Origin: Acetobacteraceae bacterium
GTDB lineage: Bacteria > Pseudomonadota > Alphaproteobacteria > Acetobacterales > Acetobacteraceae
Direction of reading: 5' to 3'
DNA length: 64,000 nucleotides
Assembly: GCA_947474705.1 (NCBI GenBank)
Contig: CANJJS010000008.1
Span: 1-64,000 of the forward strand
The notes below the pieces were generated by a model. It ran no database searches. It was not told the DNA's origin and saw only the letters and a program-made list of their open reading frames with translations. The position numbers were made by a program, and so were the translations under genes. Every line of letters begins with the position of its first letter. The stretch's first letter is position 1. Positions 1-64,000 of the stretch are shown in pieces.

Positions 1-130
1 ATGACGGCGGCGGATTTCGGCAATCGTATCCATGTACAACACCCCAGACTCTCCAGCATAAACGCCGGAGGATCGCACGGACCGGGGTGGAAACTATTGG
101 ACGCTGTTTACCCCCGGAATCTGGAAAGGT

Positions 131-484
131 TTGCACGCTGTTTTACACGCCAAGGTCAGAGAACCGGAGGTGCACAAGCGGCTGATGCTGGTCGCGTCGA
201 TTTCGATCCTCGACGCCGCCGTCGCGCGCTGGTTTCTGACGTTCCTCGCCCCTCCGGGCCCGCCGGGTCCGCCGCCGGTGTTCGTGGCGACGCCGCCCGC
301 GCTGGCCGCGTATGTGTTGCTTGTGGTCGCGATGGTCCACGACTGGCGTAAGACCGGCCGGGTGCATCCAGTGTATTATTGGTGCGGCGGGGTTTTGGTC
401 GCGATCAAATTTGTTCAGATTCCGCTCAGCGAGACCGCGGTTTGGCACGGCATCGCGGGATGGGTTCTGTCGTTGGCCAGGTAG
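131..484 (+). pseudogene. Truncated integral membrane protein remnant
   Basis: The readable frame opens at a TTG and gives 117 residues: an HKRLMLVASIS segment, a proline/glycine-rich turn, then two hydrophobic helices (about residues 57-71 and 83-95). This resembles the C-terminal half of small multi-helix membrane proteins that carry an HKRLMLLA motif; their function is unknown to me. The same frame has a TAA at 59-61, and no frame upstream encodes the expected N-terminal helices, so the gene looks decayed or truncated, although its 5' part may lie outside the window or be frameshifted. It converges on the coiled-coil gene 12 bases away. A short but intact protein is also possible. Confidence 0.4.
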
Positions 485-496
485 CGGGCGCCAAAG

Positions 497-742
497 TCAG
501 GCGGCGGCGTGATCCACCAGATCGAGCCGCCGTTCAATCCGGTCCAATTTTTGCTCGATACGATCGATCCGCATCGACTGGTTGGCGAAATCGCCATGCA
601 CCAGCGCGACCTGGGCTTTCAGCGAACTTACGCGGCGCTGGAGGTCGAACTGCCCGGAGGCCAGATTGTCCAGTTTGGTATTCACGCGCGCGAATTGTTC
701 CCTCAGCAAATCCAAAACATCGCCGCCCGGAACGCCGCTCAT
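497..742 (-). CDS. Small coiled-coil protein
   Basis: This gene encodes 81 residues. From about residue 15 to 75 it is strongly heptad-patterned (LREQF, KLDNL, RRVSSLKAQV, RIDRIEQKLDRIERRL), predicting a single long amphipathic coiled coil with no signal peptide or membrane helix. The N-terminus MSGVPGGD is a short flexible lead. No specific family is recognised. Such proteins usually act as oligomerisation or scaffold partners, but nothing here names a partner. It lies downstream of the MFS exporter on the same strand with a gap of 66 bases, so co-transcription is possible. Confidence 0.6.
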   Translation of the reverse strand: MSGVPGGDVLDLLREQFARVNTKLDNLASGQFDLQRRVSSLKAQVALVHGDFANQSMRIDRIEQKLDRIERRLDLVDHAAA

Positions 743-808
743 GACTGTCTCCGTTCGCTCGTCCGCGAATATATGGTCCTCGCGCGGCGAAGGCGAGCAA
801 AAACCAGC

Positions 809-2341
809 CTACTCCGCCGCGATCCGCTTGCGCCGCGCGAGCCATACCAGCGCGATCGCGCCCGTGGATGTCGCGGTATAGAGCCAGAACGCGTTCAGAT
901 AGCCGATCATGGCCGCCTGGCGGTTGATCTCGCGGGCCAGCCGCGTCAGGCCCGGCAGGGTTTCGACGGTCCAACTGCCCATGCTCCAGGGCAGGTTCAT
1001 GGTGCGGTTGTAAGGCGTGACGAGTTCGGTTAGCCGGCTGTAGTTCGCGCCGGTGGATTGCACGACCAGGGCGAAGGCCATGGAGATGAACAGGCTGGAG
1101 CCGATGTTGCGGAGGAGGTGGAAGACCGCCATGCCTTCGGCCATCAGGCGGCCGTCGAGCGTGGAGAAGGCCATCACGCTCAGCGGCACCCAGACGATGC
1201 CGGCGGCCATGCCCTGGACGAAGGCGTTCAACAGCAGGTCGTAGACGCCGATGTTGAGGTCGATCTCGATCAGCCAGACGCCGGTCAGCGCCAGCAGGCC
1301 GAAGCCGATGGTCATGCCGATCCGCGGGTCGAGCCGTCCGATGAAGATCGCGGAAAAGAAGCCGATGGTGCCGCCAAGGCCGCGGGCGGCGACGATGGTG
1401 CCGATGATGCCGTCGGGATAGCCGACATAGGTTTGCAGCAAGGGCGGCAGCAGGACCAGCGGGGTGAAGTTCAGCATGCCGTAGGTCAGGACGAGGACCA
1501 GGCCGAGCGCGTAGTTGCGGTCCTTTAACAAGCGGGGGCTGAGGAACGGCCGTTCCGCCGTGGCGCTGTGGACCACGAAAAGGTACGCGGCGCCGATGGC
1601 CAGGGCGCTTTCAAGCACGATCTCGCTGGACTCGTACCAGTCGAGGCGCTGGCCGCGCGACAGGACCAGTTGCAGTGAGCCCAGAGCCAGGGACAGCGCC
1701 AGAAAGCCGATCCAGTCGAGGCGGGTGCCGGCGCCGGGCGGTTCCTTTGGCATGACCAGCCACAACGCGCAGAAGCCGGCGGCGCCGGCGGGGACGATCA
1801 TGTAGAAGGCGTAGCGCCAGCTATAGGCCTCGGCCAGGAAGCCGCCGATGGTGGGGCCGATGACGGGCCCGAGCACGACGGCGGTCATGCCGAATATCGA
1901 GCTGACGATGCCCGCCTGGCGCCGTGGGAAGCAATCGAGGACGAGGGCGTTGGAGATGGGCACCACCGGCGCGCCCATGGCGCCTTGCAGGACGCGCCAT
2001 AATACGAGCGTTTCCAGCGATTCGGCCTGACCGCAGAGGTAGGTGACGATCGTGAACCCGCCGACCGCGGTGAGCAGCACTTTGCGGCGGCCGAAATTGG
2101 CGACGAAGAACCCGGCCATGGGTGTGCAGATCGCGGTGGCCAGGATGTTGAAGGTCGTGCTCCAGGCGATTTCGTCGGCTGTGGCCGCCATGGAACCCTG
2201 CATTTGCGGCAACATCGCCGAGGCGATCAGCAGGGTCGTCGAGTAGAGTGTCGATCCCAGCACCACCGCCGCCATGATGCAGACCCGGCGGGAGAACGAA
2301 TACTGGGTCACCAAAGGCGAGTCGGCGGGAAGATCGGGCAT
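809..2341 (-). CDS. DHA2-family MFS drug/solute exporter
   Basis: The product is a 510-residue inner-membrane proton antiporter of the EmrB/QacA (DHA2, 14-helix) type. Hydrophobic helices run through the whole length. The cytoplasmic motif A region reads FGRRKVLL after helix 2, and the motif C-like stretch VLGPVIGPTIGGFL lies in helix 5, both typical of exporters. The substrate cannot be read from the sequence. The ATG at 2341 (MPDLPADSP) is preferred. The frame extends to a TTG at 2401 but the extra residues look unlike a family N-terminus and neither start has a strong ribosome-binding site. No EmrA-like partner is adjacent. It is transcribed divergently from the enolase-superfamily gene, sharing a 135-base intergenic region. 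Confidence 0.88.
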   Translation of the reverse strand: MPDLPADSPLVTQYSFSRRVCIMAAVVLGSTLYSTTLLIASAMLPQMQGSMAATADEIAWSTTFNILATAICTPMAGFFVANFGRRKVLLTAVGGFTIVTYLCGQAESLETLVLWRVLQGAMGAPVVPISNALVLDCFPRRQAGIVSSIFGMTAVVLGPVIGPTIGGFLAEAYSWRYAFYMIVPAGAAGFCALWLVMPKEPPGAGTRLDWIGFLALSLALGSLQLVLSRGQRLDWYESSEIVLESALAIGAAYLFVVHSATAERPFLSPRLLKDRNYALGLVLVLTYGMLNFTPLVLLPPLLQTYVGYPDGIIGTIVAARGLGGTIGFFSAIFIGRLDPRIGMTIGFGLLALTGVWLIEIDLNIGVYDLLLNAFVQGMAAGIVWVPLSVMAFSTLDGRLMAEGMAVFHLLRNIGSSLFISMAFALVVQSTGANYSRLTELVTPYNRTMNLPWSMGSWTVETLPGLTRLAREINRQAAMIGYLNAFWLYTATSTGAIALVWLARRKRIAAE

Positions 2342-2476
2342 GGCGATGATGTATACCGGTGGGGTTCGCGGCACCGTAGCGATATCGGCCGGGGACCCCA
2401 ACGGTACCCGCGCTTGACAAGCCGCTCTCGCATGGGCGGCAATGCTCCGCCGTCAGGCCGTCGCGAGGAAAAGTCC

Positions 2477-3619
2477 ATGAAAATCAAAGCGCTTCGGGCG
2501 CATCCGGTGTCCGTGAAATTGCCCGCGACGTTCTGGGTGGGGAATACGTCGTTCGACACCGCCTCGGTTATCGTGGTGGAGGTGGAGACGGATCAGGGTG
2601 TCACCGGGCTCGCCACGCTGCACGGGCGGGGGATGAAGATCGTCTGCCAGATGGTGGAGGCGTTGCAGGACCTCGTCGTCGGCATGGATGCGATGGCGCA
2701 CGAGGCGGTGTGGGCGAAGGTGTTTGGGATCACCACGGCCTCGCCGGATCCGAAGGCGAAGCCGAGGAGCGCGATCTTCCACGCCGATAACCGGGCGCAG
2801 TTGATGACGGCGCTGGCGGGGATCGATGTGGGCCTGTGGGACATCAAGGGGCAAGTGTTCGGGATGCCGGTGTGGCGGCTGCTGGGCGCGGACCGGAGCG
2901 AACTGCCGGCCTATGTGACCGGCGGGTATTATCGCAGCGACAGGCCGGATGGTGGGCTGCGGGAGGAAATGGAGTCGTATCTGGCGCTCGGTTACACCGG
3001 GATGAAGATCAAGGTCGGCGCGGCGTCGATCGCGGACGATATCAAGCGGATCGCCGAGGTGCGGGACACGATCGGGCCGGATTGCCAGATGATGTTGGAT
3101 GGCAATGGCGCCTGGACGCTGGAGGAGGCGATCGCGGCGATTGACGCGTTCCTGGAATACAAGCCCACGTGGTTCGAGGAGCCGTTGCACTGGTACGATT
3201 CCTACCGCGCGCTGGGGAAACTCGCGGCGCACACGCCGGTGCCGATCGCCAGCGGCGAGTCCGAACTTCACGCCTGGAACTGCCGGGATTTGATCGATCT
3301 CGGCGGGGTGCGGATCATGCAGTTCGACGCATGCCGTTCGGGGGGCGTGACGGAGTGGCTGCGGGTCGCCGCCTATGCCCATTTGCACGGTGTGCGCATG
3401 AGCACGCATCACGAGCCGCATATCCATGGGCATTTGGCGGCAGCGGCGCCGAACGGGTGGAATGTGGAGACATTTCCGAATGCGGAGCGCGACCCGATTT
3501 TCGCGGGGATGTATACGCATCGGGCGCAAATCGCAGGTGGCAAGCTGGTGTTGAACAACGAGCCTGGGTTTGGGTTCGGGATTGATTGGGATTTCGTAAA
3601 GAAGTACCGGGTGGGTTAG
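2477..3619 (+). CDS. Mandelate racemase/muconate lactonizing enzyme family protein (enolase superfamily dehydratase)
   Basis: The 380-residue protein has an N-terminal capping domain (about 1-125) and a TIM barrel. Barrel residues can be read in order: KIK lysines K177/K179, metal ligands D208 (MLDGNG), E234/E235 (WFEEP) and E261 (SGES), then D284 and the HHEPH cluster at 311-315, which could supply the His-Asp base. This is the mandelate racemase subgroup, whose members abstract the proton alpha to a carboxylate, most often dehydrating sugar acids. The exact substrate cannot be assigned. The ATG at 2477 follows GAGGAA at 2465-2470. A TTGACA at 2414-2419 could be a -35 element but has no good -10. 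The gene converges on the restriction endonuclease across a palindromic spacer. Confidence 0.88.
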   Translation: MKIKALRAHPVSVKLPATFWVGNTSFDTASVIVVEVETDQGVTGLATLHGRGMKIVCQMVEALQDLVVGMDAMAHEAVWAKVFGITTASPDPKAKPRSAIFHADNRAQLMTALAGIDVGLWDIKGQVFGMPVWRLLGADRSELPAYVTGGYYRSDRPDGGLREEMESYLALGYTGMKIKVGAASIADDIKRIAEVRDTIGPDCQMMLDGNGAWTLEEAIAAIDAFLEYKPTWFEEPLHWYDSYRALGKLAAHTPVPIASGESELHAWNCRDLIDLGGVRIMQFDACRSGGVTEWLRVAAYAHLHGVRMSTHHEPHIHGHLAAAAPNGWNVETFPNAERDPIFAGMYTHRAQIAGGKLVLNNEPGFGFGIDWDFVKKYRVG

Positions 3620-3709
3620 GCTGTTTTGGGAAATCGCCGCGCCGGCTGGACCATTGTGAGCAGCGCGATGCCGCGAGGCGACGTGACGCCCGCGGCAAAG
3701 GGAGTTTGG

Positions 3710-3827
3710 TAATTGCCCAGGTAGGCGCCGTGAAACCGGTCTGTGGCCGCGCTTGATTCGATTTGGTGTCGTTTTTCGGTACAAGCCAGTTCACAGACCC
3801 AATCCACCTTGCCTACTTGGGCAGTTA
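3710..3827. repeat. Long imperfect palindrome between convergent genes
   Basis: The left arm (3710-3726) and right arm (3811-3827) are inverted copies matching at 15 of 17 positions (core GCCTAC-Y-TGGGCA). A second inner pair, GGTCTGTG at 3738-3745 and CACAGACC at 3792-3799, is perfect. The element could fold into one long interrupted stem. It sits in the 247-base spacer between the stop codons of the enolase-family gene and the restriction gene. It may be a bidirectional terminator, or a MITE-like remnant at the edge of the restriction-modification island. No transposase or clear target duplication was seen. Confidence 0.55.
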
Positions 3828-3866
3828 TTTATTTTGCACAAGTCGTGGGTAACCCTTGGACCGAGT

Positions 3867-4772
3867 TCAAATGGTCCTGACGTCCAGCCAAGATTTGAAC
3901 GACGGCATGTCGTGTGACCAGAACACCTCGATTTTCGCATCAGACAACCGCTGTACATCCTTTGGTGCCACGACGCCTTGAAGGACAGCCGCTGTCAAAA
4001 CGAAGTTCCCCCAGTGTTCCTTCCAGGCGGTTGCCTTTTTCAGGACGTCATTGACGCGTTTGACGGAATTGGTTTCATCGTTGGTGACCTTGCATTCCAT
4101 CGCGAGGACGTATGTTCCTTTGAGTCCGCAGGCAACGTCCACCTCTTGGTGTGTTGTCGTGCCGGTAGCAAAGCGCGTCTTGTGCATGAAAGACCGAAGC
4201 GGTACCGCTGCTCGCGTATCGATAAGCTTGCTCGGGAGTCGTTCCCAGCCGTTGCCTTCAAGCAATTTGACGATTGCCGATTCTTGTTCAAATGCGAGTC
4301 GTGTTCGTCGCGCGGTAGACAGACGCTGAGCGCCAATCAGCGTGGACGCGACTCGTATGACCGTGACCAGCTTCTTTCTCGTTCGCGGTTGCCTCCCGTT
4401 GACCCAGTTCACCAGGCCAACGTCGAGACGTTCATTGAAAGCCGCGGCTGCCGCATCGGCGGCAACAGCCGAAAACGGAGTGGCGTTGTTTTCCGTGCCC
4501 TTGCTCCATTGTGGACAGACCAGCTTGAATTGATCCTGGCTCATCGGTGGCGCGAGGAGTTGGCGAAATACGAGGCTGTGCGCTCCGTTGGACCTCAGTG
4601 CTTTCGCTATGTCGGATAAGTAGTCCGACGCCCTCAGAGCGTCCGTGACCAGTTTGCGGGCTGCCATCACCGCGAAGCGCCAGTCGGCGGCCGCCTCAGC
4701 CGGTTTCAAATTGTCCAGATAAAGTTCGCGCGCGCGTTTCGCGTTTTCGATATGCCGTGGGTCGATGGTCAC
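3867..4772 (-). CDS. Type II restriction endonuclease, PD-(D/E)XK fold (XamI-like?)
   Basis: This 301-residue cytoplasmic protein would cut double-stranded DNA at the site protected by the adjacent methyltransferase. Its likely catalytic core is E210-V-D212 followed by E226-C-K228 (AMECKV), spaced as in the PD-(D/E)XK nuclease fold. The segment APPMSQDQFKL (about 74-84) recalls XamI-type enzymes, but that family assignment is from memory and weak. It starts with GTG at 4772, overlapping the methyltransferase stop as GTGA, so translation is coupled and the endonuclease is made after the methyltransferase. Base composition is visibly less G+C-rich than the flanking genes, which suggests horizontal acquisition. 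An alternative would be another nuclease-fold accessory gene, but the context favours restriction. Confidence 0.72.
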   Translation of the reverse strand: MTIDPRHIENAKRARELYLDNLKPAEAAADWRFAVMAARKLVTDALRASDYLSDIAKALRSNGAHSLVFRQLLAPPMSQDQFKLVCPQWSKGTENNATPFSAVAADAAAAAFNERLDVGLVNWVNGRQPRTRKKLVTVIRVASTLIGAQRLSTARRTRLAFEQESAIVKLLEGNGWERLPSKLIDTRAAVPLRSFMHKTRFATGTTTHQEVDVACGLKGTYVLAMECKVTNDETNSVKRVNDVLKKATAWKEHWGNFVLTAAVLQGVVAPKDVQRLSDAKIEVFWSHDMPSFKSWLDVRTI

Positions 4773-6040
4773 ACCAGTGCGGCCGCGCCCGTTTCGACGA
4801 CACGGGTAGTACGCTTTCTCGGGCCCTGCCGCCGTGAGTGCCCATTCGATGTCTCTTCGCGCATTGTGTAGCGGACATGATAGGCGAGCCTGTCAGGCAG
4901 AGGGAGGAGGTCTGCGTGACTTATCTCGGAATCGATCTCATTTCGGTCCATATGGGACGCGAGCGACACCCCCAAGGCCTTCGCGAGAAGCGGAGGGACG
5001 GCGTTTCCGATCAAGCGGTATTGAGTGGCGACGGGACCTTCGAAGCGCCATTCGGGCGGGAAAGCCTGGATTGCCGCGCATTCCCGGGGCGCCAATCGGC
5101 GAAGCCCGCGCATCGGATCGCGAACCCAATCTTGTTGGGTATTCGCCGTCACGGTGCGGGCGCTCTGCGCCAGGTCGGCGACAAAGGCGCCCTGTTTATA
5201 TCCCCAATGCCCATTCGGCCTTGTTCTTTCCGGTTTGCCCGGACTTTTAACGCCGCTGCCCGGTGGTATGTCCGCCAGGTCCAGAGCCAGTTTGCCCGTC
5301 GGGCGAATAATTTCGCGCGGTTGCAATGGCAAAATGGACATCAGGGCTTCACCCAAAGTCACCCAGGGCGAGCAATCGGGTTGGCCTGGCCCCTTGGCGT
5401 GTGTGGCTTCCGGAAACGGCGGGGCATCTCCCGAGCGGAAACCGAACATGAACAGCCTGACGCGGCGTTGGGGCACGCCGAAGTCCGCCGCGTTCATTAA
5501 CGCGACCGTGGTCTGGAACCCCGCCGCGAGAAGGTCGCGCCTGATTTGCGTTAGGGCGGAACCTGGTTGTCCGTCCGGCCCGCGCGCGGTCAGCAAGCCG
5601 CGGACGTTCTCTAAAAGGAGCCAACGCGCGTCCAACCGGTTCGCCAGCCTCACGAAGTCGAAAAAAAGGCTCCCCCGAGGGTCTTCGAAGCCCAATTGAT
5701 GCCCGGCGCTGCTCCACGACTGGCAAGGTGGGCCACCGGCGAGCATATGCGCATTTCCGCGAGCAAGACCGGACTTCTCCAGAATTGTTCTGGCATCCAA
5801 CGCACGAACGTCGGCCTGTTCGATAAAGGTGCCCTGAAGCGCCTTCTTGCCGTGCCCGATTTTTGTTCCCACGTTGGCCTTAAGCGTTGCCACCGCGAAC
5901 GGGTCGTTGTCCGACGCATAGGCGGTTCGCCATCCGGCCATCTCCAGACCGAGATCCAGTCCTCCCGCACCGGTAAAAAGCGAAACGTATGCTGGACCGC
6001 CCACTCTATGTCGCCTTCCCCATCGCAAGTCAGGAAGCAT
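4769..6040 (-). CDS. DNA (cytosine-5-)-methyltransferase
   Basis: A 423-residue C5-cytosine methyltransferase using S-adenosylmethionine. Family motifs appear in order: motif I LFTGAGGLDLG (21-31), motif IV GGPPCQSWS with catalytic C106, motif VI ENV (144-146), motif VIII QRRVR (191-195), a target-recognition stretch of about 200-300, motif IX RRLAPRECAAIQAFP (about 314-328) and motif X GNAVPP (345-350). All catalytic residues are present. A charged tail follows after residue 360. The ATG at 6040 is used here. An in-frame GTG at 6004, preceded by GGAAGG, is a reasonable alternative and would start just before motif I. It is the first gene of a two-gene restriction-modification operon. Confidence 0.93.
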   Translation of the reverse strand: MLPDLRWGRRHRVGGPAYVSLFTGAGGLDLGLEMAGWRTAYASDNDPFAVATLKANVGTKIGHGKKALQGTFIEQADVRALDARTILEKSGLARGNAHMLAGGPPCQSWSSAGHQLGFEDPRGSLFFDFVRLANRLDARWLLLENVRGLLTARGPDGQPGSALTQIRRDLLAAGFQTTVALMNAADFGVPQRRVRLFMFGFRSGDAPPFPEATHAKGPGQPDCSPWVTLGEALMSILPLQPREIIRPTGKLALDLADIPPGSGVKSPGKPERTRPNGHWGYKQGAFVADLAQSARTVTANTQQDWVRDPMRGLRRLAPRECAAIQAFPPEWRFEGPVATQYRLIGNAVPPLLAKALGVSLASHMDRNEIDSEISHADLLPLPDRLAYHVRYTMREETSNGHSRRQGPRKRTTRVVETGAAALV

Positions 6041-6064
6041 ATCGTATCATAGCGGCCTCGGGTC

Positions 6065-6093
6065 GTTAAGTGGGATTCATACCGGAGAGTCAA
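6065..6093 (-). promoter_or_regulatory. Candidate promoter of the restriction-modification operon
   Basis: Read on the minus strand, TTGACT (6093-6088) is followed after 17 bases by CTTAAC (6070-6065). The -35 is close to consensus and the -10 is weak. Transcription would begin near 6058, a few bases upstream of the methyltransferase start. A TATGAT closer to the gene is another possible -10. This is a visual match only. Confidence 0.35.
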
Positions 6094-6117
6094 AGGCTTA
6101 CTGTAACTGCTCAGGTA

Positions 6118-6130
6118 CCCCCCCCCCCCC
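6118..6130. repeat. Homopolymeric C13 tract
   Basis: Thirteen consecutive C residues (G13 on the coding strand of the methyltransferase) lie 25 bases upstream of its candidate -35 box. It is by far the longest homopolymer noticed in the window. Tracts like this are prone to slipped-strand length change and to sequencing error. Confidence 0.9.
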
Positions 6131-6141
6131 TGCCGCTCCCG

Positions 6142-6164
6142 ATGGTCCGGTCAAGCCGGACCAT
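6142..6164. terminator. REP-like palindrome, probable terminator of the molybdenum hydroxylase gene
   Basis: The 9-base arms ATGGTCCGG and CCGGACCAT are perfectly complementary around the loop TCAAG. It lies 28 bases beyond the stop codon of the minus-strand molybdopterin gene, with no U-run. A related palindrome with the same TGGTCCG/CGGACCATGAC core occurs at 28318-28337, so it is probably a dispersed repeat that also ends transcripts. Confidence 0.55.
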
Positions 6165-6192
6165 GACCGGAGGGGAATGGTTTGGCGGTTGT

Positions 6193-8550
6193 TTAGTTTT
6201 GGGTGGGGCTTGAGGCGCTGGCCGTTTGGATCGCGCGCCAAACGCGTTCCGGGGTTGCCGGCATGTCCAGCCATTCGACGCCCAGGGGGCGTAGGGCGTC
6301 GAGGACGGCGCTCATGAGAACGGGGAGGGCGCCGACTGTTCCGGCCTCGCCGGCGCCTTTCACGCCCAGCGGGTTGGTGGCGGTGGGTTGAGGGTTGCTG
6401 GCGACGTCCATGTCCGGAAAATCGTCCGCGCGCGGCATGGGGTAATCCATGAAGCTGGCGGTCAGGATTTGTCCTTCGCCGTAAATCACGTTCTCTCCGA
6501 ACACCTGGCCGAACCCCTGGGCCACGCCGCCGTGGATCTGGCCTTTCAGGAGCAGCGGGTTGATGACGGTGCCGACGTCGTCGACCACGAGGTAGCGGAG
6601 CAGCGCGGTCGCGCCGGTTTCGGGGTCGATTTCCACTTCGGCGATATGGCAGCCGTTGGGGAAGGTGGCGTCGCCGGGCCGGGTGACCAGGTGGGCGGCG
6701 AGGCCCAGGGGCTGGCCGGGGGGGAGGGCGCCGGGGAGGTAGGAGCGTTTGGCGAGGGCTTCGATGCCGATGACCTTGTCGGTGCCGGCGACGCGGAATT
6801 CGCCCGTGGAAAACTCGATATCCGCGGCGCTGGCTTCGAACAGATGCGCGGCGATCTGTTTGCCGCGTTCGACGATCTGGTCCGCCGCGCCCATCAGGGC
6901 GGTGCCCGCCGCCATCATGCTGCGGGAGCCGATGGTGCCGCGGCCGTGCGTGACCTTGTCGGTATCGCCGCAGATGAAACGAACGCGTTCGGCGGGGATC
7001 CCGAGCGCGTCGAACACCATTTGGCGGAACACGGTTTCGTGGCCTTGGCCGTGGTTGTGGCTGCCCAGAAGGAGGGTCACGCTGCCGCCGGAGTCAAAGC
7101 GGATTTCCGCGCCTTCCTCCATGGGGTTGCGGTGCGGGCCGCCGGCGGCCTCGATGGGATTGGCGATGCCGATGCCGCGCAGCTTGCCGCGGGACTCGCT
7201 TGCGGCGCGGCGGGCGGGAAACCCGTCCCAGTCGGCGGCGGCGAGGGCCATGCGCATGTTTTCGGGGAAGTCGCCGCTGTCGTATTCGTAGTGGAGGCCG
7301 GTCTTGAACGGCATTTGGCCCGGCTGGATCAGGTTGCGCTGACGCAGCCCGACGCGGTCGAGGCCCATGCGGGCGGCGGCGAGGTCGATGCATTGTTCGA
7401 TGGCATAGATTGCCTCGGGCCGGCCGGCGCCGCGATAGGGCGCGGTGGGCTGGGTGTTGGTCATCGCGCCCCGGACCTCCGTGCAAATGGCGGGGGTGCG
7501 ATAGACGCCCGCGAGGCCGCCGACATTGTTGGTGCTGCTGACCGGTCCCTGCCAGGCGAGGTAGCCGCCAAGGTTGCACAATGTGGTGACTCGCAACGCC
7601 AGGAAGTCGCCTTCGGCGTTCAAGGCCAGTTCGGCGACGCTGTCATTGTCGCGGGCGTGGGTGTCGGCCAGGAAGCTTTCGGTGCGGGTGGCGGTCCAGC
7701 GCACGGGCCGGCCCAAGAGTTTCGCGGCGTGGAGGGCGAGGACGTGCTCGGGGAAGGGGCTTTCCTTCATGCCGAACCCGGCGCCGACGTCGGGCGAGAT
7801 AATTCGCAGCCGGTTGCTGGGGATTTTCAGCGCGAACTCGGCGATTTCGTTGCGCATGACGTGGGGCAACTGGGTGCCGGTGACGAGGGTGTAACGTTCC
7901 TCGGCCGGGTCGTAACTCGCGAGCAGGTTGCGGGGTTCGAGCGGGTTGGCGGAGACGCGGGTGACACGGAAGGGCAGCCGGACGACGTGCGCGGCGCGGG
8001 TCATGGCGCGCTCGACCGCGGCGAAATCGCCCATGCGGAACAGGAAGCTTTCGTTGCCGGGGATCAGGCCGGGCCAGAGTTCGGGCGCGCCGGGGGCGAG
8101 GGCGGCGGCGCTGTCGGTGACCGCGGGCAGAGGCTCGTACTCGATTTCGATCGCCTCGGCGGCGTCGAGCGCCAGCGCGTGGGTTTCGGCGATCGCGCAT
8201 GCCACGGGATCGCCGACATAGCGGACGGTGTCCGAGGCCAGCATGCGCCAGGGTGTTTGGTCGATCGGTTTGCCGTCGCGGCGGTGACGCGGGGTGACGC
8301 AGCGCAGGACGCCGAGGTCCGGGATGTCGGCGGCGGTCAGCACCGCGAGCACGCCGGGGATGGCACGGGCTTTGGCGGTGTCGATGCGTAGGATGCGGGC
8401 GTGCGGGTGGGGCGAGCGCAGCAGGACCATGCGGGTGGCGTTGGCGGTGGGCAGGTCGTCGACATAGCGGCCGATGCCGCGCAGGAACCGCGCGTCTTCC
8501 ACGCGGCGCATGGGCGCGCCGATCCCGGTGCCGAGTTTCGATGGTTGCAT
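6193..8550 (-). CDS. Xanthine dehydrogenase-family molybdopterin-binding subunit
   Basis: A 785-residue large subunit of the molybdenum hydroxylase (xanthine/aldehyde oxidase) family. The N-terminal aldehyde-oxidase a/b hammerhead domain begins at GAPMRRVEDARFLRGIGRYV. The Moco-binding part contains GAGFGMK, the APYRGAGRPE loop and GVKGAGEAGTVG near the C-terminus, whose glutamate is the usual catalytic base. The loop lacks the AYxCSFR signature of carbon monoxide dehydrogenase, so CO oxidation is unlikely. A hydroxylation of an aldehyde or N-heterocycle is expected but the substrate is unknown. Genes for the matching FAD and 2Fe-2S subunits are not adjacent, so they must be elsewhere if the complex is functional. 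The ATG at 8550 fits the family N-terminus. Confidence 0.9.
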   Translation of the reverse strand: MQPSKLGTGIGAPMRRVEDARFLRGIGRYVDDLPTANATRMVLLRSPHPHARILRIDTAKARAIPGVLAVLTAADIPDLGVLRCVTPRHRRDGKPIDQTPWRMLASDTVRYVGDPVACAIAETHALALDAAEAIEIEYEPLPAVTDSAAALAPGAPELWPGLIPGNESFLFRMGDFAAVERAMTRAAHVVRLPFRVTRVSANPLEPRNLLASYDPAEERYTLVTGTQLPHVMRNEIAEFALKIPSNRLRIISPDVGAGFGMKESPFPEHVLALHAAKLLGRPVRWTATRTESFLADTHARDNDSVAELALNAEGDFLALRVTTLCNLGGYLAWQGPVSSTNNVGGLAGVYRTPAICTEVRGAMTNTQPTAPYRGAGRPEAIYAIEQCIDLAAARMGLDRVGLRQRNLIQPGQMPFKTGLHYEYDSGDFPENMRMALAAADWDGFPARRAASESRGKLRGIGIANPIEAAGGPHRNPMEEGAEIRFDSGGSVTLLLGSHNHGQGHETVFRQMVFDALGIPAERVRFICGDTDKVTHGRGTIGSRSMMAAGTALMGAADQIVERGKQIAAHLFEASAADIEFSTGEFRVAGTDKVIGIEALAKRSYLPGALPPGQPLGLAAHLVTRPGDATFPNGCHIAEVEIDPETGATALLRYLVVDDVGTVINPLLLKGQIHGGVAQGFGQVFGENVIYGEGQILTASFMDYPMPRADDFPDMDVASNPQPTATNPLGVKGAGEAGTVGALPVLMSAVLDALRPLGVEWLDMPATPERVWRAIQTASASSPTQN

Positions 8551-8642
8551 GCTGGTTCCCTTCCGCTGAGTCGATTTGCATTCGCCGATGTTTCTTTCGC
8601 GGGTAAAGCCGCGTCAGTCCATCGGCGATATTCCGATGCCGC

Positions 8643-9449
8643 TTATCGCGGCACGTCGCCCGCGATGGTCATGCGGAAATGCAAGCGCTCTTGCTCGCCG
8701 TAATCGTGGACGGCGAAGTGGACCGCGGACCGGTTGTCCCACATCACGACATCGCCGGGTTGCCAGCGGTGGCGGTAGCAGAAGGCGGGCTGGGTGGCGT
8801 GCGCGGCGAACAGCGCGACGATCGCGCGGCTTTCCGATTCGGAGAAGCCTTCGAGCCGGACGGTGGGATCGTAGGACAGATACAGCGCTTTGCGTCCGGT
8901 CTCCGGGTGGGTGCGGACCACGGGGTGATCCGCGGTCTTCACCGCGCTCGACGCATCGCCCATGACTCGTCCCATGCTGGCGGTCCGGTAATACCCGGCC
9001 CGTAATGTTTCGGCGAGCGCGCGCAGGCCCGGCGAAAGTGTCTCATAGGCGAGATATTGATTGGCGAACATTGTGTCGCCGCCGGCGGGTGGGACCGTCT
9101 GTGCCGCCAGGATCGACAGGGCCGGCGGCCGCGGGGAGAAGACGGAATCGGTGTGCCAGTATTCCGTCGTCGTGCCCGCCTTGCCGCGGTTGCGGATGGC
9201 GATCGTGTCGGGGAAGCCGTCCAGCGGCGTGGCGTGGGGGGTGTGGAATGTCTCGCCCCACCGGTGGCCAAATTCCGTCAGATCGGCGGCGTTCAAATGC
9301 TGATCGCGGAACACCAGCATGCAATTGTCGAGAAATGCCTGGCGGATGTCCGCGAAGCGCGTGTCGTCGAGGCCGCGCAGGTCGAGGTCCAGAATTTCCG
9401 CGCCGATTGAGCCCGTGAGGGGCCGCATGGTCATGGTGTTCGCGCGCAT
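8643..9449 (-). CDS. TauD/TfdA-family Fe(II)/2-oxoglutarate dioxygenase
   Basis: The enzyme has 268 residues and a jelly-roll fold. The iron ligands are visible: HxD in EYWHTDSVF and the distal histidine in NRSAVHFAVHDY, followed by the 2-oxoglutarate-binding arginine in LHFRM. Members oxidise taurine, aryloxyalkanoates or similar small acids, and the substrate here cannot be read. The ATG at 9449 is chosen because AGGGAG lies 6 bases upstream; the frame stays open to 9527. It sits 92 bases upstream of the molybdenum hydroxylase on the same strand, so the two may form one catabolic transcript. Confidence 0.88.
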   Translation of the reverse strand: MRANTMTMRPLTGSIGAEILDLDLRGLDDTRFADIRQAFLDNCMLVFRDQHLNAADLTEFGHRWGETFHTPHATPLDGFPDTIAIRNRGKAGTTTEYWHTDSVFSPRPPALSILAAQTVPPAGGDTMFANQYLAYETLSPGLRALAETLRAGYYRTASMGRVMGDASSAVKTADHPVVRTHPETGRKALYLSYDPTVRLEGFSESESRAIVALFAAHATQPAFCYRHRWQPGDVVMWDNRSAVHFAVHDYGEQERLHFRMTIAGDVPR

Positions 9450-9897
9450 GTTCATCTCCCTTTTGCCATGGGGAGGGCCCGGCCGGCCCGTTTCCCCTGC
9501 CCCGCCTGGGGCCGGGGGCGCGATCATGACCGATTGTTCGCGCCGTCACTACCCGGTGCCGCTTTCGCGCCGCCGCCATGTTCAGGCGGGCCGCGGCGAT
9601 TATTACGTGAAAGGATCAATGGCGATGCGCGCGTGGTTGGATATCCCGTGTGTTCTGCTAAAAGCCGCTTCATATGTTTCGGTTCGTAACTGGAAAACGA
9701 GGGTCCGGGCCGGGAGAGTTGCCGGGACTGGACTATATATTCGTATCTTACTTTCGCGAAAATCCATAAAATCGTAAAATAGCGAATTTTCATTGACATT
9801 TGGAGCGGCCGGGCTTGTTTCAGTATTATGCGCATGCTACCTGAAGTCGCCTCCGGTACGAGGCGCGAACGGAAACGGTCAGTAGCGGGGCGGACTT
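9450..9897. other. Gene-free, A+T-richer intergenic region
   Basis: This is the shared upstream region of the minus-strand dioxygenase and the plus-strand isoprenoid-like operon. The segment from about 9600 to 9840 is markedly more A+T-rich than its surroundings. It contains TTGACA at 9794-9799 but no well-spaced -10, the nearest TATTAT being 25 bases further. Short open frames here lack coding character. A regulatory role for the downstream operon is likely but no specific site is recognised. Confidence 0.5.
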
Positions 9898-10491
9898 ATG
9901 AGCGGTACGGGCAATCCCTTCAACGATCCACGGCGTATGGGATCCGATCCCGCGTCTCAGTTGTTTGAAGTCGCGAGCGATTTTTGGACAAGGGGGGTGG
10001 ATGCCTGGCGCTCCGCTCTTGGCGCGGGCGCCATGCCCGGCGGTGGCCGTTCCCCGTTTGGCGCCGCGACGGGTGCGCCGGATGACCACGATCGCACCGG
10101 CGAAGGACTCGCCGCCTGGCAGGCGGCCACGGAGCAGTTCGCGAACCTGGCCCCGGCGATGTCGCGGGCCTGGATGATCGCGGCGGGCAGCACCGGCCGG
10201 TACTGGGGCACCATCGCCGAGGTTCACGCGCGGTATCAAGGGGCGATCGCGCAGGCCGCGGTGGACCGGTCGTCCGGGCAAGCGGCGGCCTCCCCGGCGG
10301 AGTGCCGGTTGCTGGCCGACGAATTGCGGGCCTATCTGCGGGAGATCGGCGATGCCGCGCTGTTGGAGGCGCGGCGCCTGCAGACGGAGTTGGAGGCGGT
10401 TGGCGAGGAAATCGCCCAGGCGACCAATGCCGCGTCTTTGGGCGGGTCCACGCCGGATCCGCGGCCGCGCCGCCATCGGGTGAAGCCATGA
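9898..10491 (+). CDS. Phasin/PhaE-like hypothetical protein
   Basis: The product has 197 residues and no signal peptide or membrane helix. The N-terminal part is low in complexity and rich in Gly/Pro. From about residue 65 it is mostly alpha-helical and rich in Ala, Trp and Gln (AAWQAATEQFANLAPAMSRAW), and the C-terminal third (about 135-175) is amphipathic and heptad-like. This composition is similar to PHA-synthase subunit PhaE or phasins, which coat hydrophobic inclusions, but no diagnostic motif was seen and the link is an inference. It is the first gene of an operon, and its TGA overlaps the ATG of the polyprenyl synthetase (ATGA). A role in binding a hydrophobic product of the downstream enzymes would fit. 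Confidence 0.5.
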   Translation: MSGTGNPFNDPRRMGSDPASQLFEVASDFWTRGVDAWRSALGAGAMPGGGRSPFGAATGAPDDHDRTGEGLAAWQAATEQFANLAPAMSRAWMIAAGSTGRYWGTIAEVHARYQGAIAQAAVDRSSGQAAASPAECRLLADELRAYLREIGDAALLEARRLQTELEAVGEEIAQATNAASLGGSTPDPRPRRHRVKP

Positions 10492-11435
10492 GCGAGACCT
10501 CGCCACACCCCGTGTCGGCCGGGGGCGTCATCGCCGCGCTGGGCTTCACGCGCGAAATGGAGATTTTGCGGGAGCGGATCGGGAACTGGACCGCGAGCCG
10601 CGATCCGGAGATTCGCGCGGAACTGGAGTGGCAGTTTCTGTCCGGCTCCAAATATTTCCGGCCTTTGACTCTCTTCGCCTGTTATCGCGCCATGACCCCT
10701 GGGCCGATCCCAGAACATATCATGACATCCGCCTTGGTCGTCGAAATGTTCCACAATATGACGCTGATCGTGGACGATATCCTCGACCGTTCCGACGAGC
10801 GGCGCGGGCGCGCGACGTTGCACACGAAGTTTGGCGAACTGAACGCGTTGATGGTGTCTGGATACATCGTGGCCGATGGGTATGAGCAACTCGGCGGCGA
10901 TATCCAGGCGATCGGTCTGATGTCGGAACTGGTGAAACGTCTCGGGGTCGCGGAATGCATGCAATGGCGGCTGCGGCGTAGAAAACTGGGAGTCGAGGAC
11001 TGGCGCAAGATCGCCGGCGAGGACACCGGGTCGATGTTCGAGGTTTGCGCGTGTCTGGGCGATCGCACCGGGCGGCTGCGTAAATTCGGTGCTTTGTTGG
11101 GGCTGCTGTATCACGGTTGCGACGATGTCGGCGATGTGCGCGGCGCGGTCGCGTTGGGTGGCGGCGGCGAGGAAGATGTCCGCGACGGGATTTTGACATT
11201 GCCCGCGGCGCTGGCGATTCGCGATTCGCGGGTTGGGGATCTGTTCACCAAGGAAAATCCCACCGATGCGGATTTGGCCGCGATCGCCGCGGCCTTCGCG
11301 CGCTGTCTGCCGGAGGCGGAAGCCTATCTCGACGGTGTGGCGGACGAGGCGCGGCGGGAGGCGCGGTTGTTTTGCCCGAACCCCGATCCGTTGTTCGCGA
11401 TCGTCGCCCAGACCCGTAAGTTGAGCGCGGCCTGA
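10488..11435 (+). CDS. Polyprenyl synthetase family protein, variant active site
   Basis: A 315-residue all-helical trans-isoprenyl diphosphate synthase homologue. Visible signatures are GSKYFRP (53-59; equivalent of GGKRLRP), the first aspartate-rich motif DDILDRSDERRG (96-107) and the second DDVGD (212-216). Two lysines that normally contact diphosphate are absent: the KT pair is D179-T180, and GKxTLP is GILTLP (234-239). The protein may therefore condense an unusual substrate, act slowly, or have left chain elongation altogether. It overlaps the upstream gene by 4 bases and is followed 63 bases later by the flavoprotein, so it likely feeds or receives an isoprenoid in the same pathway. Confidence 0.82.
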   Translation: MSETSPHPVSAGGVIAALGFTREMEILRERIGNWTASRDPEIRAELEWQFLSGSKYFRPLTLFACYRAMTPGPIPEHIMTSALVVEMFHNMTLIVDDILDRSDERRGRATLHTKFGELNALMVSGYIVADGYEQLGGDIQAIGLMSELVKRLGVAECMQWRLRRRKLGVEDWRKIAGEDTGSMFEVCACLGDRTGRLRKFGALLGLLYHGCDDVGDVRGAVALGGGGEEDVRDGILTLPAALAIRDSRVGDLFTKENPTDADLAAIAAAFARCLPEAEAYLDGVADEARREARLFCPNPDPLFAIVAQTRKLSAA

Positions 11436-11498
11436 GGTTCGAGGTATTCTGGCGGGCGGCGTATCGGCGTTATGACTCTCTGAAAGGAATTGCGGGCG

Positions 11499-13649
11499 AT
11501 GAACAGCGCTTCGGGTCAGTCCGTGACGATCGTGGGTGCCGGCGCCGCCGGCCTGAGCGCCGCCCTGCGGCTGGTCGCGCGGGGTTACAAAGTCACTGTT
11601 TACGAAGCCACGGGCAGGGCCGGCGGGAACGCCGGCGTCACACCGGTGTCCTATGGCGACAAGACGGTCAATTTCGAAGTTTTCCCGCATATGTACGGGT
11701 TTTGGTACGATAATTTCTTCGACATCGCGGAAAACGAACTGGGTCTCCGCCGCGACGTGGATTTCAAGGCGTGCGACCGTATCGGCGTGATCGACCGCCA
11801 CAAGCAGGGACATTTGAAGTTCCTGGAAAATCTGGGTGCGTTGAAGACCGTGTGGCAGAACCTGACCGCCGGGGTTGTGCCGGTCGCCGATACGATTTTG
11901 GCGTTTTACGCGGTGCTCGATCTGTTGACTCACGATTTTTCGCACACCGGCGATCTGATCGACGCGCAGACGGTGAACGGTTTCGTGGTCTCGCGGCCCT
12001 ACGCGACCGAAGGCGTGGCGGGTATTTTCGAGAAAGAGTTGATAGGCATTTGGTCGATCGACAGCTATGTGACCTCGGCGTTCGCTTATCAGTCGTTTCT
12101 GAAATATCAGGGAAAGGACCCGATCCCCGATTATTGGCTGTTGAAAGGCGACGCATACGAGGTCATTTTCAAGCCGTGGGTCGAGAAGCTGAAGCGGCTG
12201 GGTGTCGAGTTTGTCTGGAACACGAAAGTTCTGGGCGTCACCGTCGAGCATGGGCGGGCGGCGCGTATTTGCATCGCGAGCGATCCGGGGCTCGAGGAGA
12301 ATGGGTTGGATGGCGATGGGCGCGGGTACAAGGACCCGCGTATCGTTCCGGTTGAAAATTTAATTGTCGCGGTGCCGCAGACCGGGCTTGGCGATCTGGC
12401 GCTGACATCGGCCGAGGCCGCGCGGGCGCTCGCGATCTCGAACCGCTACGATCACGCGGCGCGGGCGATTTTCGAGGTTGAGGAAATTCTGGCGGAATTC
12501 GAGAAGAAGGCGCGTGCGGCGGAACGGCGGATGGGCGATCGGCCTGGACCGGCGCGTGCCTCGGCCGGGCGTGCCGAACGCGTGGCCGTGTTTCGCGAGC
12601 AGGTGGGCCGTCCCGGTGGGTTGATCCACGATTTGCTTGAAGATGTCGCGGAAGAGTACGCGGAAAAGGCTTCGGCGCCCCGGAACCAGTTCAACACGAT
12701 TGCGGGACAGGTGCCGTCTTTGGCGAGCACGCGGGCCACCCAGCACGCGACGCAGGCGATTTTGTATATTCCGTTCAATAGAAAGCTGCCGGGCATTCCG
12801 GATTATTTCGTGTATTTGAGCGAGTCCGTATATGGCCTGACCTATGTGCGCGTGCCTTACGTGGAAGCCGCGCTGGGTGTGCCCTTGGCGTTGGCCGTGT
12901 GTATCTCTGGGTTTGTCAATATACCGACCGATATGGGCGGGTTTCTGGAAGCCACGGATTCTGGGGGCGGCCAGCCGGGGGACATATTGAACCGGAACGC
13001 GCGGCATGAGATCGCGGCGGCGGTGATGAAGGAACTCCGGAACTATGTCGTGTTCGACGACGGGGATGTTTGTCAGGAAAAGGTTTATCTGAAGTCCAAC
13101 GCGGATCAGAAGCTGTTTTTGAATGTCGTGGGGAGCCACTCGATCGCGCCGCGCATTCAATATCCCGCGATTGAAAATCTGTATTTCGCGGTTGGCACGC
13201 AGGAGAATCCGGTTCAGATCACGACGCTGGAATGTTCGATCATCGGCGGGATCCAGGCGGCACAGGCGGTGTGGACGAAGAATCCGGCGTCGAACGGGAA
13301 CCGGGCCAATCCGATCGAGGCGATCGTTCCGGAGACCTGGGGCCTCGCCACGTTATGGGCGGGGAAAATCCTCCTGACCCCTTGGGCCGCCTATGCGAAG
13401 TGGTGGACGGTGTGCGAGCAGGCCTGGTCGATCCCGCCGGGAACGGACAGTGGAAGCGTGGCGACGGTTTCGGTGCCGGAGCGGGTGCTTTCGCAATCGG
13501 GGCGGTTGTTCGCGGGGGCCGCGGACACGGCGCGGATTGTCGGGCAGACGGCGGTGGAGGCCGTGGGGGCGTCGTTCGGGATCTGGAGTAACATGGCGCG
13601 GGCCTTTCAGGCGGGTCGCGGGCGGCGGGGCGGTGGCCGGTTGCGTTGA
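11499..13649 (+). CDS. FAD-dependent oxidoreductase, carotenoid-desaturase-like
   Basis: The 716-residue flavoprotein opens with a dinucleotide-binding fold, VGAGAAGLSAALRL then an acidic residue in VYEA (about 11-37), followed by the GRAGGNAG loop, as in phytoene and zeta-carotene desaturases and hydroxysqualene dehydroxylases. The C-terminal FAD closure is near NLYFAVGTQENPVQITTLECS. It is longer than typical desaturases (about 500) because of a charged Ala/Arg-rich insertion at about 320-370 and a C-terminal extension of about 110 residues after the FAD closure. The ATG at 11499 follows AAGGAA. Its partner is the upstream polyprenyl synthetase, so an isoprenoid chain is the probable substrate. 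The stop overlaps the TTG start of the next gene. Confidence 0.78.
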   Translation: MNSASGQSVTIVGAGAAGLSAALRLVARGYKVTVYEATGRAGGNAGVTPVSYGDKTVNFEVFPHMYGFWYDNFFDIAENELGLRRDVDFKACDRIGVIDRHKQGHLKFLENLGALKTVWQNLTAGVVPVADTILAFYAVLDLLTHDFSHTGDLIDAQTVNGFVVSRPYATEGVAGIFEKELIGIWSIDSYVTSAFAYQSFLKYQGKDPIPDYWLLKGDAYEVIFKPWVEKLKRLGVEFVWNTKVLGVTVEHGRAARICIASDPGLEENGLDGDGRGYKDPRIVPVENLIVAVPQTGLGDLALTSAEAARALAISNRYDHAARAIFEVEEILAEFEKKARAAERRMGDRPGPARASAGRAERVAVFREQVGRPGGLIHDLLEDVAEEYAEKASAPRNQFNTIAGQVPSLASTRATQHATQAILYIPFNRKLPGIPDYFVYLSESVYGLTYVRVPYVEAALGVPLALAVCISGFVNIPTDMGGFLEATDSGGGQPGDILNRNARHEIAAAVMKELRNYVVFDDGDVCQEKVYLKSNADQKLFLNVVGSHSIAPRIQYPAIENLYFAVGTQENPVQITTLECSIIGGIQAAQAVWTKNPASNGNRANPIEAIVPETWGLATLWAGKILLTPWAAYAKWWTVCEQAWSIPPGTDSGSVATVSVPERVLSQSGRLFAGAADTARIVGQTAVEAVGASFGIWSNMARAFQAGRGRRGGGRLR

Positions 13650-16423
13650 GCGAACCCGTGAAATGCCGGGCGTGCGGTGCCGTCGCGTCGGCGTCCGCGC
13701 GCTTCTGCGACCAGTGCGGCACCGGGTTGGCCGTGTTAACGGGGCCCGCGGGAGTCCCCGCCCTTAAATTGGAACCGGCCGGAGCCGGAAATGCCGGGTT
13801 GGCCGGCGAACGGAAGCTGCTGACGGCGTTGATCGCCGATATCAAGGACTCGGTGCGCCATGTTGGCGCGATGGACCTCGAACTGGCGCATCGGGTCATC
13901 CATTCGGTGCTGGCGATCATGGTCGACAGCGTCGTCAAGTTCGACGGTTACGTTCTGCAAACCGTTGGCGATGGTATCTACGCGGCGTTTGGGGCGCCCA
14001 AGGCGTATCACGATCACGCGCAGCGGGCGGTCTATGCCGCGATCGAGATGCAGAACCGGCTGCGCGCCCATGCCAGGAATGTGAAGCGGGGCGAGCCGGT
14101 TATCGAGGTCCGCGTGGGCGTCGAAAGCGGCGAGGTGGTGTTGGGCAGCCTGGACAATGGCCGCGAGTCCGTTTTGATAACCGTCGGGCAGACGGTCAAT
14201 CTGGCCGCGCGTTTGCAGAGTGTCGCGCCGCCGGGTGCGGTTTCCATTGGCGAACAGACGAAGCGTCTGGTCGAGGGTTATTTCGCGCTGAAAGAACGTC
14301 CGGCGCGGATTTTGCAGGGCATATCCGAACCGGTCGCGATTTACGAGGTGACCGGGCTGGGGAGATTGCGGCGGCATTCTCAGATTTCCGCGCGGCGCGA
14401 GTTCAGCGCGTTTGTCGGGCGAGCGCGGGAACTGGAGGTGTTACAGGGCGCGTTTGGTCTGGCGGCGGCTGGGTCGGGGCAACTCGTTTCCATCTCGACC
14501 GAACCCGGCGTCGGAAAATCCCGTCTTTTGTCGGAGTTCGCCAAGACTCTGCCGCTCGCGTGTAAGATCGTCGAGGCTTACGCCGTCTCCCATGGGCGAA
14601 AGATTCCCTGGCTGCCGGCCATCGAAATATTGTTTGAGTATTTTGGCGTGTTGGAGGCCGATGGCCCGGATACGCGCCGGCGCAAGATTCGCGAGACATT
14701 GATGGGGTTGGATATCGCGCCCGGCGAAATTCAACCGTACTTGTTTCCGTTGCTGGGTATCCCGGCCGATCCGAACGATCCTTTGGCGCAAATGGATCCT
14801 CGGGTCAGGCGGGACAGGACCGCGGATGCGATCGCGGGCCTGTTGGTGGCCGAGAGCGCGCGGCAGCCGGTTGTGCTGATGTTCGAGGATCTGCATTGGA
14901 TCGACGAGCAGACCGAGGTTTTGCTCCAGCGTCTGGTGGGCGGCATTGGGCGCGCGTGTATCCTGGTGCTGACGACTTATCGTCCGGAGTATGTGCCTTC
15001 CTGGCCCCGCCGGGAGCGTGTCACGCATATCGATCTCGCGCCGCTCAGCATGCGTCACTCGGATGCGATGTTATCCATGTTGTTGGGCGATGGCGGCGAA
15101 CTCGCGGTGTTAAAACAGTTGATCGCGGAGCGGGCCGCGGGCAATCCGTTTTTCGTCGAGGAGATCGTCAACGGGTTGTTCGAAGATGGGACATTGCGCC
15201 GCGAGGGCGATGCCGTGCGATTGACCGCGCCGGTGGACACGTTGCTTGTGCCGATGACGGTTCAGGGGATGCTCGCGGAGCGTATCGATCAGATGGCGCC
15301 ACGGGCGAAGGAGATGTTGGGGCTTCTTTCCGTCGTGGGCCAAGGGTTACCCATCGATGTCGTGCTTGGCGCTTCGCGGTGGAGTGGCGAGGAGACGGAG
15401 CGTGTTCTGGCCGAGCTGAAGGCCGCGGATTTTATTTACGACCGGTCGCCGGTTCAGGCGGGCGCGAACGAATTCGATTATGCTTTCAAGCATGCGATGA
15501 CGCGGGAGGTCGCTTATCGATCCATTTTGGCCGAGCAAAAAAGGGCGTTGCATTCGCGCGTCGGTGGAACGATTGAGTTACTTTACAAGGACCGGCTGGA
15601 CGATCGGATTTCCGCGTTGGCGTATCATTACGCGGCGGCGGACGATCATTTGAAGGCGATCGAGTATTTGGGCAAGGCCGGGCGTCAGGCGATCGCGCGG
15701 TCGGCGCATCGGGAGGCGATCGCGCATATTCGGGACGCGCTTGGGCGGATCGCGTTGTTGCCGGAAGGGACGGTAGGTCCGGCGGAGAGTGCCGGGCTTT
15801 GGTTGACGCTGGGGGTATCGTTACAGGTAACCAATGGCTACGCGTCGGGCGAGGTGGGGCTCGCGTATGAGCGCGCGCGGGAGATGAGTGTGAAAGCCCA
15901 GGACGAACTGGGTTTGGCGGTGGCGCTGAGGGGAGGGTTTCTTTTTAATGCCACGCGGGCGAATTACGGGGGGGCGTTGCGGGAGGCGCGCGATTTGGTT
16001 GGTCTTGGCGGGTCGAACAGCGCGTATATGTTGGAAGGTTATGTGGCGCTGGGCGTGGCGCACAGTTATTTGGGCGAGTTCGACGTTTCGGTGGATTTTT
16101 TCACAAAGGCGCGCGGTCTCGAGGACGATGCGGCGCATCTCGAGCAGTTGCAATATTCGGGTCATACGCGGGTGAACGGACGGTCGTTTCATGCGCTCTG
16201 TCTCGCGAATTTGGGGGGTGTGGATCGGGCGTTGGGGCTGAGCCGGGAGGCGTTGGGGTTGGCGGAGGATCTGGCGCGTCCCATCACCAGCGCGCATACA
16301 TTAGGGTTACATGCGACCATCTTGCATAAGTGGCGGGCTTACGAGGACGCCGAGGTGTATTACGATGAGACGATCGCCTGTGCCTCGCGGAACGGATTTC
16401 CGTATTGGAAGACATTCGCATAG
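13646..16423 (+). CDS. Zinc ribbon-class III cyclase-AAA ATPase-TPR regulator, cut by in-frame TAG
   Basis: This 925-residue reading begins with a zinc ribbon (C7, C10, C21, C24) and a class III nucleotide cyclase homology domain (about 55-235). An ATPase follows, with Walker A EPGVGKS (286-292) and Walker B VVLMFEDLHW, and then helical TPR-like repeats. Metal aspartates D65 and D109 and the transition-state pair N185/R189 are kept. The positions that select the base read Q105 and I178 instead of Lys and Asp, so cyclase activity is doubtful. The start is a TTG overlapping the previous stop (TTGA). Reading ends at TAG 16421-16423, but the same frame continues directly into clear TPR sequence, so the gene is interrupted or read through. 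Confidence 0.85.
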   Translation: MSEPVKCRACGAVASASARFCDQCGTGLAVLTGPAGVPALKLEPAGAGNAGLAGERKLLTALIADIKDSVRHVGAMDLELAHRVIHSVLAIMVDSVVKFDGYVLQTVGDGIYAAFGAPKAYHDHAQRAVYAAIEMQNRLRAHARNVKRGEPVIEVRVGVESGEVVLGSLDNGRESVLITVGQTVNLAARLQSVAPPGAVSIGEQTKRLVEGYFALKERPARILQGISEPVAIYEVTGLGRLRRHSQISARREFSAFVGRARELEVLQGAFGLAAAGSGQLVSISTEPGVGKSRLLSEFAKTLPLACKIVEAYAVSHGRKIPWLPAIEILFEYFGVLEADGPDTRRRKIRETLMGLDIAPGEIQPYLFPLLGIPADPNDPLAQMDPRVRRDRTADAIAGLLVAESARQPVVLMFEDLHWIDEQTEVLLQRLVGGIGRACILVLTTYRPEYVPSWPRRERVTHIDLAPLSMRHSDAMLSMLLGDGGELAVLKQLIAERAAGNPFFVEEIVNGLFEDGTLRREGDAVRLTAPVDTLLVPMTVQGMLAERIDQMAPRAKEMLGLLSVVGQGLPIDVVLGASRWSGEETERVLAELKAADFIYDRSPVQAGANEFDYAFKHAMTREVAYRSILAEQKRALHSRVGGTIELLYKDRLDDRISALAYHYAAADDHLKAIEYLGKAGRQAIARSAHREAIAHIRDALGRIALLPEGTVGPAESAGLWLTLGVSLQVTNGYASGEVGLAYERAREMSVKAQDELGLAVALRGGFLFNATRANYGGALREARDLVGLGGSNSAYMLEGYVALGVAHSYLGEFDVSVDFFTKARGLEDDAAHLEQLQYSGHTRVNGRSFHALCLANLGGVDRALGLSREALGLAEDLARPITSAHTLGLHATILHKWRAYEDAEVYYDETIACASRNGFPYWKTFA

Positions 16424-17005
16424 ATGTTGAAAAGCGCCTCTTTGGCGCGCCAGGGCGACGTCAACGCGCGGCTGGCGGAGTTCGAGCACGGTCTTTCGGG
16501 TCTTCGCGGGACCGGCGCGCGTTTGGGGATGACGTGGTATTTTTCGTTGCACGCCGAATTGTTGGCCCAGACCGGGCAGATTTGGAAGGCGTTGGACGTA
16601 GTCGAGGAGGCTTTGGCGTTCGCGGAGGAGACCGGGGAACGGATGAACCGGGCGAATCTGCTGCGATTGAAGGGGGCGTTGTTGTTCGAGGGGGTCAGAG
16701 CCGGGCGGGACGGCGGGCTCGACGCCGCCGAAGCGTGTCTGGCGGAGGGGTTGCGTGTCGCGATGGGTCAGGGCGCGAAGCTTTTGGCGCTGCGGGCGGC
16801 GATCGGTTGCGCGAGTCTCCATGCGCATCGGCGGCGGTTCGAGGAGGGGCTGGCGGTGTTGCGGCCCGTGTATGAGTCGTTTTCCGAGGGGCTGGCGATG
16901 CCGGACCCGGTCGATGCCCGGCGGCTGATCGCGTATCTTGAGCGTCCGGCGTTGTGCCGGGTGCCGGTCAGCGATGCCGGTGGCGGGGCGTTGTTGGAGA
17001 TTTAA
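16424..17005 (+). CDS. C-terminal TPR part of the cyclase-ATPase regulator, in frame after the amber codon
   Basis: These 193 residues continue the preceding gene in the same frame, separated only by one TAG. The sequence (LKSASLARQGDVNARLAEF, then LGMTWYFSLHAELLAQTGQ) is the typical final TPR block of AAA-type cyclase regulators, ending with the long ALAFAEETGER helix. An ATG immediately follows the TAG, so the fragment could in principle be made separately. No ribosome-binding site sits at the usual distance. The likeliest explanations are a recent CAG-to-TAG-type mutation, a sequencing error or amber suppression. Confidence 0.6.
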   Translation: MLKSASLARQGDVNARLAEFEHGLSGLRGTGARLGMTWYFSLHAELLAQTGQIWKALDVVEEALAFAEETGERMNRANLLRLKGALLFEGVRAGRDGGLDAAEACLAEGLRVAMGQGAKLLALRAAIGCASLHAHRRRFEEGLAVLRPVYESFSEGLAMPDPVDARRLIAYLERPALCRVPVSDAGGGALLEI

Positions 17006-17103
17006 GGCCCGCTGCCCGGCCGCTTGACCATCCCGGCCACGCGTGACACCCACCGGGCATCGCGCCGCCTACGGCGGCCACGTTCATCCAGGGGCGACCT
17101 GAC

Positions 17104-18141
17104 ATGTCGAAGAAACTGCTGCTTACGCTCGCGGGTGAGGCCGTTTGGCCACCGCCGATGTGGCTGATGCGCCAGGCCGGCCGGTATTTGCCGGAGTATC
17201 GCGCGGTTCGCGCCACGGTGCCGGACTTTATCGCCCTTTGTACCACCCCCGCTTTGGCTGCCGAGGTCACATTGCAGCCGATCCGCCGTTATGGTTTCGA
17301 TGCCGCCATTCTTTTTTCCGATATTCTTATTCTGCCTTGGGCGCTCGGACAGGGTTTGGAGTTCAGGGAAGGCGAGGGGCCGGTGCTGCCGCCGATCCGG
17401 GACGAGGCCGGGTTTCGCGCGCTGACCATGGCGAACCTGGCGGAGAGGACCGCCCCCGTGATGGAAACCGTCCGGCTGGTCCGCGCGGGGCTGCGGGCCG
17501 GGAATTTTCCGGATACGGCTCTGATTGGGTTCGCCGGGGCGCCGTTCACCGTCGCGTGTTATATGGTCGAGGGCGCGGGCTCCCGCGATTTCGCCGCGAC
17601 CCGGACCATGGCTTATCGAAACCCGTCCCTTTTCGATGCGATCGTGGAGCTGGTCACGGAAGGCACCATCGAATATTTGCGGGCGCAGGCGGAGGCGGGC
17701 GCGGAAACGCTCATGCTGTTCGATTCATGGGCGGGGGTTTTGTCTCCGGCGCATTTCCGCCGCTATTCGATCGAGCCGGCGAAGCGGATCGTTTCGGCGT
17801 TGCGCGAGGATTATCCGTACCTGCCGATCATCGGATTTCCGCGAATGGCGGGACTTTCGCTCGCCGCCTATGCCGCCGAAACCGGCGTGAACGCGGTGGG
17901 GATCGACACCGGCATGGACCCGGCTCTGGCCGCGCCGCTGCTGCCGAAGGGGGTTGCCGCGCAAGGCAATCTCGATCCTTTGGCGTTGGTGGCGGGCGGG
18001 GAGGCGATGGCAAGCGGCGCGCGCGCGGTTTTGTCCGCGATGAAGGGGCGTCCCTTCATCTTCAATCTGGGACACGGGATCGTCCCGCAAACGCCGCCCG
18101 AGCATGTCGCGGCCTTGGTTGAGCTGGTCCGTGGGTCCTGA
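17104..18141 (+). CDS. hemE: Uroporphyrinogen decarboxylase
   Basis: HemE (345 residues) removes four carboxyl groups from uroporphyrinogen III to give coproporphyrinogen III in the cytoplasm. The family signatures are present: PPMWLMRQAGRYLPEYR near the N-terminus, with the substrate-binding arginines and glutamine, FSDILILPWALG with the essential aspartate, and GFAGAPFTVACYM. The length is normal and the start MSKKLLLTLAGE fits the family. It overlaps the downstream hemH by 11 bases if that gene uses the GTG at 18131, so these two haem steps are coupled. The 98-base gap from the preceding operon suggests its own promoter, none clearly seen. Confidence 0.97.
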   Translation: MSKKLLLTLAGEAVWPPPMWLMRQAGRYLPEYRAVRATVPDFIALCTTPALAAEVTLQPIRRYGFDAAILFSDILILPWALGQGLEFREGEGPVLPPIRDEAGFRALTMANLAERTAPVMETVRLVRAGLRAGNFPDTALIGFAGAPFTVACYMVEGAGSRDFAATRTMAYRNPSLFDAIVELVTEGTIEYLRAQAEAGAETLMLFDSWAGVLSPAHFRRYSIEPAKRIVSALREDYPYLPIIGFPRMAGLSLAAYAAETGVNAVGIDTGMDPALAAPLLPKGVAAQGNLDPLALVAGGEAMASGARAVLSAMKGRPFIFNLGHGIVPQTPPEHVAALVELVRGS

Positions 18142-19234
18142 CGCGACCGGGTGCGGCGCGGACGTGCCCCCCCGGCACCGCCCTAAGGTCGCGATCGTGC
18201 TGTTCAACCTCGGGGGACCTGACGGGCCCGAGGCGATCGAGCCGTTTTTGCTGAACCTGTTTCGGGACCCGGCGATTCTGCGGGTGCCGTTTTTCGTGCG
18301 TCCGTTTTTGGCCCGGATCATCGCGCGTGCCCGTTTGAAGCCCGCGACCGAAAATTATCGTTTGCTTGGCGGGAAATCTCCGCTTTTGGAAATGACCGAG
18401 GCGCAGGGCCGCGCGCTTGAAGCCGCTTTGCCGGAGCTGGAGGCGAAATGTTTTTCGGCGATGCGGTACTGGCACCCGTTCAGTCTGGAAACCGCGCGCG
18501 CGGTGAAAGCCTGGCAGCCGGACGACATTGTTCTTCTGCCGCTTTATCCGCAGTATTCCACCACGACGACCGGTAGCTCCCTCACCGCCTGGCGAGACGC
18601 GGCGGCGCGCGTGGGATTGTTCAAACCCGTTTCGACCTTGTGCTGCTATCCCACCGATGCCGGTTTCGCCGCCGCGACCGCGCGTATTGTCCGGGACGGG
18701 TACGACACGGCGCGTGCCGGTCTGGATCCGGCCGTGCCGCTGCGGGTGTTGTTTTCCGCGCATGGCCTGCCGGAGTCGATCGTGAAGCGGGGCGATCCCT
18801 ACCAGTATCAGATCGAACAGACCGTCGCCGCGGTGCTGACCGCATGGGGGCGAGACGATCTGGACTGGACCATCTGCTACCAATCGCGGGCCACGCCGCA
18901 AAAATGGATCGGGCCCAGCACCGACGAGGAAATTCTTCGGGGTGGCGCGGAGAAAACGGCGCTGCTGGTGGTCCCGATCGCGTTCGTCTCGGAACACTCG
19001 GAAACGCTGGTGGAACTGGATATCGAATATCGCGATCTGGCGGAAAAGCACGGTGTTCCCGGCTATTTCCGGGTGCCGACCCAGCAATGCGACGCCGGGT
19101 TCGTCGGGGCGCTGGCGGCTTTGGTCCGCTCGGTCCGGGCGGCCGGCATCGGGCTCCATGCCGCCTGCGACCGGGAGGCCTGCGCGGCGGCCAACCGCCG
19201 GTGTCCCTTCGCGATTGCGTCCCCCTTGCCATAA
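18131..19234 (+). CDS. hemH: Ferrochelatase
   Basis: HemH (367 residues with this start) inserts Fe(II) into protoporphyrin IX, the last step of protohaem synthesis. NLGGPDGP near the N-terminus, YRLLGGKSPL, LPLYPQYSTTTTGS, the catalytic histidine in LFSAHGLPES and the EHSETLVELD segment are all visible. A GTG inside the end of hemE is the most probable start. The frame extends to 18104, and a start nearer KVAIVLFNLGG is also possible. The C-terminus ends in a cysteine-containing tail (HAACDREACAAANRRC) with four residues capable of metal binding. Some bacterial ferrochelatases carry a 2Fe-2S cluster there, so this is worth noting but unproven. Confidence 0.95.
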   Translation: MGPDATGCGADVPPRHRPKVAIVLFNLGGPDGPEAIEPFLLNLFRDPAILRVPFFVRPFLARIIARARLKPATENYRLLGGKSPLLEMTEAQGRALEAALPELEAKCFSAMRYWHPFSLETARAVKAWQPDDIVLLPLYPQYSTTTTGSSLTAWRDAAARVGLFKPVSTLCCYPTDAGFAAATARIVRDGYDTARAGLDPAVPLRVLFSAHGLPESIVKRGDPYQYQIEQTVAAVLTAWGRDDLDWTICYQSRATPQKWIGPSTDEEILRGGAEKTALLVVPIAFVSEHSETLVELDIEYRDLAEKHGVPGYFRVPTQQCDAGFVGALAALVRSVRAAGIGLHAACDREACAAANRRCPFAIASPLP

Positions 19235-19293
19235 ACCCCCTCGCCCGGCTTGATGACCGCTCCACAAGCGCGAAAAACGGAGGCCATGCGCCC

Positions 19294-20061
19294 ATGAATC
19301 CTTTCGACCTCACCGGTAAAACCGCTCTCATCACCGGCGGCAATTCCGGTATTGGACTGGGCATGGCCAAGGCCATCGCCGCCGCTGGCGGCAAGGTGGC
19401 GATCTGGGGCACCAACGCCGAAAAAAACGCCGCCGCGCGCGACGAAATCGCCCAGGCCGGCGGCGAGGTTCTGGCGCTGGAATGCGATGTCGGCGACGAA
19501 GCCGCCGTCGAGGCCTGCTTCGCCAAAACCGTCGAGGCCCTGGGTTCCGTCCATGGCTGCTTCGCCAATGCGGGCGTCTCCGGCCGCGGCGGCAAACCCT
19601 TCATCGAGATGGCGGCCGACGAATGGCGCCGCGTGATGCGGGTCAATCTCGACGGCGCGTTTTTTACCCTGCGGACCGCGGCCAAACACATGGTGACGAA
19701 CAAGATCGAGGGCGTGCTGGCGGGCACGGCCTCGCTGGCGGCGATCGAGGCCTCGCCGCGGAGCGAGCATTACGCCGCGACCAAGGGCGGGATGATTTCG
19801 ATGACGAAGTCCTTGGCCGTGGAACTGGCGCGGTATGGCATCCGCGCGCATTCGATCCTGCCGGGGTGGATCGATACCAATATGACGGTGAAAACCCTGG
19901 CCAGCGATGGATTCCAGAACAAGGTGTTTCCGCGTGTGCCGATGCGCCGCTGGGGCACCGGCGACGATTTCGGGGGCATCGCGGTTTACCTCATGAGCAA
20001 CGCGTCGCGGTACCACACGGGCGATACGTTTGTGATCGACGGCGGGTATTCGTTGTTCTGA
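19294..20061 (+). CDS. SDR-family oxidoreductase
   Basis: A classical short-chain dehydrogenase/reductase of 255 residues. The nucleotide-binding loop is TGGNSGIG (about 14-21), FANAG takes the place of the NNAG motif, and the catalytic residues are Ser in TASLAAIEA and YAATK. It ends with DTFVIDGGYSLF, the usual SDR closing. It oxidises or reduces an alcohol/carbonyl of unknown identity with NAD(P). ACGGAGG at 19277-19283 precedes the start. Its stop codon directly abuts the stop of the convergent flhA (TGATCA), leaving no intergenic space. Confidence 0.9.
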   Translation: MNPFDLTGKTALITGGNSGIGLGMAKAIAAAGGKVAIWGTNAEKNAAARDEIAQAGGEVLALECDVGDEAAVEACFAKTVEALGSVHGCFANAGVSGRGGKPFIEMAADEWRRVMRVNLDGAFFTLRTAAKHMVTNKIEGVLAGTASLAAIEASPRSEHYAATKGGMISMTKSLAVELARYGIRAHSILPGWIDTNMTVKTLASDGFQNKVFPRVPMRRWGTGDDFGGIAVYLMSNASRYHTGDTFVIDGGYSLF

Positions 20062-22137
20062 TCACACCGTCCCGACGGTGCGGATCCGCGCCCGCGGATA
20101 AATCTCCAATTGCGACAGGACCGGGGTCCCCGGACGGACCCGGTCCACGATGGCCCGGACATGGGCGCGGATCGCGCCGCTGCTGAGCACGACCGGCAGT
20201 TCGCCGTTGGCCGAGGCTTTGTCGTAGACCTCGTTCAGCCGCCGGACAAATTCCTGCAACTGGCCGGGCGCCATGGCGAGCTGGCGTTCCTCGGGCGGGC
20301 CGGCGAGGGATTCGGCGAAGGCGGTCTCCCAGTCCGGCGAAAGCGTGATCAGCGGGATATAGCCGGATGGGCCGGTGTTCTGCTCGCTGATCTGGCGCGC
20401 CAGGCGGGCCCGGACATGCGCCACGATCGAGGGGATGGCGCGCGAGGGTCCGCCGCAGGCCTCCTGAATGGCTTCCAGAATGGTCGACAAATCGCGGATC
20501 GACACGCGCTCTTCCAGCAGCGATTGCAACACGCGCTGGACCGCGCCGGCGGAAATCGTCGAGGGCACGAGTTCGGCGACCAGTTTTTGGTGCTCGGTGG
20601 GGAGTTCGTCCATCAGCTTGCGGGTTTCGGCGTAAGACAAAAGTTCGGAGACGTTTTGCCGGACGATTTCGGTCAGATGGGTGGACAGGACGGTCGGGGC
20701 CTCGACGACGGTCATGCCGTGGAAAAGGGCTTCTTCTTTCATCGAGGCATCGATCCACATCGCCGGCAGGCCGAAGGCGGGTTCTTTCGTGGCTTCCCCG
20801 GTCATGGCGGGGGTGCCGCCTTTCGGGTCCATGATAAGAAGCATCGTCGGCCGGAGTTCGCCTTTCCCGGCCTCGATTTCCTTGACGCTGATGGCGTATT
20901 CGGCGGGGCCGAGACTCATGTTGTCCTGGATGCGGACGGGGGGCAGGACGAAGCCCATGTCGGCGGCGATGGTGCGGCGCAGACCCTTGATCTGGTCGGT
21001 CAGGCGCGGGCCGTCGCCACCGGCCATGGACAGCAGGCCGTAGCCGAGTTCCAGCCGGATCATGTCGATGCGCAGAGTTTCCGAAATGGGGGCTTCCGTG
21101 GGGACGTCGGACACGGGTTCGGCGTCGATGGCGCCGATCGGATGACGGTAGCGGATCCAGGCGCCACCCCCGGCCAGCGCGGCGATGGCGAGGAACGGCA
21201 GGGTCGGCAGGCCCGGCAGCGATCCCAGCAAAGCCGCCGCGCCCGCGGCCATGGCCAGCGGTTTTGGCCCGCGGCCGAGCTGCGCGACCATGGCGACGTC
21301 GGCGGTGCCCTCGACGCCGCCTTTGGTCACGACGATGCCCGCCGCCGTGGAGACCAGCAACGCTGGGATCTGCGACACCAGCCCGTCGCCCGCGCTGAGC
21401 GTGGTGAAGGTCGCGGCCGCCTCGGCGAAGGGCATGTGGTGGCGCAGCAAGCCGATGGCGAGGCCGCCGATAATGTTGATCGCGGTGATGATCAGACCGG
21501 CGATGGCATCGCCGCGGACGAATTTCGCGGCGCCGTCCATGGCGCCGTAAAAGCCGCTTTCCTCCTCGAGTTCCCGCCGCCGGAGGCGGGCGGTATTTTC
21601 GTCGATCAGGCCGGCCGACATGTCGGCGTCGATCGCCATTTGCTTGCCGGGCATGGCGTCCAGGCTGAACCGCGCGGCGACCTCGGCGATGCGGCCGGAG
21701 CCCTTGGTGATGACCATGAAGTTCACCACCAGCAGGATGGCGAACAGGATCAGGCCGATGACGACGTCGCCGCCCATCAGGAAGCCGCCGAAGGCCGCGA
21801 CAACGTGACCGGCGGCCAGCGGGCCCTCGTTGCCATGCGACAGGATCAGCCGCGTCGTCGCCACGTTCAGGGACAGGCGCAGCAGGGTCGTCAGCAGGAG
21901 CAGCGTCGGAAAGCTGGTGAAATCCAGGGGCCGGTTCAGGAACAGCGCGACCATCAGCACGAGGACGGAGGCCACGATCGACAGCGCGAGGCCCATGTCG
22001 AGCAAAATCGTCGGCAGCGGCAGCACCAGCACGGACAACAGCGCCACGACCCCCAGCGCCAGGCCGACGTCGCTGCCCGGCGCGAAGGGACGTATCCGCG
22101 CGAGCACCGCCTGCACCGAGGGGGGCAACCCGCCCAT
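20062..22137 (-). CDS. flhA: Flagellar export-gate protein FlhA
   Basis: FlhA (691 residues) is the major membrane component of the flagellar type III export gate. About eight hydrophobic helices fill residues 25-320, including LLTTLLRLSLNVATTRLIL and the family-typical GDAIAGLIITAINIIGG. A cytoplasmic domain of about 370 residues, which docks chaperone-substrate complexes, follows. Length is normal. It lies 3 bases after flbD on the same strand, making it the last gene of the fliF operon in this window. FlhB, FliP and other gate partners are not nearby. Confidence 0.97.
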   Translation of the reverse strand: MGGLPPSVQAVLARIRPFAPGSDVGLALGVVALLSVLVLPLPTILLDMGLALSIVASVLVLMVALFLNRPLDFTSFPTLLLLTTLLRLSLNVATTRLILSHGNEGPLAAGHVVAAFGGFLMGGDVVIGLILFAILLVVNFMVITKGSGRIAEVAARFSLDAMPGKQMAIDADMSAGLIDENTARLRRRELEEESGFYGAMDGAAKFVRGDAIAGLIITAINIIGGLAIGLLRHHMPFAEAAATFTTLSAGDGLVSQIPALLVSTAAGIVVTKGGVEGTADVAMVAQLGRGPKPLAMAAGAAALLGSLPGLPTLPFLAIAALAGGGAWIRYRHPIGAIDAEPVSDVPTEAPISETLRIDMIRLELGYGLLSMAGGDGPRLTDQIKGLRRTIAADMGFVLPPVRIQDNMSLGPAEYAISVKEIEAGKGELRPTMLLIMDPKGGTPAMTGEATKEPAFGLPAMWIDASMKEEALFHGMTVVEAPTVLSTHLTEIVRQNVSELLSYAETRKLMDELPTEHQKLVAELVPSTISAGAVQRVLQSLLEERVSIRDLSTILEAIQEACGGPSRAIPSIVAHVRARLARQISEQNTGPSGYIPLITLSPDWETAFAESLAGPPEERQLAMAPGQLQEFVRRLNEVYDKASANGELPVVLSSGAIRAHVRAIVDRVRPGTPVLSQLEIYPRARIRTVGTV

Positions 22138-22140
22138 CGA

Positions 22141-23478
22141 TCAGGCCGCGTTCGCGGCGGGGGGCGGCACCGCGACCCCGCGCGCGGTGTAATCCCGCAA
22201 TTTGTTTCGTAGGGCACGGATGGAAATGCCTAGAATGGTGGCCGCATGGGTGCGGTTGCCAAGGGTGTGGCCAAGGGTTTCGATGATCAGGTCGCGCTCG
22301 ACGTCTTCCATCCGGCGTCCGACCAGCGAGGCGATGCCGCCTTCCGCCGTTCCGGTCGACAGCGCGCGCTGGGTCCCATCCGCCTGGGTTAGTTCCACTC
22401 CGGCCGCGCCGATCTCGGAGCCATCGGCGAGCAGGACGGCGCGATGGATAACGTTTTCGAGTTCGCGGACGTTGCCACGCCAATGGTGGCCGGTCAGCCG
22501 GTCCATCGCGGCCCGCGACAAAGGGCGGTACGGCAGGCCGTTCACATCGGCGAATTTCCGGCAGAAATAGTCTGAGAGCGCCGCGATGTCGCCGGGCCGT
22601 TCGCGCAGCGGCGGGATCGCCAGGCTGACGACATTCAACCGGAAATACAGATCCTCCCGAAATGTCCCTTTGCGAACCTCCGCGTGCAGGTCGCGGTTGG
22701 TGGTGGCGAGGATGCGGACATCCACTTTCACCGGCGCGGTGCCGCCGAGCCGATCGATCTCGCGCTCCTGCAACGCGCGCAGAAGTTTCGCCTGTAACCT
22801 TATGTCCATCTCGGAGATTTCGTCCAGCAGCAGCGTGCCGCGGTTGGCGGCCTCGAATTTGCCCAGACGGCGGGCGGCGGCGCCGGAAAAAGCGCCTTTT
22901 TCGTGGCCGAACAATTCGGATTCGAGGAGATTTTCCGGTATGGCGGCGCAGTTCAGGGCGACGAAGGGGCCGCCGCTCCGGCGGGATTTGCGGTGGATGT
23001 GGCGCGCCAGGATTTCCTTTCCGGTGCCGGACTCGCCGCTGATCATGATCGAGGCATCGGCGCGCGCCACCTGTTCGGCGCGGCGGATGGTGGCTTCCAT
23101 CAGTGGGTCGTGCGCGATCAGGACGTGGGTTTCGCCGGACGCGGCTTCCAGGATGGCGGCGATCAGGTCCGGGTCAGGCGGCAGCGGCAGGAATTCGCGC
23201 GCGCCGGCCTGGATCGCGCGGACGGCGGCGTCGGGGTCGTCGCCGGTGCCGCAGGCGACGACGGGGATGGCGATGCGCTCGGCCGCCAGCGCCGCGACGA
23301 CGGCGCCGACATCGTGGTTCAGGTCGCACAGCACCAGGTCGAAATGCGCGTCCGCCCGCAGCCGGGCCAGCGCGCTGTCGGCGTTATCGGCCTGATCCAG
23401 CTTCGCCCCGCGCCGCATCGCGATCTGCGCCGCCTGCCCGAGGTCGCCGGACAAGGAACCGACAATAAGGACCTTCAT
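22141..23478 (-). CDS. flbD: Sigma-54-dependent flagellar regulator FlbD
   Basis: A 445-residue enhancer-binding activator. The N-terminal receiver-like domain keeps D52 (LCDLNHD) but lacks the acidic pair normally found at its start, as expected for FlbD-type proteins that need no ordinary kinase. The AAA+ domain has Walker A GESGTGKE (148-155) and the sigma-54 contact loop GAFSGA (195-200), where most members have GAFTGA. A Fis-type helix-turn-helix (NRTHAATILGISIRALRNKL) closes it. In Caulobacter, FlbD activates late flagellar promoters and represses fliF. Its place behind fliN supports the same job here. The T-to-S change is conservative. Confidence 0.92.
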   Translation of the reverse strand: MKVLIVGSLSGDLGQAAQIAMRRGAKLDQADNADSALARLRADAHFDLVLCDLNHDVGAVVAALAAERIAIPVVACGTGDDPDAAVRAIQAGAREFLPLPPDPDLIAAILEAASGETHVLIAHDPLMEATIRRAEQVARADASIMISGESGTGKEILARHIHRKSRRSGGPFVALNCAAIPENLLESELFGHEKGAFSGAAARRLGKFEAANRGTLLLDEISEMDIRLQAKLLRALQEREIDRLGGTAPVKVDVRILATTNRDLHAEVRKGTFREDLYFRLNVVSLAIPPLRERPGDIAALSDYFCRKFADVNGLPYRPLSRAAMDRLTGHHWRGNVRELENVIHRAVLLADGSEIGAAGVELTQADGTQRALSTGTAEGGIASLVGRRMEDVERDLIIETLGHTLGNRTHAATILGISIRALRNKLRDYTARGVAVPPPAANAA

Positions 23479-23494
23479 GGCGCGGGCTTCTCCG

Positions 23495-23812
23495 TCACGA
23501 TGGCGCTCGATCGCCTTTGACGATTTCCGTCATGGTCACGCCCAGACGCGTGTCGTCGACCATCACGACCTCGCCGCGCGCGACCAGGCGGTTGTTCACG
23601 TAGATATCGATGGCCTCCCCCAGCTTCCGGTCGAGTTCGACCACGGCGCCGCGGCCGAGTTTCAGCAACTGGCTGACCTGCATGGTGGTTTTGCCCAGAA
23701 CGGCGCTGACCGTGACGGGGATGTCGTAGACGGCCTCCAGCTCGCGCGCGGATTTAGGGGCGCCGCCTTCGGCGGTATCGGAGAGTTCGGTGAGTTCCAT
23801 GTCATTCGACAA
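23495..23812 (-). CDS. fliN: Flagellar motor switch protein FliN
   Basis: FliN (105 residues) forms part of the C-ring that switches rotation and assists export. The SpoA domain is clear: IPVTVSAVLGKTTMQVSQLL, LGRGAVVELDRKLGEAIDIY and NNRLVARGEVVMVDDTRLGV. Start choice: TTG at 23812 has GAAGGA 8 bases upstream inside the end of fliH, whereas the ATG at 23800 has no usable site, so the TTG is preferred. It overlaps fliH by 11 bases. Confidence 0.94.
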   Translation of the reverse strand: MSNDMELTELSDTAEGGAPKSARELEAVYDIPVTVSAVLGKTTMQVSQLLKLGRGAVVELDRKLGEAIDIYVNNRLVARGEVVMVDDTRLGVTMTEIVKGDRAPS

Positions 23813-24524
23813 GCGCCGGTTCCTTCGCGGTTCTGTTGGTTTTGGCGGTTTCGGTTGTCAGCAGTCCCGCGGGCGCCAGGATGTCTTCGATCTGGCGCCA
23901 CAGGGCCGCCGTGTCGCGGTTGGCGTCGCCATGTTCCCAGGCGATTTTGACGTCGCCCATGGCGATCGCGTCGGTCGGGATCAGGCGCACTTTGCCGGCC
24001 AGATCGGGGTCGAGCGCGTCGATTTCCGCTGTCATTTCGGCGGCGATATGTGGGTTCACACGCACCGAAATTTTGGGTTCGCGCCGCAGCGCGGGCAGAA
24101 TTTCGCGCAGGATGGCCGCGGCCTCCGCCTTGCCGTGACGGGCGCACAGGCTGGGGAACGATGTCGCGAAGCAGTCCATCAGCAGTCGCGCCATCGCCGC
24201 CGCGGCGTCCTCGGCGATCGCGGCGGCGTCTTCCCGCGCGGCGGCGATTTGCGCGGAGATGTCCGCCAGCGCTTTTCCCGCCGCGGCTTTGGCGGAGCAT
24301 TCGAACTCCGTCTGGGCGGCGTCGCGGCCTTCGCGGTGCGCCGCTTCCCGCGCGGTTTCCAGTTCCGCGGCGGAAAAGGCGGGCTCCACGACCTCCGGTT
24401 CCGGCGGGGGTGGCGGGGCCGGCGGGCGGTCGAAATCCTCGTCGAACAGCGCCCCGCCGCTCCGGGCGGCGGCGCCGGCGTTGTAGGTCCTGGCACCGAA
24501 GATATTGGTGAACGCCTCACTCAT
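23802..24524 (-). CDS. fliH: FliH/FlbE-like flagellar assembly protein
   Basis: The 240-residue product has a proline-rich N-terminal stretch (PPAPPPPPEPEVVEP, about 34-48), a long Ala/Glu-rich helical middle and a globular C-terminal part (about 115-215), as in FliH, the regulator of the FliI export ATPase. Sequence conservation in this family is low, so the call leans on position: in Caulobacter the corresponding gene between fliG and fliN is flbE/fliH. ATG at 24524 is used; a GTG at 24530 overlapping the fliG stop as GTGA is the alternative. A charged, basic linker ends the protein before fliN. Confidence 0.8.
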   Translation of the reverse strand: MSEAFTNIFGARTYNAGAAARSGGALFDEDFDRPPAPPPPPEPEVVEPAFSAAELETAREAAHREGRDAAQTEFECSAKAAAGKALADISAQIAAAREDAAAIAEDAAAAMARLLMDCFATSFPSLCARHGKAEAAAILREILPALRREPKISVRVNPHIAAEMTAEIDALDPDLAGKVRLIPTDAIAMGDVKIAWEHGDANRDTAALWRQIEDILAPAGLLTTETAKTNRTAKEPALVE

Positions 24525-24526
24525 GA

Positions 24527-25549
24527 TCACACCACCAGTTCATCGTCTTTGCCTCCACCGATCTCGATCTGACCCTGTGCCGCCAGTTCCTTCGCCAGGT
24601 TGACGATCCCGCCCTGCGCGTCTTCGACGTCGCGCAGTTTGACGGGACCCAGCGCGGCGATGTCCTCGCGCAGCATCTTCGCGGCGCGTTCCGACAGGTT
24701 GCCCAGAAACATTTCCTTGATTTTGTCCGACGCGCCCTTGAGCGCGACCGGAAGTTTGTCTTTTTCCACGGAGCGCAGCAGCGTTTGCACGGCGGGTCCG
24801 GACAGGCGTTGCAGGTCGTCGAAGGTAAACATCAGCGACTTGATCTTTTCCGCCGACTCGCGATTGCGCTCTTCCAGCCCGTTGACGAAGCGCGCTTCCG
24901 CGGCGCGATCCAGGTTGTTGAAGATTTCCGCCATCAATTCGTGCGAATCGCGGCGCGAGCTGCGTGCCAGGTTCGACATGAATTCGGACCGCAGCGTGCG
25001 TTCGACGCCGTCCAGGACTTCTTTTTGCACGGTTTCCATGCGCAGCATCCGCATGACCACTTCCATCGCGAAGGGATCGGGCAGCAACGCCAGGACACGC
25101 GCGGAATGATCGGGGCGGATTTTCGACAACACGACGGCGACGGTCTGCGGATATTCGTTTTTCAGGTAATTCGCGAGCACGTCTTCGTTGACGTTGCCCA
25201 GCTTGTCCCACATCGTCCGTCCCGCCGGTCCGCGAATTTCCTCCATGATCTGCGCGACGCGTTCGCGCGGCAGGGTTTTCAGCAGCAGGCTTTCGGTGCT
25301 TTCGAAACTACCGACCAGGCTGCCGTTGGAGCCCAGGGATTCGACGAAATCGTTGCAGAGTCTTTCCACGACCTCGGCGCGGACGGCGCCGAGCTGGGAC
25401 ATGGCGGCGGAGATATCGCGGATTTCGTCCTCGTGCATCATCGAGAACAGGCGTCCGCATTGCTCCTCGCCCAGCGCGAGCATCACGATCGCGGCTTTTT
25501 GCGCGCCGCGGAGACTTCGGAAATCGTCGAGTTTCGCCGGTTCAGCCAT
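24527..25549 (-). CDS. fliG: Flagellar motor switch protein FliG
   Basis: FliG (340 residues) couples the MS-ring protein FliF to the C-ring and provides the torque helix facing the stator. The N-terminal domain ([12 protein letters not shown]), the middle EHPQ-like segment written here [14 protein letters not shown], and the charged C-terminal helix [20 protein letters not shown] are all readable. Length is normal. ATG at 25549 overlaps the fliF stop by 8 bases with AGGA just upstream; an ATG at 25570 is possible. Confidence 0.96.
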
Positions 25550-27227
25550 TTTCCTGCGCCATCCAGCCACGCATGATCGTCAAGGTTTCGTCGGGATGTT
25601 TCGATACGATATCGGCGAGTTTCCGCAGCGAGGACGCGCGCAACTGGCCTTCGATCTGGCTCATGGAGATCATGGCCTCGTCTTCGAGATGCGCGGCGGA
25701 GGCTTCTCCGCCCGGCGCGGGCAGCGCCATCATGCCATTCGGTCCCATGACCGCCTGGCCGCCGGCGCCGGGTCCCGCCAGCATTCCGCCAGCGCCGCCG
25801 CCCGCCGCGGCCGTGCCGTCGGCCAAAGCGAGACCGCCTGGCGCGAGGGCGGTCAATCGCGTCACCATCGGCCGCAACACCAGCAGCAGCGCCAGGAGCC
25901 CAATCACGCCGAACAAGGCGCTTTGCGCGAGGCGCATGAAGTCCGGCTTGTCCAGCCGCACGCCCAGCAATCCGCCGGTGTCCGCGGGCGGGGGTTCCTC
26001 GACCACGAATCGCATGCTGACGACGGAGACCTGGTCGCCGCGCTTGTCGTCGAAGCCGATCGCGGTTTTCACCAGGGTGGTGATCCGCTCCAGATCCTCC
26101 GCCGGGCGCGGTTGCCAGATCGGCTTGCCGTCGGGCCCGGGCGCGGCGATGCCGTCGATCATGACGGCGAGGCTGATGCGATCGATTTGCGGTTGTTCGC
26201 GCATCAGCGTGCGGACGGTCTTGCCGATTTCGTAGTTCGTCGTTTCTTCCTGCCGCCCTTCCTGGGAGCCATTGTTCTGGGCGCCGTTGTCGGCGTTGGG
26301 CAGGTTGTTTTGCGCGGTGACGGCGCCGTTCGCCTCGGAGGTTTTCGACGTGGAGTTCACCGACTGGGAACTGCGGGTGACCTGGCCGTCGGGATCGTAC
26401 TGTTCCTTTGTTTCGCTGACCTTGTCGAAATTCATCCGGACATTGGCTTCGGCGCGGACACGGCCGGGCCCCAGGGTTTTTTCGAGCATTTCCTCGACCG
26501 CCCGGGACAGGCGCATTTCCGCCGCGCGGCGCAGTTCCTCGGCGGTGGCCGCCTGCGCGGCCTGCGTCACGGGCTGGCCGGCCTTCGCCAGCAGATCGCC
26601 GCGGGCGTCGACGATGGCGATGTTGTGGGGACGCAGGCCCGGCACGGCGGCGGCGACCAGGTTCAGGATCGCCTGCGTGCCCTCTCGGTCCAGCCGTTGC
26701 GCGCCCGCCATCGTCAGCATCACGCTCGCCTGGGCGTCCTGTTGTTCGCGCGCGAACGGCTCCCGCCGCGGCAGGACCAGGTGGACGCGCGCCATGCGGA
26801 TGCCGCGGATGGAGCGGATCGTGCGGGCGAGTTCGCCTTCCAACGCGCGGGTCTCGCTGATTTTCTGCTGGAAGGAGGAGAACAGATACCCGTCGCCGCG
26901 ATCGAACAATTCGTACCCGATGGAGCCGCCGGACGGCAGCCCGTCTTTGGCGAGCAACATGCGGGATTCCGGCACCTGATCGGCGGGCACCAGGATTTGC
27001 GCGCCGCCGCCCGCGATCCGGTACGGCACATGCCGGCGGTTGAGCTGCTCGACGATCTGGCTGGCGTCGCGCGGGTCGAGATCGCCATACAGCAACACCA
27101 TTTGGTCATTGGAACCCGCGCGCAAAATCATCGTCGCCAGCAAGGCCACCAGGCCAAGCGCCACCACCGCCATCGCGGCCAGCCGCGTGGGTCCGAGGGC
27201 TTTCAGCCCATCGAGAACCGCCTTCAT
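25542..27227 (-). CDS. fliF: Flagellar MS-ring protein FliF
   Basis: FliF (561 residues) builds the membrane MS-ring on which the motor assembles. One N-terminal helix ([19 protein letters not shown]) is followed by the YscJ/FliF ring-building domain ([16 protein letters not shown], then [20 protein letters not shown]). A low-complexity Gln/Asn/Ser region lies at about 300-345, then a second helix ([18 protein letters not shown]) and a cytoplasmic tail ([21 protein letters not shown]) that binds FliG. The ATG at 27227 gives a family-like N-terminus; starts at 27272 (AAGGGA immediately before it) and 27311 are open. It is the first gene of the operon. Confidence 0.95.
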
Positions 27228-27318
27228 CGACCGGTCGTCCGTTGCGAGTTCGGTGGCATGGCGCCGCCTCATTCCCTTCGCGTTGCTGTTTTGGCGGCGT
27301 GAAGGTGGCACCGAATAC

Positions 27319-27333
27319 TTAGCGAACCGTTAA
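27319..27333 (-). promoter_or_regulatory. CtrA-like box upstream of fliF
   Basis: On the plus strand the site reads TTAG, 7 bases, TTAA, i.e. TTAA-N7-CTAA on the fliF strand. It differs at one position from the full CtrA site TTAA-N7-TTAA known from Caulobacter class II flagellar promoters. It sits about 92 bases upstream of the preferred fliF start. The ctrA gene itself is not in the window. Confidence 0.4.
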
Positions 27334-27394
27334 CAAGGGCGGCAGTTTTTGCCGGGGTTGCCGGTCAATGTCGCATCGGCATACGCTGGCCTGT

Positions 27395-28222
27395 ATGACC
27401 GACTTAAAATCCCCCGAAACCCGCGTTCCCTTGGGTCCGCTGGTCGATACGCACGCGCATATTTATCCGCGGAATACCCCGCTGATCGAGGGCGCGACCC
27501 ATCGGCCCGTCCGCGACGTCACGCCAGAAGAATACGCAAGTGTGCTGGATGCGCATGGCGTGTTGTTCGGCGTTCACGCCGCCGCGAGCTTCATGGGCCC
27601 CTACAACGACTACACGCTCGCCGCGCTGGCGCGTTACCCGCGTTTGCGCGCGACGGCGATCGTGGAACCGTCCGTCAGCCTGACGGAGTTGCGGGAGATG
27701 AACGCGGCGGGGGTGGTCGGGATCCGGTTCTCGCTGCGCGATTATAAGGGGACGCCGGACCTGCGGACGATTGAATACAAGCGTTTGTTTCGTCGCGTCG
27801 CCGACCTGGATTGGCATGTCCATGTGTTCGCCGAGGGCGAGCGGATCGCCATGTTGACGGAGCAATTGCTGGAAACCGACGTCAAGATCGTCATCGACCA
27901 TTATGGCAATCCGAAGCCGGATCAGGGGGAGAACGCCCCGGGGTTTCAGGCGGCGTTACGGGCGATCGCGTCGGGCCGGGGCTGGGTCAAATTGTCCGCG
28001 CCCTATCGCTCGCCGGGGTGCGATCACGCGGGGCTGGCGGCGGCGCTGTTGGCCGAAGGCGGGCCGGAGCGGCTTTTGTTCGCGAGCGACTGGCCGTTCG
28101 TGGGTCACGAGACCACGGTCACCTACCGCCAAATGGTGGAAAGCTTCGAGCGGGTTGTGCCGGACGCGGCGACGCGGCTGCGGATCGGGCGGACGGCGGC
28201 GCGGCTGTATAAGTTCGCGTGA
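27395..28222 (+). CDS. Amidohydrolase-family (2-pyrone-4,6-dicarboxylate hydrolase-like) protein
   Basis: A TIM-barrel hydrolase of 275 residues. The metal-binding HxH is in LVDTHAHIYP, later ligands are suggested by DWHVHVFAE and VIDHYGNP, and the closing aspartate is in LFASDWPFVGH. This arrangement matches amidohydrolase_2 enzymes such as 2-pyrone-4,6-dicarboxylate lactonase, which open lactone rings. The actual substrate is unknown. ATG at 27395 gives a natural N-terminus, and a second ATG at 27368 is in frame. It is divergent from fliF and shares its upstream region. Confidence 0.85.
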   Translation: MTDLKSPETRVPLGPLVDTHAHIYPRNTPLIEGATHRPVRDVTPEEYASVLDAHGVLFGVHAAASFMGPYNDYTLAALARYPRLRATAIVEPSVSLTELREMNAAGVVGIRFSLRDYKGTPDLRTIEYKRLFRRVADLDWHVHVFAEGERIAMLTEQLLETDVKIVIDHYGNPKPDQGENAPGFQAALRAIASGRGWVKLSAPYRSPGCDHAGLAAALLAEGGPERLLFASDWPFVGHETTVTYRQMVESFERVVPDAATRLRIGRTAARLYKFA

Positions 28223-28317
28223 GGCGACATGCGTAAACCCTGACCGTTGGCTTTTCGTCACGGTCGGCGAAGGTGGCCATTTTTGTCTCGCGGTGTTCGT
28301 TTCGGGGAAGTCGTGGG

Positions 28318-28337
28318 TGGTCCGCCTTCGCGGACCA
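28318..28337. repeat. REP-like palindrome, second copy
   Basis: TGGTCCGC and GCGGACCA pair perfectly around CTTC and are followed by TGACGG. The core TGGTCCG/CGGACCATGAC is shared with the palindrome at 6142-6164. It lies between the ends of two convergent genes, so it may also terminate transcription. Confidence 0.5.
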
Positions 28338-28443
28338 TGACGGTGTGTGGGCCGTGACGGGATGCGGGCGGCGATGGAACGCGTACCGGCGCGTCAACGG
28401 AGCGGTTATTGTTGGGCGTCGCGTGAACCCCGGCCCGCGCCCG

Positions 28444-28779
28444 TCAGAACGTTTTGAACAGCGCGAGCAGGACACCCACGGCCGTTGGCAGGGCGCACCC
28501 GATCAGCGCCTTCGCCGCCGAACGTCCGCGCGCGAGGCTCGCGAGGGCGAGGCTGGCGTTCATCAGGAAGAACCCGGCGGAGACGGCGGCGCATAGCAGG
28601 ATCGCGAAGGCGATACCGCCCAGACTTTGGGTGCCAGGGGGGCGGGGGCCGTCGAGGGCGAGGGCGAAGGGAAACAGCAGCGCCACGAACCCGATATAGA
28701 GGATATTGCGTTGTCCGAACTTCAGCCATGACGCGGGGGTCATGTCGGGCACGTCGTTCTCGTCGCGTCCGTACGCCAT
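28444..28779 (-). CDS. Small integral membrane protein of unknown function
   Basis: The product has 111 residues with a polar N-terminus (about 20) and three hydrophobic helices (about 25-43, 53-80 and 90-108). No family motif is recognised. It starts 8 bases after the end of the racemase-like gene on the same strand, so the two are probably co-transcribed with the nitronate monooxygenase upstream. A helper role in that cluster is conjecture. Confidence 0.6.
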   Translation of the reverse strand: MAYGRDENDVPDMTPASWLKFGQRNILYIGFVALLFPFALALDGPRPPGTQSLGGIAFAILLCAAVSAGFFLMNASLALASLARGRSAAKALIGCALPTAVGVLLALFKTF

Positions 28780-28787
28780 GTCGCGCC

Positions 28788-29543
28788 TCACGCCGGGGAT
28801 TGATCGCCGACGATGCGCCGCATCAGCGCGGGACTCAAGCCCTTGGCTGGTTTCAACCGTGGGCGGGCGAAACTGCCGCGTTGCGGCGGGCGTGTGTTCA
28901 GGCCCACCACGGCTTCGGCCATGCGGACGGCGCAACTGACGCCGTCGAGGGTGGGGACCGGGATTTGGTCCGCTGACTCGCGCGCGAGGCCGGCGATCGG
29001 GCCGCCGCCGAAGATGATGACCTCGGCCTCGTCGTCCTCGATGGCACGGAAACATTCCGCCAGCAGGCGGTCGCGGAACTGGTCCTTGGCCGCGGTGATG
29101 TCGGGGATGGGCACGTCCAGCGCGCGGACGCTGACCAGGCGGGCGGCGAGGCCGTGTTCCCGCGCGCATTCCTGGTACCAGCGGCGCAGGCGCCCGGTCA
29201 GGCAGACGATGGAAAAGCGCCGGCCCAAGGTCCAGGCGGTGAGGAGGGCTGATTCGGCGATGCCGAAGATGGGGATGTCGGCGAATTCCCGCGCGGCGGC
29301 CAGGCCGGGATCGCCGAAGGCGGAGACGATCGCGGCGTCGTGGCCCTCCATATGGTTCGCCAGCGCGTCGAGCACGGCGTGCCCGGCGATCGCCGCCTCC
29401 GCGCGGTTTTCGATGTATTGCGTGCCGAAGGCGGCGCTGACCGCGGCGATCTCCGTGCCGGGCGAGGCGAAGCGGCGTGCCTCCGCCGCCATCGCGTCCG
29501 TCATCGCCGCCGTGATGTTGGGGTTGATCAGCAGCAGTTTCAT
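28788..29543 (-). CDS. Asp/Glu/hydantoin racemase superfamily protein lacking both catalytic cysteines
   Basis: A 251-residue protein of the aspartate/glutamate/hydantoin racemase fold, beginning with the typical LLLINPNITAAMT. Enzymes of this fold use two cysteines, in ACFxDPG and GCAG contexts. Here those positions are A75 (SAFGDPG) and G180 (FGGGPIAG), so ordinary two-base racemisation is not expected. Other cysteines exist (VSCAVRMAE) but not at the catalytic places. It could be a decarboxylase-, isomerase- or binding-type variant. It abuts the nitronate monooxygenase directly (stop and start adjacent), suggesting a shared pathway. Confidence 0.82.
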   Translation of the reverse strand: MKLLLINPNITAAMTDAMAAEARRFASPGTEIAAVSAAFGTQYIENRAEAAIAGHAVLDALANHMEGHDAAIVSAFGDPGLAAAREFADIPIFGIAESALLTAWTLGRRFSIVCLTGRLRRWYQECAREHGLAARLVSVRALDVPIPDITAAKDQFRDRLLAECFRAIEDDEAEVIIFGGGPIAGLARESADQIPVPTLDGVSCAVRMAEAVVGLNTRPPQRGSFARPRLKPAKGLSPALMRRIVGDQSPA

Positions 29544-30956
29544 TCAGCGTCCCGTCAGGATGCGCTCGACCAGTTGCTTCACCGAGGGGATGAAACCGTT
29601 CGAGTAAAACGGGTCCTTCGCGAAGCGGTAGCCGTTATGGCCGGAGAACAGCAGGTTCTTTTCCAGCGCTTCCGCGTCGTCGCCCGCGTGGACCGAGCCT
29701 TGCAGGCCCTTCTGGATGCAGAAGCTGCGGGGATCGGCGCGCTTGTTGGTGGAAAAGTCGGGCGTGTGTTGCGACCAGTTGGAAAACCGGCAGGTGCTGA
29801 GGCAGCCCATGCAATCCGCCTGGTCTTTGAGGATTTCCGGGACTTTCTCCGGTTCCACGAAAATCAGTGTGGAATCCGGGGTCCGCATCGCATCCGTGTA
29901 TCCCTGCGCTTCCCATTCCCGCACCCGAGCCAGGTCCGCGTGAGTCAGATAGACGATGCGCTTGCGGGGACCGACGCCGTATTCCGCGACATGGTCGCCG
30001 ACGGCTTCGGCGGTATAGGCGGCCTGACGCTCGGTCCGGCCCTTGAGTTCTTGCAGGAAGGGATTGTGGATCGCGCTGGAATAGAAACCGGTGGGGCTGA
30101 ACCGGTTGAGGTAGATGTCGCCTTCGTTCAGCGTCATCAGCTTCCGCTTCCAATTGTCCGGAATCGGGCTTTCCTGGGTTAACAGCGGGCGGGTGCCGAA
30201 CTGGAACGCGATGGGGCCGATTTCCGGGTTGTCGAACCAGTGCTCCCATTCTTCCAGCCACCAGACGCCGCCGGCCATGATGATCGGGGTTTCCTGTAAC
30301 CCATACTCGTTCATGACTTTCCGCAGCGCGGCGACGCGGGGGTAGGGGTCTTCAGGTTTTTGCGGGTTCTCGCTGTTCGACAGGCCGTTATGCCCGCCGG
30401 CGAGCCAGGGGTCTTCGTACACCACGCCGCCCAACAGTGACGCGGCTTTGTGATAGGCGCGCTTCCACAGGGCGCTGAACGCGCGGGCCGAGGAAATAAT
30501 CGGATAATAATGGACGTTGAACTTCGTCGCGATGTCGGACAGGCGATAGGGCATGCCGGCGCCGCAGGTGACGCCGTGGATCAGACCCTTCGCCTGCTCC
30601 AGCACCTGGTCGATCACCCGCTCCGCGCCGCCCATCTCCCACAGGATATTCATGTGGATGCGGCCTTTGCCGCCGGTGATGTCGTGCGCGCGGCGGGCCT
30701 GCTCGACGCCGCCCTTGACGGCGTAGCCGATCAGTTCCTCGTGCCGCTCCCGTCGCGTGCGGGCGTGGTAAATCTGCGGAATGGGCTTGCCGCCGGCGTC
30801 GTAGCTGTCGGCGTTCACGCCGCTGATCGTGCCGACCCCGCCGCCCAAAGACCAATGGCCCGCCGTGATGCCGTTGGACACGGCAACCCCCTTGCCGCCT
30901 TCCACCAGAGGCAGGACGTCCACGCCGCCCATGCGGATCGCGTTAATCGCTCGCAT
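29544..30956 (-). CDS. Nitronate monooxygenase-family flavoprotein with C-terminal cysteine cluster
   Basis: This 470-residue FMN-binding TIM-barrel protein belongs to the 2-nitropropane dioxygenase family. GGGVGTISGV near the N-terminus and the phosphate-binding IIMAGGVW and FQFGTRPLLT segments are typical. It is longer than ordinary nitronate monooxygenases (about 320-380). The extra C-terminal part carries C382-x2-C385-x3-C389 (CMGCLSTC) and C413, an arrangement able to hold an iron-sulfur cluster or zinc. Whether it oxidises nitronates or acts as an enoyl-reductase-like enzyme cannot be decided from sequence. It leads a three-gene minus-strand cluster with the racemase-like and small membrane proteins. 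Confidence 0.85.
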   Translation of the reverse strand: MRAINAIRMGGVDVLPLVEGGKGVAVSNGITAGHWSLGGGVGTISGVNADSYDAGGKPIPQIYHARTRRERHEELIGYAVKGGVEQARRAHDITGGKGRIHMNILWEMGGAERVIDQVLEQAKGLIHGVTCGAGMPYRLSDIATKFNVHYYPIISSARAFSALWKRAYHKAASLLGGVVYEDPWLAGGHNGLSNSENPQKPEDPYPRVAALRKVMNEYGLQETPIIMAGGVWWLEEWEHWFDNPEIGPIAFQFGTRPLLTQESPIPDNWKRKLMTLNEGDIYLNRFSPTGFYSSAIHNPFLQELKGRTERQAAYTAEAVGDHVAEYGVGPRKRIVYLTHADLARVREWEAQGYTDAMRTPDSTLIFVEPEKVPEILKDQADCMGCLSTCRFSNWSQHTPDFSTNKRADPRSFCIQKGLQGSVHAGDDAEALEKNLLFSGHNGYRFAKDPFYSNGFIPSVKQLVERILTGR

Positions 30957-31350
30957 GGCGGATCAGATCGGACGGACCGCGCGGGTGGCGCGGGAGAGGA
31001 AAGCATGCATGAGGCCGTGAGACTCCTGGGTGTCGTGTACGCCGGTTGGAATATCGTGTTCGAACGCCGCGATATGCTCTTGGCACAGAGGGTTGTCACC
31101 CCTGGGCGGCATTTCACGGCGGGTGCATAGCGGATTGTGACGGGTCTGTGAACGGCGTGCACCAGACGCGGACGCGGCGCGCGCGATCCCGCGCGGACCG
31201 TTAATAATATCGGGAAAGTAACAGATCGCGCCCCGCGGCCGGGAAGGGCGGGCGCGAACGGCGATCGTTACAGGCTTTTCCTGTCAGGCCGATTGCCAAT
31301 ACGGTCCGGTCCATGCCATTGTTGGAAAAACCGAGACGATGGGGAGAAAA
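30957..31350. other. Gene-free region between divergent genes
   Basis: This is the shared upstream region of the nitronate monooxygenase gene (minus) and the sulfite dehydrogenase gene (plus). It contains an A+T-richer patch around 31200-31220 (TTAATAATATC) that could belong to a promoter, but no well-spaced -35/-10 pair was found. Nothing resembling an RNA gene is visible. Confidence 0.45.
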
Positions 31351-32553
31351 ATGCGCAGACGCGATGTCATGGCGGGCCTGGGTGTTTTGGCGACCCAAAA
31401 AGCCGTCGCGGCGCCCATGCCGTGGTTAAGCCCGGATTTGCCGGATGGCACCCGCGCGATCGCCCGAATGGTGCGGCCACCCGGAAAACAAGGGCTGATC
31501 CAACTCACGGACCGGCCGCCCAACCTGGAAACCCCCATTCAGGCATTGAACGCCGCGATCACCCCGACGGAACAATTTTTCGTCCGCTACCACCACGCCA
31601 ATATTCCGGAAGAAAAGACTTTCGATAACTGGTCGCTTGAAATTGGCGGCGACGCGGCGGAACGGCCGGCGCGGCTGACGATGCGGCAGCTTGAGGATTT
31701 GCCGCAAACGGACGTCACCGCGATCTGCCTGTGCGCCGGTAACCGGCGCGGGTTGGTGCAACCGCATGTTCCCGGCGTGCAATGGGGCCATGGCGCGATG
31801 GGCTGCGCGACCTGGCACGGCCCGCGGCTGCGCGATGTTCTCGCCAAGGCCGGGGTGAAGCCGGACGCGGTGGAAATATGGTTCGAAGGCGCCGACACGG
31901 CGACCCTGCCCAATACCCCGGCGTTCCATAAGAGCCTGCCGCTGGCGAAGGCGATCGCGAATGAAACGATCGTCGCCACCACGATGAATGGCGGGCCCTT
32001 GCCGTTGCTGAACGGGTATCCCGTTCGTCTTGTCGTTCCGGGATGGACCGGGACCTATTGGATGAAACATTTGACCCGGATAACAATCAGCCGGGTGCCG
32101 CTGGAGAATTTCTGGATGAAAACGGCGTATCGCGTGCCCGCCGGATTGTTCCCGTTTGGCAGCCCGTTTCCCTCTCAGGACCGCGCGGCGAACGTGCCGG
32201 TGACCGACATCGCCGTGAACTCGCTGATCTCCTGGCCCATCGACGGCGACGAGGTGGAGCGGTCTGGCTTCAAGGCGCGTGGCCTCGCCTGGGATAACGG
32301 CCGTGGCATCCGCCGGGTCGATGTGTCGCTGGACGACGGGAAAAACTGGCAGAGCGCGTTGCTGGATCGGGAACTCGGTCCTTACGCGTTCCGGACCTGG
32401 AGTCTGGACACCGGTCCGCTGCCGCGCGGCACCGTGTCCTTGCGGGTCCGGGCCATCAACAATGGCCGGGACGCCCAGCCCGACACGTATGTGACCAACC
32501 CGAGCGGCTACCATAACAACACGCCGCATCGCGCGACGGTGAAGGTGGTATGA
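31351..32553 (+). CDS. sorA: Molybdopterin sulfite dehydrogenase catalytic subunit (SorA/SoxC-like)
   Basis: The 400-residue protein is of the sulfite oxidase family. The N-terminus MRRRDVMAGLGVLA has the twin-arginine pattern of a Tat-exported cofactor protein. The Moco-binding cysteine is C128 in CLCAGNRRG. The dimerisation domain with its DVSLDDGKNWQ segment fills the C-terminal third. It would oxidise sulfite to sulfate in the periplasm and pass electrons to the cytochrome encoded next. ATG at 31351 follows GGGGAGA; 31339 is an alternative. The stop overlaps the cytochrome start (ATGATG), so the pair is coupled. SoxC-type function is possible, but no other sox genes are nearby. Confidence 0.88.
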   Translation: MRRRDVMAGLGVLATQKAVAAPMPWLSPDLPDGTRAIARMVRPPGKQGLIQLTDRPPNLETPIQALNAAITPTEQFFVRYHHANIPEEKTFDNWSLEIGGDAAERPARLTMRQLEDLPQTDVTAICLCAGNRRGLVQPHVPGVQWGHGAMGCATWHGPRLRDVLAKAGVKPDAVEIWFEGADTATLPNTPAFHKSLPLAKAIANETIVATTMNGGPLPLLNGYPVRLVVPGWTGTYWMKHLTRITISRVPLENFWMKTAYRVPAGLFPFGSPFPSQDRAANVPVTDIAVNSLISWPIDGDEVERSGFKARGLAWDNGRGIRRVDVSLDDGKNWQSALLDRELGPYAFRTWSLDTGPLPRGTVSLRVRAINNGRDAQPDTYVTNPSGYHNNTPHRATVKVV

Positions 32554-32882
32554 TGCCGGGCCATATCCGTTTTCCGGTGTTGTGGCGCGCGGGTCTCGCC
32601 ATGTTTTTCGGGTTGGGGTTGGGGCTGGGGTTGGGGCTGGGGCTCGCGCGCGCGCAGACACCGCCGCTGGCCGAAGGTCCCGGCCGGGACACCGTCGAGG
32701 CCGCGTGCGCCGTGTGTCACTCTTTGTCCTATATCCAGATGAACGCGAAATTCCTGGGGCCGGACGTCTGGAAAGCCGAGGTCGCGAAAATGCGCGGCGT
32801 GTTCGGCGCGCCCATCGACGACACGGCGGCGGCGGAGATCGTCGCGTATCTGGTGGCGCGTTACGGGGTCGCGAAGCCCTGA
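32550..32882 (+). CDS. sorB: Periplasmic c-type cytochrome subunit of sulfite dehydrogenase (SorB-like)
   Basis: A 110-residue monohaem cytochrome c. Haem attaches at CAVCH (53-57), and a methionine in KMRGVFGAP is a candidate axial ligand. The signal peptide is unusual: its hydrophobic core is (Gly-Leu)6 at residues 21-32, encoded by a tandem 6-base repeat. Cleavage is expected near ARAQ. It overlaps sorA, so it is its probable electron acceptor, delivering electrons from sulfite to the respiratory chain. Confidence 0.85.
   Translation: MMPGHIRFPVLWRAGLAMFFGLGLGLGLGLGLARAQTPPLAEGPGRDTVEAACAVCHSLSYIQMNAKFLGPDVWKAEVAKMRGVFGAPIDDTAAAEIVAYLVARYGVAKP
32610..32645 (+). repeat. Tandem hexanucleotide repeat (GGGYTG)6 in the signal-peptide region
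   Basis: Six in-frame copies of GGGTTG/GGGCTG (last one ending in C) encode Gly-Leu repeats. The coding strand carries consecutive runs of four G separated by two bases, a strong G-quadruplex pattern equivalent to the Tetrahymena telomere repeat. Unit gain or loss would lengthen or shorten the signal peptide without a frameshift. Confidence 0.9.
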
Positions 32883-32931
32883 CCGGCGGGCTATACGCGG
32901 CGTCCCGAGCCTGGACCGAAAGGACGCCCGT

Positions 32932-33987
32932 ATGCCCGAGAATATCGTTCTGATCGCAGGCGCGACCGGCGCCGCCGCTTCGCGCCTGACGGAGATGGTG
33001 GCGCTGACTCCGGGCTGGCGCGCCGTCGGTCTGTGCCGCAATCCGCCCGCCAAGGCGCCGTCCGGCGATGTTCGATACATTCGGACGGATTTCACCAGTC
33101 TCGACTCCTGCCGCGCGGCGGTCGCCGGGGCGGGCGCGGTCACGCACATGGTCTATGCCGCCCGCGCGCCGTTCGGCGAAGGCGGGGTGGAGGATGTGCC
33201 CGGCAATGTCGCCATGCTGCGCAATCTGCTCGATGCCGTGGAGGTCCCATCGCTCCGCCATGTCCATCTGCTGGAAGGTGGCAAGTGGTACGGCCTGCAT
33301 ATTGGGCCGATGCGGTCGCCCACGCGGGAGGACGATCCGCGCCACATGCCGCCGAATTTCTACTACGACCAGCAGGACCTGTTGGCCGCGCGGCGGACGG
33401 GCAAGACCTGGACCTGGTCGGCCAGCCGTCCGCAGTACCTCGTCGATGTCGAACCGGGCCGCGCCCGCAATCTGGTCACCGTCGTCGGCGCGTACGCGGC
33501 GATCTGCGCGGCGCTGAACGCGCCGTTCGATTTTCCCGGCAAGCCCGGGAGTTACACGGCGCTGACGGAGGTGACCGATTCCACCGTTCTCGCCCGTTTC
33601 ATCATGTGGTGCCTGTCAGAACCGCGCGCGGCGGATCAGGCGTTTAACATCACCAACGGCGATATGTTCCGGTGGAGCCGGCTGTGGCCCCGCCTCGCCG
33701 ATTATTTCGGGTTGCCGCTGGGCGTGGTCCGGACCATGCCTTTGGACCGCTGGATGGCCGATAAAGCGCCGGTCTGGCGCGCGATCGCCGAACGCGCCGG
33801 CCTGCGGTATCCCGATATCGCGGATGTCGCGACATGGGCTTACGCGGATTTCGTCTGGGGCATCGATTGGGATATCGTGTCGTCGATGAACCGGGCGCGG
33901 CTCGCGGGGTTTCAGGACCTCGAGGACTCGGAAGACCAGTTCATCCGTCATCTCGATACTTATCGTCAGTTAAAGGTTCTCCCCTGA
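32932..33987 (+). CDS. PRISE-type NAD(P)-dependent reductase (extended SDR)
   Basis: A 351-residue extended short-chain reductase. The cofactor loop GATGAAASRL (about 10-19) is followed by LLEGGKWYGLHIG and NFYYDQQD. These supply the Lys and Tyr that replace the usual YxxxK in the progesterone 5-beta-reductase/iridoid synthase (PRISE) family. Enzymes of this type reduce enones or cyclise dialdehydes; the bacterial substrate is unknown. It starts 49 bases after the cytochrome gene and its stop overlaps the next start by one base, so these genes may be transcribed together although the functional link to sulfite oxidation is unclear. Confidence 0.82.
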   Translation: MPENIVLIAGATGAAASRLTEMVALTPGWRAVGLCRNPPAKAPSGDVRYIRTDFTSLDSCRAAVAGAGAVTHMVYAARAPFGEGGVEDVPGNVAMLRNLLDAVEVPSLRHVHLLEGGKWYGLHIGPMRSPTREDDPRHMPPNFYYDQQDLLAARRTGKTWTWSASRPQYLVDVEPGRARNLVTVVGAYAAICAALNAPFDFPGKPGSYTALTEVTDSTVLARFIMWCLSEPRAADQAFNITNGDMFRWSRLWPRLADYFGLPLGVVRTMPLDRWMADKAPVWRAIAERAGLRYPDIADVATWAYADFVWGIDWDIVSSMNRARLAGFQDLEDSEDQFIRHLDTYRQLKVLP

Positions 33988-34658
33988 TGGCACCGCGAGG
34001 CAATGCGATCCTGGCTGTTTGGAACGATATCGATCCGGACGCCGAGGACGATTACAATGAGTGGTATCTGCGCGAGCACATTCCGGAGCGCACGTCCGTT
34101 CCCGGCATCGTGCGGGGGCGGCGGTACCGGGCGGAGACCGGCGGGCCCAGGTATTTGGCCTTTTACGAGGCCACGTCGATGGATGTCTTCATCAAGGGCG
34201 CGTACCGGACACAATTGAACAACCCCACGAGTTGGACGCGGCGGATCATGCCGCGGTTGCGCTTCGCCCAACGCGGTCTTTGCGATGTGGCGGCGACGGT
34301 GGGCGAGGGTGTTGGCGGAGCGGTGGCGGTGGTGCACCTGACGCCGGGCGATGCGCCGAGATTGCGGGAATGGATCGAAAAGACGCTGTTGCACGAATTG
34401 CACGGGCTGCCAGGTGTGGCGAGCGCGCATCTCTGGACCCTCGCGCCGGGCGAACCGCGCAGCCCGACCACGGCGCTGAGCATGGGCGCGGAGCCTGACC
34501 ATCCGATCGAGTGGGTCGTCGTGGTCGAAACCATGGAATTCGCCGGCGCGGAAGCGGTTCGCGCGGCGATTTTGGGCCGCAATCCCGGGGCGCATGGGGC
34601 GGCTTATGTCCGGCCTTATCCGAGTTACCGGTTGCTTTACGCGCTCGACGGAAGGTGA
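33987..34658 (+). CDS. EthD/dimeric alpha-beta barrel-like hypothetical protein
   Basis: A 223-residue soluble protein. The opening AILAVWNDIDPDAEDDYNEW and the repeated beta-alpha-beta pattern (YLAFYEATSMDVF, then EWVVVVETMEFAG) resemble ferredoxin-like dimeric barrels such as EthD, seen twice in this chain. Catalytic residues cannot be named. Its ATG overlaps the reductase stop (TGATG), which implies that it works with that reductase. Confidence 0.6.
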   Translation: MAPRGNAILAVWNDIDPDAEDDYNEWYLREHIPERTSVPGIVRGRRYRAETGGPRYLAFYEATSMDVFIKGAYRTQLNNPTSWTRRIMPRLRFAQRGLCDVAATVGEGVGGAVAVVHLTPGDAPRLREWIEKTLLHELHGLPGVASAHLWTLAPGEPRSPTTALSMGAEPDHPIEWVVVVETMEFAGAEAVRAAILGRNPGAHGAAYVRPYPSYRLLYALDGR

Positions 34659-34670
34659 AAAAAAGGGACG

Positions 34671-36011
34671 TCAGACCGGCAGGGTCACGACCGCCCTGAG
34701 ACCGCCCTCCGGACGGTTTGACAGGACGACGTCGCCGCCATGGGCGCGCAGCATGTTGCGCGCGATCGGCAGACCCAGCCCGACGCCGCCGGTCTCGCGA
34801 TTGCGGCTTTGCTCAAGGCGGTGGAAGGGTTCGAACACGCGTTCGAGTTCCCCGGCCGGAATGCCGGGGCCGTCGTCCTCGACCGTCACTTGCACCGCGC
34901 CGTCCGCCGGGGGGCTGACGGTCACATGGGCCGAGCCCCCGTACACCAGCGCATTCGCGACCAGATTGGCCATCGCCCGTTTCAGGGCCACCGGCCGTGC
35001 CCGCACCGTCGCGTGGGGCTCGCCATGGTAGCTGAGCCGGTGTGCGAGCGTGGGGTGCGCGTCGCCGGCTTCGTCCAGGATGGTCCGCATCAGTTCGGCC
35101 AGATCGACCTGCGACACGGGCTCTGTGACCCGTGAGTCGCGTCCGAAGGCCAGGGTCGCCGCGACCATCGTTTCCATTTCGTCGAGGTCGGCCAGCATCC
35201 GTGCCCGCAGGTCCTCGTCGTCGATGAATTCGGCGCGCAATTTCAGGCGTGTGATGGGTGTCCGCAGGTCGTGCCCGATGGCGGTCAGCATTTCCGTGCG
35301 GTCGCCGACAAAGCGGCGGATACGGGCCGCCATGGTGTTGAACGCGGCCGCCGCCGTGGCGGTTTCGGTCGGTCCGTCTTCTGGCAATGGCGCGGCGTAG
35401 ACGTCGCGGCCCAGAGTTTCCGCCGCGGCGGCGAGGACACGCACCGGGGCGGTGAGGCGCCGCACGGTCCAGAGCGTGAGCAGCGCCGCCGTCGCCGTCA
35501 TCAACAAAAACGCCGTCAGAAACCATGGCGAATGCCAGGGGCGGACAGGGTCCGGTTCGGCCGAGATGTGCAACCATCCGTCGAGCGGCAAATGGAACGC
35601 ATACAGAATCTGGCTCGTACCAGGTTCCCGGTACAGCAATTGTTCACGCCAGCGCAGTCTGGGATCCGCGAGGCCGGCCGATGTCGACCCGATCCGGAAC
35701 ATGCCCTGTTGCGCGGGCGGGAACGCCGGTGGCGGGGCGAGTGGCGGTCCGTTGGCGAGGGTGGCGGTCATCATGGGTGGAACGTGCAATTCCGCCAGAA
35801 CCGACGGGCGCTCGGCGGGTTCGGCGGCGGCGATCGCGCGGTAGATCGGGACGATGCGAAGGCCCAGATCGCGTGCCTGGGCGATGCGCTGAATATCGAT
35901 ACGGTCGAGGGTGTGGATGGTCAGTCCGGCGATCTGGACCAGCGCGAGGCCCGGCAGCAACACGGCCGCGGTGCGGGCGGCGAGGCTTTTGGGCCAGAGC
36001 CACCAGGTCAC
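34671..36011 (-). CDS. Sensor histidine kinase, EnvZ-like
   Basis: The 446-residue inner-membrane kinase has helices at about 13-33 and 161-183 enclosing a periplasmic sensor of about 125 residues, a HAMP linker (about 184-237), the phosphoacceptor H247 in IGHDLRTPITRL, and an ATP-binding domain with an N box (NLVANALVYGG), DDGPGIP and GVGLGLPIA. Its signal is unknown; the sensor domain is proline-rich and has no recognised fold. The GTG start overlaps the stop of the response regulator gene (GTGA), so the pair is one translationally coupled unit. Confidence 0.93.
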   Translation of the reverse strand: MTWWLWPKSLAARTAAVLLPGLALVQIAGLTIHTLDRIDIQRIAQARDLGLRIVPIYRAIAAAEPAERPSVLAELHVPPMMTATLANGPPLAPPPAFPPAQQGMFRIGSTSAGLADPRLRWREQLLYREPGTSQILYAFHLPLDGWLHISAEPDPVRPWHSPWFLTAFLLMTATAALLTLWTVRRLTAPVRVLAAAAETLGRDVYAAPLPEDGPTETATAAAAFNTMAARIRRFVGDRTEMLTAIGHDLRTPITRLKLRAEFIDDEDLRARMLADLDEMETMVAATLAFGRDSRVTEPVSQVDLAELMRTILDEAGDAHPTLAHRLSYHGEPHATVRARPVALKRAMANLVANALVYGGSAHVTVSPPADGAVQVTVEDDGPGIPAGELERVFEPFHRLEQSRNRETGGVGLGLPIARNMLRAHGGDVVLSNRPEGGLRAVVTLPV

Positions 36012-36727
36012 GCCGGCGAGACCTCCGCCGCCAGGACGTAGCCGCCACCGCGCACGGTTTTGATCAATTGCGCGTGCCGCCCGTCGTCTTCCAGCTTGCG
36101 TCGCAGGCGGGAGACGGCGACGTCGATCGCGCGGTCGAACGGTCCGGCCTGGCGCCCGCGCAACAGGTCCAGCAGCATGTCGCGGGTCAGCACGCGGTTG
36201 GCGCGTTCCACCAGTGCCAGCAGCAGGTCGTATTCGCCGCCGGTCAGGGGAACCTCGACATCCTCGGGCGTCAGCAGGCGGCGGCGGACGGAATCCAGGG
36301 TCCAGCCGGAGAAGCGGTAGCCGCGAGAGGTTTGGTCGGCTCGTCCGCCGGCCGGATCGCCGGCGCGGCGCAGCACGGCCCGGATGCGGGCCAGCAATTC
36401 CCGCGGGCTGAACGGTTTGGCGACGTAATCGTCGGCGCCCAGTTCCAGGCCGGCGATGCGGTCTGTCTCCTCGCCCATCGCGGTCAGCATGACGATGGGC
36501 ACGTTGGACTGTCCGCGCATCCAGCGGGCGAGGTCGAGGCCTGACTCGCCGGGCAGCATCAGATCGAGCACCACGAGGTGAAACTGGCCGGACGCCCAGA
36601 CCGCGCGGGCCTCGCCGCCGTCGCGGACGGCGGTCACGCGGAGCTGTTGCTTTTCGAGGAAACGGGCCAAAAGGTCGCGAATTTCCCGGTCGTCGTCGAT
36701 GACAAGAATATGCGGGCTTGGTTCCAT
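36008..36727 (-). CDS. OmpR-family response regulator
   Basis: A 239-residue two-component regulator. The receiver domain shows DDD (11-13), phosphoacceptor D55 in VVLDLMLPG and K104 in VAKPFSPRE. The C-terminal winged-helix DNA-binding domain ends with IDVAVSRLRRKLEDD and TVRGGGYVL. It is paired with the overlapping histidine kinase, and its targets are not evident. ATG at 36727 gives the more typical N-terminus; an ATG at 36739 is also in frame. Confidence 0.94.
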   Translation of the reverse strand: MEPSPHILVIDDDREIRDLLARFLEKQQLRVTAVRDGGEARAVWASGQFHLVVLDLMLPGESGLDLARWMRGQSNVPIVMLTAMGEETDRIAGLELGADDYVAKPFSPRELLARIRAVLRRAGDPAGGRADQTSRGYRFSGWTLDSVRRRLLTPEDVEVPLTGGEYDLLLALVERANRVLTRDMLLDLLRGRQAGPFDRAIDVAVSRLRRKLEDDGRHAQLIKTVRGGGYVLAAEVSPA

Positions 36728-36813
36728 GCGGCTTACCATACCCTGTTTCGCGGTATCGGGTGAATGGATGTCGCGGGATCGCGTTCCGGCCGTGTCCGTG
36801 ACAGAATGCGGTC

Positions 36814-37464
36814 GTGGAATTTCCTCACCCTCCTCCGGCCGCGCGCCGCGGCCTCGCGGCGTTGATCGCGGCGGATCCGGATTTTGGTTCGATCGCGGAG
36901 CGCGCCGGACCTCTGCCCTGGCGCGTCCGTTCGCCGGGTTTCCCGGGCCTGTTGCAGGCGATCGTGGCGCAGATGATCAGCAATCAGGCGGCGGCGGCGA
37001 TCTGGGGGCGGCTGCGCGCCTTGCCGGGCGCCGTGGAGCCATTGGGTTTAATGGCGTTGTCCGATGAGGATTTGCGCGGCGCGGGGTTGTCGCGGCCCAA
37101 GGTCGCGCATGCGCGCATCCTCGCGACGGCGTTTCTGGACGGGACGCTCGACGCTGACCGGTTGGAGACGTTGAGCGACAAGGAGGCCATCGCCGCCATC
37201 GCCGCCGTGAAAGGTCTGGGGGTCTGGACCGCGGAAATATATTTGCTGTTCGCGATGGGGCGGATGGATGTTTTTCCGGCGGGCGACATCGCGTTGGCGG
37301 CCGCGGCGGCGGAGTTGAAGCGGCTTCCGGCGCGTCCCGATCCCAAGGCGTTACGAGTGCTCGCGGAGGCGTGGAGCCCCTGGCGGTCGCTGGCGGCGCG
37401 GCTGTTGTGGCATCATTGGCGTTTTTTGACCGGGCGTCCGGCGTTGGACGATTTCGCCGTCTGA
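36814..37464 (+). CDS. DNA-3-methyladenine glycosylase II (AlkA-like)
   Basis: A 216-residue HhH-GPD base-excision glycosylase that removes alkylated purines from DNA. The helix-hairpin-helix VKGLGVWTAEIYLLF and the following catalytic aspartate in FPAGDIAL are clear. The N-terminal TBP-like domain of E. coli AlkA is missing, as in many short bacterial members. GTG at 36814 is the chosen start. It is divergent from the response regulator with an 86-base gap. Confidence 0.88.
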   Translation: MEFPHPPPAARRGLAALIAADPDFGSIAERAGPLPWRVRSPGFPGLLQAIVAQMISNQAAAAIWGRLRALPGAVEPLGLMALSDEDLRGAGLSRPKVAHARILATAFLDGTLDADRLETLSDKEAIAAIAAVKGLGVWTAEIYLLFAMGRMDVFPAGDIALAAAAAELKRLPARPDPKALRVLAEAWSPWRSLAARLLWHHWRFLTGRPALDDFAV

Positions 37465-37514
37465 GACGATTGCCGGTAACACTTTCTTCATCATTCTGGC
37501 TCAGCCTGCGGCGC

Positions 37515-38627
37515 ATGAGCACCCAGAGCTTCCCCCTGATCCAAACCTACCGCCCCACCACGTTCCGCGAGCGTGGCGTGGCGATGCCGTTTACCTCGCC
37601 GCGGCTGGCCGGCGCGCGGGTGCGGCCGGCGGAGCGCACGGGCACCGAGTTCGTGGTGCCGAACCCGTCCGGGGGGCGGGGTGTTTATGTTCTGCACTGG
37701 GGGGGCGTGCGTCAGCTCTGCGCGCCGACGGTGCATGACACGCTGCTGCATCAGCGTGTCGCCCGGTTGCCGGTCATGGACCCCGGCGGCGTGCGGGGGG
37801 TGGCCAGGCAATTGGCGGCGGAGGGCATGGCGGGCAAGGACGCCGCGCTGGCGGCGCGGACGACGCAGTCCTCCGATCGCGACGAACTGGTGCTGGTCAA
37901 TTTTCTGCTGCTGATCACCTTGATGGAACAGGTCGAACCGACCGGTTTGCGGGTGAGCGTGGCGACCGAGCGGACGCCGGAACTGGATTTCAATGCACGG
38001 CGCATCGTGTCGCGGGTGGGCCGGGAACTGGGCCGGGGCACGGCGCGGGTTGGCGGCGATCTGGAGGGTCTTAGCCTGTATCTCGCCGCGATCGGTCTGG
38101 ACGCGGATGCGCCGCCGGCGCGGTTGCCCAGACTGGCGGCGCGGCTGGAGAGGGTCGCGGCGAGTGTCGCGCGCTTCGCCGATCAATGCGCGGACGAGGC
38201 GTTTTGCCACCTCGCGGGGGCTTTGGCGCGTGGCGCCGGGGCGGCGGCGGATTGCGCGGACTCGACGATTTCCGCCGCGCGGGCCGTCACTCACGACATG
38301 CGGGGATTGTTGCGGGCCTGGGCTGAGACCCCGGCGGAGATCGCGGAGCAACTGAGCCGTCCGGAATGGGTGTTGGATGGCTGGGAGCGGTTTTGTTTGC
38401 TTTGGGAAACGGCGCCCACGACGGCGTCGCACCGGGCGGCGCTTCTGGAAATGGCGCAGGCCGTGCCGGTGTCGCCGATGGAGCTTTCGGCGTGGAACCA
38501 CGACCGGCCGGATATCGACGCACGCGAGCGGCTGCCTCGTGCCGCCGGCGGACGGGATGCCGGGCGCGCGGCGCCGGCGTTCGGCCTGATCGCGCGAAAT
38601 GAAAGTTTGCAGGCGTTGCTGGCATAG
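37515..38627 (+). CDS. Unrecognised protein, first of a two-gene unit
   Basis: A 370-residue soluble protein I do not recognise. The N-terminus (about 1-60) is Ser/Thr/Pro-rich and polar. The rest is largely alpha-helical and Ala/Arg/Leu-rich, with one more hydrophobic stretch (ELVLVNFLLLITLMEQ, about 135-150) too polar at its ends for a certain membrane helix. There is no signal peptide or nucleotide-binding motif. It is followed 9 bases later by a second unknown gene, so they are very likely co-expressed. The ATG at 37515 fits the change in composition; the frame is open further upstream. Confidence 0.7.
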   Translation: MSTQSFPLIQTYRPTTFRERGVAMPFTSPRLAGARVRPAERTGTEFVVPNPSGGRGVYVLHWGGVRQLCAPTVHDTLLHQRVARLPVMDPGGVRGVARQLAAEGMAGKDAALAARTTQSSDRDELVLVNFLLLITLMEQVEPTGLRVSVATERTPELDFNARRIVSRVGRELGRGTARVGGDLEGLSLYLAAIGLDADAPPARLPRLAARLERVAASVARFADQCADEAFCHLAGALARGAGAAADCADSTISAARAVTHDMRGLLRAWAETPAEIAEQLSRPEWVLDGWERFCLLWETAPTTASHRAALLEMAQAVPVSPMELSAWNHDRPDIDARERLPRAAGGRDAGRAAPAFGLIARNESLQALLA

Positions 38628-38636
38628 GGGCGGACG

Positions 38637-39917
38637 ATGGCCACAATGGAGAAACCCACGCTGCGGCAGGCGATCCGCCACGCCGCGCGCGATCTGAGCG
38701 AAGCGCCCGACCGGCATCTTCTGGAAGTCGTGGCGATGGTCGATGCCATGCCTGTGCGCGGCGAGGCGGACCTGATTTTGGAGCCGTTGCGGCCCAGACT
38801 GGCGCGGCTGCGGCCGCCGCGGCCGTTGCGGTTCGCCCGGTTGTTGTTTCTGCCGCTCGATCCGCTGATCGTGCCCGCGCCGCGTTGGCGTCCCGGCGAT
38901 AACACCGTCCCGCGCACCGCGATTCCGGCGATCGCCGAGGCGGTGGAGGCGGAGATTGGGCCCGTGTCGGCGGAAATTGGCGCGTCGATCGAAGGCCGGA
39001 CGACGGAGGATCGCGAGGCGATCGACACCGCGGGCGCGTTGTTGTGGCCAGCGGCCGCCACCCTGTTGAAGGCGCAGGCGCGGCCGCCGGCGGGATGGGA
39101 CGCGACGGGCATCGCCCGGTTTCATTATCGTCCGCTGGCGTCGCGTATCGGCGGATTGTTGTCGCAGGCGACGCGTTTATGGCGGTTGGAGGCCGCCGCG
39201 GCGCAGGGGCTGGTGACCTGGGAATTCAAGGCTCTCCGGGCGCTGTTGAGCGATGTCGCGGCGTTCGATCCGGAGGCGCTGCCGATGGCGGTCGCCGCGC
39301 TGCTGGCGCGGATTCCGGAGGCGGCGCCCATTTTGTCGGATGTGGCGCAATCGATGGGAGGTGGGGCCGACGCGATCTTGCGGCAGGCGAGCGAGGCGGC
39401 GGCGTTATTGTTGTTGGAGCAGATGGAGGCGCCCGGCGGCGCGGAGGCGCGGCTTGGCGGGCGCGATCTGGCGGATGCCGGCGCGACGGTCCGGCGTCTG
39501 GGTTCGTTGTTGGATATATTGGACAGCGGGCACTCGCCCAGGGGGCGGCGGGAACGGCTGAATGGGTTGCGGCAACGGATCCATGAGGGGTGTTTGTCCT
39601 TGTTCGCGGGGCAGCTTTCCTCCGATTTTCTGGAACCGCTGCGCGCGGCGAATGGCGGAGACGCGTGGGACCTGGAGGCCGCGACGCGGGGTCTGCGGAC
39701 TCTGGAGACCGAGGCAAGGCGCATGGGAGGCGGTTCGGAGTATGATGGTCTGTTGAAAAACGCCGCCCAATCGGTGCGCGACGCGGGCGCGCGCGGGGCT
39801 TTGGGTCAGGCCAGCCAGCTTCGCCTGATGGAATTGCTGGCGGGTCCGGACGCGGCGCTGGCGCTGTTGGACGAAGACGCGGCGGGTATGGGTGGCTTGG
39901 CGGTCGCTGGCGGCTGA
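38637..39917 (+). CDS. Unrecognised helical protein, second of a two-gene unit
   Basis: A 426-residue, almost entirely helical protein rich in Ala, Leu, Arg and Glu, without signal peptide, membrane helices or a catalytic motif I can name. It has a basic, proline-containing segment at about 58-90 (RPRLARLRPPRPLRFARLL) and HEAT-like alternation of short amphipathic helices afterwards. It begins 9 bases after the preceding unknown gene. The pair could form a complex; there is no sequence basis for a function. Confidence 0.7.
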   Translation: MATMEKPTLRQAIRHAARDLSEAPDRHLLEVVAMVDAMPVRGEADLILEPLRPRLARLRPPRPLRFARLLFLPLDPLIVPAPRWRPGDNTVPRTAIPAIAEAVEAEIGPVSAEIGASIEGRTTEDREAIDTAGALLWPAAATLLKAQARPPAGWDATGIARFHYRPLASRIGGLLSQATRLWRLEAAAAQGLVTWEFKALRALLSDVAAFDPEALPMAVAALLARIPEAAPILSDVAQSMGGGADAILRQASEAAALLLLEQMEAPGGAEARLGGRDLADAGATVRRLGSLLDILDSGHSPRGRRERLNGLRQRIHEGCLSLFAGQLSSDFLEPLRAANGGDAWDLEAATRGLRTLETEARRMGGGSEYDGLLKNAAQSVRDAGARGALGQASQLRLMELLAGPDAALALLDEDAAGMGGLAVAGG

Positions 39918-40043
39918 ACCCGCGGATGGGGGCCGGGGGGCGGCGCGGGACCGGAGGTCCGGGATATTGTTGGGATTTTCGTCGACCCTTGCCTCCTCTC
40001 GCGATCCCGGCCATGACCGTCGGCAACACAGAGGAGACGCCCC

Positions 40044-40739
40044 ATGACCGATCGCCCTTTCACCCAGGCCGATCTCGACGTTCTGACGCAGTGGGATACG
40101 CCCACGATTTGCAACGGGCTGGAGATCACCAATCCGGAGCGGCGGCGGTTCGGTTACACCGTCGAGCCCATGGTTTGCATCGACCCCAAGGCGAAGCCGA
40201 TCGTCGGGCTGGCGCGCGTGGGCATGATCCGCTCCACCGAGGTGCCGCGGGGCAAGGTGACGGATCGGGCGGATTGGTACGACTATGTCCACGCGACCGA
40301 TTTCCCGACGATCGCGATCATTCAGGACATCGACGGCCAGCCGGGTTATGGCGCGTATTGGGGCGAGGTGCAGTCCACCGTCCATAAAGCTCTCGGCGCC
40401 ATTGGCTGCGTCACCAACGGTTCCTTCCGCGACCTCGACGCCTGGGCGCCCGGTTTCCAGATGGTCGGCGGGCGCATTGGGCCGAGCCACGCGCATGTGC
40501 ATATGGTCACGTTCGGTCAGCCGGTGAATATTTTCGGCATGCAGGTTGGGCACGACGACGTGATCCACGCCGATTTCCATGGCGCGGTGGTGATCCCGGC
40601 GGACTCGGTGCGGAAGCTTCCCGCCGCGATCGACTTGATTTCCCGGCGGGAGAAGGTGATTTTGGATGTATGCCGCGATCCTGGCTTCACGCCCGCGAAG
40701 TTGCGCGACGCGTTGAAGCGGTCCGGCGAGATCCATTGA
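40044..40739 (+). CDS. RraA-fold protein (HMG/CHA aldolase or RraA-like)
   Basis: A 231-residue protein of the RraA/4-hydroxy-4-methyl-2-oxoglutarate aldolase family. The divalent-metal/pyruvate site is visible as ALGAIGCVTNGSFRDLDAW, with the conserved arginine and aspartate next to each other. The residues match the aldolase branch, which cleaves 4-hydroxy-4-methyl-2-oxoglutarate or 4-carboxy-4-hydroxy-2-oxoadipate, but related proteins serve other roles, so the substrate is left open. It is followed 19 bases later by the FmdB-like gene. Confidence 0.83.
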   Translation: MTDRPFTQADLDVLTQWDTPTICNGLEITNPERRRFGYTVEPMVCIDPKAKPIVGLARVGMIRSTEVPRGKVTDRADWYDYVHATDFPTIAIIQDIDGQPGYGAYWGEVQSTVHKALGAIGCVTNGSFRDLDAWAPGFQMVGGRIGPSHAHVHMVTFGQPVNIFGMQVGHDDVIHADFHGAVVIPADSVRKLPAAIDLISRREKVILDVCRDPGFTPAKLRDALKRSGEIH

Positions 40740-40758
40740 TCCAACAGGGGTAACTTCG

Positions 40759-40998
40759 ATGCCCAATTACGAATACGAGTGCGAGAACTGCGGGCCCTTC
40801 GTCGAAAATCGGCCGATGGCGGAATTCGACCGGCCGCGGCCTTGTCCGGACTGCGAGGAGATGTCGCCTCGGCTGTTGACCTGCCCGGCTTTGGCGGGTG
40901 GGGCGGTGGAGAGCACGGGTGGGATGGCGGCGCCGTCCCATGCGGGCGGGTGCGCGTGTTGCGCGGGGCCGCGGAGTTGGAGCGCGGACGCGGTTTAG
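40759..40998 (+). CDS. FmdB-family zinc-ribbon protein
   Basis: This 79-residue protein begins MPNYEYECENCG and continues with CPDC, the FmdB/CxxC zinc ribbon. A second cysteine group (GGCACCAGPR) lies near the C-terminus. FmdB-type proteins are often near amidase or formamidase genes and may be regulators; here the neighbour is an RraA-fold protein. The function is not established. Confidence 0.85.
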   Translation: MPNYEYECENCGPFVENRPMAEFDRPRPCPDCEEMSPRLLTCPALAGGAVESTGGMAAPSHAGGCACCAGPRSWSADAV

Positions 40999-41396
40999 GC
41001 GAGGCCGGGAAACAAGCGCGTCGGGATGCCGGCGAAGCCGCCGTCTAAACTTTGGAGTTTGTTCCACTCGGTCGATCATCGTTGGACAAGCTCTTGGGGC
41101 GTTCTGACCGGATATGCGGCGGCGGGCGGTATCGATGACGGTATCGCCGGGCCGGCCGGGTCGCGATTGTTTCGCGACGACGGGGGCCGGGTTGGCGCCG
41201 GATGGCTATCCTGTTGGGATAGCGGTGTCCCCTCGCCGACAACTTCGTCGTTTCCGTCAAATGGGCGCGCGCTGGCCGCGGAATTTATCGGTTGATTTCC
41301 GCAATAGCGCCGGATAGGTTCCTGCAACTATAGGTTGTGGGCGCAAGCCCAGGCGGCGGCGCGCTATGTGTGCCGCGCATTCAGGGGCGGGCAGGC
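40999..41396 (+). promoter_or_regulatory. Gene-free region with a candidate promoter for the Hint-domain gene
   Basis: No gene is visible in these 398 bases. TTGATT at 41292-41297 and TAGGTT at 41315-41320, 17 bases apart, form a plausible but weak sigma-70-type promoter about 75 bases before the next start. The remainder shows short repeats of no clear meaning. Confidence 0.4.
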
Positions 41397-43028
41397 ATGA
41401 CCACGAAGACGTTTGGATCCTCGGGCGCTTTCACCAATTCCGGCACATATGGAAGCGCGGCGGACGGTTACGGAGTTGTTATTTCCGGTTCGCCGGTGAC
41501 TTTCACGAACACCGGCACGGTGATCGGTAACTCCCGTGTCATTTATGTAAAGAGCGCCAACGACACCATCACCAATCAGGGCGTCCTTTTGGGTGCGGCG
41601 AGTGGCACGCAGTCCGGCGCGGGTATTGTCGCGTATGCCGCGACCAGCAATCTGAACATCGTGAATTCCGGCACGATCATGGGGGCCAATGCCGGAGGTA
41701 AGCAGGTTTCCATTCTCGCGGGTGGCACGGGAAGCAAAGTCACCAATACGGGCACGATTGCCCGAGGGATCTATTTCACGGGCGCTGCGACGAATGGCAC
41801 CGTGACGAACGCGGGGTTGATCGCCAGTAATACTTTCTATGGCGCGGTCTCGGGTTACGGGGGGCTGACCGTTGTTAATCAGGCAGGCGGCACGATCACC
41901 GGGGTGAACGCCGGTTCCTATGGCGTTCGGGTCAAGGGCGGTGCCGCCAGTGTCACCAATGCCGGCACGATTATTGGAAGCACGTACGCCATTACGTTCG
42001 CGTCGGGTTTCGCGAACCGAGTGATCGAGCAGCCGACGGCGGTGCTGACCGGCAAGGTCGACGGCGGCGACGCGACGCAGGCGGTGTTCGAACTCGCGTC
42101 GGGTGCCAGCACGGGCCTGCTGACCGCGACGGGGGGCGCGTTTAAGAATTTCGGCACGCTGTTGTTCGACGCGGGCGCCAAATGGACCGTTACCAGCGAT
42201 TCAGGTCTGGCGTCCGCGTTCAAGACGATTTCCGGTTTCGCGGCGGGCGATGCGCTGAAGTTTCCGGGGAATGTCACGATCGGTACCCCGGCCTACAGCT
42301 CGATCAACCATACAACGTCCGTCAATTTGACGGGTGGCGCGGTGGAGACGCTGATCTTCGCGGGCAAGTTCAATACGTTCTCCAGTTCGACGATCTCGGC
42401 GTCGACGTTTTTGGGCGTGGTTTGTTTTCTCGCGGGCACGCCGATCCTCGCGGAAAATGGCGAGGCCGCGGTTGAGGCGTTGCGGGTTGGCGATCGTGTC
42501 GCGACGGTGTCGGGCGCGCTCGCGCCGATCGTGTGGATTGGGCATCGGCGGGTGGATTGCCGGCATCATCCCGATCCGGCGCGGGTTTGGCCGGTGCGGA
42601 TTCCGGCGGGCGCGTTTGGTCCTGGGGTGCCTCGGGTGGATGTGTCGTTGTCGCCGGATCACGCGGTTTACGTCGATGGGGTGTTGATTCCGGCGAAGCA
42701 TCTGATCGGCGTGGGGGGGATCGCGCAGAGCCCGGTGGATGTCGCGCATTATTATCATATCGAACTGGAGCGTCACGATATCGTGCTGGCGGCGGCGTTG
42801 CCGGTGGAGAGTTACCTCGACGCCGGCGACCGGGCGAGTTTGTCGGACAACGACGGGGTGGTGCGTTTGCATCCGGATTTCGGCGCGCGGGAGGTGGATG
42901 CGGCCGCGGTTTGGGAAATGCGGGGCTATGCGCCGCTGGCGGTGCGAGGTCCGGTGTTGGCCGCGGTACGGCGGCGTTTGGCGGCCGGTGGCGTTGGGCG
43001 GGTGGCGGAGGCTCGGGCGGTGGCCTGA
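41397..43028 (+). CDS. Beta-solenoid protein with C-terminal Hint domain
   Basis: A 543-residue protein in two parts. Residues about 35-200 are built of short repeats around V-x-N-x-GT-I (TNTGTVIG, VNSGTIMG, TNTGTIAR, TNAGTIIG), predicting a right-handed beta-helix as in adhesins. From C343 (VVCFLAGTPIL) a Hedgehog/intein (Hint) domain runs to the end, with SLSPDHAVYVDGVLIPA as its second signature. Hint domains cleave or splice at the first cysteine. There is no classical signal peptide, so export by type I or another leaderless route is likely. No adjacent secretion gene was seen. The ATG at 41397 is preferred. Confidence 0.82.
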   Translation: MTTKTFGSSGAFTNSGTYGSAADGYGVVISGSPVTFTNTGTVIGNSRVIYVKSANDTITNQGVLLGAASGTQSGAGIVAYAATSNLNIVNSGTIMGANAGGKQVSILAGGTGSKVTNTGTIARGIYFTGAATNGTVTNAGLIASNTFYGAVSGYGGLTVVNQAGGTITGVNAGSYGVRVKGGAASVTNAGTIIGSTYAITFASGFANRVIEQPTAVLTGKVDGGDATQAVFELASGASTGLLTATGGAFKNFGTLLFDAGAKWTVTSDSGLASAFKTISGFAAGDALKFPGNVTIGTPAYSSINHTTSVNLTGGAVETLIFAGKFNTFSSSTISASTFLGVVCFLAGTPILAENGEAAVEALRVGDRVATVSGALAPIVWIGHRRVDCRHHPDPARVWPVRIPAGAFGPGVPRVDVSLSPDHAVYVDGVLIPAKHLIGVGGIAQSPVDVAHYYHIELERHDIVLAAALPVESYLDAGDRASLSDNDGVVRLHPDFGAREVDAAAVWEMRGYAPLAVRGPVLAAVRRRLAAGGVGRVAEARAVA

Positions 43029-43064
43029 CGGCACGCCCGCCGCGGGGGCGGGCGTGGTTCGCGA

Positions 43065-43826
43065 TTACAGGTATTTCGCCGGCCGGATCATCGCGCGCCA
43101 CATATGCGCGACGGGGCTGTTGTCGAAGCCGAGGCCTTGCGACGGTTGTTTGAACGCGCGGCCGATGACGTCGGTGAATTCTTCCAGCTCGACTTTCGCA
43201 TTGGGGTCGAACGAGTAGATGTCGTGCAGGGTGATCGTGCGTCCCGACATGTACCATTTGTGGTCGCGCATCCGTTTGTAGTCTTCCTCGATGTAAGGAT
43301 CGGGCCGGTAATCCGCGCCGAATGTTTTGATGTAGGACTGTGGGTATTCGTAGCCCACGGACTCGTCGGGGTAAAAGCGAAGTACCTGGTGGGCGCGGAT
43401 GGCCCAGACGACTTCCTCGTCGACGTAAGGCTCGATGAGCTGGGCGCCCCAGTATCCATGATCGCCGCGGATGAAGCCGATCGTGGCGACGTCGTGCAGC
43501 AGGCAGGCCAGCACCATTTTGTCCGAAAGTCCCGCGTTCAGCGCGTGTTTCGCGCTTTGCAGCAGATGCGCGGCGGGGCCGAAGCGGTATTTGAAGAAGT
43601 CGGCCAATGTCGGCTGGTCCGGCATTTTCGGCAGCCGCGGGTCGTCGCCCATCAGGACGCGTGCTTTGGGGTTTTTCGTCATGAGGGCGTTGGCGTTTGG
43701 TTGTGGGCCGAAGTCGGCCTCCGCGAGGCTGTAAAGGCGCGACCTGATCACGATCAGATCGAGATCCCGGCTCATTTGTTCTTCCAGCGCATCGGCGCGC
43801 TGAGACAGGGTCGGTGTGTCGTTCAT
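43065..43826 (-). CDS. HD-domain metal-dependent phosphohydrolase-like protein
   Basis: A 253-residue protein with an HD domain. The histidine-aspartate pair is in CLLHDVATIGF, an upstream histidine lies in AAHLLQSAKHAL, and further candidates are in RGDHGYWGAQ and AIRAHQVLRF. HD proteins hydrolyse phosphoester bonds in nucleotides or, in some cases, oxidise small substrates with a di-iron centre; no choice can be made here. Upstream of its start a 6-base hairpin (GCCACG/CGTGGC) lies at 43845-43869, near the transcript 5' end. Confidence 0.75.
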   Translation of the reverse strand: MNDTPTLSQRADALEEQMSRDLDLIVIRSRLYSLAEADFGPQPNANALMTKNPKARVLMGDDPRLPKMPDQPTLADFFKYRFGPAAHLLQSAKHALNAGLSDKMVLACLLHDVATIGFIRGDHGYWGAQLIEPYVDEEVVWAIRAHQVLRFYPDESVGYEYPQSYIKTFGADYRPDPYIEEDYKRMRDHKWYMSGRTITLHDIYSFDPNAKVELEEFTDVIGRAFKQPSQGLGFDNSPVAHMWRAMIRPAKYL

Positions 43827-44051
43827 TGGTTTTCTCCCTGGACGGCCACGTTGCCGGGGGAAGCGTGGCAGACAAACGCGGCTTCGTCGATAGCGGCGCG
43901 GGATGCGCCGGTCGCGTTCCTCGCGGGTTGGGGTGTCGTGGCACGGAATGATCTGTCTCGCGGGGGTGTTTCGGGCGCCGCTCCCTCATTGCCGGGCGAG
44001 GGGAAATGCCGCACTCTCAGGGGACGAAGCGACGAAAAGGTATGACGCGCG

Positions 44052-45110
44052 GTGCGTTGGCGGATCATCTCGAACGCGGCGCGGTGGCGGCCGGTTGGCT
44101 TATTTCCCGCGCTGATCCTGGCGAATCTCGCGGCCTGGTACTGGGCCTGGGATGTGTTCGGCGGCCACCCGGCCTTGATGGGAACCGCGCTGCTCGCCTG
44201 GGTTTTCGGGTTACGGCACGCGATGGATGCGGACCATATCGCCGCCATCGATAACGTCGTCCGGAAATTGATGCGCGACGGGCAGCGACCGGTGACAGTG
44301 GGGTTTTGGTTTTCGCTGGGTCATTCCTCTGTCGTGGTGCTGGCTTCGACGGGCGTCGCGGTCGCCTCGGCGGCGATGGCCGGGCAACTGGAGGCGTTCA
44401 AAGCCGTCGCCGGGCCCATTGGCGCCTGTGTCTCGGCCGGGTTCCTGCTGCTGATCGCGGCCATCAACGTCTCGATCCTCCGCGATACGTGGCGCGGGTT
44501 CCGGCATGTCGCGCGCGGCGGGGCGCTGGATGACACCGGACTCGACCCGCTGCTGAACGGCGGGGGCCTTCTGTCGCGGCTGTGCCGCCCGCTTTTTCGC
44601 GCCATCGGGCGGAGCTGGCACATGTTTCCCCTGGGGTTTCTGTTTGGGCTGGGCTTCGATACCGCGACCGAGGTCGGGTTGCTCGGGATCGCGGCATCGC
44701 AAACCGCGCAGGGTCTGTCCGCCGCGAATGTCATGATTTTTCCGGCCCTGTTCACCGCGGGTATGGTGCTCGCCGATACCGCCGACAGCGCGTTGATGGT
44801 GGGGGCCTATGGCTGGGCTTTTGTCCGCCCGTTGCACAAACTTTGGTACAACCTGACCATCACGGCGCTGTCGGTCTTTGTCGCGCTCTTCATCGGGGGC
44901 ATGGAAATCCTCGGGCTCGCCGCGAACCGTCTGGGGCTGGAAGGCGGCGTTTGGTCGGCGGTGGCCGTGTTCAACGCGGACCTGACGCATTTCGGTTTCG
45001 CGACGATCGGGATTTTCGTTCTGGTCTGGGGCATGTCGGCGCTCCTGTTCCGCTGGATGGGGTACGAACGCCCCACCGCCGCCGTGCGTTCGCGCGCCTC
45101 TCTCCCCTGA
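44052..45110 (+). CDS. NiCoT-family nickel/cobalt permease
   Basis: A 352-residue inner-membrane permease of the HoxN/NixA type that imports Ni2+ or Co2+. The signature RHAMDADHIAAIDN in helix 2 and LGFDTATEVG in a later helix are complete, as are eight hydrophobic segments. It begins with GTG at 44052, with AAAAGG about 12 bases upstream. The leader was checked for a cobalamin or Ni/Co riboswitch and none was recognised. No urease, hydrogenase or cobalamin genes are adjacent, so which metal is used is undecided. Confidence 0.92.
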   Translation: MRWRIISNAARWRPVGLFPALILANLAAWYWAWDVFGGHPALMGTALLAWVFGLRHAMDADHIAAIDNVVRKLMRDGQRPVTVGFWFSLGHSSVVVLASTGVAVASAAMAGQLEAFKAVAGPIGACVSAGFLLLIAAINVSILRDTWRGFRHVARGGALDDTGLDPLLNGGGLLSRLCRPLFRAIGRSWHMFPLGFLFGLGFDTATEVGLLGIAASQTAQGLSAANVMIFPALFTAGMVLADTADSALMVGAYGWAFVRPLHKLWYNLTITALSVFVALFIGGMEILGLAANRLGLEGGVWSAVAVFNADLTHFGFATIGIFVLVWGMSALLFRWMGYERPTAAVRSRASLP

Positions 45111-45170
45111 CGGGCGGCCGCGCCGGGTTTTGTCCGAAACGGGAGACACGAGGGCAATCGCGCGGTAACA

Positions 45171-45199
45171 CTTGTCGCGGCGGGTCCCTGCCCCTAACT
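45171..45199 (+). promoter_or_regulatory. Candidate sigma-32 heat-shock promoter of grpE
   Basis: CTTGTCG (45171-45177) and CCCCTAACT (45191-45199), 13 bases apart, match the sigma-32 pattern CTTGAAA-N11-16-CCCCATnT reasonably. Transcription would start at about 45206, next to the grpE ATG, implying a nearly leaderless message. Confidence 0.4.
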
Positions 45200-45206
45200 G
45201 AGCGGC

Positions 45207-45812
45207 ATGAGCACCGATCCCCACCCGCATGACGGGACCGCCCAGACCGAGCAAGCGCCGGACGCGGCGAACGCCCTCTCTCCCGAACAACTGATGCAGG
45301 CCGCCACCGCGCGCATCGCCGAACTGGAAGCCGAACTGGCGGAAATGAAAGACCGCTGGATGCGGGCGGAGGCCGAGACCTCCAACGTCCGGGCCCGCGG
45401 CCGCCGGGAAACCGACGACGCCCGTCAGTACGCCGTGCAGAAATTCGCCACCGACGTGGTCGAGGCGGCGGAGAACCTGAACCGCGGCATCGGCGCGCTG
45501 CCCGCCGCCTCCGCCGGCGAACCGGAGATCCTGGTCAAGGTCCGCGAAGGTCTGGCCGGCATCGAGCGCAATTTCACCGGCGTTCTGGAACGCAATGGCA
45601 TCAAGAAAGACGACCCCTCGGGTCAGATCTTCGATCCCAATATGCATCAGGCGATGGCCGAGCAGGAAAGCGAGGCGCATGCGCCGGGAACGATCATGCA
45701 GGCCTGGACGGCGTGCTGGACCCTGCATGGCCGTTTGCTGAAACCGGCGATGGTGGTCGTGGCGAAGGCGCCCACGGCTGAGATCGGCGGTTCCCTGAAC
45801 ACCACCGCATGA
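45207..45812 (+). CDS. grpE: Nucleotide exchange factor GrpE
   Basis: GrpE (201 residues) releases ADP from DnaK. A disordered acidic N-terminus is followed by a long coiled coil (RIAELEAELAEMKDRWMRAEAE) and the beta-rich C-terminal head (DPNMHQAMAEQES, GRLLKPAMVVVAK). Length is normal. The ATG has little upstream ribosome-binding sequence. It precedes dnaK by 134 bases with a terminator-like hairpin between, so grpE may be transcribed separately from dnaK-dnaJ. Confidence 0.96.
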   Translation: MSTDPHPHDGTAQTEQAPDAANALSPEQLMQAATARIAELEAELAEMKDRWMRAEAETSNVRARGRRETDDARQYAVQKFATDVVEAAENLNRGIGALPAASAGEPEILVKVREGLAGIERNFTGVLERNGIKKDDPSGQIFDPNMHQAMAEQESEAHAPGTIMQAWTACWTLHGRLLKPAMVVVAKAPTAEIGGSLNTTA

Positions 45813-45835
45813 ACAAAGCGTCACAAAATCTTACC

Positions 45836-45858
45836 GGCCGCCCTTGCCCAAGGCGGCC
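45836..45858 (+). terminator. Terminator-like hairpin after grpE
   Basis: GGCCGCC (45836-45842) pairs with GGCGGCC (45852-45858); the inner TT/AA extends the stem past one bulged C. No strong U-run follows, but the position 23 bases after the grpE stop fits transcript termination or attenuation. Confidence 0.55.
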
Positions 45859-45946
45859 TGGGCTCATACATCTTTCCCATACCCTACCAATGGGGACATC
45901 CGTGGTGCTTCGGGCCGCGCATGTCCGCTGAACGGAGTTTTCGACA

Positions 45947-47872
45947 ATGAGTAAAGTGATCGGTATCGACCTCGGCACGACCAATTCCTGCGTCGCCATC
46001 ATGGAAGGCAAGGAAGTCAAGGTGATCGAAAACAGCGAAGGCGCGCGCACCACGCCGAGCATGGTCGCCTTCTCCGACAGTGGCGAACGGCTGGTCGGCC
46101 AGGCGGCGAAACGCCAGGCGGTCACCAACCCGTCCAACACGCTGTATGCCATTAAGCGCCTGATCGGCCGCCGGTTCGAAGATCCGACCGTGGCCAAGGA
46201 CAAGGCGATGGTCCCCTTCAATATCGTGAAGGGCGATAACGGCGACGCCTTCGTCGAGGCCCGCGGCGAGAAATACGCCCCCAGCCAGATCAGCGCCTTC
46301 GTGCTGACCAAGATGAAGGAAACGGCGGAAGCCTATTTGGGTGAGCCGGTCACGCAGGCCGTCATCACGGTCCCCGCTTACTTCAACGACAGCCAGCGCC
46401 AGGCGACCAAGGACGCCGGCCGCATCGCCGGTCTGGAAGTGCTGCGCATCATCAACGAGCCGACGGCGGCCGCGCTCGCTTACGGCATGGACAAGAAGTC
46501 CTCTGGCCTGATCGCGGTGTACGATCTCGGCGGCGGCACGTTCGACGTTTCCATTCTGGAGATCGGCGACGGCGTGTTCGAGGTTAAGTCGACCAACGGC
46601 GACACGTTCCTCGGTGGCGAAGACTTCGACATGCGGGTCATCGAATACCTGGCGGACGAGTTCCGCAAGGAAAGCGGCATCGACCTGCGCAAGGACAAGC
46701 TGGCGCTGCAACGGCTGAAGGAAGCCGCCGAGAAGGCGAAGATCGAGCTGTCCTCGGCCAAGGAAACCGAGATCAACCTGCCCTTCATCACCGCCGACGC
46801 CTCTGGGCCGAAGCATCTGGTGCTGAAGATTTCCCGGGCGAAGCTGGAAAGCCTGGTGGACGATCTGGTGGCCCGGACGCTCGACCCCTGCCGCGCGGCG
46901 TTGAAGGACGCGGGCGTGACGGCGGGCGACATCCAGGAGGTCATATTGGTCGGCGGCATGACCCGCATGCCGAAAGTGATCGATGTCGTGAAGCAGTTCT
47001 TCGGCAAGGAGCCGGCTCGCAACGTGAACCCCGACGAGGTCGTGGCGATCGGCGCGGCGGTTCAGGGTGGCGTGCTGAAGGGCGACGTCAAGGACGTGCT
47101 GCTGCTGGACGTGACGCCGCTGTCGCTGGGCATTGAGACCCTGGGTGGCGTGTTCACCCGGTTGATCGAGCGCAACACGACCATCCCGACCAAGAAGAGC
47201 CAAACGTTCTCGACCGCTGACGACAACCAATCCGCCGTGACCATCAAGGTCATGCAGGGCGAGCGCGAGATGGCGGCCGACAACAAGCTGCTGGGCAATT
47301 TCGACCTGCAGGGCATTCCGCCCGCGCCGCGTGGCGTGCCGCAGATCGAGGTCACGTTCGACATCGACGCCAACGGCATCGTCTCGGTTCAGGCGAAGGA
47401 CAAGGCCACCGGCAAGGAGCAGCAGATCCGTATCCAGGCCAGCGGCGGTCTTGGCGAGGCCGATATCGAGCGCATGGTGAAGGAAGCCGAGGCCAACGCC
47501 GAAGCCGACAAGAAGCGCCGGGAGACGGTCGAAGCCCGCAACCATGCGGAGGGGTTGGTCCACTCGACCGAGAAGAACCTCGCCGAGCATGGGGATAAGA
47601 TTGGCGCCCAGGAGAAGGGCGAGACGGAGGCGGCGATCGCGGCGGTGAAGTCGGCGATGGAAGGGACCGATGTCGAGGCGTTGAAGGCCGCGACCGAACG
47701 GCTCAGCCAGGCGGCGATGAAGATTGGCGAGGCCATGTATAAGGCCGAGCAGGCCGCCGCGGCCGGTGCGGCGCCGGGTGGCGACGCCGGTCCGAAGGCG
47801 GGGCCGAAGGACGACAAGGTGGTCGACGCCGAGTTCGAGGAAGTCGACGACAAGAAGAAGAAATCGGCCTGA
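45947..47872 (+). CDS. dnaK: Molecular chaperone DnaK (Hsp70)
   Basis: DnaK (641 residues) is the central Hsp70 chaperone. The ATPase domain has [16 protein letters not shown] at its start, [12 protein letters not shown] and VGGMTRMP. The linker is [16 protein letters not shown], then the substrate-binding domain and the helical lid end in a lysine-rich tail DKKKKSA. GGAG lies 9 bases before the ATG. Codon use is strongly biased, as expected for an abundant protein. dnaJ follows after a hairpin. Confidence 0.99.
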
Positions 47873-47899
47873 GTTTTCGGGCTCGGTGAGAGTGAGCGT

Positions 47900-47930
47900 C
47901 GCGCCCGTTCTTCGTGAGAAGGCGGGCGCG
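47900..47930 (+). terminator. Strong hairpin between dnaK and dnaJ
   Basis: CGCGCCCG (47900-47907) pairs perfectly with CGGGCGCG (47923-47930), and CTTC/GAAG adds an inner stem. It could terminate part of the dnaK transcripts or protect their 3' ends, giving more DnaK than DnaJ. No U-run follows. Confidence 0.6.
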
Positions 47931-48014
47931 ATGTTGTTCGGGGGTCACCCCGCACGGCGCGCGATGCGCGGCGCGGGGCACACAAAATGTATCGCCTGGG
48001 GACGATGAACTGAG

Positions 48015-49157
48015 ATGGCAAAAGAAGATTATTACGCCACCCTGGGCGTGGCGCGCGATGCGAGTGCCGACGATCTGAAACGTTCGTACCGCAAGCTCGC
48101 GATGCAGTATCACCCGGATCGCAATCCGGGGGACGCCCAGGCGGAGGCGAAATTTAAGGAATTGAATGAGGCGTACGATGTTCTGAAGGACGATCAGAAA
48201 CGCGGTGCCTACGATCGTTATGGGCACGCGGCGTTTGAGCAGGGCGGCGGCGGGGCTGGGTTCTCGCAAGGGTTCGATTTTTCCACGGGCGATCTGGGCG
48301 GGATTTTCGACCAGGTGTTCGGCGACATCATGGGCGGGCGCCGGGGCGGCGGGCGGACTCGCACGGGCAACGATATTCGTCAGGCGGTGGAAATCGATCT
48401 GGCGCAGGCGTTCTCTGGCGTGAAGGCGGATATTCGGGTACCGACGCGGGTGACGTGCGAGGCGTGTACGGGCACGGGGTCGGAGGACAAATCCAAGCCG
48501 GCGGAGACCTGCGGCATGTGCCAGGGCGCCGGGAAGGTGCGGGCGCAGCAGGGGTTCTTCCTGATCGAACGCACCTGCCCGACCTGTAATGGCGCGGGCA
48601 AGACCATTCGCCAGCCCTGCCGGACCTGCCGCGGCGCGGGCACCGTGCAGCGGGAACGCGCCTTGCAGGTGCAGATCCCCGCGGGGGTCGAAGATGGCAC
48701 GCGCATCCGAATGACCGGCGAGGGCGAGGCCGGTGGCCAGGGGGCGCAGAATGGCGACCTTTACGTTCATATCTCGGTCCGGCCGCATCAGTTCTTTCAG
48801 CGCGAGCAGGCGAATATTCTGATGCGGGTGCCGCTGCGGATGACTCAGGCGGCGCTGGGGGGCGATATCGAGGTCCCCGTGATCGACGGCACCAAGGCGA
48901 AAGTGAAGATTCCGCCGGGGACGCAGACGGGCGACAATTTCCGTCTGCGGGGCAAGGGGTTCTCGGTGCTGCGCAGCGCGGCGCGGGGCGACATGTTCAT
49001 CCAGGTCGCGGTGGAGACGCCGCAGAACCTGTCCGCGAAGCAGCGTGAATTGCTGGAGCAGTTCGACGCCGAGGGGCAGAAATCCACCAAGGGGTCGCCG
49101 GAAAACGAGGGGTTCTTCGCGCGGGTCCGGGAGTTCTTCGAGGGCGGGCGGGCCTGA
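48015..49157 (+). CDS. dnaJ: Chaperone DnaJ (Hsp40)
   Basis: DnaJ (380 residues) stimulates DnaK ATPase and delivers clients. The J domain carries HPD in [11 protein letters not shown] Gly/Phe-rich region follows, then four zinc-binding repeats ([32 protein letters not shown]), and the client-binding C-terminal domains. All elements of a type I DnaJ are present. The ATG at 48015 lacks a strong ribosome-binding site. It follows dnaK by 142 bases. Confidence 0.98.
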
Positions 49158-49230
49158 CGCGCGGGGGCTTGTCAAATCGGGGGGCGCGGGGCGTTATCGG
49201 CGGCGCGACACTCGAAAGGGAAGCCATCCG

Positions 49231-49734
49231 ATGATCTCGCGTTTTCTGACCATGGTTGTGGCGGTGCTGGCGATCGGCGTGGGGTTCGCCCGCGGCGGCC
49301 TCGCCGAGACGATGACGATTGGCGCGTTCGCGAAAGTCACGATTCCCGATGCGTGGAACCCACGGGAAATCGAGCGTGGGGTGGAGGCGAAATCGCCGGA
49401 CGAGGAGGTTTATATTTGGGTTGAGTCGTTCAACGACGATACAATTCAGACGGTGATGGCGGAGCACGAATCCTATTTCACCCGGCAGGGTGTGACGGTC
49501 ACGGGCAAAACGAAGACCGTCGAGGCCACGCGTAACGGATTGCAAATCAAGATTTTGGACGTGCCGGCGATCTGGAAGGGCAAAAGGACGGTTCTGCAAT
49601 ACGCGATCGTGGACGCGGGCCTGCCCTCGGGACGGAAATTGTTGCTGACGGAATGGGCCTCGCCAGATGGCGAGAAGACTTACGACCCTGACACGACAGC
49701 CATTTTGGACAGCGTGGTGTTGTTCGGGAGATAG
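49231..49734 (+). CDS. Small exported protein of unknown function
   Basis: The product has 167 residues. The first 25 (MISRFLTMVVAVLAIGVGF, then a small-residue cleavage region near GLAETM) form a Sec signal peptide, so the mature protein is periplasmic. The mature part is beta-rich with alternating charged strands (EEVYIWVESFND, KTKTVEATRNGLQIKIL) and no catalytic motif. AAAGGGAAG precedes the start. It lies 13 bases before the phosphatase-like gene, so the two are probably co-transcribed. Confidence 0.7.
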   Translation: MISRFLTMVVAVLAIGVGFARGGLAETMTIGAFAKVTIPDAWNPREIERGVEAKSPDEEVYIWVESFNDDTIQTVMAEHESYFTRQGVTVTGKTKTVEATRNGLQIKILDVPAIWKGKRTVLQYAIVDAGLPSGRKLLLTEWASPDGEKTYDPDTTAILDSVVLFGR

Positions 49735-49747
49735 TTGGGAGATCGAC

Positions 49748-51007
49748 ATGCGGCGCGCGATCGTTGTGGTTTTGGACGGGCTTCGGCGGGATTTTCTGAC
49801 CGAGGCCACGACGCCTCGGCTCGCCGCTTTCATGCGGCGGGCGGCGTATTTTCCGCGGTTCCGGAGCGCGTTTCCCTCGGCGACGCGGATTGTGTCGGCG
49901 ACCTTCGCGACGGGGTGTTTTCCGGCGCGTCATACGTTGCAAGGCAACGCGGTGGCGCTGATGGAGAACGGCGCGCTGGTCGCGCACGATGTGGGGCGGC
50001 CGGATTTTCTGGCGCATAAGCGGGCGGTGACCGGTTGTTCCTTGGCCGTTCCGACTCTGGCGGAGCGGCTGGCGGATCGTGGCGGCGCCATGGTGTTCAA
50101 CAACGTTTCGCCCGGCGCGGCGCGGGCGCACGATCCCGATGGGTTTGGGTATGTGTATCACCGGGTGTTTTCCTCGGCGCCGGGTTTGGCGGAAGCGGAG
50201 AACCCGTTGAAGGTTACTCTGGATGCGGCGGGCGACCGGGCCATGACGGAACGTTTCATCGCCGAAGCGGTGCATGGGGCGCGTCCGGCCTTCGGCCTGC
50301 TGTGGTGCGGGGAACCCGATCACATCCAGCACAATGTGCCCTTGGGCTCGCCCGAACATTTGGCGGTGGTGCGAGAGGCGGACCGGCACGCGGGCATGGT
50401 GATGGACGCCGTGGCGGAGGAGCGGGCGCGGGGCGACGATGTTTTGCTGATCGTCATGTCGGACCATGGCCACGAGACGGTCAGCGGGATCGTGGATGTG
50501 GAAGCGGAGTTGGTCGCGGCGGGGTTGAAGGACTCGGCGGGGTCCGGGGACGTGGTCGCGATGGCGAACGGCACCGCGACGCTGATTTATCTGCATCCGT
50601 CGCGCGAGGCCCGGCGGGAGGCGTTGGGCGCGTATGTGCGCGCGGCGCCATGGGCGGGCGCGGTGTTCGGGCGGGCGGAACTCGGCCAGGTGGGGCATGG
50701 CGCGCACAATGCGCTGGCCTTCGCGGTGGCGATGCGGTCGGATGAAGAGCCGAATGAATTTGGCGTGCCGGGGCGGTCGCTGGCGGCGAAGCCTCGGTGG
50801 GACAAGGCGGACCGGTTGGGGTGCGGGCAGCATGGCGGGCTGGGGGTCTGGGAACAGGCGCCGGTGTTGCTGGTGGAGGGCTCCGGGTTTGGGGCCGGAG
50901 AGCGGCGGGAGGACGCGGCGCGGATTGTCGATCTGGCGCCGACGATTCTGCGGCATCTGGGCGTGGCGGGTGACGGGATGGACGGGGTGGCGTTGGGAAC
51001 GAGTTGA
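49748..51007 (+). CDS. Alkaline phosphatase-superfamily protein (nucleotide pyrophosphatase/phosphodiesterase-like)
   Basis: A 419-residue metal-dependent phospho-/sulfohydrolase fold. Metal ligands appear as D in VVVLDGLRRDF, D and H in GEPDHIQHN, DH in SDHGHETV and the late H in CGQHGG. The nucleophile is probably the threonine in FPSATRIVSATFATG. There is no signal peptide, so a cytoplasmic location is likely, unlike most NPP enzymes. Substrate unknown. It ends at a bidirectional hairpin. Confidence 0.83.
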   Translation: MRRAIVVVLDGLRRDFLTEATTPRLAAFMRRAAYFPRFRSAFPSATRIVSATFATGCFPARHTLQGNAVALMENGALVAHDVGRPDFLAHKRAVTGCSLAVPTLAERLADRGGAMVFNNVSPGAARAHDPDGFGYVYHRVFSSAPGLAEAENPLKVTLDAAGDRAMTERFIAEAVHGARPAFGLLWCGEPDHIQHNVPLGSPEHLAVVREADRHAGMVMDAVAEERARGDDVLLIVMSDHGHETVSGIVDVEAELVAAGLKDSAGSGDVVAMANGTATLIYLHPSREARREALGAYVRAAPWAGAVFGRAELGQVGHGAHNALAFAVAMRSDEEPNEFGVPGRSLAAKPRWDKADRLGCGQHGGLGVWEQAPVLLVEGSGFGAGERREDAARIVDLAPTILRHLGVAGDGMDGVALGTS

Positions 51008-51044
51008 GAACCCGGTCAGGCGTGCGCCGCCTGCCCAGGTTCTC
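51006..51044. terminator. Bidirectional terminator hairpin
   Basis: GAGAACC (51006-51012) pairs with GGTTCTC (51038-51044), and CAGGCG (51017-51022) with CGCCTG (51028-51033), forming a long stem between the convergent phosphatase-like and SDR genes. It overlaps the last stop codon on the plus strand. Confidence 0.65.
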
Positions 51045-51052
51045 GGCAGGCT

Positions 51053-51805
51053 TCACATCGCCAGATACCCGCCGTCGACCAGCAGTTCCGTTCCCGTGAT
51101 GTAAGACGCCTCGTCCGAAGCGAGGAAAAGAATCGCGTTCGCGACCTCGTCCACTTCCCCGTTCCGGCCCAGCGGCACCGCGCGCAGCATTTTCGCCCGC
51201 ACCACCGGATCGGCCGTGGCGCCGGACGTCCGCATCGGCGGCATCAGTCCGGGATGCACGGAGTTGCAACGAATATTGTCCGGCCCGTACTGCACCGCGA
51301 CCGACTTCGTCATCGTCCGCACCGCGCCCTTCGAGGCATTGTACGACATATGCACCATGGTCTGCCCGACCACGCCGGAAATGGACGACAAATTGATGAT
51401 GGAGCCGCCACCGTTTTGCTTCATATGCGGCACGCAGGCGGCGATCCCCAGAAACACACCGGTGGAATTGACTTCCATGACACGGTGCCAGATGCCGGTT
51501 TCCAGCAGGTCGTTCACGGCGCTGCCGCTGATGCCGGCGTTGTTCACCAGGACGTCCAGCTTGCCGTATAGCGCGACCGTGTCGGCGGCGACCTTGTTCC
51601 AGTTCGCCTCGTCGGTGACGTTCAGTGGCATGAACACGGCGGTGCCGCCCGCTTTGACGATGTCGGCGGCGACGGCTTTGCCCTCCGCTTCCAGCATATC
51701 GGCGATGACGACTTTCGCGCCTTCCTTGCCAAACCGCCGCGCGGTCGCGGCTCCCATGCCGGACGCGGCTCCGGTGACGATCGCGACTTTTTCCGCCAAA
51801 CGCAT
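51053..51805 (-). CDS. SDR-family oxidoreductase
   Basis: A classical short-chain dehydrogenase of 250 residues: TGAASGMG cofactor loop, NNAG, catalytic serine in INLSSISG, YNASK, and the ending TGTELLVDGGYLAM. AGGAGGAACGAGCC immediately before the ATG at 51805 fixes the start. It resembles cyclohexanol- and 3-alpha-hydroxysteroid-type dehydrogenases but the substrate is unknown. It is divergent from the flavin oxidoreductase gene. Confidence 0.92.
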   Translation of the reverse strand: MRLAEKVAIVTGAASGMGAATARRFGKEGAKVVIADMLEAEGKAVAADIVKAGGTAVFMPLNVTDEANWNKVAADTVALYGKLDVLVNNAGISGSAVNDLLETGIWHRVMEVNSTGVFLGIAACVPHMKQNGGGSIINLSSISGVVGQTMVHMSYNASKGAVRTMTKSVAVQYGPDNIRCNSVHPGLMPPMRTSGATADPVVRAKMLRAVPLGRNGEVDEVANAILFLASDEASYITGTELLVDGGYLAM

Positions 51806-51916
51806 GGCTCGTTCCTCCTGTTCGATAAGCTCGGGCGACCGTGCCACGGCGCGGCGGGCTTGGCTACTCGCGGGTAAGGCGGTTAGAAGCGCCTCATCAC
51901 TCCTGGAGCAACGCGC

Positions 51917-53122
51917 ATGGCGCAGCATCGCGGCCTGAAATTCGGCGTCTTCCTCGCCCCCTTCCATCGTCTCGGCGAAAACCCCACCCTCGCGCTGGAT
52001 CGCGATATCGAGCTGGTGCAGTGGCTCGACCACCTCGGCTTCGACGAGGCCTGGATCGGCGAGCACCATTCCGCCGGCTGGGAACTGATCGCGCTGCCCG
52101 AGCTGATCATCGCCGCCGTCGCGGAAAAAACGAAGCACATCAAGCTGGGGTCCGGCGTGACGTCGTTGCCGTATCACCATCCCTTCATGGTGGCGCAGCG
52201 CTGGGTGCAGCTCGATCACATGACGCGGGGACGCGCGATGCTGGGTTGCGGTCCCGGCGCGTTGACCTCGGATGCCTATATGTTGGGAATTTCGCCGGAA
52301 ACGCAGCGGCCCCGCATGCTGGAAGCCATGGACGCGATCATGGCGCTGCTGAAAATGGAAGAGCCGGTCACGATGAAGACCGACTGGTTCGAAATGAAGG
52401 ACGCCCGCCTGCACATGGCGCCCTGGAGCGATCCGCATTTCGACATCGCCGTCGCCTCCACCATCACCCCCTTCGGCATGATCGCGGCCGGGCGTCACGG
52501 CGTCGGCGTGCTGTCGATCGGCGCGGGCCTGCCCGGCGGTCCCGAAGCCCTCGCCAGCCAGTGGAAAATCGCCGAGGACACCGCCGCCAAGAACGGCAAG
52601 ACCATGGACCGCAAGAAATGGCGCGTGGTCATGAACGTCCACGTCGCCGAGGACGACGAAGAAGCGCTCCGCCAGGTCGTCAAAGGCGAACGCCACGAAA
52701 CCACCTCCTATTTCGAGGAAACACTGGGACGTCCACCCGGCCGCGCCGACGATCCGCTCCGCGACGGCGTGAAAATGGGCACGACCCTCGTCGGCTCGCC
52801 CGAAACCGTCATCGCCGGCATCAAACGCCTGCAAATGCACAGCCAGGGCGGCATCGGCGGCGTGCTGATCCGCGCCAACGAATGGGCCAATCGCGAGCAG
52901 ACGATGAAAAGCTTCGAACTGTTTGCCCGCTACGTCGCCCCCGTCTTCCAAGGCTCGCTCGAACCCATCGCCGCCTCCAACGCCTGGGCGCGCGATAACC
53001 GGAAGGCGGTGTTCGGCAATACGTTTGACGCCGTGAAGCGCGCCTTCACCGATTTCGGTGCCGCCGCGCCGGACGACGAGGTCATTCGCGCACGCACCTT
53101 GGGCGCCCGCCGCGACCTCTGA
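51917..53122 (+). CDS. LLM-class flavin-dependent oxidoreductase
   Basis: A 401-residue bacterial luciferase-like protein that uses reduced FMN or F420 to oxygenate or oxidise a small molecule. The barrel opening (LKFGVFLAPFH), EAWIGEHHSAGWE and the loop RGRAMLGCGPGALTSDAYML are typical of the alkanal/limonene monooxygenase-like group. A reductase partner is not adjacent. It is divergent from the SDR gene, with a 111-base gap, which is consistent with oxygenation and dehydrogenation of one substrate, though not proof. Confidence 0.9.
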   Translation: MAQHRGLKFGVFLAPFHRLGENPTLALDRDIELVQWLDHLGFDEAWIGEHHSAGWELIALPELIIAAVAEKTKHIKLGSGVTSLPYHHPFMVAQRWVQLDHMTRGRAMLGCGPGALTSDAYMLGISPETQRPRMLEAMDAIMALLKMEEPVTMKTDWFEMKDARLHMAPWSDPHFDIAVASTITPFGMIAAGRHGVGVLSIGAGLPGGPEALASQWKIAEDTAAKNGKTMDRKKWRVVMNVHVAEDDEEALRQVVKGERHETTSYFEETLGRPPGRADDPLRDGVKMGTTLVGSPETVIAGIKRLQMHSQGGIGGVLIRANEWANREQTMKSFELFARYVAPVFQGSLEPIAASNAWARDNRKAVFGNTFDAVKRAFTDFGAAAPDDEVIRARTLGARRDL

Positions 53123-53130
53123 CGAACCGG

Positions 53131-53152
53131 AAGGGGCCGTCCCCGGCCCCTT
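53131..53152 (+). terminator. Rho-independent-like terminator after the flavin oxidoreductase gene
   Basis: AAGGGGCC and GGCCCCTT pair perfectly around GTCCCC, followed by T residues. A second short hairpin (TTTCGC/GCGAAA) overlaps it downstream to 53169. Confidence 0.65.
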
Positions 53153-53271
53153 TCGCCGCGGCCGCGAAATAACCGTGCCACCCCATTGATCTTCACGCGG
53201 CCCCGCGGGAGAGTACTGTCAAAGCGGAACCGGACAGGCGTTTCGCGGGGGCTTTAACAGGAGATCGATCG

Positions 53272-54312
53272 ATGCGGCGGCTCATTCGGGCGACCACTCA
53301 TCTCGCGTGCGCGCTTCTGGGACTGGGGGCGGCGGCGCTGTCCGAAGCACAGGCGCAAGGGTCCGGCTCGGCGACGATGGACGCGGCGCGCGCCCGCGGG
53401 CAGTTGCTCTGCGGCATGGCCGGAAACGTGCCGGGCTTCTCGCTGCCGGACTCACAGGGCGTGATGCGCGGCCTCGACGCCGATACCTGCCGCGCGGTCA
53501 CGGCCGCCGTGCTGGGCGACGCCGCCAAGGTGAAGCTGGTCCCGACGACGACGCAAAACCGGTTCACCGCGCTGCAATCGGGCGAGGTCGATATGCTCTC
53601 CCGCAGCACCACCTGGACCCTCGGACGCGAAGGCAATCTTGGCCTGATGTTCGCCTGGGTTAACTACTACGACGGCACCGGCTTCCTCGTGAAGAAAAGC
53701 GCCGGCGTCAAAGCGGCGAAGGAAATGGACGGCGCCACGATCTGCGTGCAGCCGGGCACCTCCACCGAACTGGCGGTGGCCGACTTCTTCCGGCTGAACA
53801 ACATCAAATTCACGCCGATCCTCATCCAGGACCTGTCGGAAATCCAGGGCGCCTTCCTGTCGGGCCGCTGCGACGCCTACTCGACCGATGCTTCCGCGCT
53901 GGCGACGTTCCGGTTCAGCCAGGGGCCGAAAGCCGCCGACCTGATCCTGCTGCCGGATATCATCAGCAAGGAACCCCTTGGCGTCATGGTTCGCAAAGGC
54001 GACGACAAATGGTTCGACGTCGTGCGCTGGACCTTCGGCGCCATGATCACCGCCGAGGAAAAAGGCATCGACAGCAAGAACGTCGATACCTTCCTGACCT
54101 CGAAAGATCCGGAAATCCGCCGTCTGCTTGGCCTGGAAGGCGACCTGGGCAAGGCGCTCGGCCTGGACCCGAAATTCGCCTATAACGTGATCAAACAGGT
54201 CGGTAATCTCGCCGAGGTCTGGGACCGCAACATCACCCCGATGGGCGTTCCCCGCGGCATCAACAACCTCTGGACCAAGGGCGGTCTGCAGTACGCCCCG
54301 CCGATGCGCTAA
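53272..54312 (+). CDS. aapJ: General L-amino acid ABC transporter, substrate-binding protein
   Basis: A 346-residue periplasmic binding protein. The N-terminus has a Sec signal peptide (MRRLIRATTHLACALLGLGA, cleavage near SEAQAQG). The ligand domain shows GLDADTCRAVTAAVLGD and the binding-loop segment RFTALQSGEVDMLSRSTTWT, which is characteristic of AapJ. It captures a broad range of L-amino acids and hands them to the membrane complex encoded by the next three genes. First gene of the operon. Confidence 0.95.
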   Translation: MRRLIRATTHLACALLGLGAAALSEAQAQGSGSATMDAARARGQLLCGMAGNVPGFSLPDSQGVMRGLDADTCRAVTAAVLGDAAKVKLVPTTTQNRFTALQSGEVDMLSRSTTWTLGREGNLGLMFAWVNYYDGTGFLVKKSAGVKAAKEMDGATICVQPGTSTELAVADFFRLNNIKFTPILIQDLSEIQGAFLSGRCDAYSTDASALATFRFSQGPKAADLILLPDIISKEPLGVMVRKGDDKWFDVVRWTFGAMITAEEKGIDSKNVDTFLTSKDPEIRRLLGLEGDLGKALGLDPKFAYNVIKQVGNLAEVWDRNITPMGVPRGINNLWTKGGLQYAPPMR

Positions 54313-54333
54313 GCGCATCCAGAGGCGCGGGCC

Positions 54334-55542
54334 ATGTCCGACACCGCCATCGACCCCCGCATGTCCGGACGGGCGGCGCCGAAACGCCCGCTCCGCCTGT
54401 CCTGGTCCGATCCACGCTTCCGGGCGATCGTCTGGCAACTGGTCATTCTGGGGATCGTTGGCGTTATCGCCTGGTACCTGGCCTATAACACGCACAAGAA
54501 CCTGGAGGTGCGGCGGATCGCCACCGGGTTTGGGTTTCTCGACCGGGTCGCGGGGCTGCCGATCGGGGAAGCGCCGATTTACTACAACCCGGCCGAGAGC
54601 ACCTATGGCCGCGCGCTGCTGGTGGGGGTGCTCAACACCCTGAAAGTCTCGGTTGTCGGGATCGTCCTGGCGACCATTCTGGGCACGCTGATCGGCATCG
54701 GCCGGCTGTCGAAAAACTGGCTGATGGCGAAGCTGACGGCGTTTTACGTCGAAACGATCCGCGACCTGCCGTTGCTGCTGCAATTGCTGTTTTGGTACAC
54801 CATCCTACAGGGCCTGCCGCCGCCCAAAACCGCGACCGATATCGGCGGCGTCGCGTTCCTGTCCAATCGCGGCCTGAAACTCCCCATGCTGGAGTGGGAA
54901 ACCGCCCATACCGCCGCCCTGACCGCCTTCGCGGCGGGCCTGGTGGGGACGTGGTGGTGGAACCGCCGCGCGCGGCTGGCCCAGGAAGCCACCGGAGAGC
55001 GCCCCGCGGTCTGGCCGGTGGCCTGCGGTCTGCTGCTGGCCCTGCCTCTGGGTGTTTGGCTTGTACTGGGCGCGCCCTTTCACTGGGAAATCCCGGTCCT
55101 CCGCGGCTTCAACTTTCAGGGCGGCGGCAATATCAGCCCGGAATACTTCGCGCTGCTGCTGGGGCTGGTGACCTACACCGCCGGTTATATCGCCGAGATC
55201 GTCCGGTCCGGCATCCAGGCCGTCCACCTGGGACAATGGGAGGCCGCCGGCGCGCTGGGCCTGAAACGCGGCGCGATCCTGCGGCACATCGTGCTGCCGC
55301 AGGCGCTGCGGGTCATTATTCCGCCAATGACCAGCCAGTATCTGAACCTGACCAAGAACAGCTCTTTGGCCGTGGCGATCGGGTATCAGGAACTGGTGTC
55401 GATCGCCAACACGACCCTGAACCAAACGGGACAGGCCATCGAGGGCATCGCGGTCATCATGGCCGTCTATTTGACCATCAGCCTGTCGATCAGCCTGTTC
55501 ATGAACTGGTACAACGCGCATATCGCGCTGGTGGAACGGTGA
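54334..55542 (+). CDS. aapQ: Amino acid ABC transporter permease AapQ
   Basis: A 402-residue inner-membrane permease of the HisMQ type. The signature EAAGALGLKRGAILRHIVLP, the loop that contacts the ATPase, lies near the C-terminus. Hydrophobic helices surround a periplasmic segment of the long type seen in AapQ. It pairs with AapM as the translocation channel. It starts 22 bases after aapJ. Confidence 0.95.
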   Translation: MSDTAIDPRMSGRAAPKRPLRLSWSDPRFRAIVWQLVILGIVGVIAWYLAYNTHKNLEVRRIATGFGFLDRVAGLPIGEAPIYYNPAESTYGRALLVGVLNTLKVSVVGIVLATILGTLIGIGRLSKNWLMAKLTAFYVETIRDLPLLLQLLFWYTILQGLPPPKTATDIGGVAFLSNRGLKLPMLEWETAHTAALTAFAAGLVGTWWWNRRARLAQEATGERPAVWPVACGLLLALPLGVWLVLGAPFHWEIPVLRGFNFQGGGNISPEYFALLLGLVTYTAGYIAEIVRSGIQAVHLGQWEAAGALGLKRGAILRHIVLPQALRVIIPPMTSQYLNLTKNSSLAVAIGYQELVSIANTTLNQTGQAIEGIAVIMAVYLTISLSISLFMNWYNAHIALVER

Positions 55543-55588
55543 TGATCGACCACCCGCCATCGCTGTCATGGGGAGCCTCCGCGACACC

Positions 55589-56707
55589 ATGAGCACCACC
55601 ACCGCCCCCACCCTCTCGCGCCCATCCCCTCCCGGTCTCGGCCCGATCGCATGGGCCAGGACAAACCTCTTCGGTTCGTGGGTTTCCACGGCCGTTAGTC
55701 TGGCGCTGCTCTATATTGTCGCGCGCGCGGTGCTTGGCTTCGCCGAATGGGCTTTGGTGGGCGCTGTCTGGACCGTGCCTTATTCCGCCACCGGCATCGC
55801 CCAAACCGCTGTCTGCCAGACCGCGCACGGTGCCTGTTGGGCTGTCATCCACGACAAATACCGGCTGATCCTGTTCGGCCGTTACCCCTTCGCCGAGCAA
55901 TGGCGGCCGGCGATCGTCGTTCTGATCTTTATCGCGCTTTACACCGTTTCCGCCATCCGCTGGTTCTGGCGCAAGGAGTTGGCGCTGATCTGGGTCGCGG
56001 CGTTGACGGCCGTGGGCGTGCTGATGTGGGGCGGGGTGTTCGGACTGAAACCGGTGCCCAACGACGAATGGGGCGGGCTGCCGATCACGCTGATCCTGGC
56101 GACCTTCGGGATCGCCTTCGCCTTTCCGCTCGCGGTGCTGGTCGCTTTGGGCCGGCGGTCCACGGAGCTACCGGCGGTGAAGACGCTGTGCGTCGTGTAT
56201 GTGGAGCTCATTCGCGGCGTGCCGCTGATTTCCGTGCTGTTCATGGCCAGCGTCATGTTCCCGCTGTTCATGCCCGCGGGCGTCAACATCGACAAGCTGC
56301 TGCGCGCCCAGATCGCCATCATCCTGTTCGCCGCCGCCTATCTGGCGGAGGTCGTGCGTGGCGGCCTGCAGGCCTTGCCCAAAGGCCAGACCGAGGCCGC
56401 CGACGCGATGGGCCTCAGCTACTGGCAGAAAACCTCCTTCATTATTCTGCCGCAGGCGCTGCGCCTGGTGATTCCGCCGCTGGTCAACACGTTCATCGGT
56501 TTTTTCAAGGACACCAGCCTGGTTCTGATCATTGGCCTGTTCGACCTCCTCACCATGGGCAAGGTCGCGTTGAGCGATCCGCCCTGGCAGAGTTTTTCCA
56601 CCGAGGTCTATGTCGTTCTCGGGCTGATCTACATCGCGTTCTGCTACGCGATGTCGCGTTACAGCCGCGGGCTGGAACAAGAACTCAACGCCTCCCAACG
56701 CCGCTGA
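55589..56707 (+). CDS. aapM: Amino acid ABC transporter permease AapM
   Basis: A 372-residue second permease subunit. The EAA-type loop reads EAADAMGLSYWQKTSFIILP near the C-terminus, and the longer N-terminal part typical of AapM is present. The ATG at 55589 gives a usual N-terminus, with GGGGAG upstream; an in-frame ATG at 55568 is also possible. It forms the heterodimer with AapQ and contacts AapP. Confidence 0.94.
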   Translation: MSTTTAPTLSRPSPPGLGPIAWARTNLFGSWVSTAVSLALLYIVARAVLGFAEWALVGAVWTVPYSATGIAQTAVCQTAHGACWAVIHDKYRLILFGRYPFAEQWRPAIVVLIFIALYTVSAIRWFWRKELALIWVAALTAVGVLMWGGVFGLKPVPNDEWGGLPITLILATFGIAFAFPLAVLVALGRRSTELPAVKTLCVVYVELIRGVPLISVLFMASVMFPLFMPAGVNIDKLLRAQIAIILFAAAYLAEVVRGGLQALPKGQTEAADAMGLSYWQKTSFIILPQALRLVIPPLVNTFIGFFKDTSLVLIIGLFDLLTMGKVALSDPPWQSFSTEVYVVLGLIYIAFCYAMSRYSRGLEQELNASQRR

Positions 56708-56722
56708 CGGAGATTTCGAAGC

Positions 56723-57472
56723 ATGAGCGAGGCCAAGGACGCGATCGTTCTGGACAAGGTGAACAAGTGGTATGGCGCGATGCATGTGTTGCGCGACGTG
56801 TCGCTGACGATTCAGGAGAAAGAGCGGGTCGTGGTCTGCGGGCCCTCGGGGTCCGGTAAGTCGACGATGATCCGCTGTATTAACCGGCTGGAGACGCATC
56901 AGGCGGGGCATATCTTCGTCGACGGCATCGAACTGACCGACGACACAAGGGCGCTGGACGCGATAAGGCGCGATGTCGGGATGGTGTTTCAGTCTTTCAA
57001 TCTGTTTCCGCATCTGACAATTCTGGAGAATTGCACGCTGGCGCCAATCTGGGTCCGAAAGATTCCAAAGGCGCAGGCGGAAGAGTTGGCGATGAGTTTC
57101 CTCGAACGCGTGAAGATCCCGGAGCAGGCGAAGAAATATCCGGGTCAGCTTTCCGGCGGGCAGCAGCAGCGCGTCGCCATCGCGCGTGCCTTGTGCATGC
57201 AACCAAAAATCATGCTTTTCGACGAGCCGACCTCGGCGCTCGACCCTGAGATGATCAAGGAGGTGCTGGACACCATGATCGAGCTCGCGGGGTCCGGCAT
57301 GACCATGGTTTGCGTCACGCATGAGATGGGTTTCGCTCGTCAGGTCGCGCATCGCGTCGTGTTCATGGATCGTGGCGAGATCGTCGAGAGCGGCCCGCCG
57401 GCCCAGATTTTCGAGGATCCCCAGACGGATCGTCTGAAACTGTTCCTGAGCCAAATTCTTCGAGGACACTGA
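56723..57472 (+). CDS. aapP: Amino acid ABC transporter ATP-binding protein AapP
   Basis: A 249-residue ATPase that drives the Aap transporter. Walker [10 protein letters not shown], signature LSGGQQQR, Walker [14 protein letters not shown] and the switch histidine in VCVTHEMGF are complete. It starts 15 bases after aapM and completes the four-gene operon. Confidence 0.97.
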
Positions 57473-57478
57473 CCCCAC

Positions 57479-58153
57479 ATGAAATTGCTGTCGACGTTGG
57501 CCGTCATGGGCGCGATGAAAGATCTGGCGGCGGCGTATCGCGCGCGCACCGGGGTGGAGGTCGAGCCGGAGTTCGCCCCGACCGTGGCGCTTTTGGAACG
57601 CATTCGCGCGGGCGCGGTGGGCGATGTCGCCATTTTGACCGCGCAGGGGATCGACGATCTGATCGGCGAGGGCAAGATGCTGCCTGGCAGCCGCGCCGAT
57701 GTGGCGTTGTCCTTTGTTGGGATCGCGGTGAAAGCGGGCGCGCCCAAACCCGATATCTCGACGGTGGAGGCGTTCAAGGCGACGATTTTGGCGGCGCGCT
57801 GTGTCGCGTTTTCGAAGATTGGCGCCAGCGGGATTTATTTCGCGGGTTTGCTCGATCGTCTCGGTTTGGCGGACAAAGCCAAAACTTTCGTTGTGCCCTC
57901 GGGTTTCACCGCCGAACGTCTCGTCAGTGGCGAGGCCGATCTGGCCGTGCAACAAATCAGCGAGTTGCTGGTGGTGCCGGGGATCGAGGTTATCGGACCG
58001 CTGCCGGATGACATTCAGACGGCGGCGATGTTCTCGGGTGGAGTGTTGAGCACCTCGGCGGACGCGGAGGCGGCGCGGGGGTTTCTGCGGTTTCTGACCG
58101 GCCCGGAGGCGGCGCCGGTGCTGGCGGCGTCCGGGTTGCAGCCGGCGGGGTAG
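57479..58153 (+). CDS. Molybdate-binding ModA-like protein without a signal peptide
   Basis: A 224-residue protein of the periplasmic-binding-protein type II fold related to ModA. The sequence starts MKLLSTLAVMGAMKDLAAAY, which is where mature ModA proteins begin, so no export signal is encoded. Conserved blocks follow: VGDVAILTAQGID and ASGIYFAGLLDRLG, which normally line the oxyanion site. It lies 6 bases after aapP, so it is co-transcribed, but a direct role in amino-acid uptake is unlikely. It may be a cytoplasmic anion sensor or carrier. Confidence 0.72.
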   Translation: MKLLSTLAVMGAMKDLAAAYRARTGVEVEPEFAPTVALLERIRAGAVGDVAILTAQGIDDLIGEGKMLPGSRADVALSFVGIAVKAGAPKPDISTVEAFKATILAARCVAFSKIGASGIYFAGLLDRLGLADKAKTFVVPSGFTAERLVSGEADLAVQQISELLVVPGIEVIGPLPDDIQTAAMFSGGVLSTSADAEAARGFLRFLTGPEAAPVLAASGLQPAG

Positions 58154-58174
58154 GTAGCCCGGAGGGGGAGAGCG

Positions 58175-60193
58175 ATGGGTGCCGCGGGGCGGCTGATCCT
58201 CGGGGGGGCGGTCGCGGCGGTTTGCGGCGTGCTGCTGTTATGGGCGTGCTGGGCTTATCCGCTGCCGGTGTGGCCGTTGGCGGCGGTATTGGCGGTTTAC
58301 GCGGGGGTGTTGTGGCGTTGGCCGTTCCTGTTCCTGGTGGTCGTGCCCGCCGTCTTGCCCGCGCTCGACCTGAGTATTTGGACGGGTTGGAGCATGGCGG
58401 GCGAGGCCGACCTGTTCGTTCTGGTGTCGGTTGGCGTTTTGGCGATCCGCGATCCGCCGTCCTGTCGCGATGTGTTGCCGCGTGGGGCGGGTGGCGCGGT
58501 TCTGGCGGTGTTCGCGATTGTGTACGGCATCGCCGCTCTGATCGGTTTGTATGGAGGGACGGCCGCGCCGTTATCGGGAAATCCCTATTTGCGGCCGGAT
58601 AACGCGCTGCGTCTGATCAAGCCGCTCGGGGAAATCCTGATCTTGCTGCCGTTTTTGCGCCATCGGCAGCGCGTGCATGGCGACATGGCGGGCTGGCTGG
58701 GTTGGGGCATGACCGCCGGGGCGGCGCTGGTCGCGCTGCAGGTGGTGGCGGAGCGGGCGGCGTTTCCGGGATTGTTCGACTTTCGCTCGGACTACCGGGT
58801 CGTCGCGGCGTTTCAGAGCATGCATATCGGCGGTGGCCATATCGGCGCGTATTTCGCGCTGGCGCTGCCGTTTTTGCTGGGGTGCGGGCTGGGCGCGCGG
58901 CGCTGGTATGTGGGCGTTTTGTTGCTCGCGCCGGCGGGTGCGATCGCTTATGCGCTGGCGGTGACGTTTGCGCGGACGGCTTACGCGGCCTCGGCGATCG
59001 GATTGTTGCTGGCGTTGTTTGCCTGGCTGGCGTTGCGGCCGCGCGGCGCGGAGGGGGTGGTTCGGCGGTTCGCTCAGGTGCTGTTGGTGGCGCCGATTTT
59101 GGGGGGGCTGGCGTTGGCCGCGTCGTCGGAGATGATGCGGGACCGGTTCGGTCAGTCCTCGTCCGATCTGCTGACGCGTGAAAGCAACTGGCACAATGGC
59201 TGGTCCTTGCATGACGGGGATGTCGTGCATTTCGCCTTCGGGATGGGTTTGGGGACGTATCCGCGGCTGAGTTTGGAGCAGGCGGCGGGTGGCCGGCCCG
59301 GCGATTTCCGGTTGGTGGGGAGTGGCGAGAACAGGTACCTGACGATCTCCGGCGTGTCGCCGCTGTATTTCGGGCAGAAGATCTTTTTGCATCCGGGGGA
59401 GCCGTTGCGGCTGATGTTCCGGTGGCGCGCCTCGGCGGAAAACGCGGTGGCGGGGATCGCGATATGCGAGAAACTCTTGCTTTATTCCGACCACTGCCGG
59501 GGGCAAAATATCGCATCGCGCACACCTGGAAGCTGGGAGGCGGTGTCGATTCAGATCCCGTCCGATGGGTTGGGGGGGCGGATGGTTCTTGGCCTGCCCA
59601 TGCGGCCGATTGAATTCGCGGTGTTCAATGCCACGCCGGGGACCACCGTGGCTTTCCATGGGTTGTCGCTGACCACGGCGCGGGGCGAGGAACTGCTGGT
59701 CAATGGCGATTTTCGCGATGGGCTGGCGCGCTGGAATTTCACCAACGACGACCATTTGGTCTGGCGGATGAAGAACCTCTGGCTGATGCTGTTGTTCGAA
59801 GCCGGTGTCTTTGGCGGGCTGGCGTTCCTGACGTTGTGCGCCGGGACGGTCGCGGGTGGCGCATGGGCGGTTCGGGGCGGTGGCCGGAAGGAAGCGGCGC
59901 GGCCGCGGACCAGGCGGTCTGGGCGAGTGGTGGCGGAGGAACCGTCCGCGCCGCCGGAGCCGATTGGCGCGGCGGCGATCGGCGCGATGGGGGCCTTCGC
60001 GATCTCTGGGTTGTTCGACAATTTGCTGGAGGCGCCGCGGGTGGCGGCGGTGTTTTTCCTGGTGTGTGCCTGCGGTCTGACGTTGTGGGGACGGCGCGAC
60101 CGCGCGGGGGGTGGGACGCTGGCGAGGCCTTTGCCGGTTGGACCGGTCCGGGCCGATGGTGGAACGCCGCTGGGCGAGGTGGAATCCTATTGA
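58175..60193 (+). CDS. O-antigen ligase-like polytopic membrane protein with a large soluble insert
   Basis: A 672-residue protein. Residues 1-300 and about 530-640 hold hydrophobic helices (ten or more), while about 310-520 form a soluble beta-rich domain between them. This topology recalls O-antigen ligase/polymerase (Wzy/WaaL-type) enzymes, which carry a long periplasmic loop. The insert here is larger than usual and looks carbohydrate-binding-like (WEAVSIQIPSDGLGG, FHGLSLTTARGEELLVNGDF). Catalytic residues are not conserved enough to name. The C-terminus is proline/arginine-rich. It precedes the exported BNR-repeat protein by 22 bases, so both may serve surface polysaccharide. Confidence 0.6.
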   Translation: MGAAGRLILGGAVAAVCGVLLLWACWAYPLPVWPLAAVLAVYAGVLWRWPFLFLVVVPAVLPALDLSIWTGWSMAGEADLFVLVSVGVLAIRDPPSCRDVLPRGAGGAVLAVFAIVYGIAALIGLYGGTAAPLSGNPYLRPDNALRLIKPLGEILILLPFLRHRQRVHGDMAGWLGWGMTAGAALVALQVVAERAAFPGLFDFRSDYRVVAAFQSMHIGGGHIGAYFALALPFLLGCGLGARRWYVGVLLLAPAGAIAYALAVTFARTAYAASAIGLLLALFAWLALRPRGAEGVVRRFAQVLLVAPILGGLALAASSEMMRDRFGQSSSDLLTRESNWHNGWSLHDGDVVHFAFGMGLGTYPRLSLEQAAGGRPGDFRLVGSGENRYLTISGVSPLYFGQKIFLHPGEPLRLMFRWRASAENAVAGIAICEKLLLYSDHCRGQNIASRTPGSWEAVSIQIPSDGLGGRMVLGLPMRPIEFAVFNATPGTTVAFHGLSLTTARGEELLVNGDFRDGLARWNFTNDDHLVWRMKNLWLMLLFEAGVFGGLAFLTLCAGTVAGGAWAVRGGGRKEAARPRTRRSGRVVAEEPSAPPEPIGAAAIGAMGAFAISGLFDNLLEAPRVAAVFFLVCACGLTLWGRRDRAGGGTLARPLPVGPVRADGGTPLGEVESY

Positions 60194-60215
60194 CCGGACA
60201 ACGGAGTTTTCTCGC

Positions 60216-61805
60216 ATGAACCGACGGCCGGTGAGATCGTCGCGCTGGTTTTGGATGGCCGTTTTGGCATTGCCGCTTTGGGCTGGGGTGGCCCAGGGGC
60301 AGCCGAAGATTGGGTTGCCGGATCTGTTGGCGGTCGAACTGCCAGAGGGGGTCGCGGAACTGGCGCCCGGCGATCCGCCGTTGCGCGAGTTGCTGGCTTC
60401 GGCCGCGGGCGAGGGGCGGCGGGTAACGGCCGATCTCCGACGCAAGCTCGGGGTTGGCGCGGCGCGGGTCACGTGGAGCGTTTGGGCGGGCGAACCGGAG
60501 GTTGGCACGCCGCTCGCCACGCGGGCGGCGACCGTGTTCGTGTTGCCGCATGGGATGACTCCGGCCGGGGTGTCGGCGGACGAGAACGCGACCGCGGGGA
60601 ATAACGCCGTGCATATCGCGCGGGATGCGGCGGGCCGGGCGCATATGGTGTGGATCGATGGCGGGCGGCCCGGCGCGAAGGGCGGACCGATGTATCGCCG
60701 TGGGGGCGCCGATGGGCATTTCGAAAGTCCGCCGTTTATGTTCGCCGAGGGGGTTCCCGCCGATTGGAACGCCTACCCTGGATTGTTCGTGAGTGGCGAG
60801 AATATCGATGTCGTTTGGCAGGGTGGCGGCCGGGCGTGGACCCGGCGGTTAAGTCCGGGTGCCGGGGGGCTGGTGTGGGGGCCGGCGCGGGACACGGGGG
60901 CGAAGAGCGACGGGCGGGATGTGGGACCCGCGATCGCGTCGGATGGCAAGATGGTTCATGTCGTGACGCCGTCCGGGGTTTACGCGTTTTCGGCCGATGG
61001 CGGGCAGACATGGCGGACGGAACAGGTTCCGGTGCCGCCGGGTCAGACGCCGAAGACGGCCTCTTTGGCGCTGGATTCGGCGGGGACGGCGACGGTTGTG
61101 TTCAGCAGTGTCGTCGCGACGCCGAAGAATGGGGCCACCGAGGGGACTGGCGGTTATTGGCAGTTGCGGATCGTGCAGCGCCTGCTGGATGGGCGATGGG
61201 TGGGGGCGGCGGATGCGTTGGGCGAATTTCCCGTTTGGGGCGAACCGTTGCCGCGGCAGGACATTCTGGCGGATTGGGTGCGTGTCGGTGTCGACCGGTT
61301 CCGAGGGTTGCATCTGACGTGGCATGGCACCGCGACGTCGCATCTCTACGCCAACGACCATGCGTATTACGCGTACAAGCCCAGCGGGTCCGGCTGGCGT
61401 CAGCCGGTGACGCTGTTTCCGCCAAACCCTGGTCTTGGGATTAAATTCTCGTTCGCGCCCGGTTTGACGGTCGATGGCGAGCGGGCGTTCGCGACGGTGT
61501 TTTACGATGTGTTCGCGGGCGAGCGATGGGGTGGTTTCGACGCGGTGGCGGTGCCTTTGTACGATGGTGCCCCGGTTGGGGCGCCGTTGCCGGTGTCTCA
61601 GTTTGTCCGTGGCGCGATCGACAAGAAGACGCCGGAATTCGCGTTAAGCACCCGGTTTCCCGCCGCCGCGCCGTCGCTGTATCGCGGGGCGGACGGGAGA
61701 ACCTGGCTGGATCTGCTGGAAACGCTGGTGCCGATGGGTGTGCCGGACGCGGCGAAGCTGATTGTCTGGCACCGGGTGGATGTGGGCGCGGTGGCGAAGC
61801 GGTAA
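60216..61805 (+). CDS. Exported BNR/Asp-box repeat protein
   Basis: A 529-residue protein with an N-terminal Sec signal (RSSRWFWMAVLALPLWAGVA, cleavage near AQGQPK). The mature part is beta-rich, with an Asp-box motif SADGGQTWRTE and repeated W/G-rich strands suggesting a six-bladed sialidase/neuraminidase-like propeller. Catalytic arginines of a true sialidase were not identified, so a lectin or glycan-binding role is more likely. CGGAG lies 9 bases before the ATG. It is probably co-transcribed with the membrane protein upstream. Confidence 0.68.
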   Translation: MNRRPVRSSRWFWMAVLALPLWAGVAQGQPKIGLPDLLAVELPEGVAELAPGDPPLRELLASAAGEGRRVTADLRRKLGVGAARVTWSVWAGEPEVGTPLATRAATVFVLPHGMTPAGVSADENATAGNNAVHIARDAAGRAHMVWIDGGRPGAKGGPMYRRGGADGHFESPPFMFAEGVPADWNAYPGLFVSGENIDVVWQGGGRAWTRRLSPGAGGLVWGPARDTGAKSDGRDVGPAIASDGKMVHVVTPSGVYAFSADGGQTWRTEQVPVPPGQTPKTASLALDSAGTATVVFSSVVATPKNGATEGTGGYWQLRIVQRLLDGRWVGAADALGEFPVWGEPLPRQDILADWVRVGVDRFRGLHLTWHGTATSHLYANDHAYYAYKPSGSGWRQPVTLFPPNPGLGIKFSFAPGLTVDGERAFATVFYDVFAGERWGGFDAVAVPLYDGAPVGAPLPVSQFVRGAIDKKTPEFALSTRFPAAAPSLYRGADGRTWLDLLETLVPMGVPDAAKLIVWHRVDVGAVAKR

Positions 61806-61828
61806 GGCCGGGCGTGGTGTTCCCGGCC
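61806..61828. terminator. Terminator hairpin between convergent genes
   Basis: GGCCGGG (61806-61812) pairs with CCCGGCC (61822-61828) immediately after the BNR-protein stop. It faces the end of the DegP-like gene on the minus strand, so it may stop both transcripts. Confidence 0.55.
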
Positions 61829-61853
61829 TGACCGCGTGCGCTGTGGTTTGGGC

Positions 61854-63323
61854 TTAACCGGCGGTGGCGCGGTCGCTTGTGCTGACGCCGACATAGGTGA
61901 GTTCGCCGTCGCGCAGGATCCGGAGCGCGACCGCGCGCTCTTTGCCGTTCAGGGCGGTCGCGATCGCTTTCGCGGCCTCCGCGGGCGAGGCGATTTTTTG
62001 ACCGCCGACGCCGACGATCACGTCGCCGGGCCGCAGCCCCGCTTCCTCGGCGGGCGAGCCGGGCCGGACGCCGCGCACGACGGCGCCGGTCAGGTTATCC
62101 GGGACTTCCAGGCGCGCGCGAAGGTCCGAGGTCAGCGGGACGAAGGCCAGGCCGAGTTGCGCGCGGGCGGCGGGATCCCCGCCCGGTTCGCGATCGGGGC
62201 CGCGTGCCGCGCGGTCATTGGGCTGCTCGCCAACCCGGACCTTGATATCCAGTTCGGTGCCGTCGCGAACCAGATGGAGGCGGGCGTCCTCGCCGGGTTT
62301 GACGGTGGCGACGGTCATGGCGAGGTCTTTGGGCGTCGCGATTTTCTGGTCGTTGACGGTGCGGATCACATCGCCGGGTTCGAGGCCGGCCTTGGCGGCG
62401 GGGGAGCCGGGCTCGACCGAAGACAGCAGCGCGCCGGCGGGTTCGGGCAGGCGCAGGGCCTTGGCCATCGGCGGTGTGACCGGTTGCGTCGCGACGCCGA
62501 TATAGCCCCGGGTGACATGACCGGAGTCGGCGAGTTGCGTCGTCACGGCGCGGATCACGTCGGAGGGGATGGCGAATCCGATGCCGACGGACCCACCCGT
62601 CGGCGAGAAGATCGCGGTGTTCATGCCGATCACCTTGCCCTCTTGCGTGAACAGCGGCCCGCCGGAATTTCCCTGGTTGATGGGCGCGTCGACCTGGATG
62701 AACTGGTCGTACGGGCCCGCGCCGATGTCGCGGCTGACGGCGGAGACGATGCCCGCGGTGACGGTGCCGCCCAGACCGAAGGGGTTGCCCATGGCGACGA
62801 CCCACTCGCCGGGCCGGACATCGCGAGAATTGCCGAGCTGGATGTAGGGGAGAGGTTTCCCCGCCTCGATTTTCAGGAGCGCGATGTCGGTGCGGGGGTC
62901 GGTGCCAAGGACTGTGGCCTTGCGCTCGGTGCCGTCGTCGAGGGTGACCATGACGGCGGCGCTGTCCTTGATCACGTGGTTGTTGGTGACGACCAGTCCG
63001 TCCGCGCGAATGATGAAACCGGAACCGCGGGCCTGGCGGGCGCCGGCGCGGGGGGTGTTTTTCGGGATCATGCGGTCGAAGGGGGACGGCGGGCGCTCGG
63101 CCGTTGTGTCGTCCAACGTGGTCGTGATCGAAACCACTGTCGGCTTCACCTGCGCCACCAGGCCGGAAAAGTCCGGCAGCATCGCGCTGGGCGCGGAAAG
63201 CACGGGCGGGTTGACCGGGCCGGATTGCGCGTTGGCCTGTATCGCGAAACCAGACAAAGCGGTGCCGGCGAGAAGCGCGGCGGCGAGTGTGACGCGAAAC
63301 CAGGGGCGTGCGGACGAGGGCAT
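61854..63323 (-). CDS. DegP/MucD-family periplasmic serine protease
   Basis: A 489-residue trypsin-like protease-chaperone. The signal peptide covers about 1-33 (cleavage near ANAQSG). The catalytic triad is H116 (TNNHVI), D146 (DPRTDIALL) and S220 (GNSGGPL). Two PDZ domains follow at about 270-360 and 385-480 (EPGDVIRTVNDQ, RPGDVIVGVGGQ). It degrades or refolds damaged periplasmic proteins. The ATG at 63323 follows GGAG with correct spacing; an ATG at 63335 is in frame. Confidence 0.95.
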   Translation of the reverse strand: MPSSARPWFRVTLAAALLAGTALSGFAIQANAQSGPVNPPVLSAPSAMLPDFSGLVAQVKPTVVSITTTLDDTTAERPPSPFDRMIPKNTPRAGARQARGSGFIIRADGLVVTNNHVIKDSAAVMVTLDDGTERKATVLGTDPRTDIALLKIEAGKPLPYIQLGNSRDVRPGEWVVAMGNPFGLGGTVTAGIVSAVSRDIGAGPYDQFIQVDAPINQGNSGGPLFTQEGKVIGMNTAIFSPTGGSVGIGFAIPSDVIRAVTTQLADSGHVTRGYIGVATQPVTPPMAKALRLPEPAGALLSSVEPGSPAAKAGLEPGDVIRTVNDQKIATPKDLAMTVATVKPGEDARLHLVRDGTELDIKVRVGEQPNDRAARGPDREPGGDPAARAQLGLAFVPLTSDLRARLEVPDNLTGAVVRGVRPGSPAEEAGLRPGDVIVGVGGQKIASPAEAAKAIATALNGKERAVALRILRDGELTYVGVSTSDRATAG

Positions 63324-63510
63324 TGGTGTCTCCATGGGCGAGGTCTTGCCGGGGAGGCAGATGGGGTGCGCGGCGGCTTGTTCCAGTTTCCTGGGGGTTA
63401 CGGTTTGGTGAGGCGGGTCCTTCACGCCCTGCTCCAAACCCGTCCTTGCCCCCAACGCGCCCCCTGCCGCATATTGCGCCGCAGCATAGGCTTCAGCAAA
63501 GGACCTCGAC

Positions 63511-64000
63511 ATGAGCCTTAAAGGAAAGGTCGCCTTGGTGACCGGATCGACCAGCGGCATCGGACTGGGCATCGCGGAGGCTTTGGCGGGCGCGGGGGCG
63601 TCGATCATGCTGAATGGGTTCGGCGATCCCGGGAAGATCGAAGCGCTGCGGGTGTCGATCGAGCAGCGGTTCGGGGTGAAGGCGGGGTATAGCGGGGCCG
63701 ACATAAGCAAGGCGTCGCAAATCGCGGCGATGGTGGCGGAGACGCAAAAGGCGATGGGTTCGCTGGACATTCTGGTGAACAACGCGGGCATTCAGTTCAC
63801 GGCGGCGATCGAGGGTTTTCCCGAGGAGAAATGGGACCAGATTATCGCCATCAACATGTCCGGGGTGTTTCACGGCATGAAGGCGGCGATTCCGGGGATG
63901 AAAGCGGCGGGGTGGGGGCGGATCATCAACATCGCCTCGGCGCACGGGCTGGTCGCGAGCGCGTTCAAGGTCGCCTATGTCGCCGCCAAGCATGGTGTGT
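63511..64000 (+). CDS. bdhA: 3-hydroxybutyrate dehydrogenase, cut by the window end
   Basis: The first 163 residues of a short-chain dehydrogenase are visible: TGSTSGIG cofactor loop, NNAGIQ, the catalytic serine in INIASAHGLVAS and YVAAKHG. This active-site sequence is typical of D-3-hydroxybutyrate dehydrogenase, which interconverts 3-hydroxybutyrate and acetoacetate in PHB metabolism. AAAGGA lies 7 bases before the ATG. The gene is divergent from the DegP-like protease and its end is beyond the window. Confidence 0.88.
   Translation, partial: MSLKGKVALVTGSTSGIGLGIAEALAGAGASIMLNGFGDPGKIEALRVSIEQRFGVKAGYSGADISKASQIAAMVAETQKAMGSLDILVNNAGIQFTAAIEGFPEEKWDQIIAINMSGVFHGMKAAIPGMKAAGWGRIINIASAHGLVASAFKVAYVAAKHGV

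Follow-up and report, generated by a model that had tools for sequence, protein, structure and literature searches.

A sporadic bacterial gene set with a variant prenyl synthase and a small partner protein of a separate family

What might a prenyl synthase homologue, a small protein, a desaturase-like flavoprotein and a cyclase-ATPase regulator do together in an Acetobacteraceae bacterium? The four genes, here called g1 to g4, lie in tandem on the + strand of the window, by which we mean the whole 64,000-nucleotide stretch analysed, and have been delimited from the sequence and the open reading frames of positions 9898-17005 (Table 1). The overlaps between g1 and g2 and between g3 and g4 and the 63-base gap between g2 and g3, all reported in an earlier note on this DNA, have been confirmed; each overlap is four bases long, and the gap is at 11436-11498. 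From this spacing we infer that g1-g4 would share one transcript. A promoter and terminator scan of 9400-17300 gave no sigma-70-like promoter and eight terminator-like sites, against a mean of 9.6 in shuffled sequence, and is uninformative. The GC content, 62.9% in the operon and 65.2% in the window, is not decisive. Downstream of the regulator lie two genes that we take from their sequence to be hemE-like (17104) and hemH-like (18104); both are outside the gene set.

Table 1. Features of the g1-g4 region in window coordinates
Feature	Position	Strand	Basis
g1, 197-aa small protein, new family, partner of g2	9898..10491	+	no Pfam/NCBIfam match; family near g2 in 32/35 loci
g1 conserved basic C-terminal tail RRHRVKP	10468..10488	+	R191 invariant, K196 nearly invariant (16 rows)
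g2, trans-prenyl-synthase-family protein, distinct subfamily by alignment	10488..11435	+	PF00348, 102.6 bits
g2 first Asp-rich motif DDILD, kept	10773..10787	+	D at 1, 2, 5 in 34/34 rows with letters
g2 Asp codon at the Lys position of the KT motif	11022..11024	+	D in 35/35; K in the genome's two other synthases
g2 His codon at the Gln position, 3 residues before the second Asp-rich motif	11112..11114	+	H in 35/35; Q in the genome's two other synthases
g2 second Asp-rich motif DDVGD, kept	11121..11135	+	D at 1, 2, 5 in 35/35
g2 Gly codon at the Lys position of the GK motif	11160..11162	+	G in 35/35; K in the genome's two other synthases
g3, FAD-dependent oxidoreductase, phytoene-desaturase-like predicted fold	11499..13649	+	model pLDDT 78.9, pTM 0.79; best PDB match 5mog
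g4, class III cyclase domain, AAA_16 ATPase and start of C-terminal part	13646..16423	+	TTG start; PF00211 and PF13191 above cut-off
In-frame TAG splitting the regulator	16421..16423	+	sequence; one continuous 1120-aa ORF in L041
Regulator C-terminal piece, 193 aa	16424..17005	+	end of TOMM_kin_cyc model; residues 940-1110 of the L041 homologue

An alignment of six g2 proteins served as the query for a scan of 84,980 species genomes for relatives of g2. The scan used two exact peptide patterns (GVAE..QW and LGVEDWR.), neither of which overlaps the substituted positions described below, and is biased towards close relatives. It returned 34 loci with 49-75% identity in g2, or 35 with the window; L034-L038 are loci of the same five genomes as L039, L043, L058, L048 and L044 and have been counted once. 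Locus contents were defined by ORF clustering of the 34 loci and the window, together with a profile of the g1 family. Near g2, the g1 family is found in 32 of the 35 loci, the g3 family in 25 (as a fragment in L072) and a full-length cyclase in 20, the script having given 21 with an 88-aa ORF as its row for L066. These counts are of sequences rather than of independent events, the four Bradyrhizobium and the two Acidiphilium loci being close to each other. The recurrence of the gene set in 35 loci is beyond chance, and this is a solid result.

In 23 of the 35 loci, the script places g1 immediately 5' of g2 and on its strand; the two genes look adjacent in L039 and L046 too, where the called g2 ORF is over-extended. 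The profile behind the 32 g1-family loci was built from 23 of those loci and found nine outside the seed, among them L056 weakly (E 8.8e-4) and L058, which nearly duplicates a seed locus. The family was not found in L060, L062 and L063. No g3 was found in ten loci: L040, L041 and L069 (short flank on one side), L063 (long flanks) and six from Acidobacteriota and Marinimicrobia. These six form a second type of locus, with other small proteins in place of g3. Within the order of the window's organism, 293 of 299 genomes give some match to g3, but by the best E value per genome and the places listed, body-length matches besides the window's occur in five genomes only (E ≤3.4e-14). The next best match (E 6.9e-8) covers residues 5-50 only. 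All five genomes with a body-length match also have the g1-g2 tandem, and in this comparison their g2 is 71-75% and their g3 about 24-30% identical to the window's.

The four genes might form a loose neighbourhood of unrelated genes on a genomic island, and the varying order and strand are what such an island would give: the g3 of most loci that have one runs divergently from g1-g2, whereas the window has it on their strand. Even so, the association of these families persists across g2 identities of 49-75%, and most other neighbour families occur in few loci, which makes this account highly improbable. The conserved unit proposed in the earlier note is thus borne out as co-occurrence across the 35 loci but not as a conserved gene order. 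That note had also named two observations that would speak against it, homologues normally found apart and an exact match to a known carotenoid or hopanoid cluster; the homologues are not normally apart, and no carotenoid or hopanoid model among those listed comes near its cut-off.

The polyprenyl synthetase model PF00348 of Pfam matches g2 well above its cut-off of 27 bits. In the 35-locus alignment, all 34 rows with letters keep the K..R, RR and first DDxxD motifs, and all 35 keep the second DDxxD; the fragmentary L072, which was left out of the tree, has no letters at some alignment sites. At three further positions, every one of the 35 rows departs from the family: Lys is replaced by Asp in the KT motif, Gln by His three residues before the second DDxxD, and Lys by Gly in the GK motif. 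The two other PF00348 proteins of the window's genome have K, Q and K there. We take the substituted positions to be the allylic-diphosphate grip, by analogy with the residue roles in FPP synthase structures. The diphosphate-binding residues of prenyl synthases are treated as near-universal. A fourth change, the last Lys to Ile, is present in 34/34 rows with letters but has no diagnostic value: this Lys is likewise absent from the nonaprenyl and solanesyl synthases of solved structure in the alignment.

Judged by this alignment, g2 belongs to a distinct subfamily within the trans-prenyl synthases. It shares PF00348, both DDxxD motifs, K..R and RR with the best solved matches, nonaprenyl synthase 9imq and solanesyl synthase 9k9b, and differs from the trans-prenyl synthases in the three replacements and in the g1-family gene that stands nearby. 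As a sequence signature, this is solid, and it upholds the variant polyprenyl synthetase of the earlier note. The substitutions, which that note missed, are the strongest part of the case.

Do these replacements mark an enzyme or the remains of one? One possible, though unlikely, reading takes g2 for a prenyl-synthase homologue that is catalytically dead or regulatory and would sense or carry prenyl diphosphates, with the set serving signalling or storage. The loss of all three residues that usually grip the diphosphate from every locus would fit this, as would the full-length cyclase in 20 of the 35 loci. However, inactive prenyl-synthase subunits typically lose DDxxD, and in g2 both DDxxD motifs, K..R and RR are kept in every row with letters. 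A desaturase-like flavoprotein and, in eight loci, a GGR-like one also accompany g2, which argues against a purely regulatory role. Furthermore, g2 is 70-75% identical to five relatives of the same order, and g3 25-28% identical to its counterparts in the same five, which argues that g2 is a constrained, working protein. With the allylic grip swapped and the DDxxD motifs and IPP-type residues kept, g2 is expected to be active but not to be an ordinary chain elongator.

The small protein g1 matches no family in Pfam or NCBIfam, and its profile matched no PDB chain up to E 1. The earlier note had called it phasin-like. The likeness to phasins (Phasin_2) is limited to a small size, the lack of an enzyme domain and a probably helix-rich build. 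None of 16 g1-family members matches the phasin families of NCBIfam or Pfam at E 0.1, and hhalign gives a probability of 0.1% against 25 phasin sequences from relatives, so that g1 has been rejected as a phasin relative. A different kinship emerges with the small proteins F11/F29 of the Acidobacteriota-type loci, for which hhalign gives 91.8%, or 93.6% for the C-terminal part alone. The tails of g1 and F11/F29 are basic and mostly end in R..VK or R.AK plus one residue. By these profile comparisons, g1 is a family of its own that goes with g2 even where g3 is replaced. One helical module common to g1, the g3 tail and the N-terminus of the decarboxylase-fold proteins described below was also considered and has no hhalign support; among the small helical pieces, hhalign is convincing only for g1 with F11/F29 and for F13 with F16.

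The flavoprotein g3 is matched by FAD and amine-oxidase models of Pfam mainly at its N-terminus. An AlphaFold2 model based on 24 sequences is nearest to rice phytoene desaturase 5mog, with a Foldseek E value of 6.5e-18 and, in VIA, a Z score of 34.0 (rmsd 2.6, 442 residues aligned); the next entry has Z 26.7. This predicted fold agrees with the desaturase-like flavoprotein of the earlier note. The lower ranks of the fold search are amine oxidases, and HpnE is absent among the matches listed, which excludes nothing. Unlike 5mog, to which it is 18% identical, g3 is predicted to have a helical insert of long helices at about 305-391, where the window protein has extra residues relative to its five relatives, and a low-confidence helical C-terminal tail. 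Overall, the window's g3 is only 21-35% identical to its relatives. The fold of g3 thus appears phytoene-desaturase-like, but a shared fold does not show a shared reaction.

The resemblance raises the question of an ordinary carotenoid or hopanoid side cluster, composed of a divergent GGPP-type synthase and a CrtP/HpnE-type flavoenzyme. Besides the fold, weak NCBIfam matches of g3 to HpnE and to carotene desaturases point in this direction. No carotenoid or HpnE model among the 25 NCBIfam models listed, however, reaches its cut-off: the HpnE model scores 45.7 bits against 283.05, and the best listed carotene desaturase model 34.9 bits against 622.15. A phytoene or squalene synthase is also missing from the set and from the window's contig, C8, the genome's single match to PF00494 being on contig C12. 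The three replaced positions also set g2 apart from the other synthases of the genome as well as from both solved ones, and such a side cluster is improbable.

The regulator g4 combines a Guanylate_cyc domain (PF00211) with AAA_16 (PF13191), both above the Pfam cut-offs; zinc-ribbon and TPR matches stay below theirs. The best NCBIfam match is the TOMM system kinase/cyclase fusion TIGR03903, which at 278.4 bits is far below its cut-off of 705.75. Asp positions that we take to be metal sites, as in class III cyclases, are kept in 21 of 22 regulator rows, the exception being one of two L053 copies, which has no cyclase part. A Walker-A-like GKS/GKT is present in all 22. In the window, the reading frame stops at the TAG, and a second ORF begins with the very next codon, the ATG at 16424. 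Each piece matches its own part of the single L041 ORF, the first residues 23-937 and the second the adjoining 940-1110, and the window's regulator is therefore described as split. The split may be a mutation, a sequencing error or a sign of two working pieces. The earlier note was right that a cyclase-ATPase regulator belongs to the set, as the loci with a full-length cyclase indicate, but it missed the in-frame TAG. Class III cyclases often have a Lys at the purine site, and the window's regulator has a Gln at the putative position of this residue. Given the interrupted frame and this Gln, control by a cyclic nucleotide may have been lost in the window.

A link between prenyl synthases and cyclic nucleotides would also arise in a compartment system like the family 2 encapsulins. 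In PMC8346489, family 2 encapsulins are reported with polyprenyl transferase genes and with shells that contain cNMP domains. The best NCBIfam match of g2 is indeed the cargo polyprenyl transferase NF041169 of this family, at 80.3 bits, but this is far below the cut-off of 450. No shell family appears among the conserved neighbours scanned, and a search for an SrpI-like shell gene (PF19307) in 19 genomes, the window's own and those of 18 among the 34 hosts, gave no match, as did its controls, so that the search has no positive control. We regard a compartment of this kind as very improbable.

Outside the window, further families accompany g2. A family with an acetoacetate-decarboxylase fold, as modelled for one member, is found beside g3 in 12 of the 35 loci but not in the window's operon, and the one member scanned has no Pfam match. 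Its model (pLDDT 74.6, pTM 0.63) places the fold behind an N-terminal helical hairpin (Foldseek E 1.3e-8; VIA Z 18.6, with unrelated rows at ≤9.0). The predicted fold resembles acetoacetate decarboxylase-type structures (3c8w, 3bgt; MppR), from which the family differs in the extra hairpin and in having no conserved Lys: in 12 sequences, no invariant or nearly invariant position is a Lys. Acetoacetate decarboxylases usually use Schiff-base chemistry, which is not expected here because this Lys is missing. The GGR-like flavoproteins noted above are placed by the one member scanned, for which FAD_binding_3 is the best match and GGR_cat scores 28.4 bits against a cut-off of 27. Within the fetched stretches, a Crp-type family is present in four loci (L044, L046, L047 and L063; the L044 member was scanned).

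The hosts of the g2 loci include Alphaproteobacteria, Burkholderiales, Acidobacteriota, Solirubrobacter and a Marinimicrobia MAG chromosome, among others, and named hosts include Acidiphilium rubrum, Jannaschia aquimarina, Allosediminivita pacifica and Bradyrhizobium. Many host contigs come from metagenome bins, and their assignment may be wrong; we suspect that the labels Aphanocapsa, Klebsiella and Cyanobacteria MAG may reflect misbinned contigs. Presence is sporadic. Among 33 genomes of the genus, g1 is found in the window's own genome only. In a phylum sample of 398 genomes, it is found in the window's own and in one marginal match (E 9.8e-4), an absence that is weak because at most eight candidates per genome were scored. 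Of eight congeners searched for the site upstream of hemE, seven gave stretches for comparison; these have hemE-hemH but, as far upstream as they reach, none of the genes that precede hemE in the window, and they define no empty site.

The distribution raises the possibility of horizontal transfer. In the g2 tree, the seven group labels need seven changes against a minimum of six, and the tree alone is therefore not proof of transfer between phyla. The Pseudomonadota alone need five changes, two of which are forced by well-supported branches. The sporadic presence is a better hint of transfer than the tree, and the gene set has probably moved horizontally. In the plasmid records, g3 has no match, and the 73 plasmid records with a g2 match all have their best place below 60% identity (24.5-29.7% in the ten listed). 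Six matches to g3 patterns on viral contigs include no relative.

Taken together, these observations are best accounted for by a sporadic, probably horizontally moved gene set that would make or modify an isoprenoid and is built around a non-canonical prenyl synthase with its own helical partner; we give this reading a probability of about 0.5. Isoprenoid biosynthesis with a putative unusual chemistry is the likeliest account of the intact metal motifs and the desaturase-like, sometimes GGR-like, partner. The core of the set would be the enzyme g2 with g1 as its dedicated small helical partner. With its Mg-binding DDxxD motifs kept, along with the residues predicted to bind the second, IPP-type diphosphate, g2 may act on an atypical allylic partner or join prenyl units in an irregular way, and g3 would then oxidise the hydrophobic product. 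With its conserved basic tail, g1 may dock on g2 or scaffold it at a membrane or granule, and g4 would control the set through a cyclic nucleotide.

A broader and more speculative proposal, which we put forward tentatively and consider unlikely to hold in full, is that g2 and g1 represent a new class of isoprenoid chemistry. The DDxxD metal sites would here act on a partner without the normal allylic-diphosphate grip, and the tail-tagged helical proteins would gather the enzymes in a lipid-associated complex or granule. Desaturase-like, reductase-like and decarboxylase-fold finishing modules would be exchangeable, the set would have spread horizontally between phyla, and a cyclic nucleotide would control it.

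The gene set is seemingly undescribed. The earlier note knew of no described pathway with this set, and searches of the open full-text literature in PMC likewise listed no paper whose title or opening abstract lines deal with it. Quinones, carotenoids and many natural products have backbones built by prenyl synthases. A subfamily with three residues replaced and the metal motifs kept would mean either an undescribed chemistry or a misannotated family, and it brings with it a partner family, g1, that is absent from Pfam and NCBIfam. As several hosts are named strains, the product can be sought directly.

The cyclase-ATPase regulator is in two pieces in the window, whereas in relatives it is a single open reading frame. 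The protein adjoining the phytoene-desaturase-like flavoprotein in 12 of the 35 loci is predicted, from a model of one member, to combine an acetoacetate-decarboxylase fold with an N-terminal helical hairpin. No lysine is conserved across the 12 sequences, and the gene itself is absent from the window operon.

Features in the window and in loci of the variant prenyl synthase (g2) in other genomes (L handles)
Feature	Location	Strand	Remark
In-frame TAG in cyclase regulator	window 16421-16423	+	ATG is the very next codon
Acetoacetate-decarboxylase-fold protein	L044:4603-5796, and 11 further loci		adjoins flavoprotein gene (g3); predicted fold
F13/F16 small proteins	L071:8851-9219; L058:9159-9485		between g3 and small helical partner gene (g1)
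Crp-type cyclic-nucleotide regulator	L044:14424-15266		close to gene set
hemE-hemH-like gene pair	window 17104-19234		downstream of operon; conserved in congeners

F13 and F16 form one further small-protein family (hhalign, 93.2%). The placement given in the table holds for L042, L048 and L058 as well as for four loci from Bradyrhizobium. Members of the Crp-type regulator family also occur in L046, L047 and L063.

A second type of g2 locus was observed in Acidobacteriota and Marinimicrobia (L059, L064, L066, L067, L068, L070). These loci include a g1-family protein, and upstream of g2 the small proteins F08, F10, F07 and F09 are encoded one after another, with F10 lacking an ORF call in L066; the one set of these small proteins that was scanned (L070) gave no Pfam matches. 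Downstream, five of the six carry a GGR-like flavoprotein. Three g2 loci are labelled Aphanocapsa, Cyanobacteria and Klebsiella (L041, L049 and L072, respectively) and are possibly misbinned metagenome contigs.

The hemE-hemH-like pair is kept in seven congeners (L108-L114), in which the upstream genes are unlike those of the window; the region upstream of the pair is a variable site.
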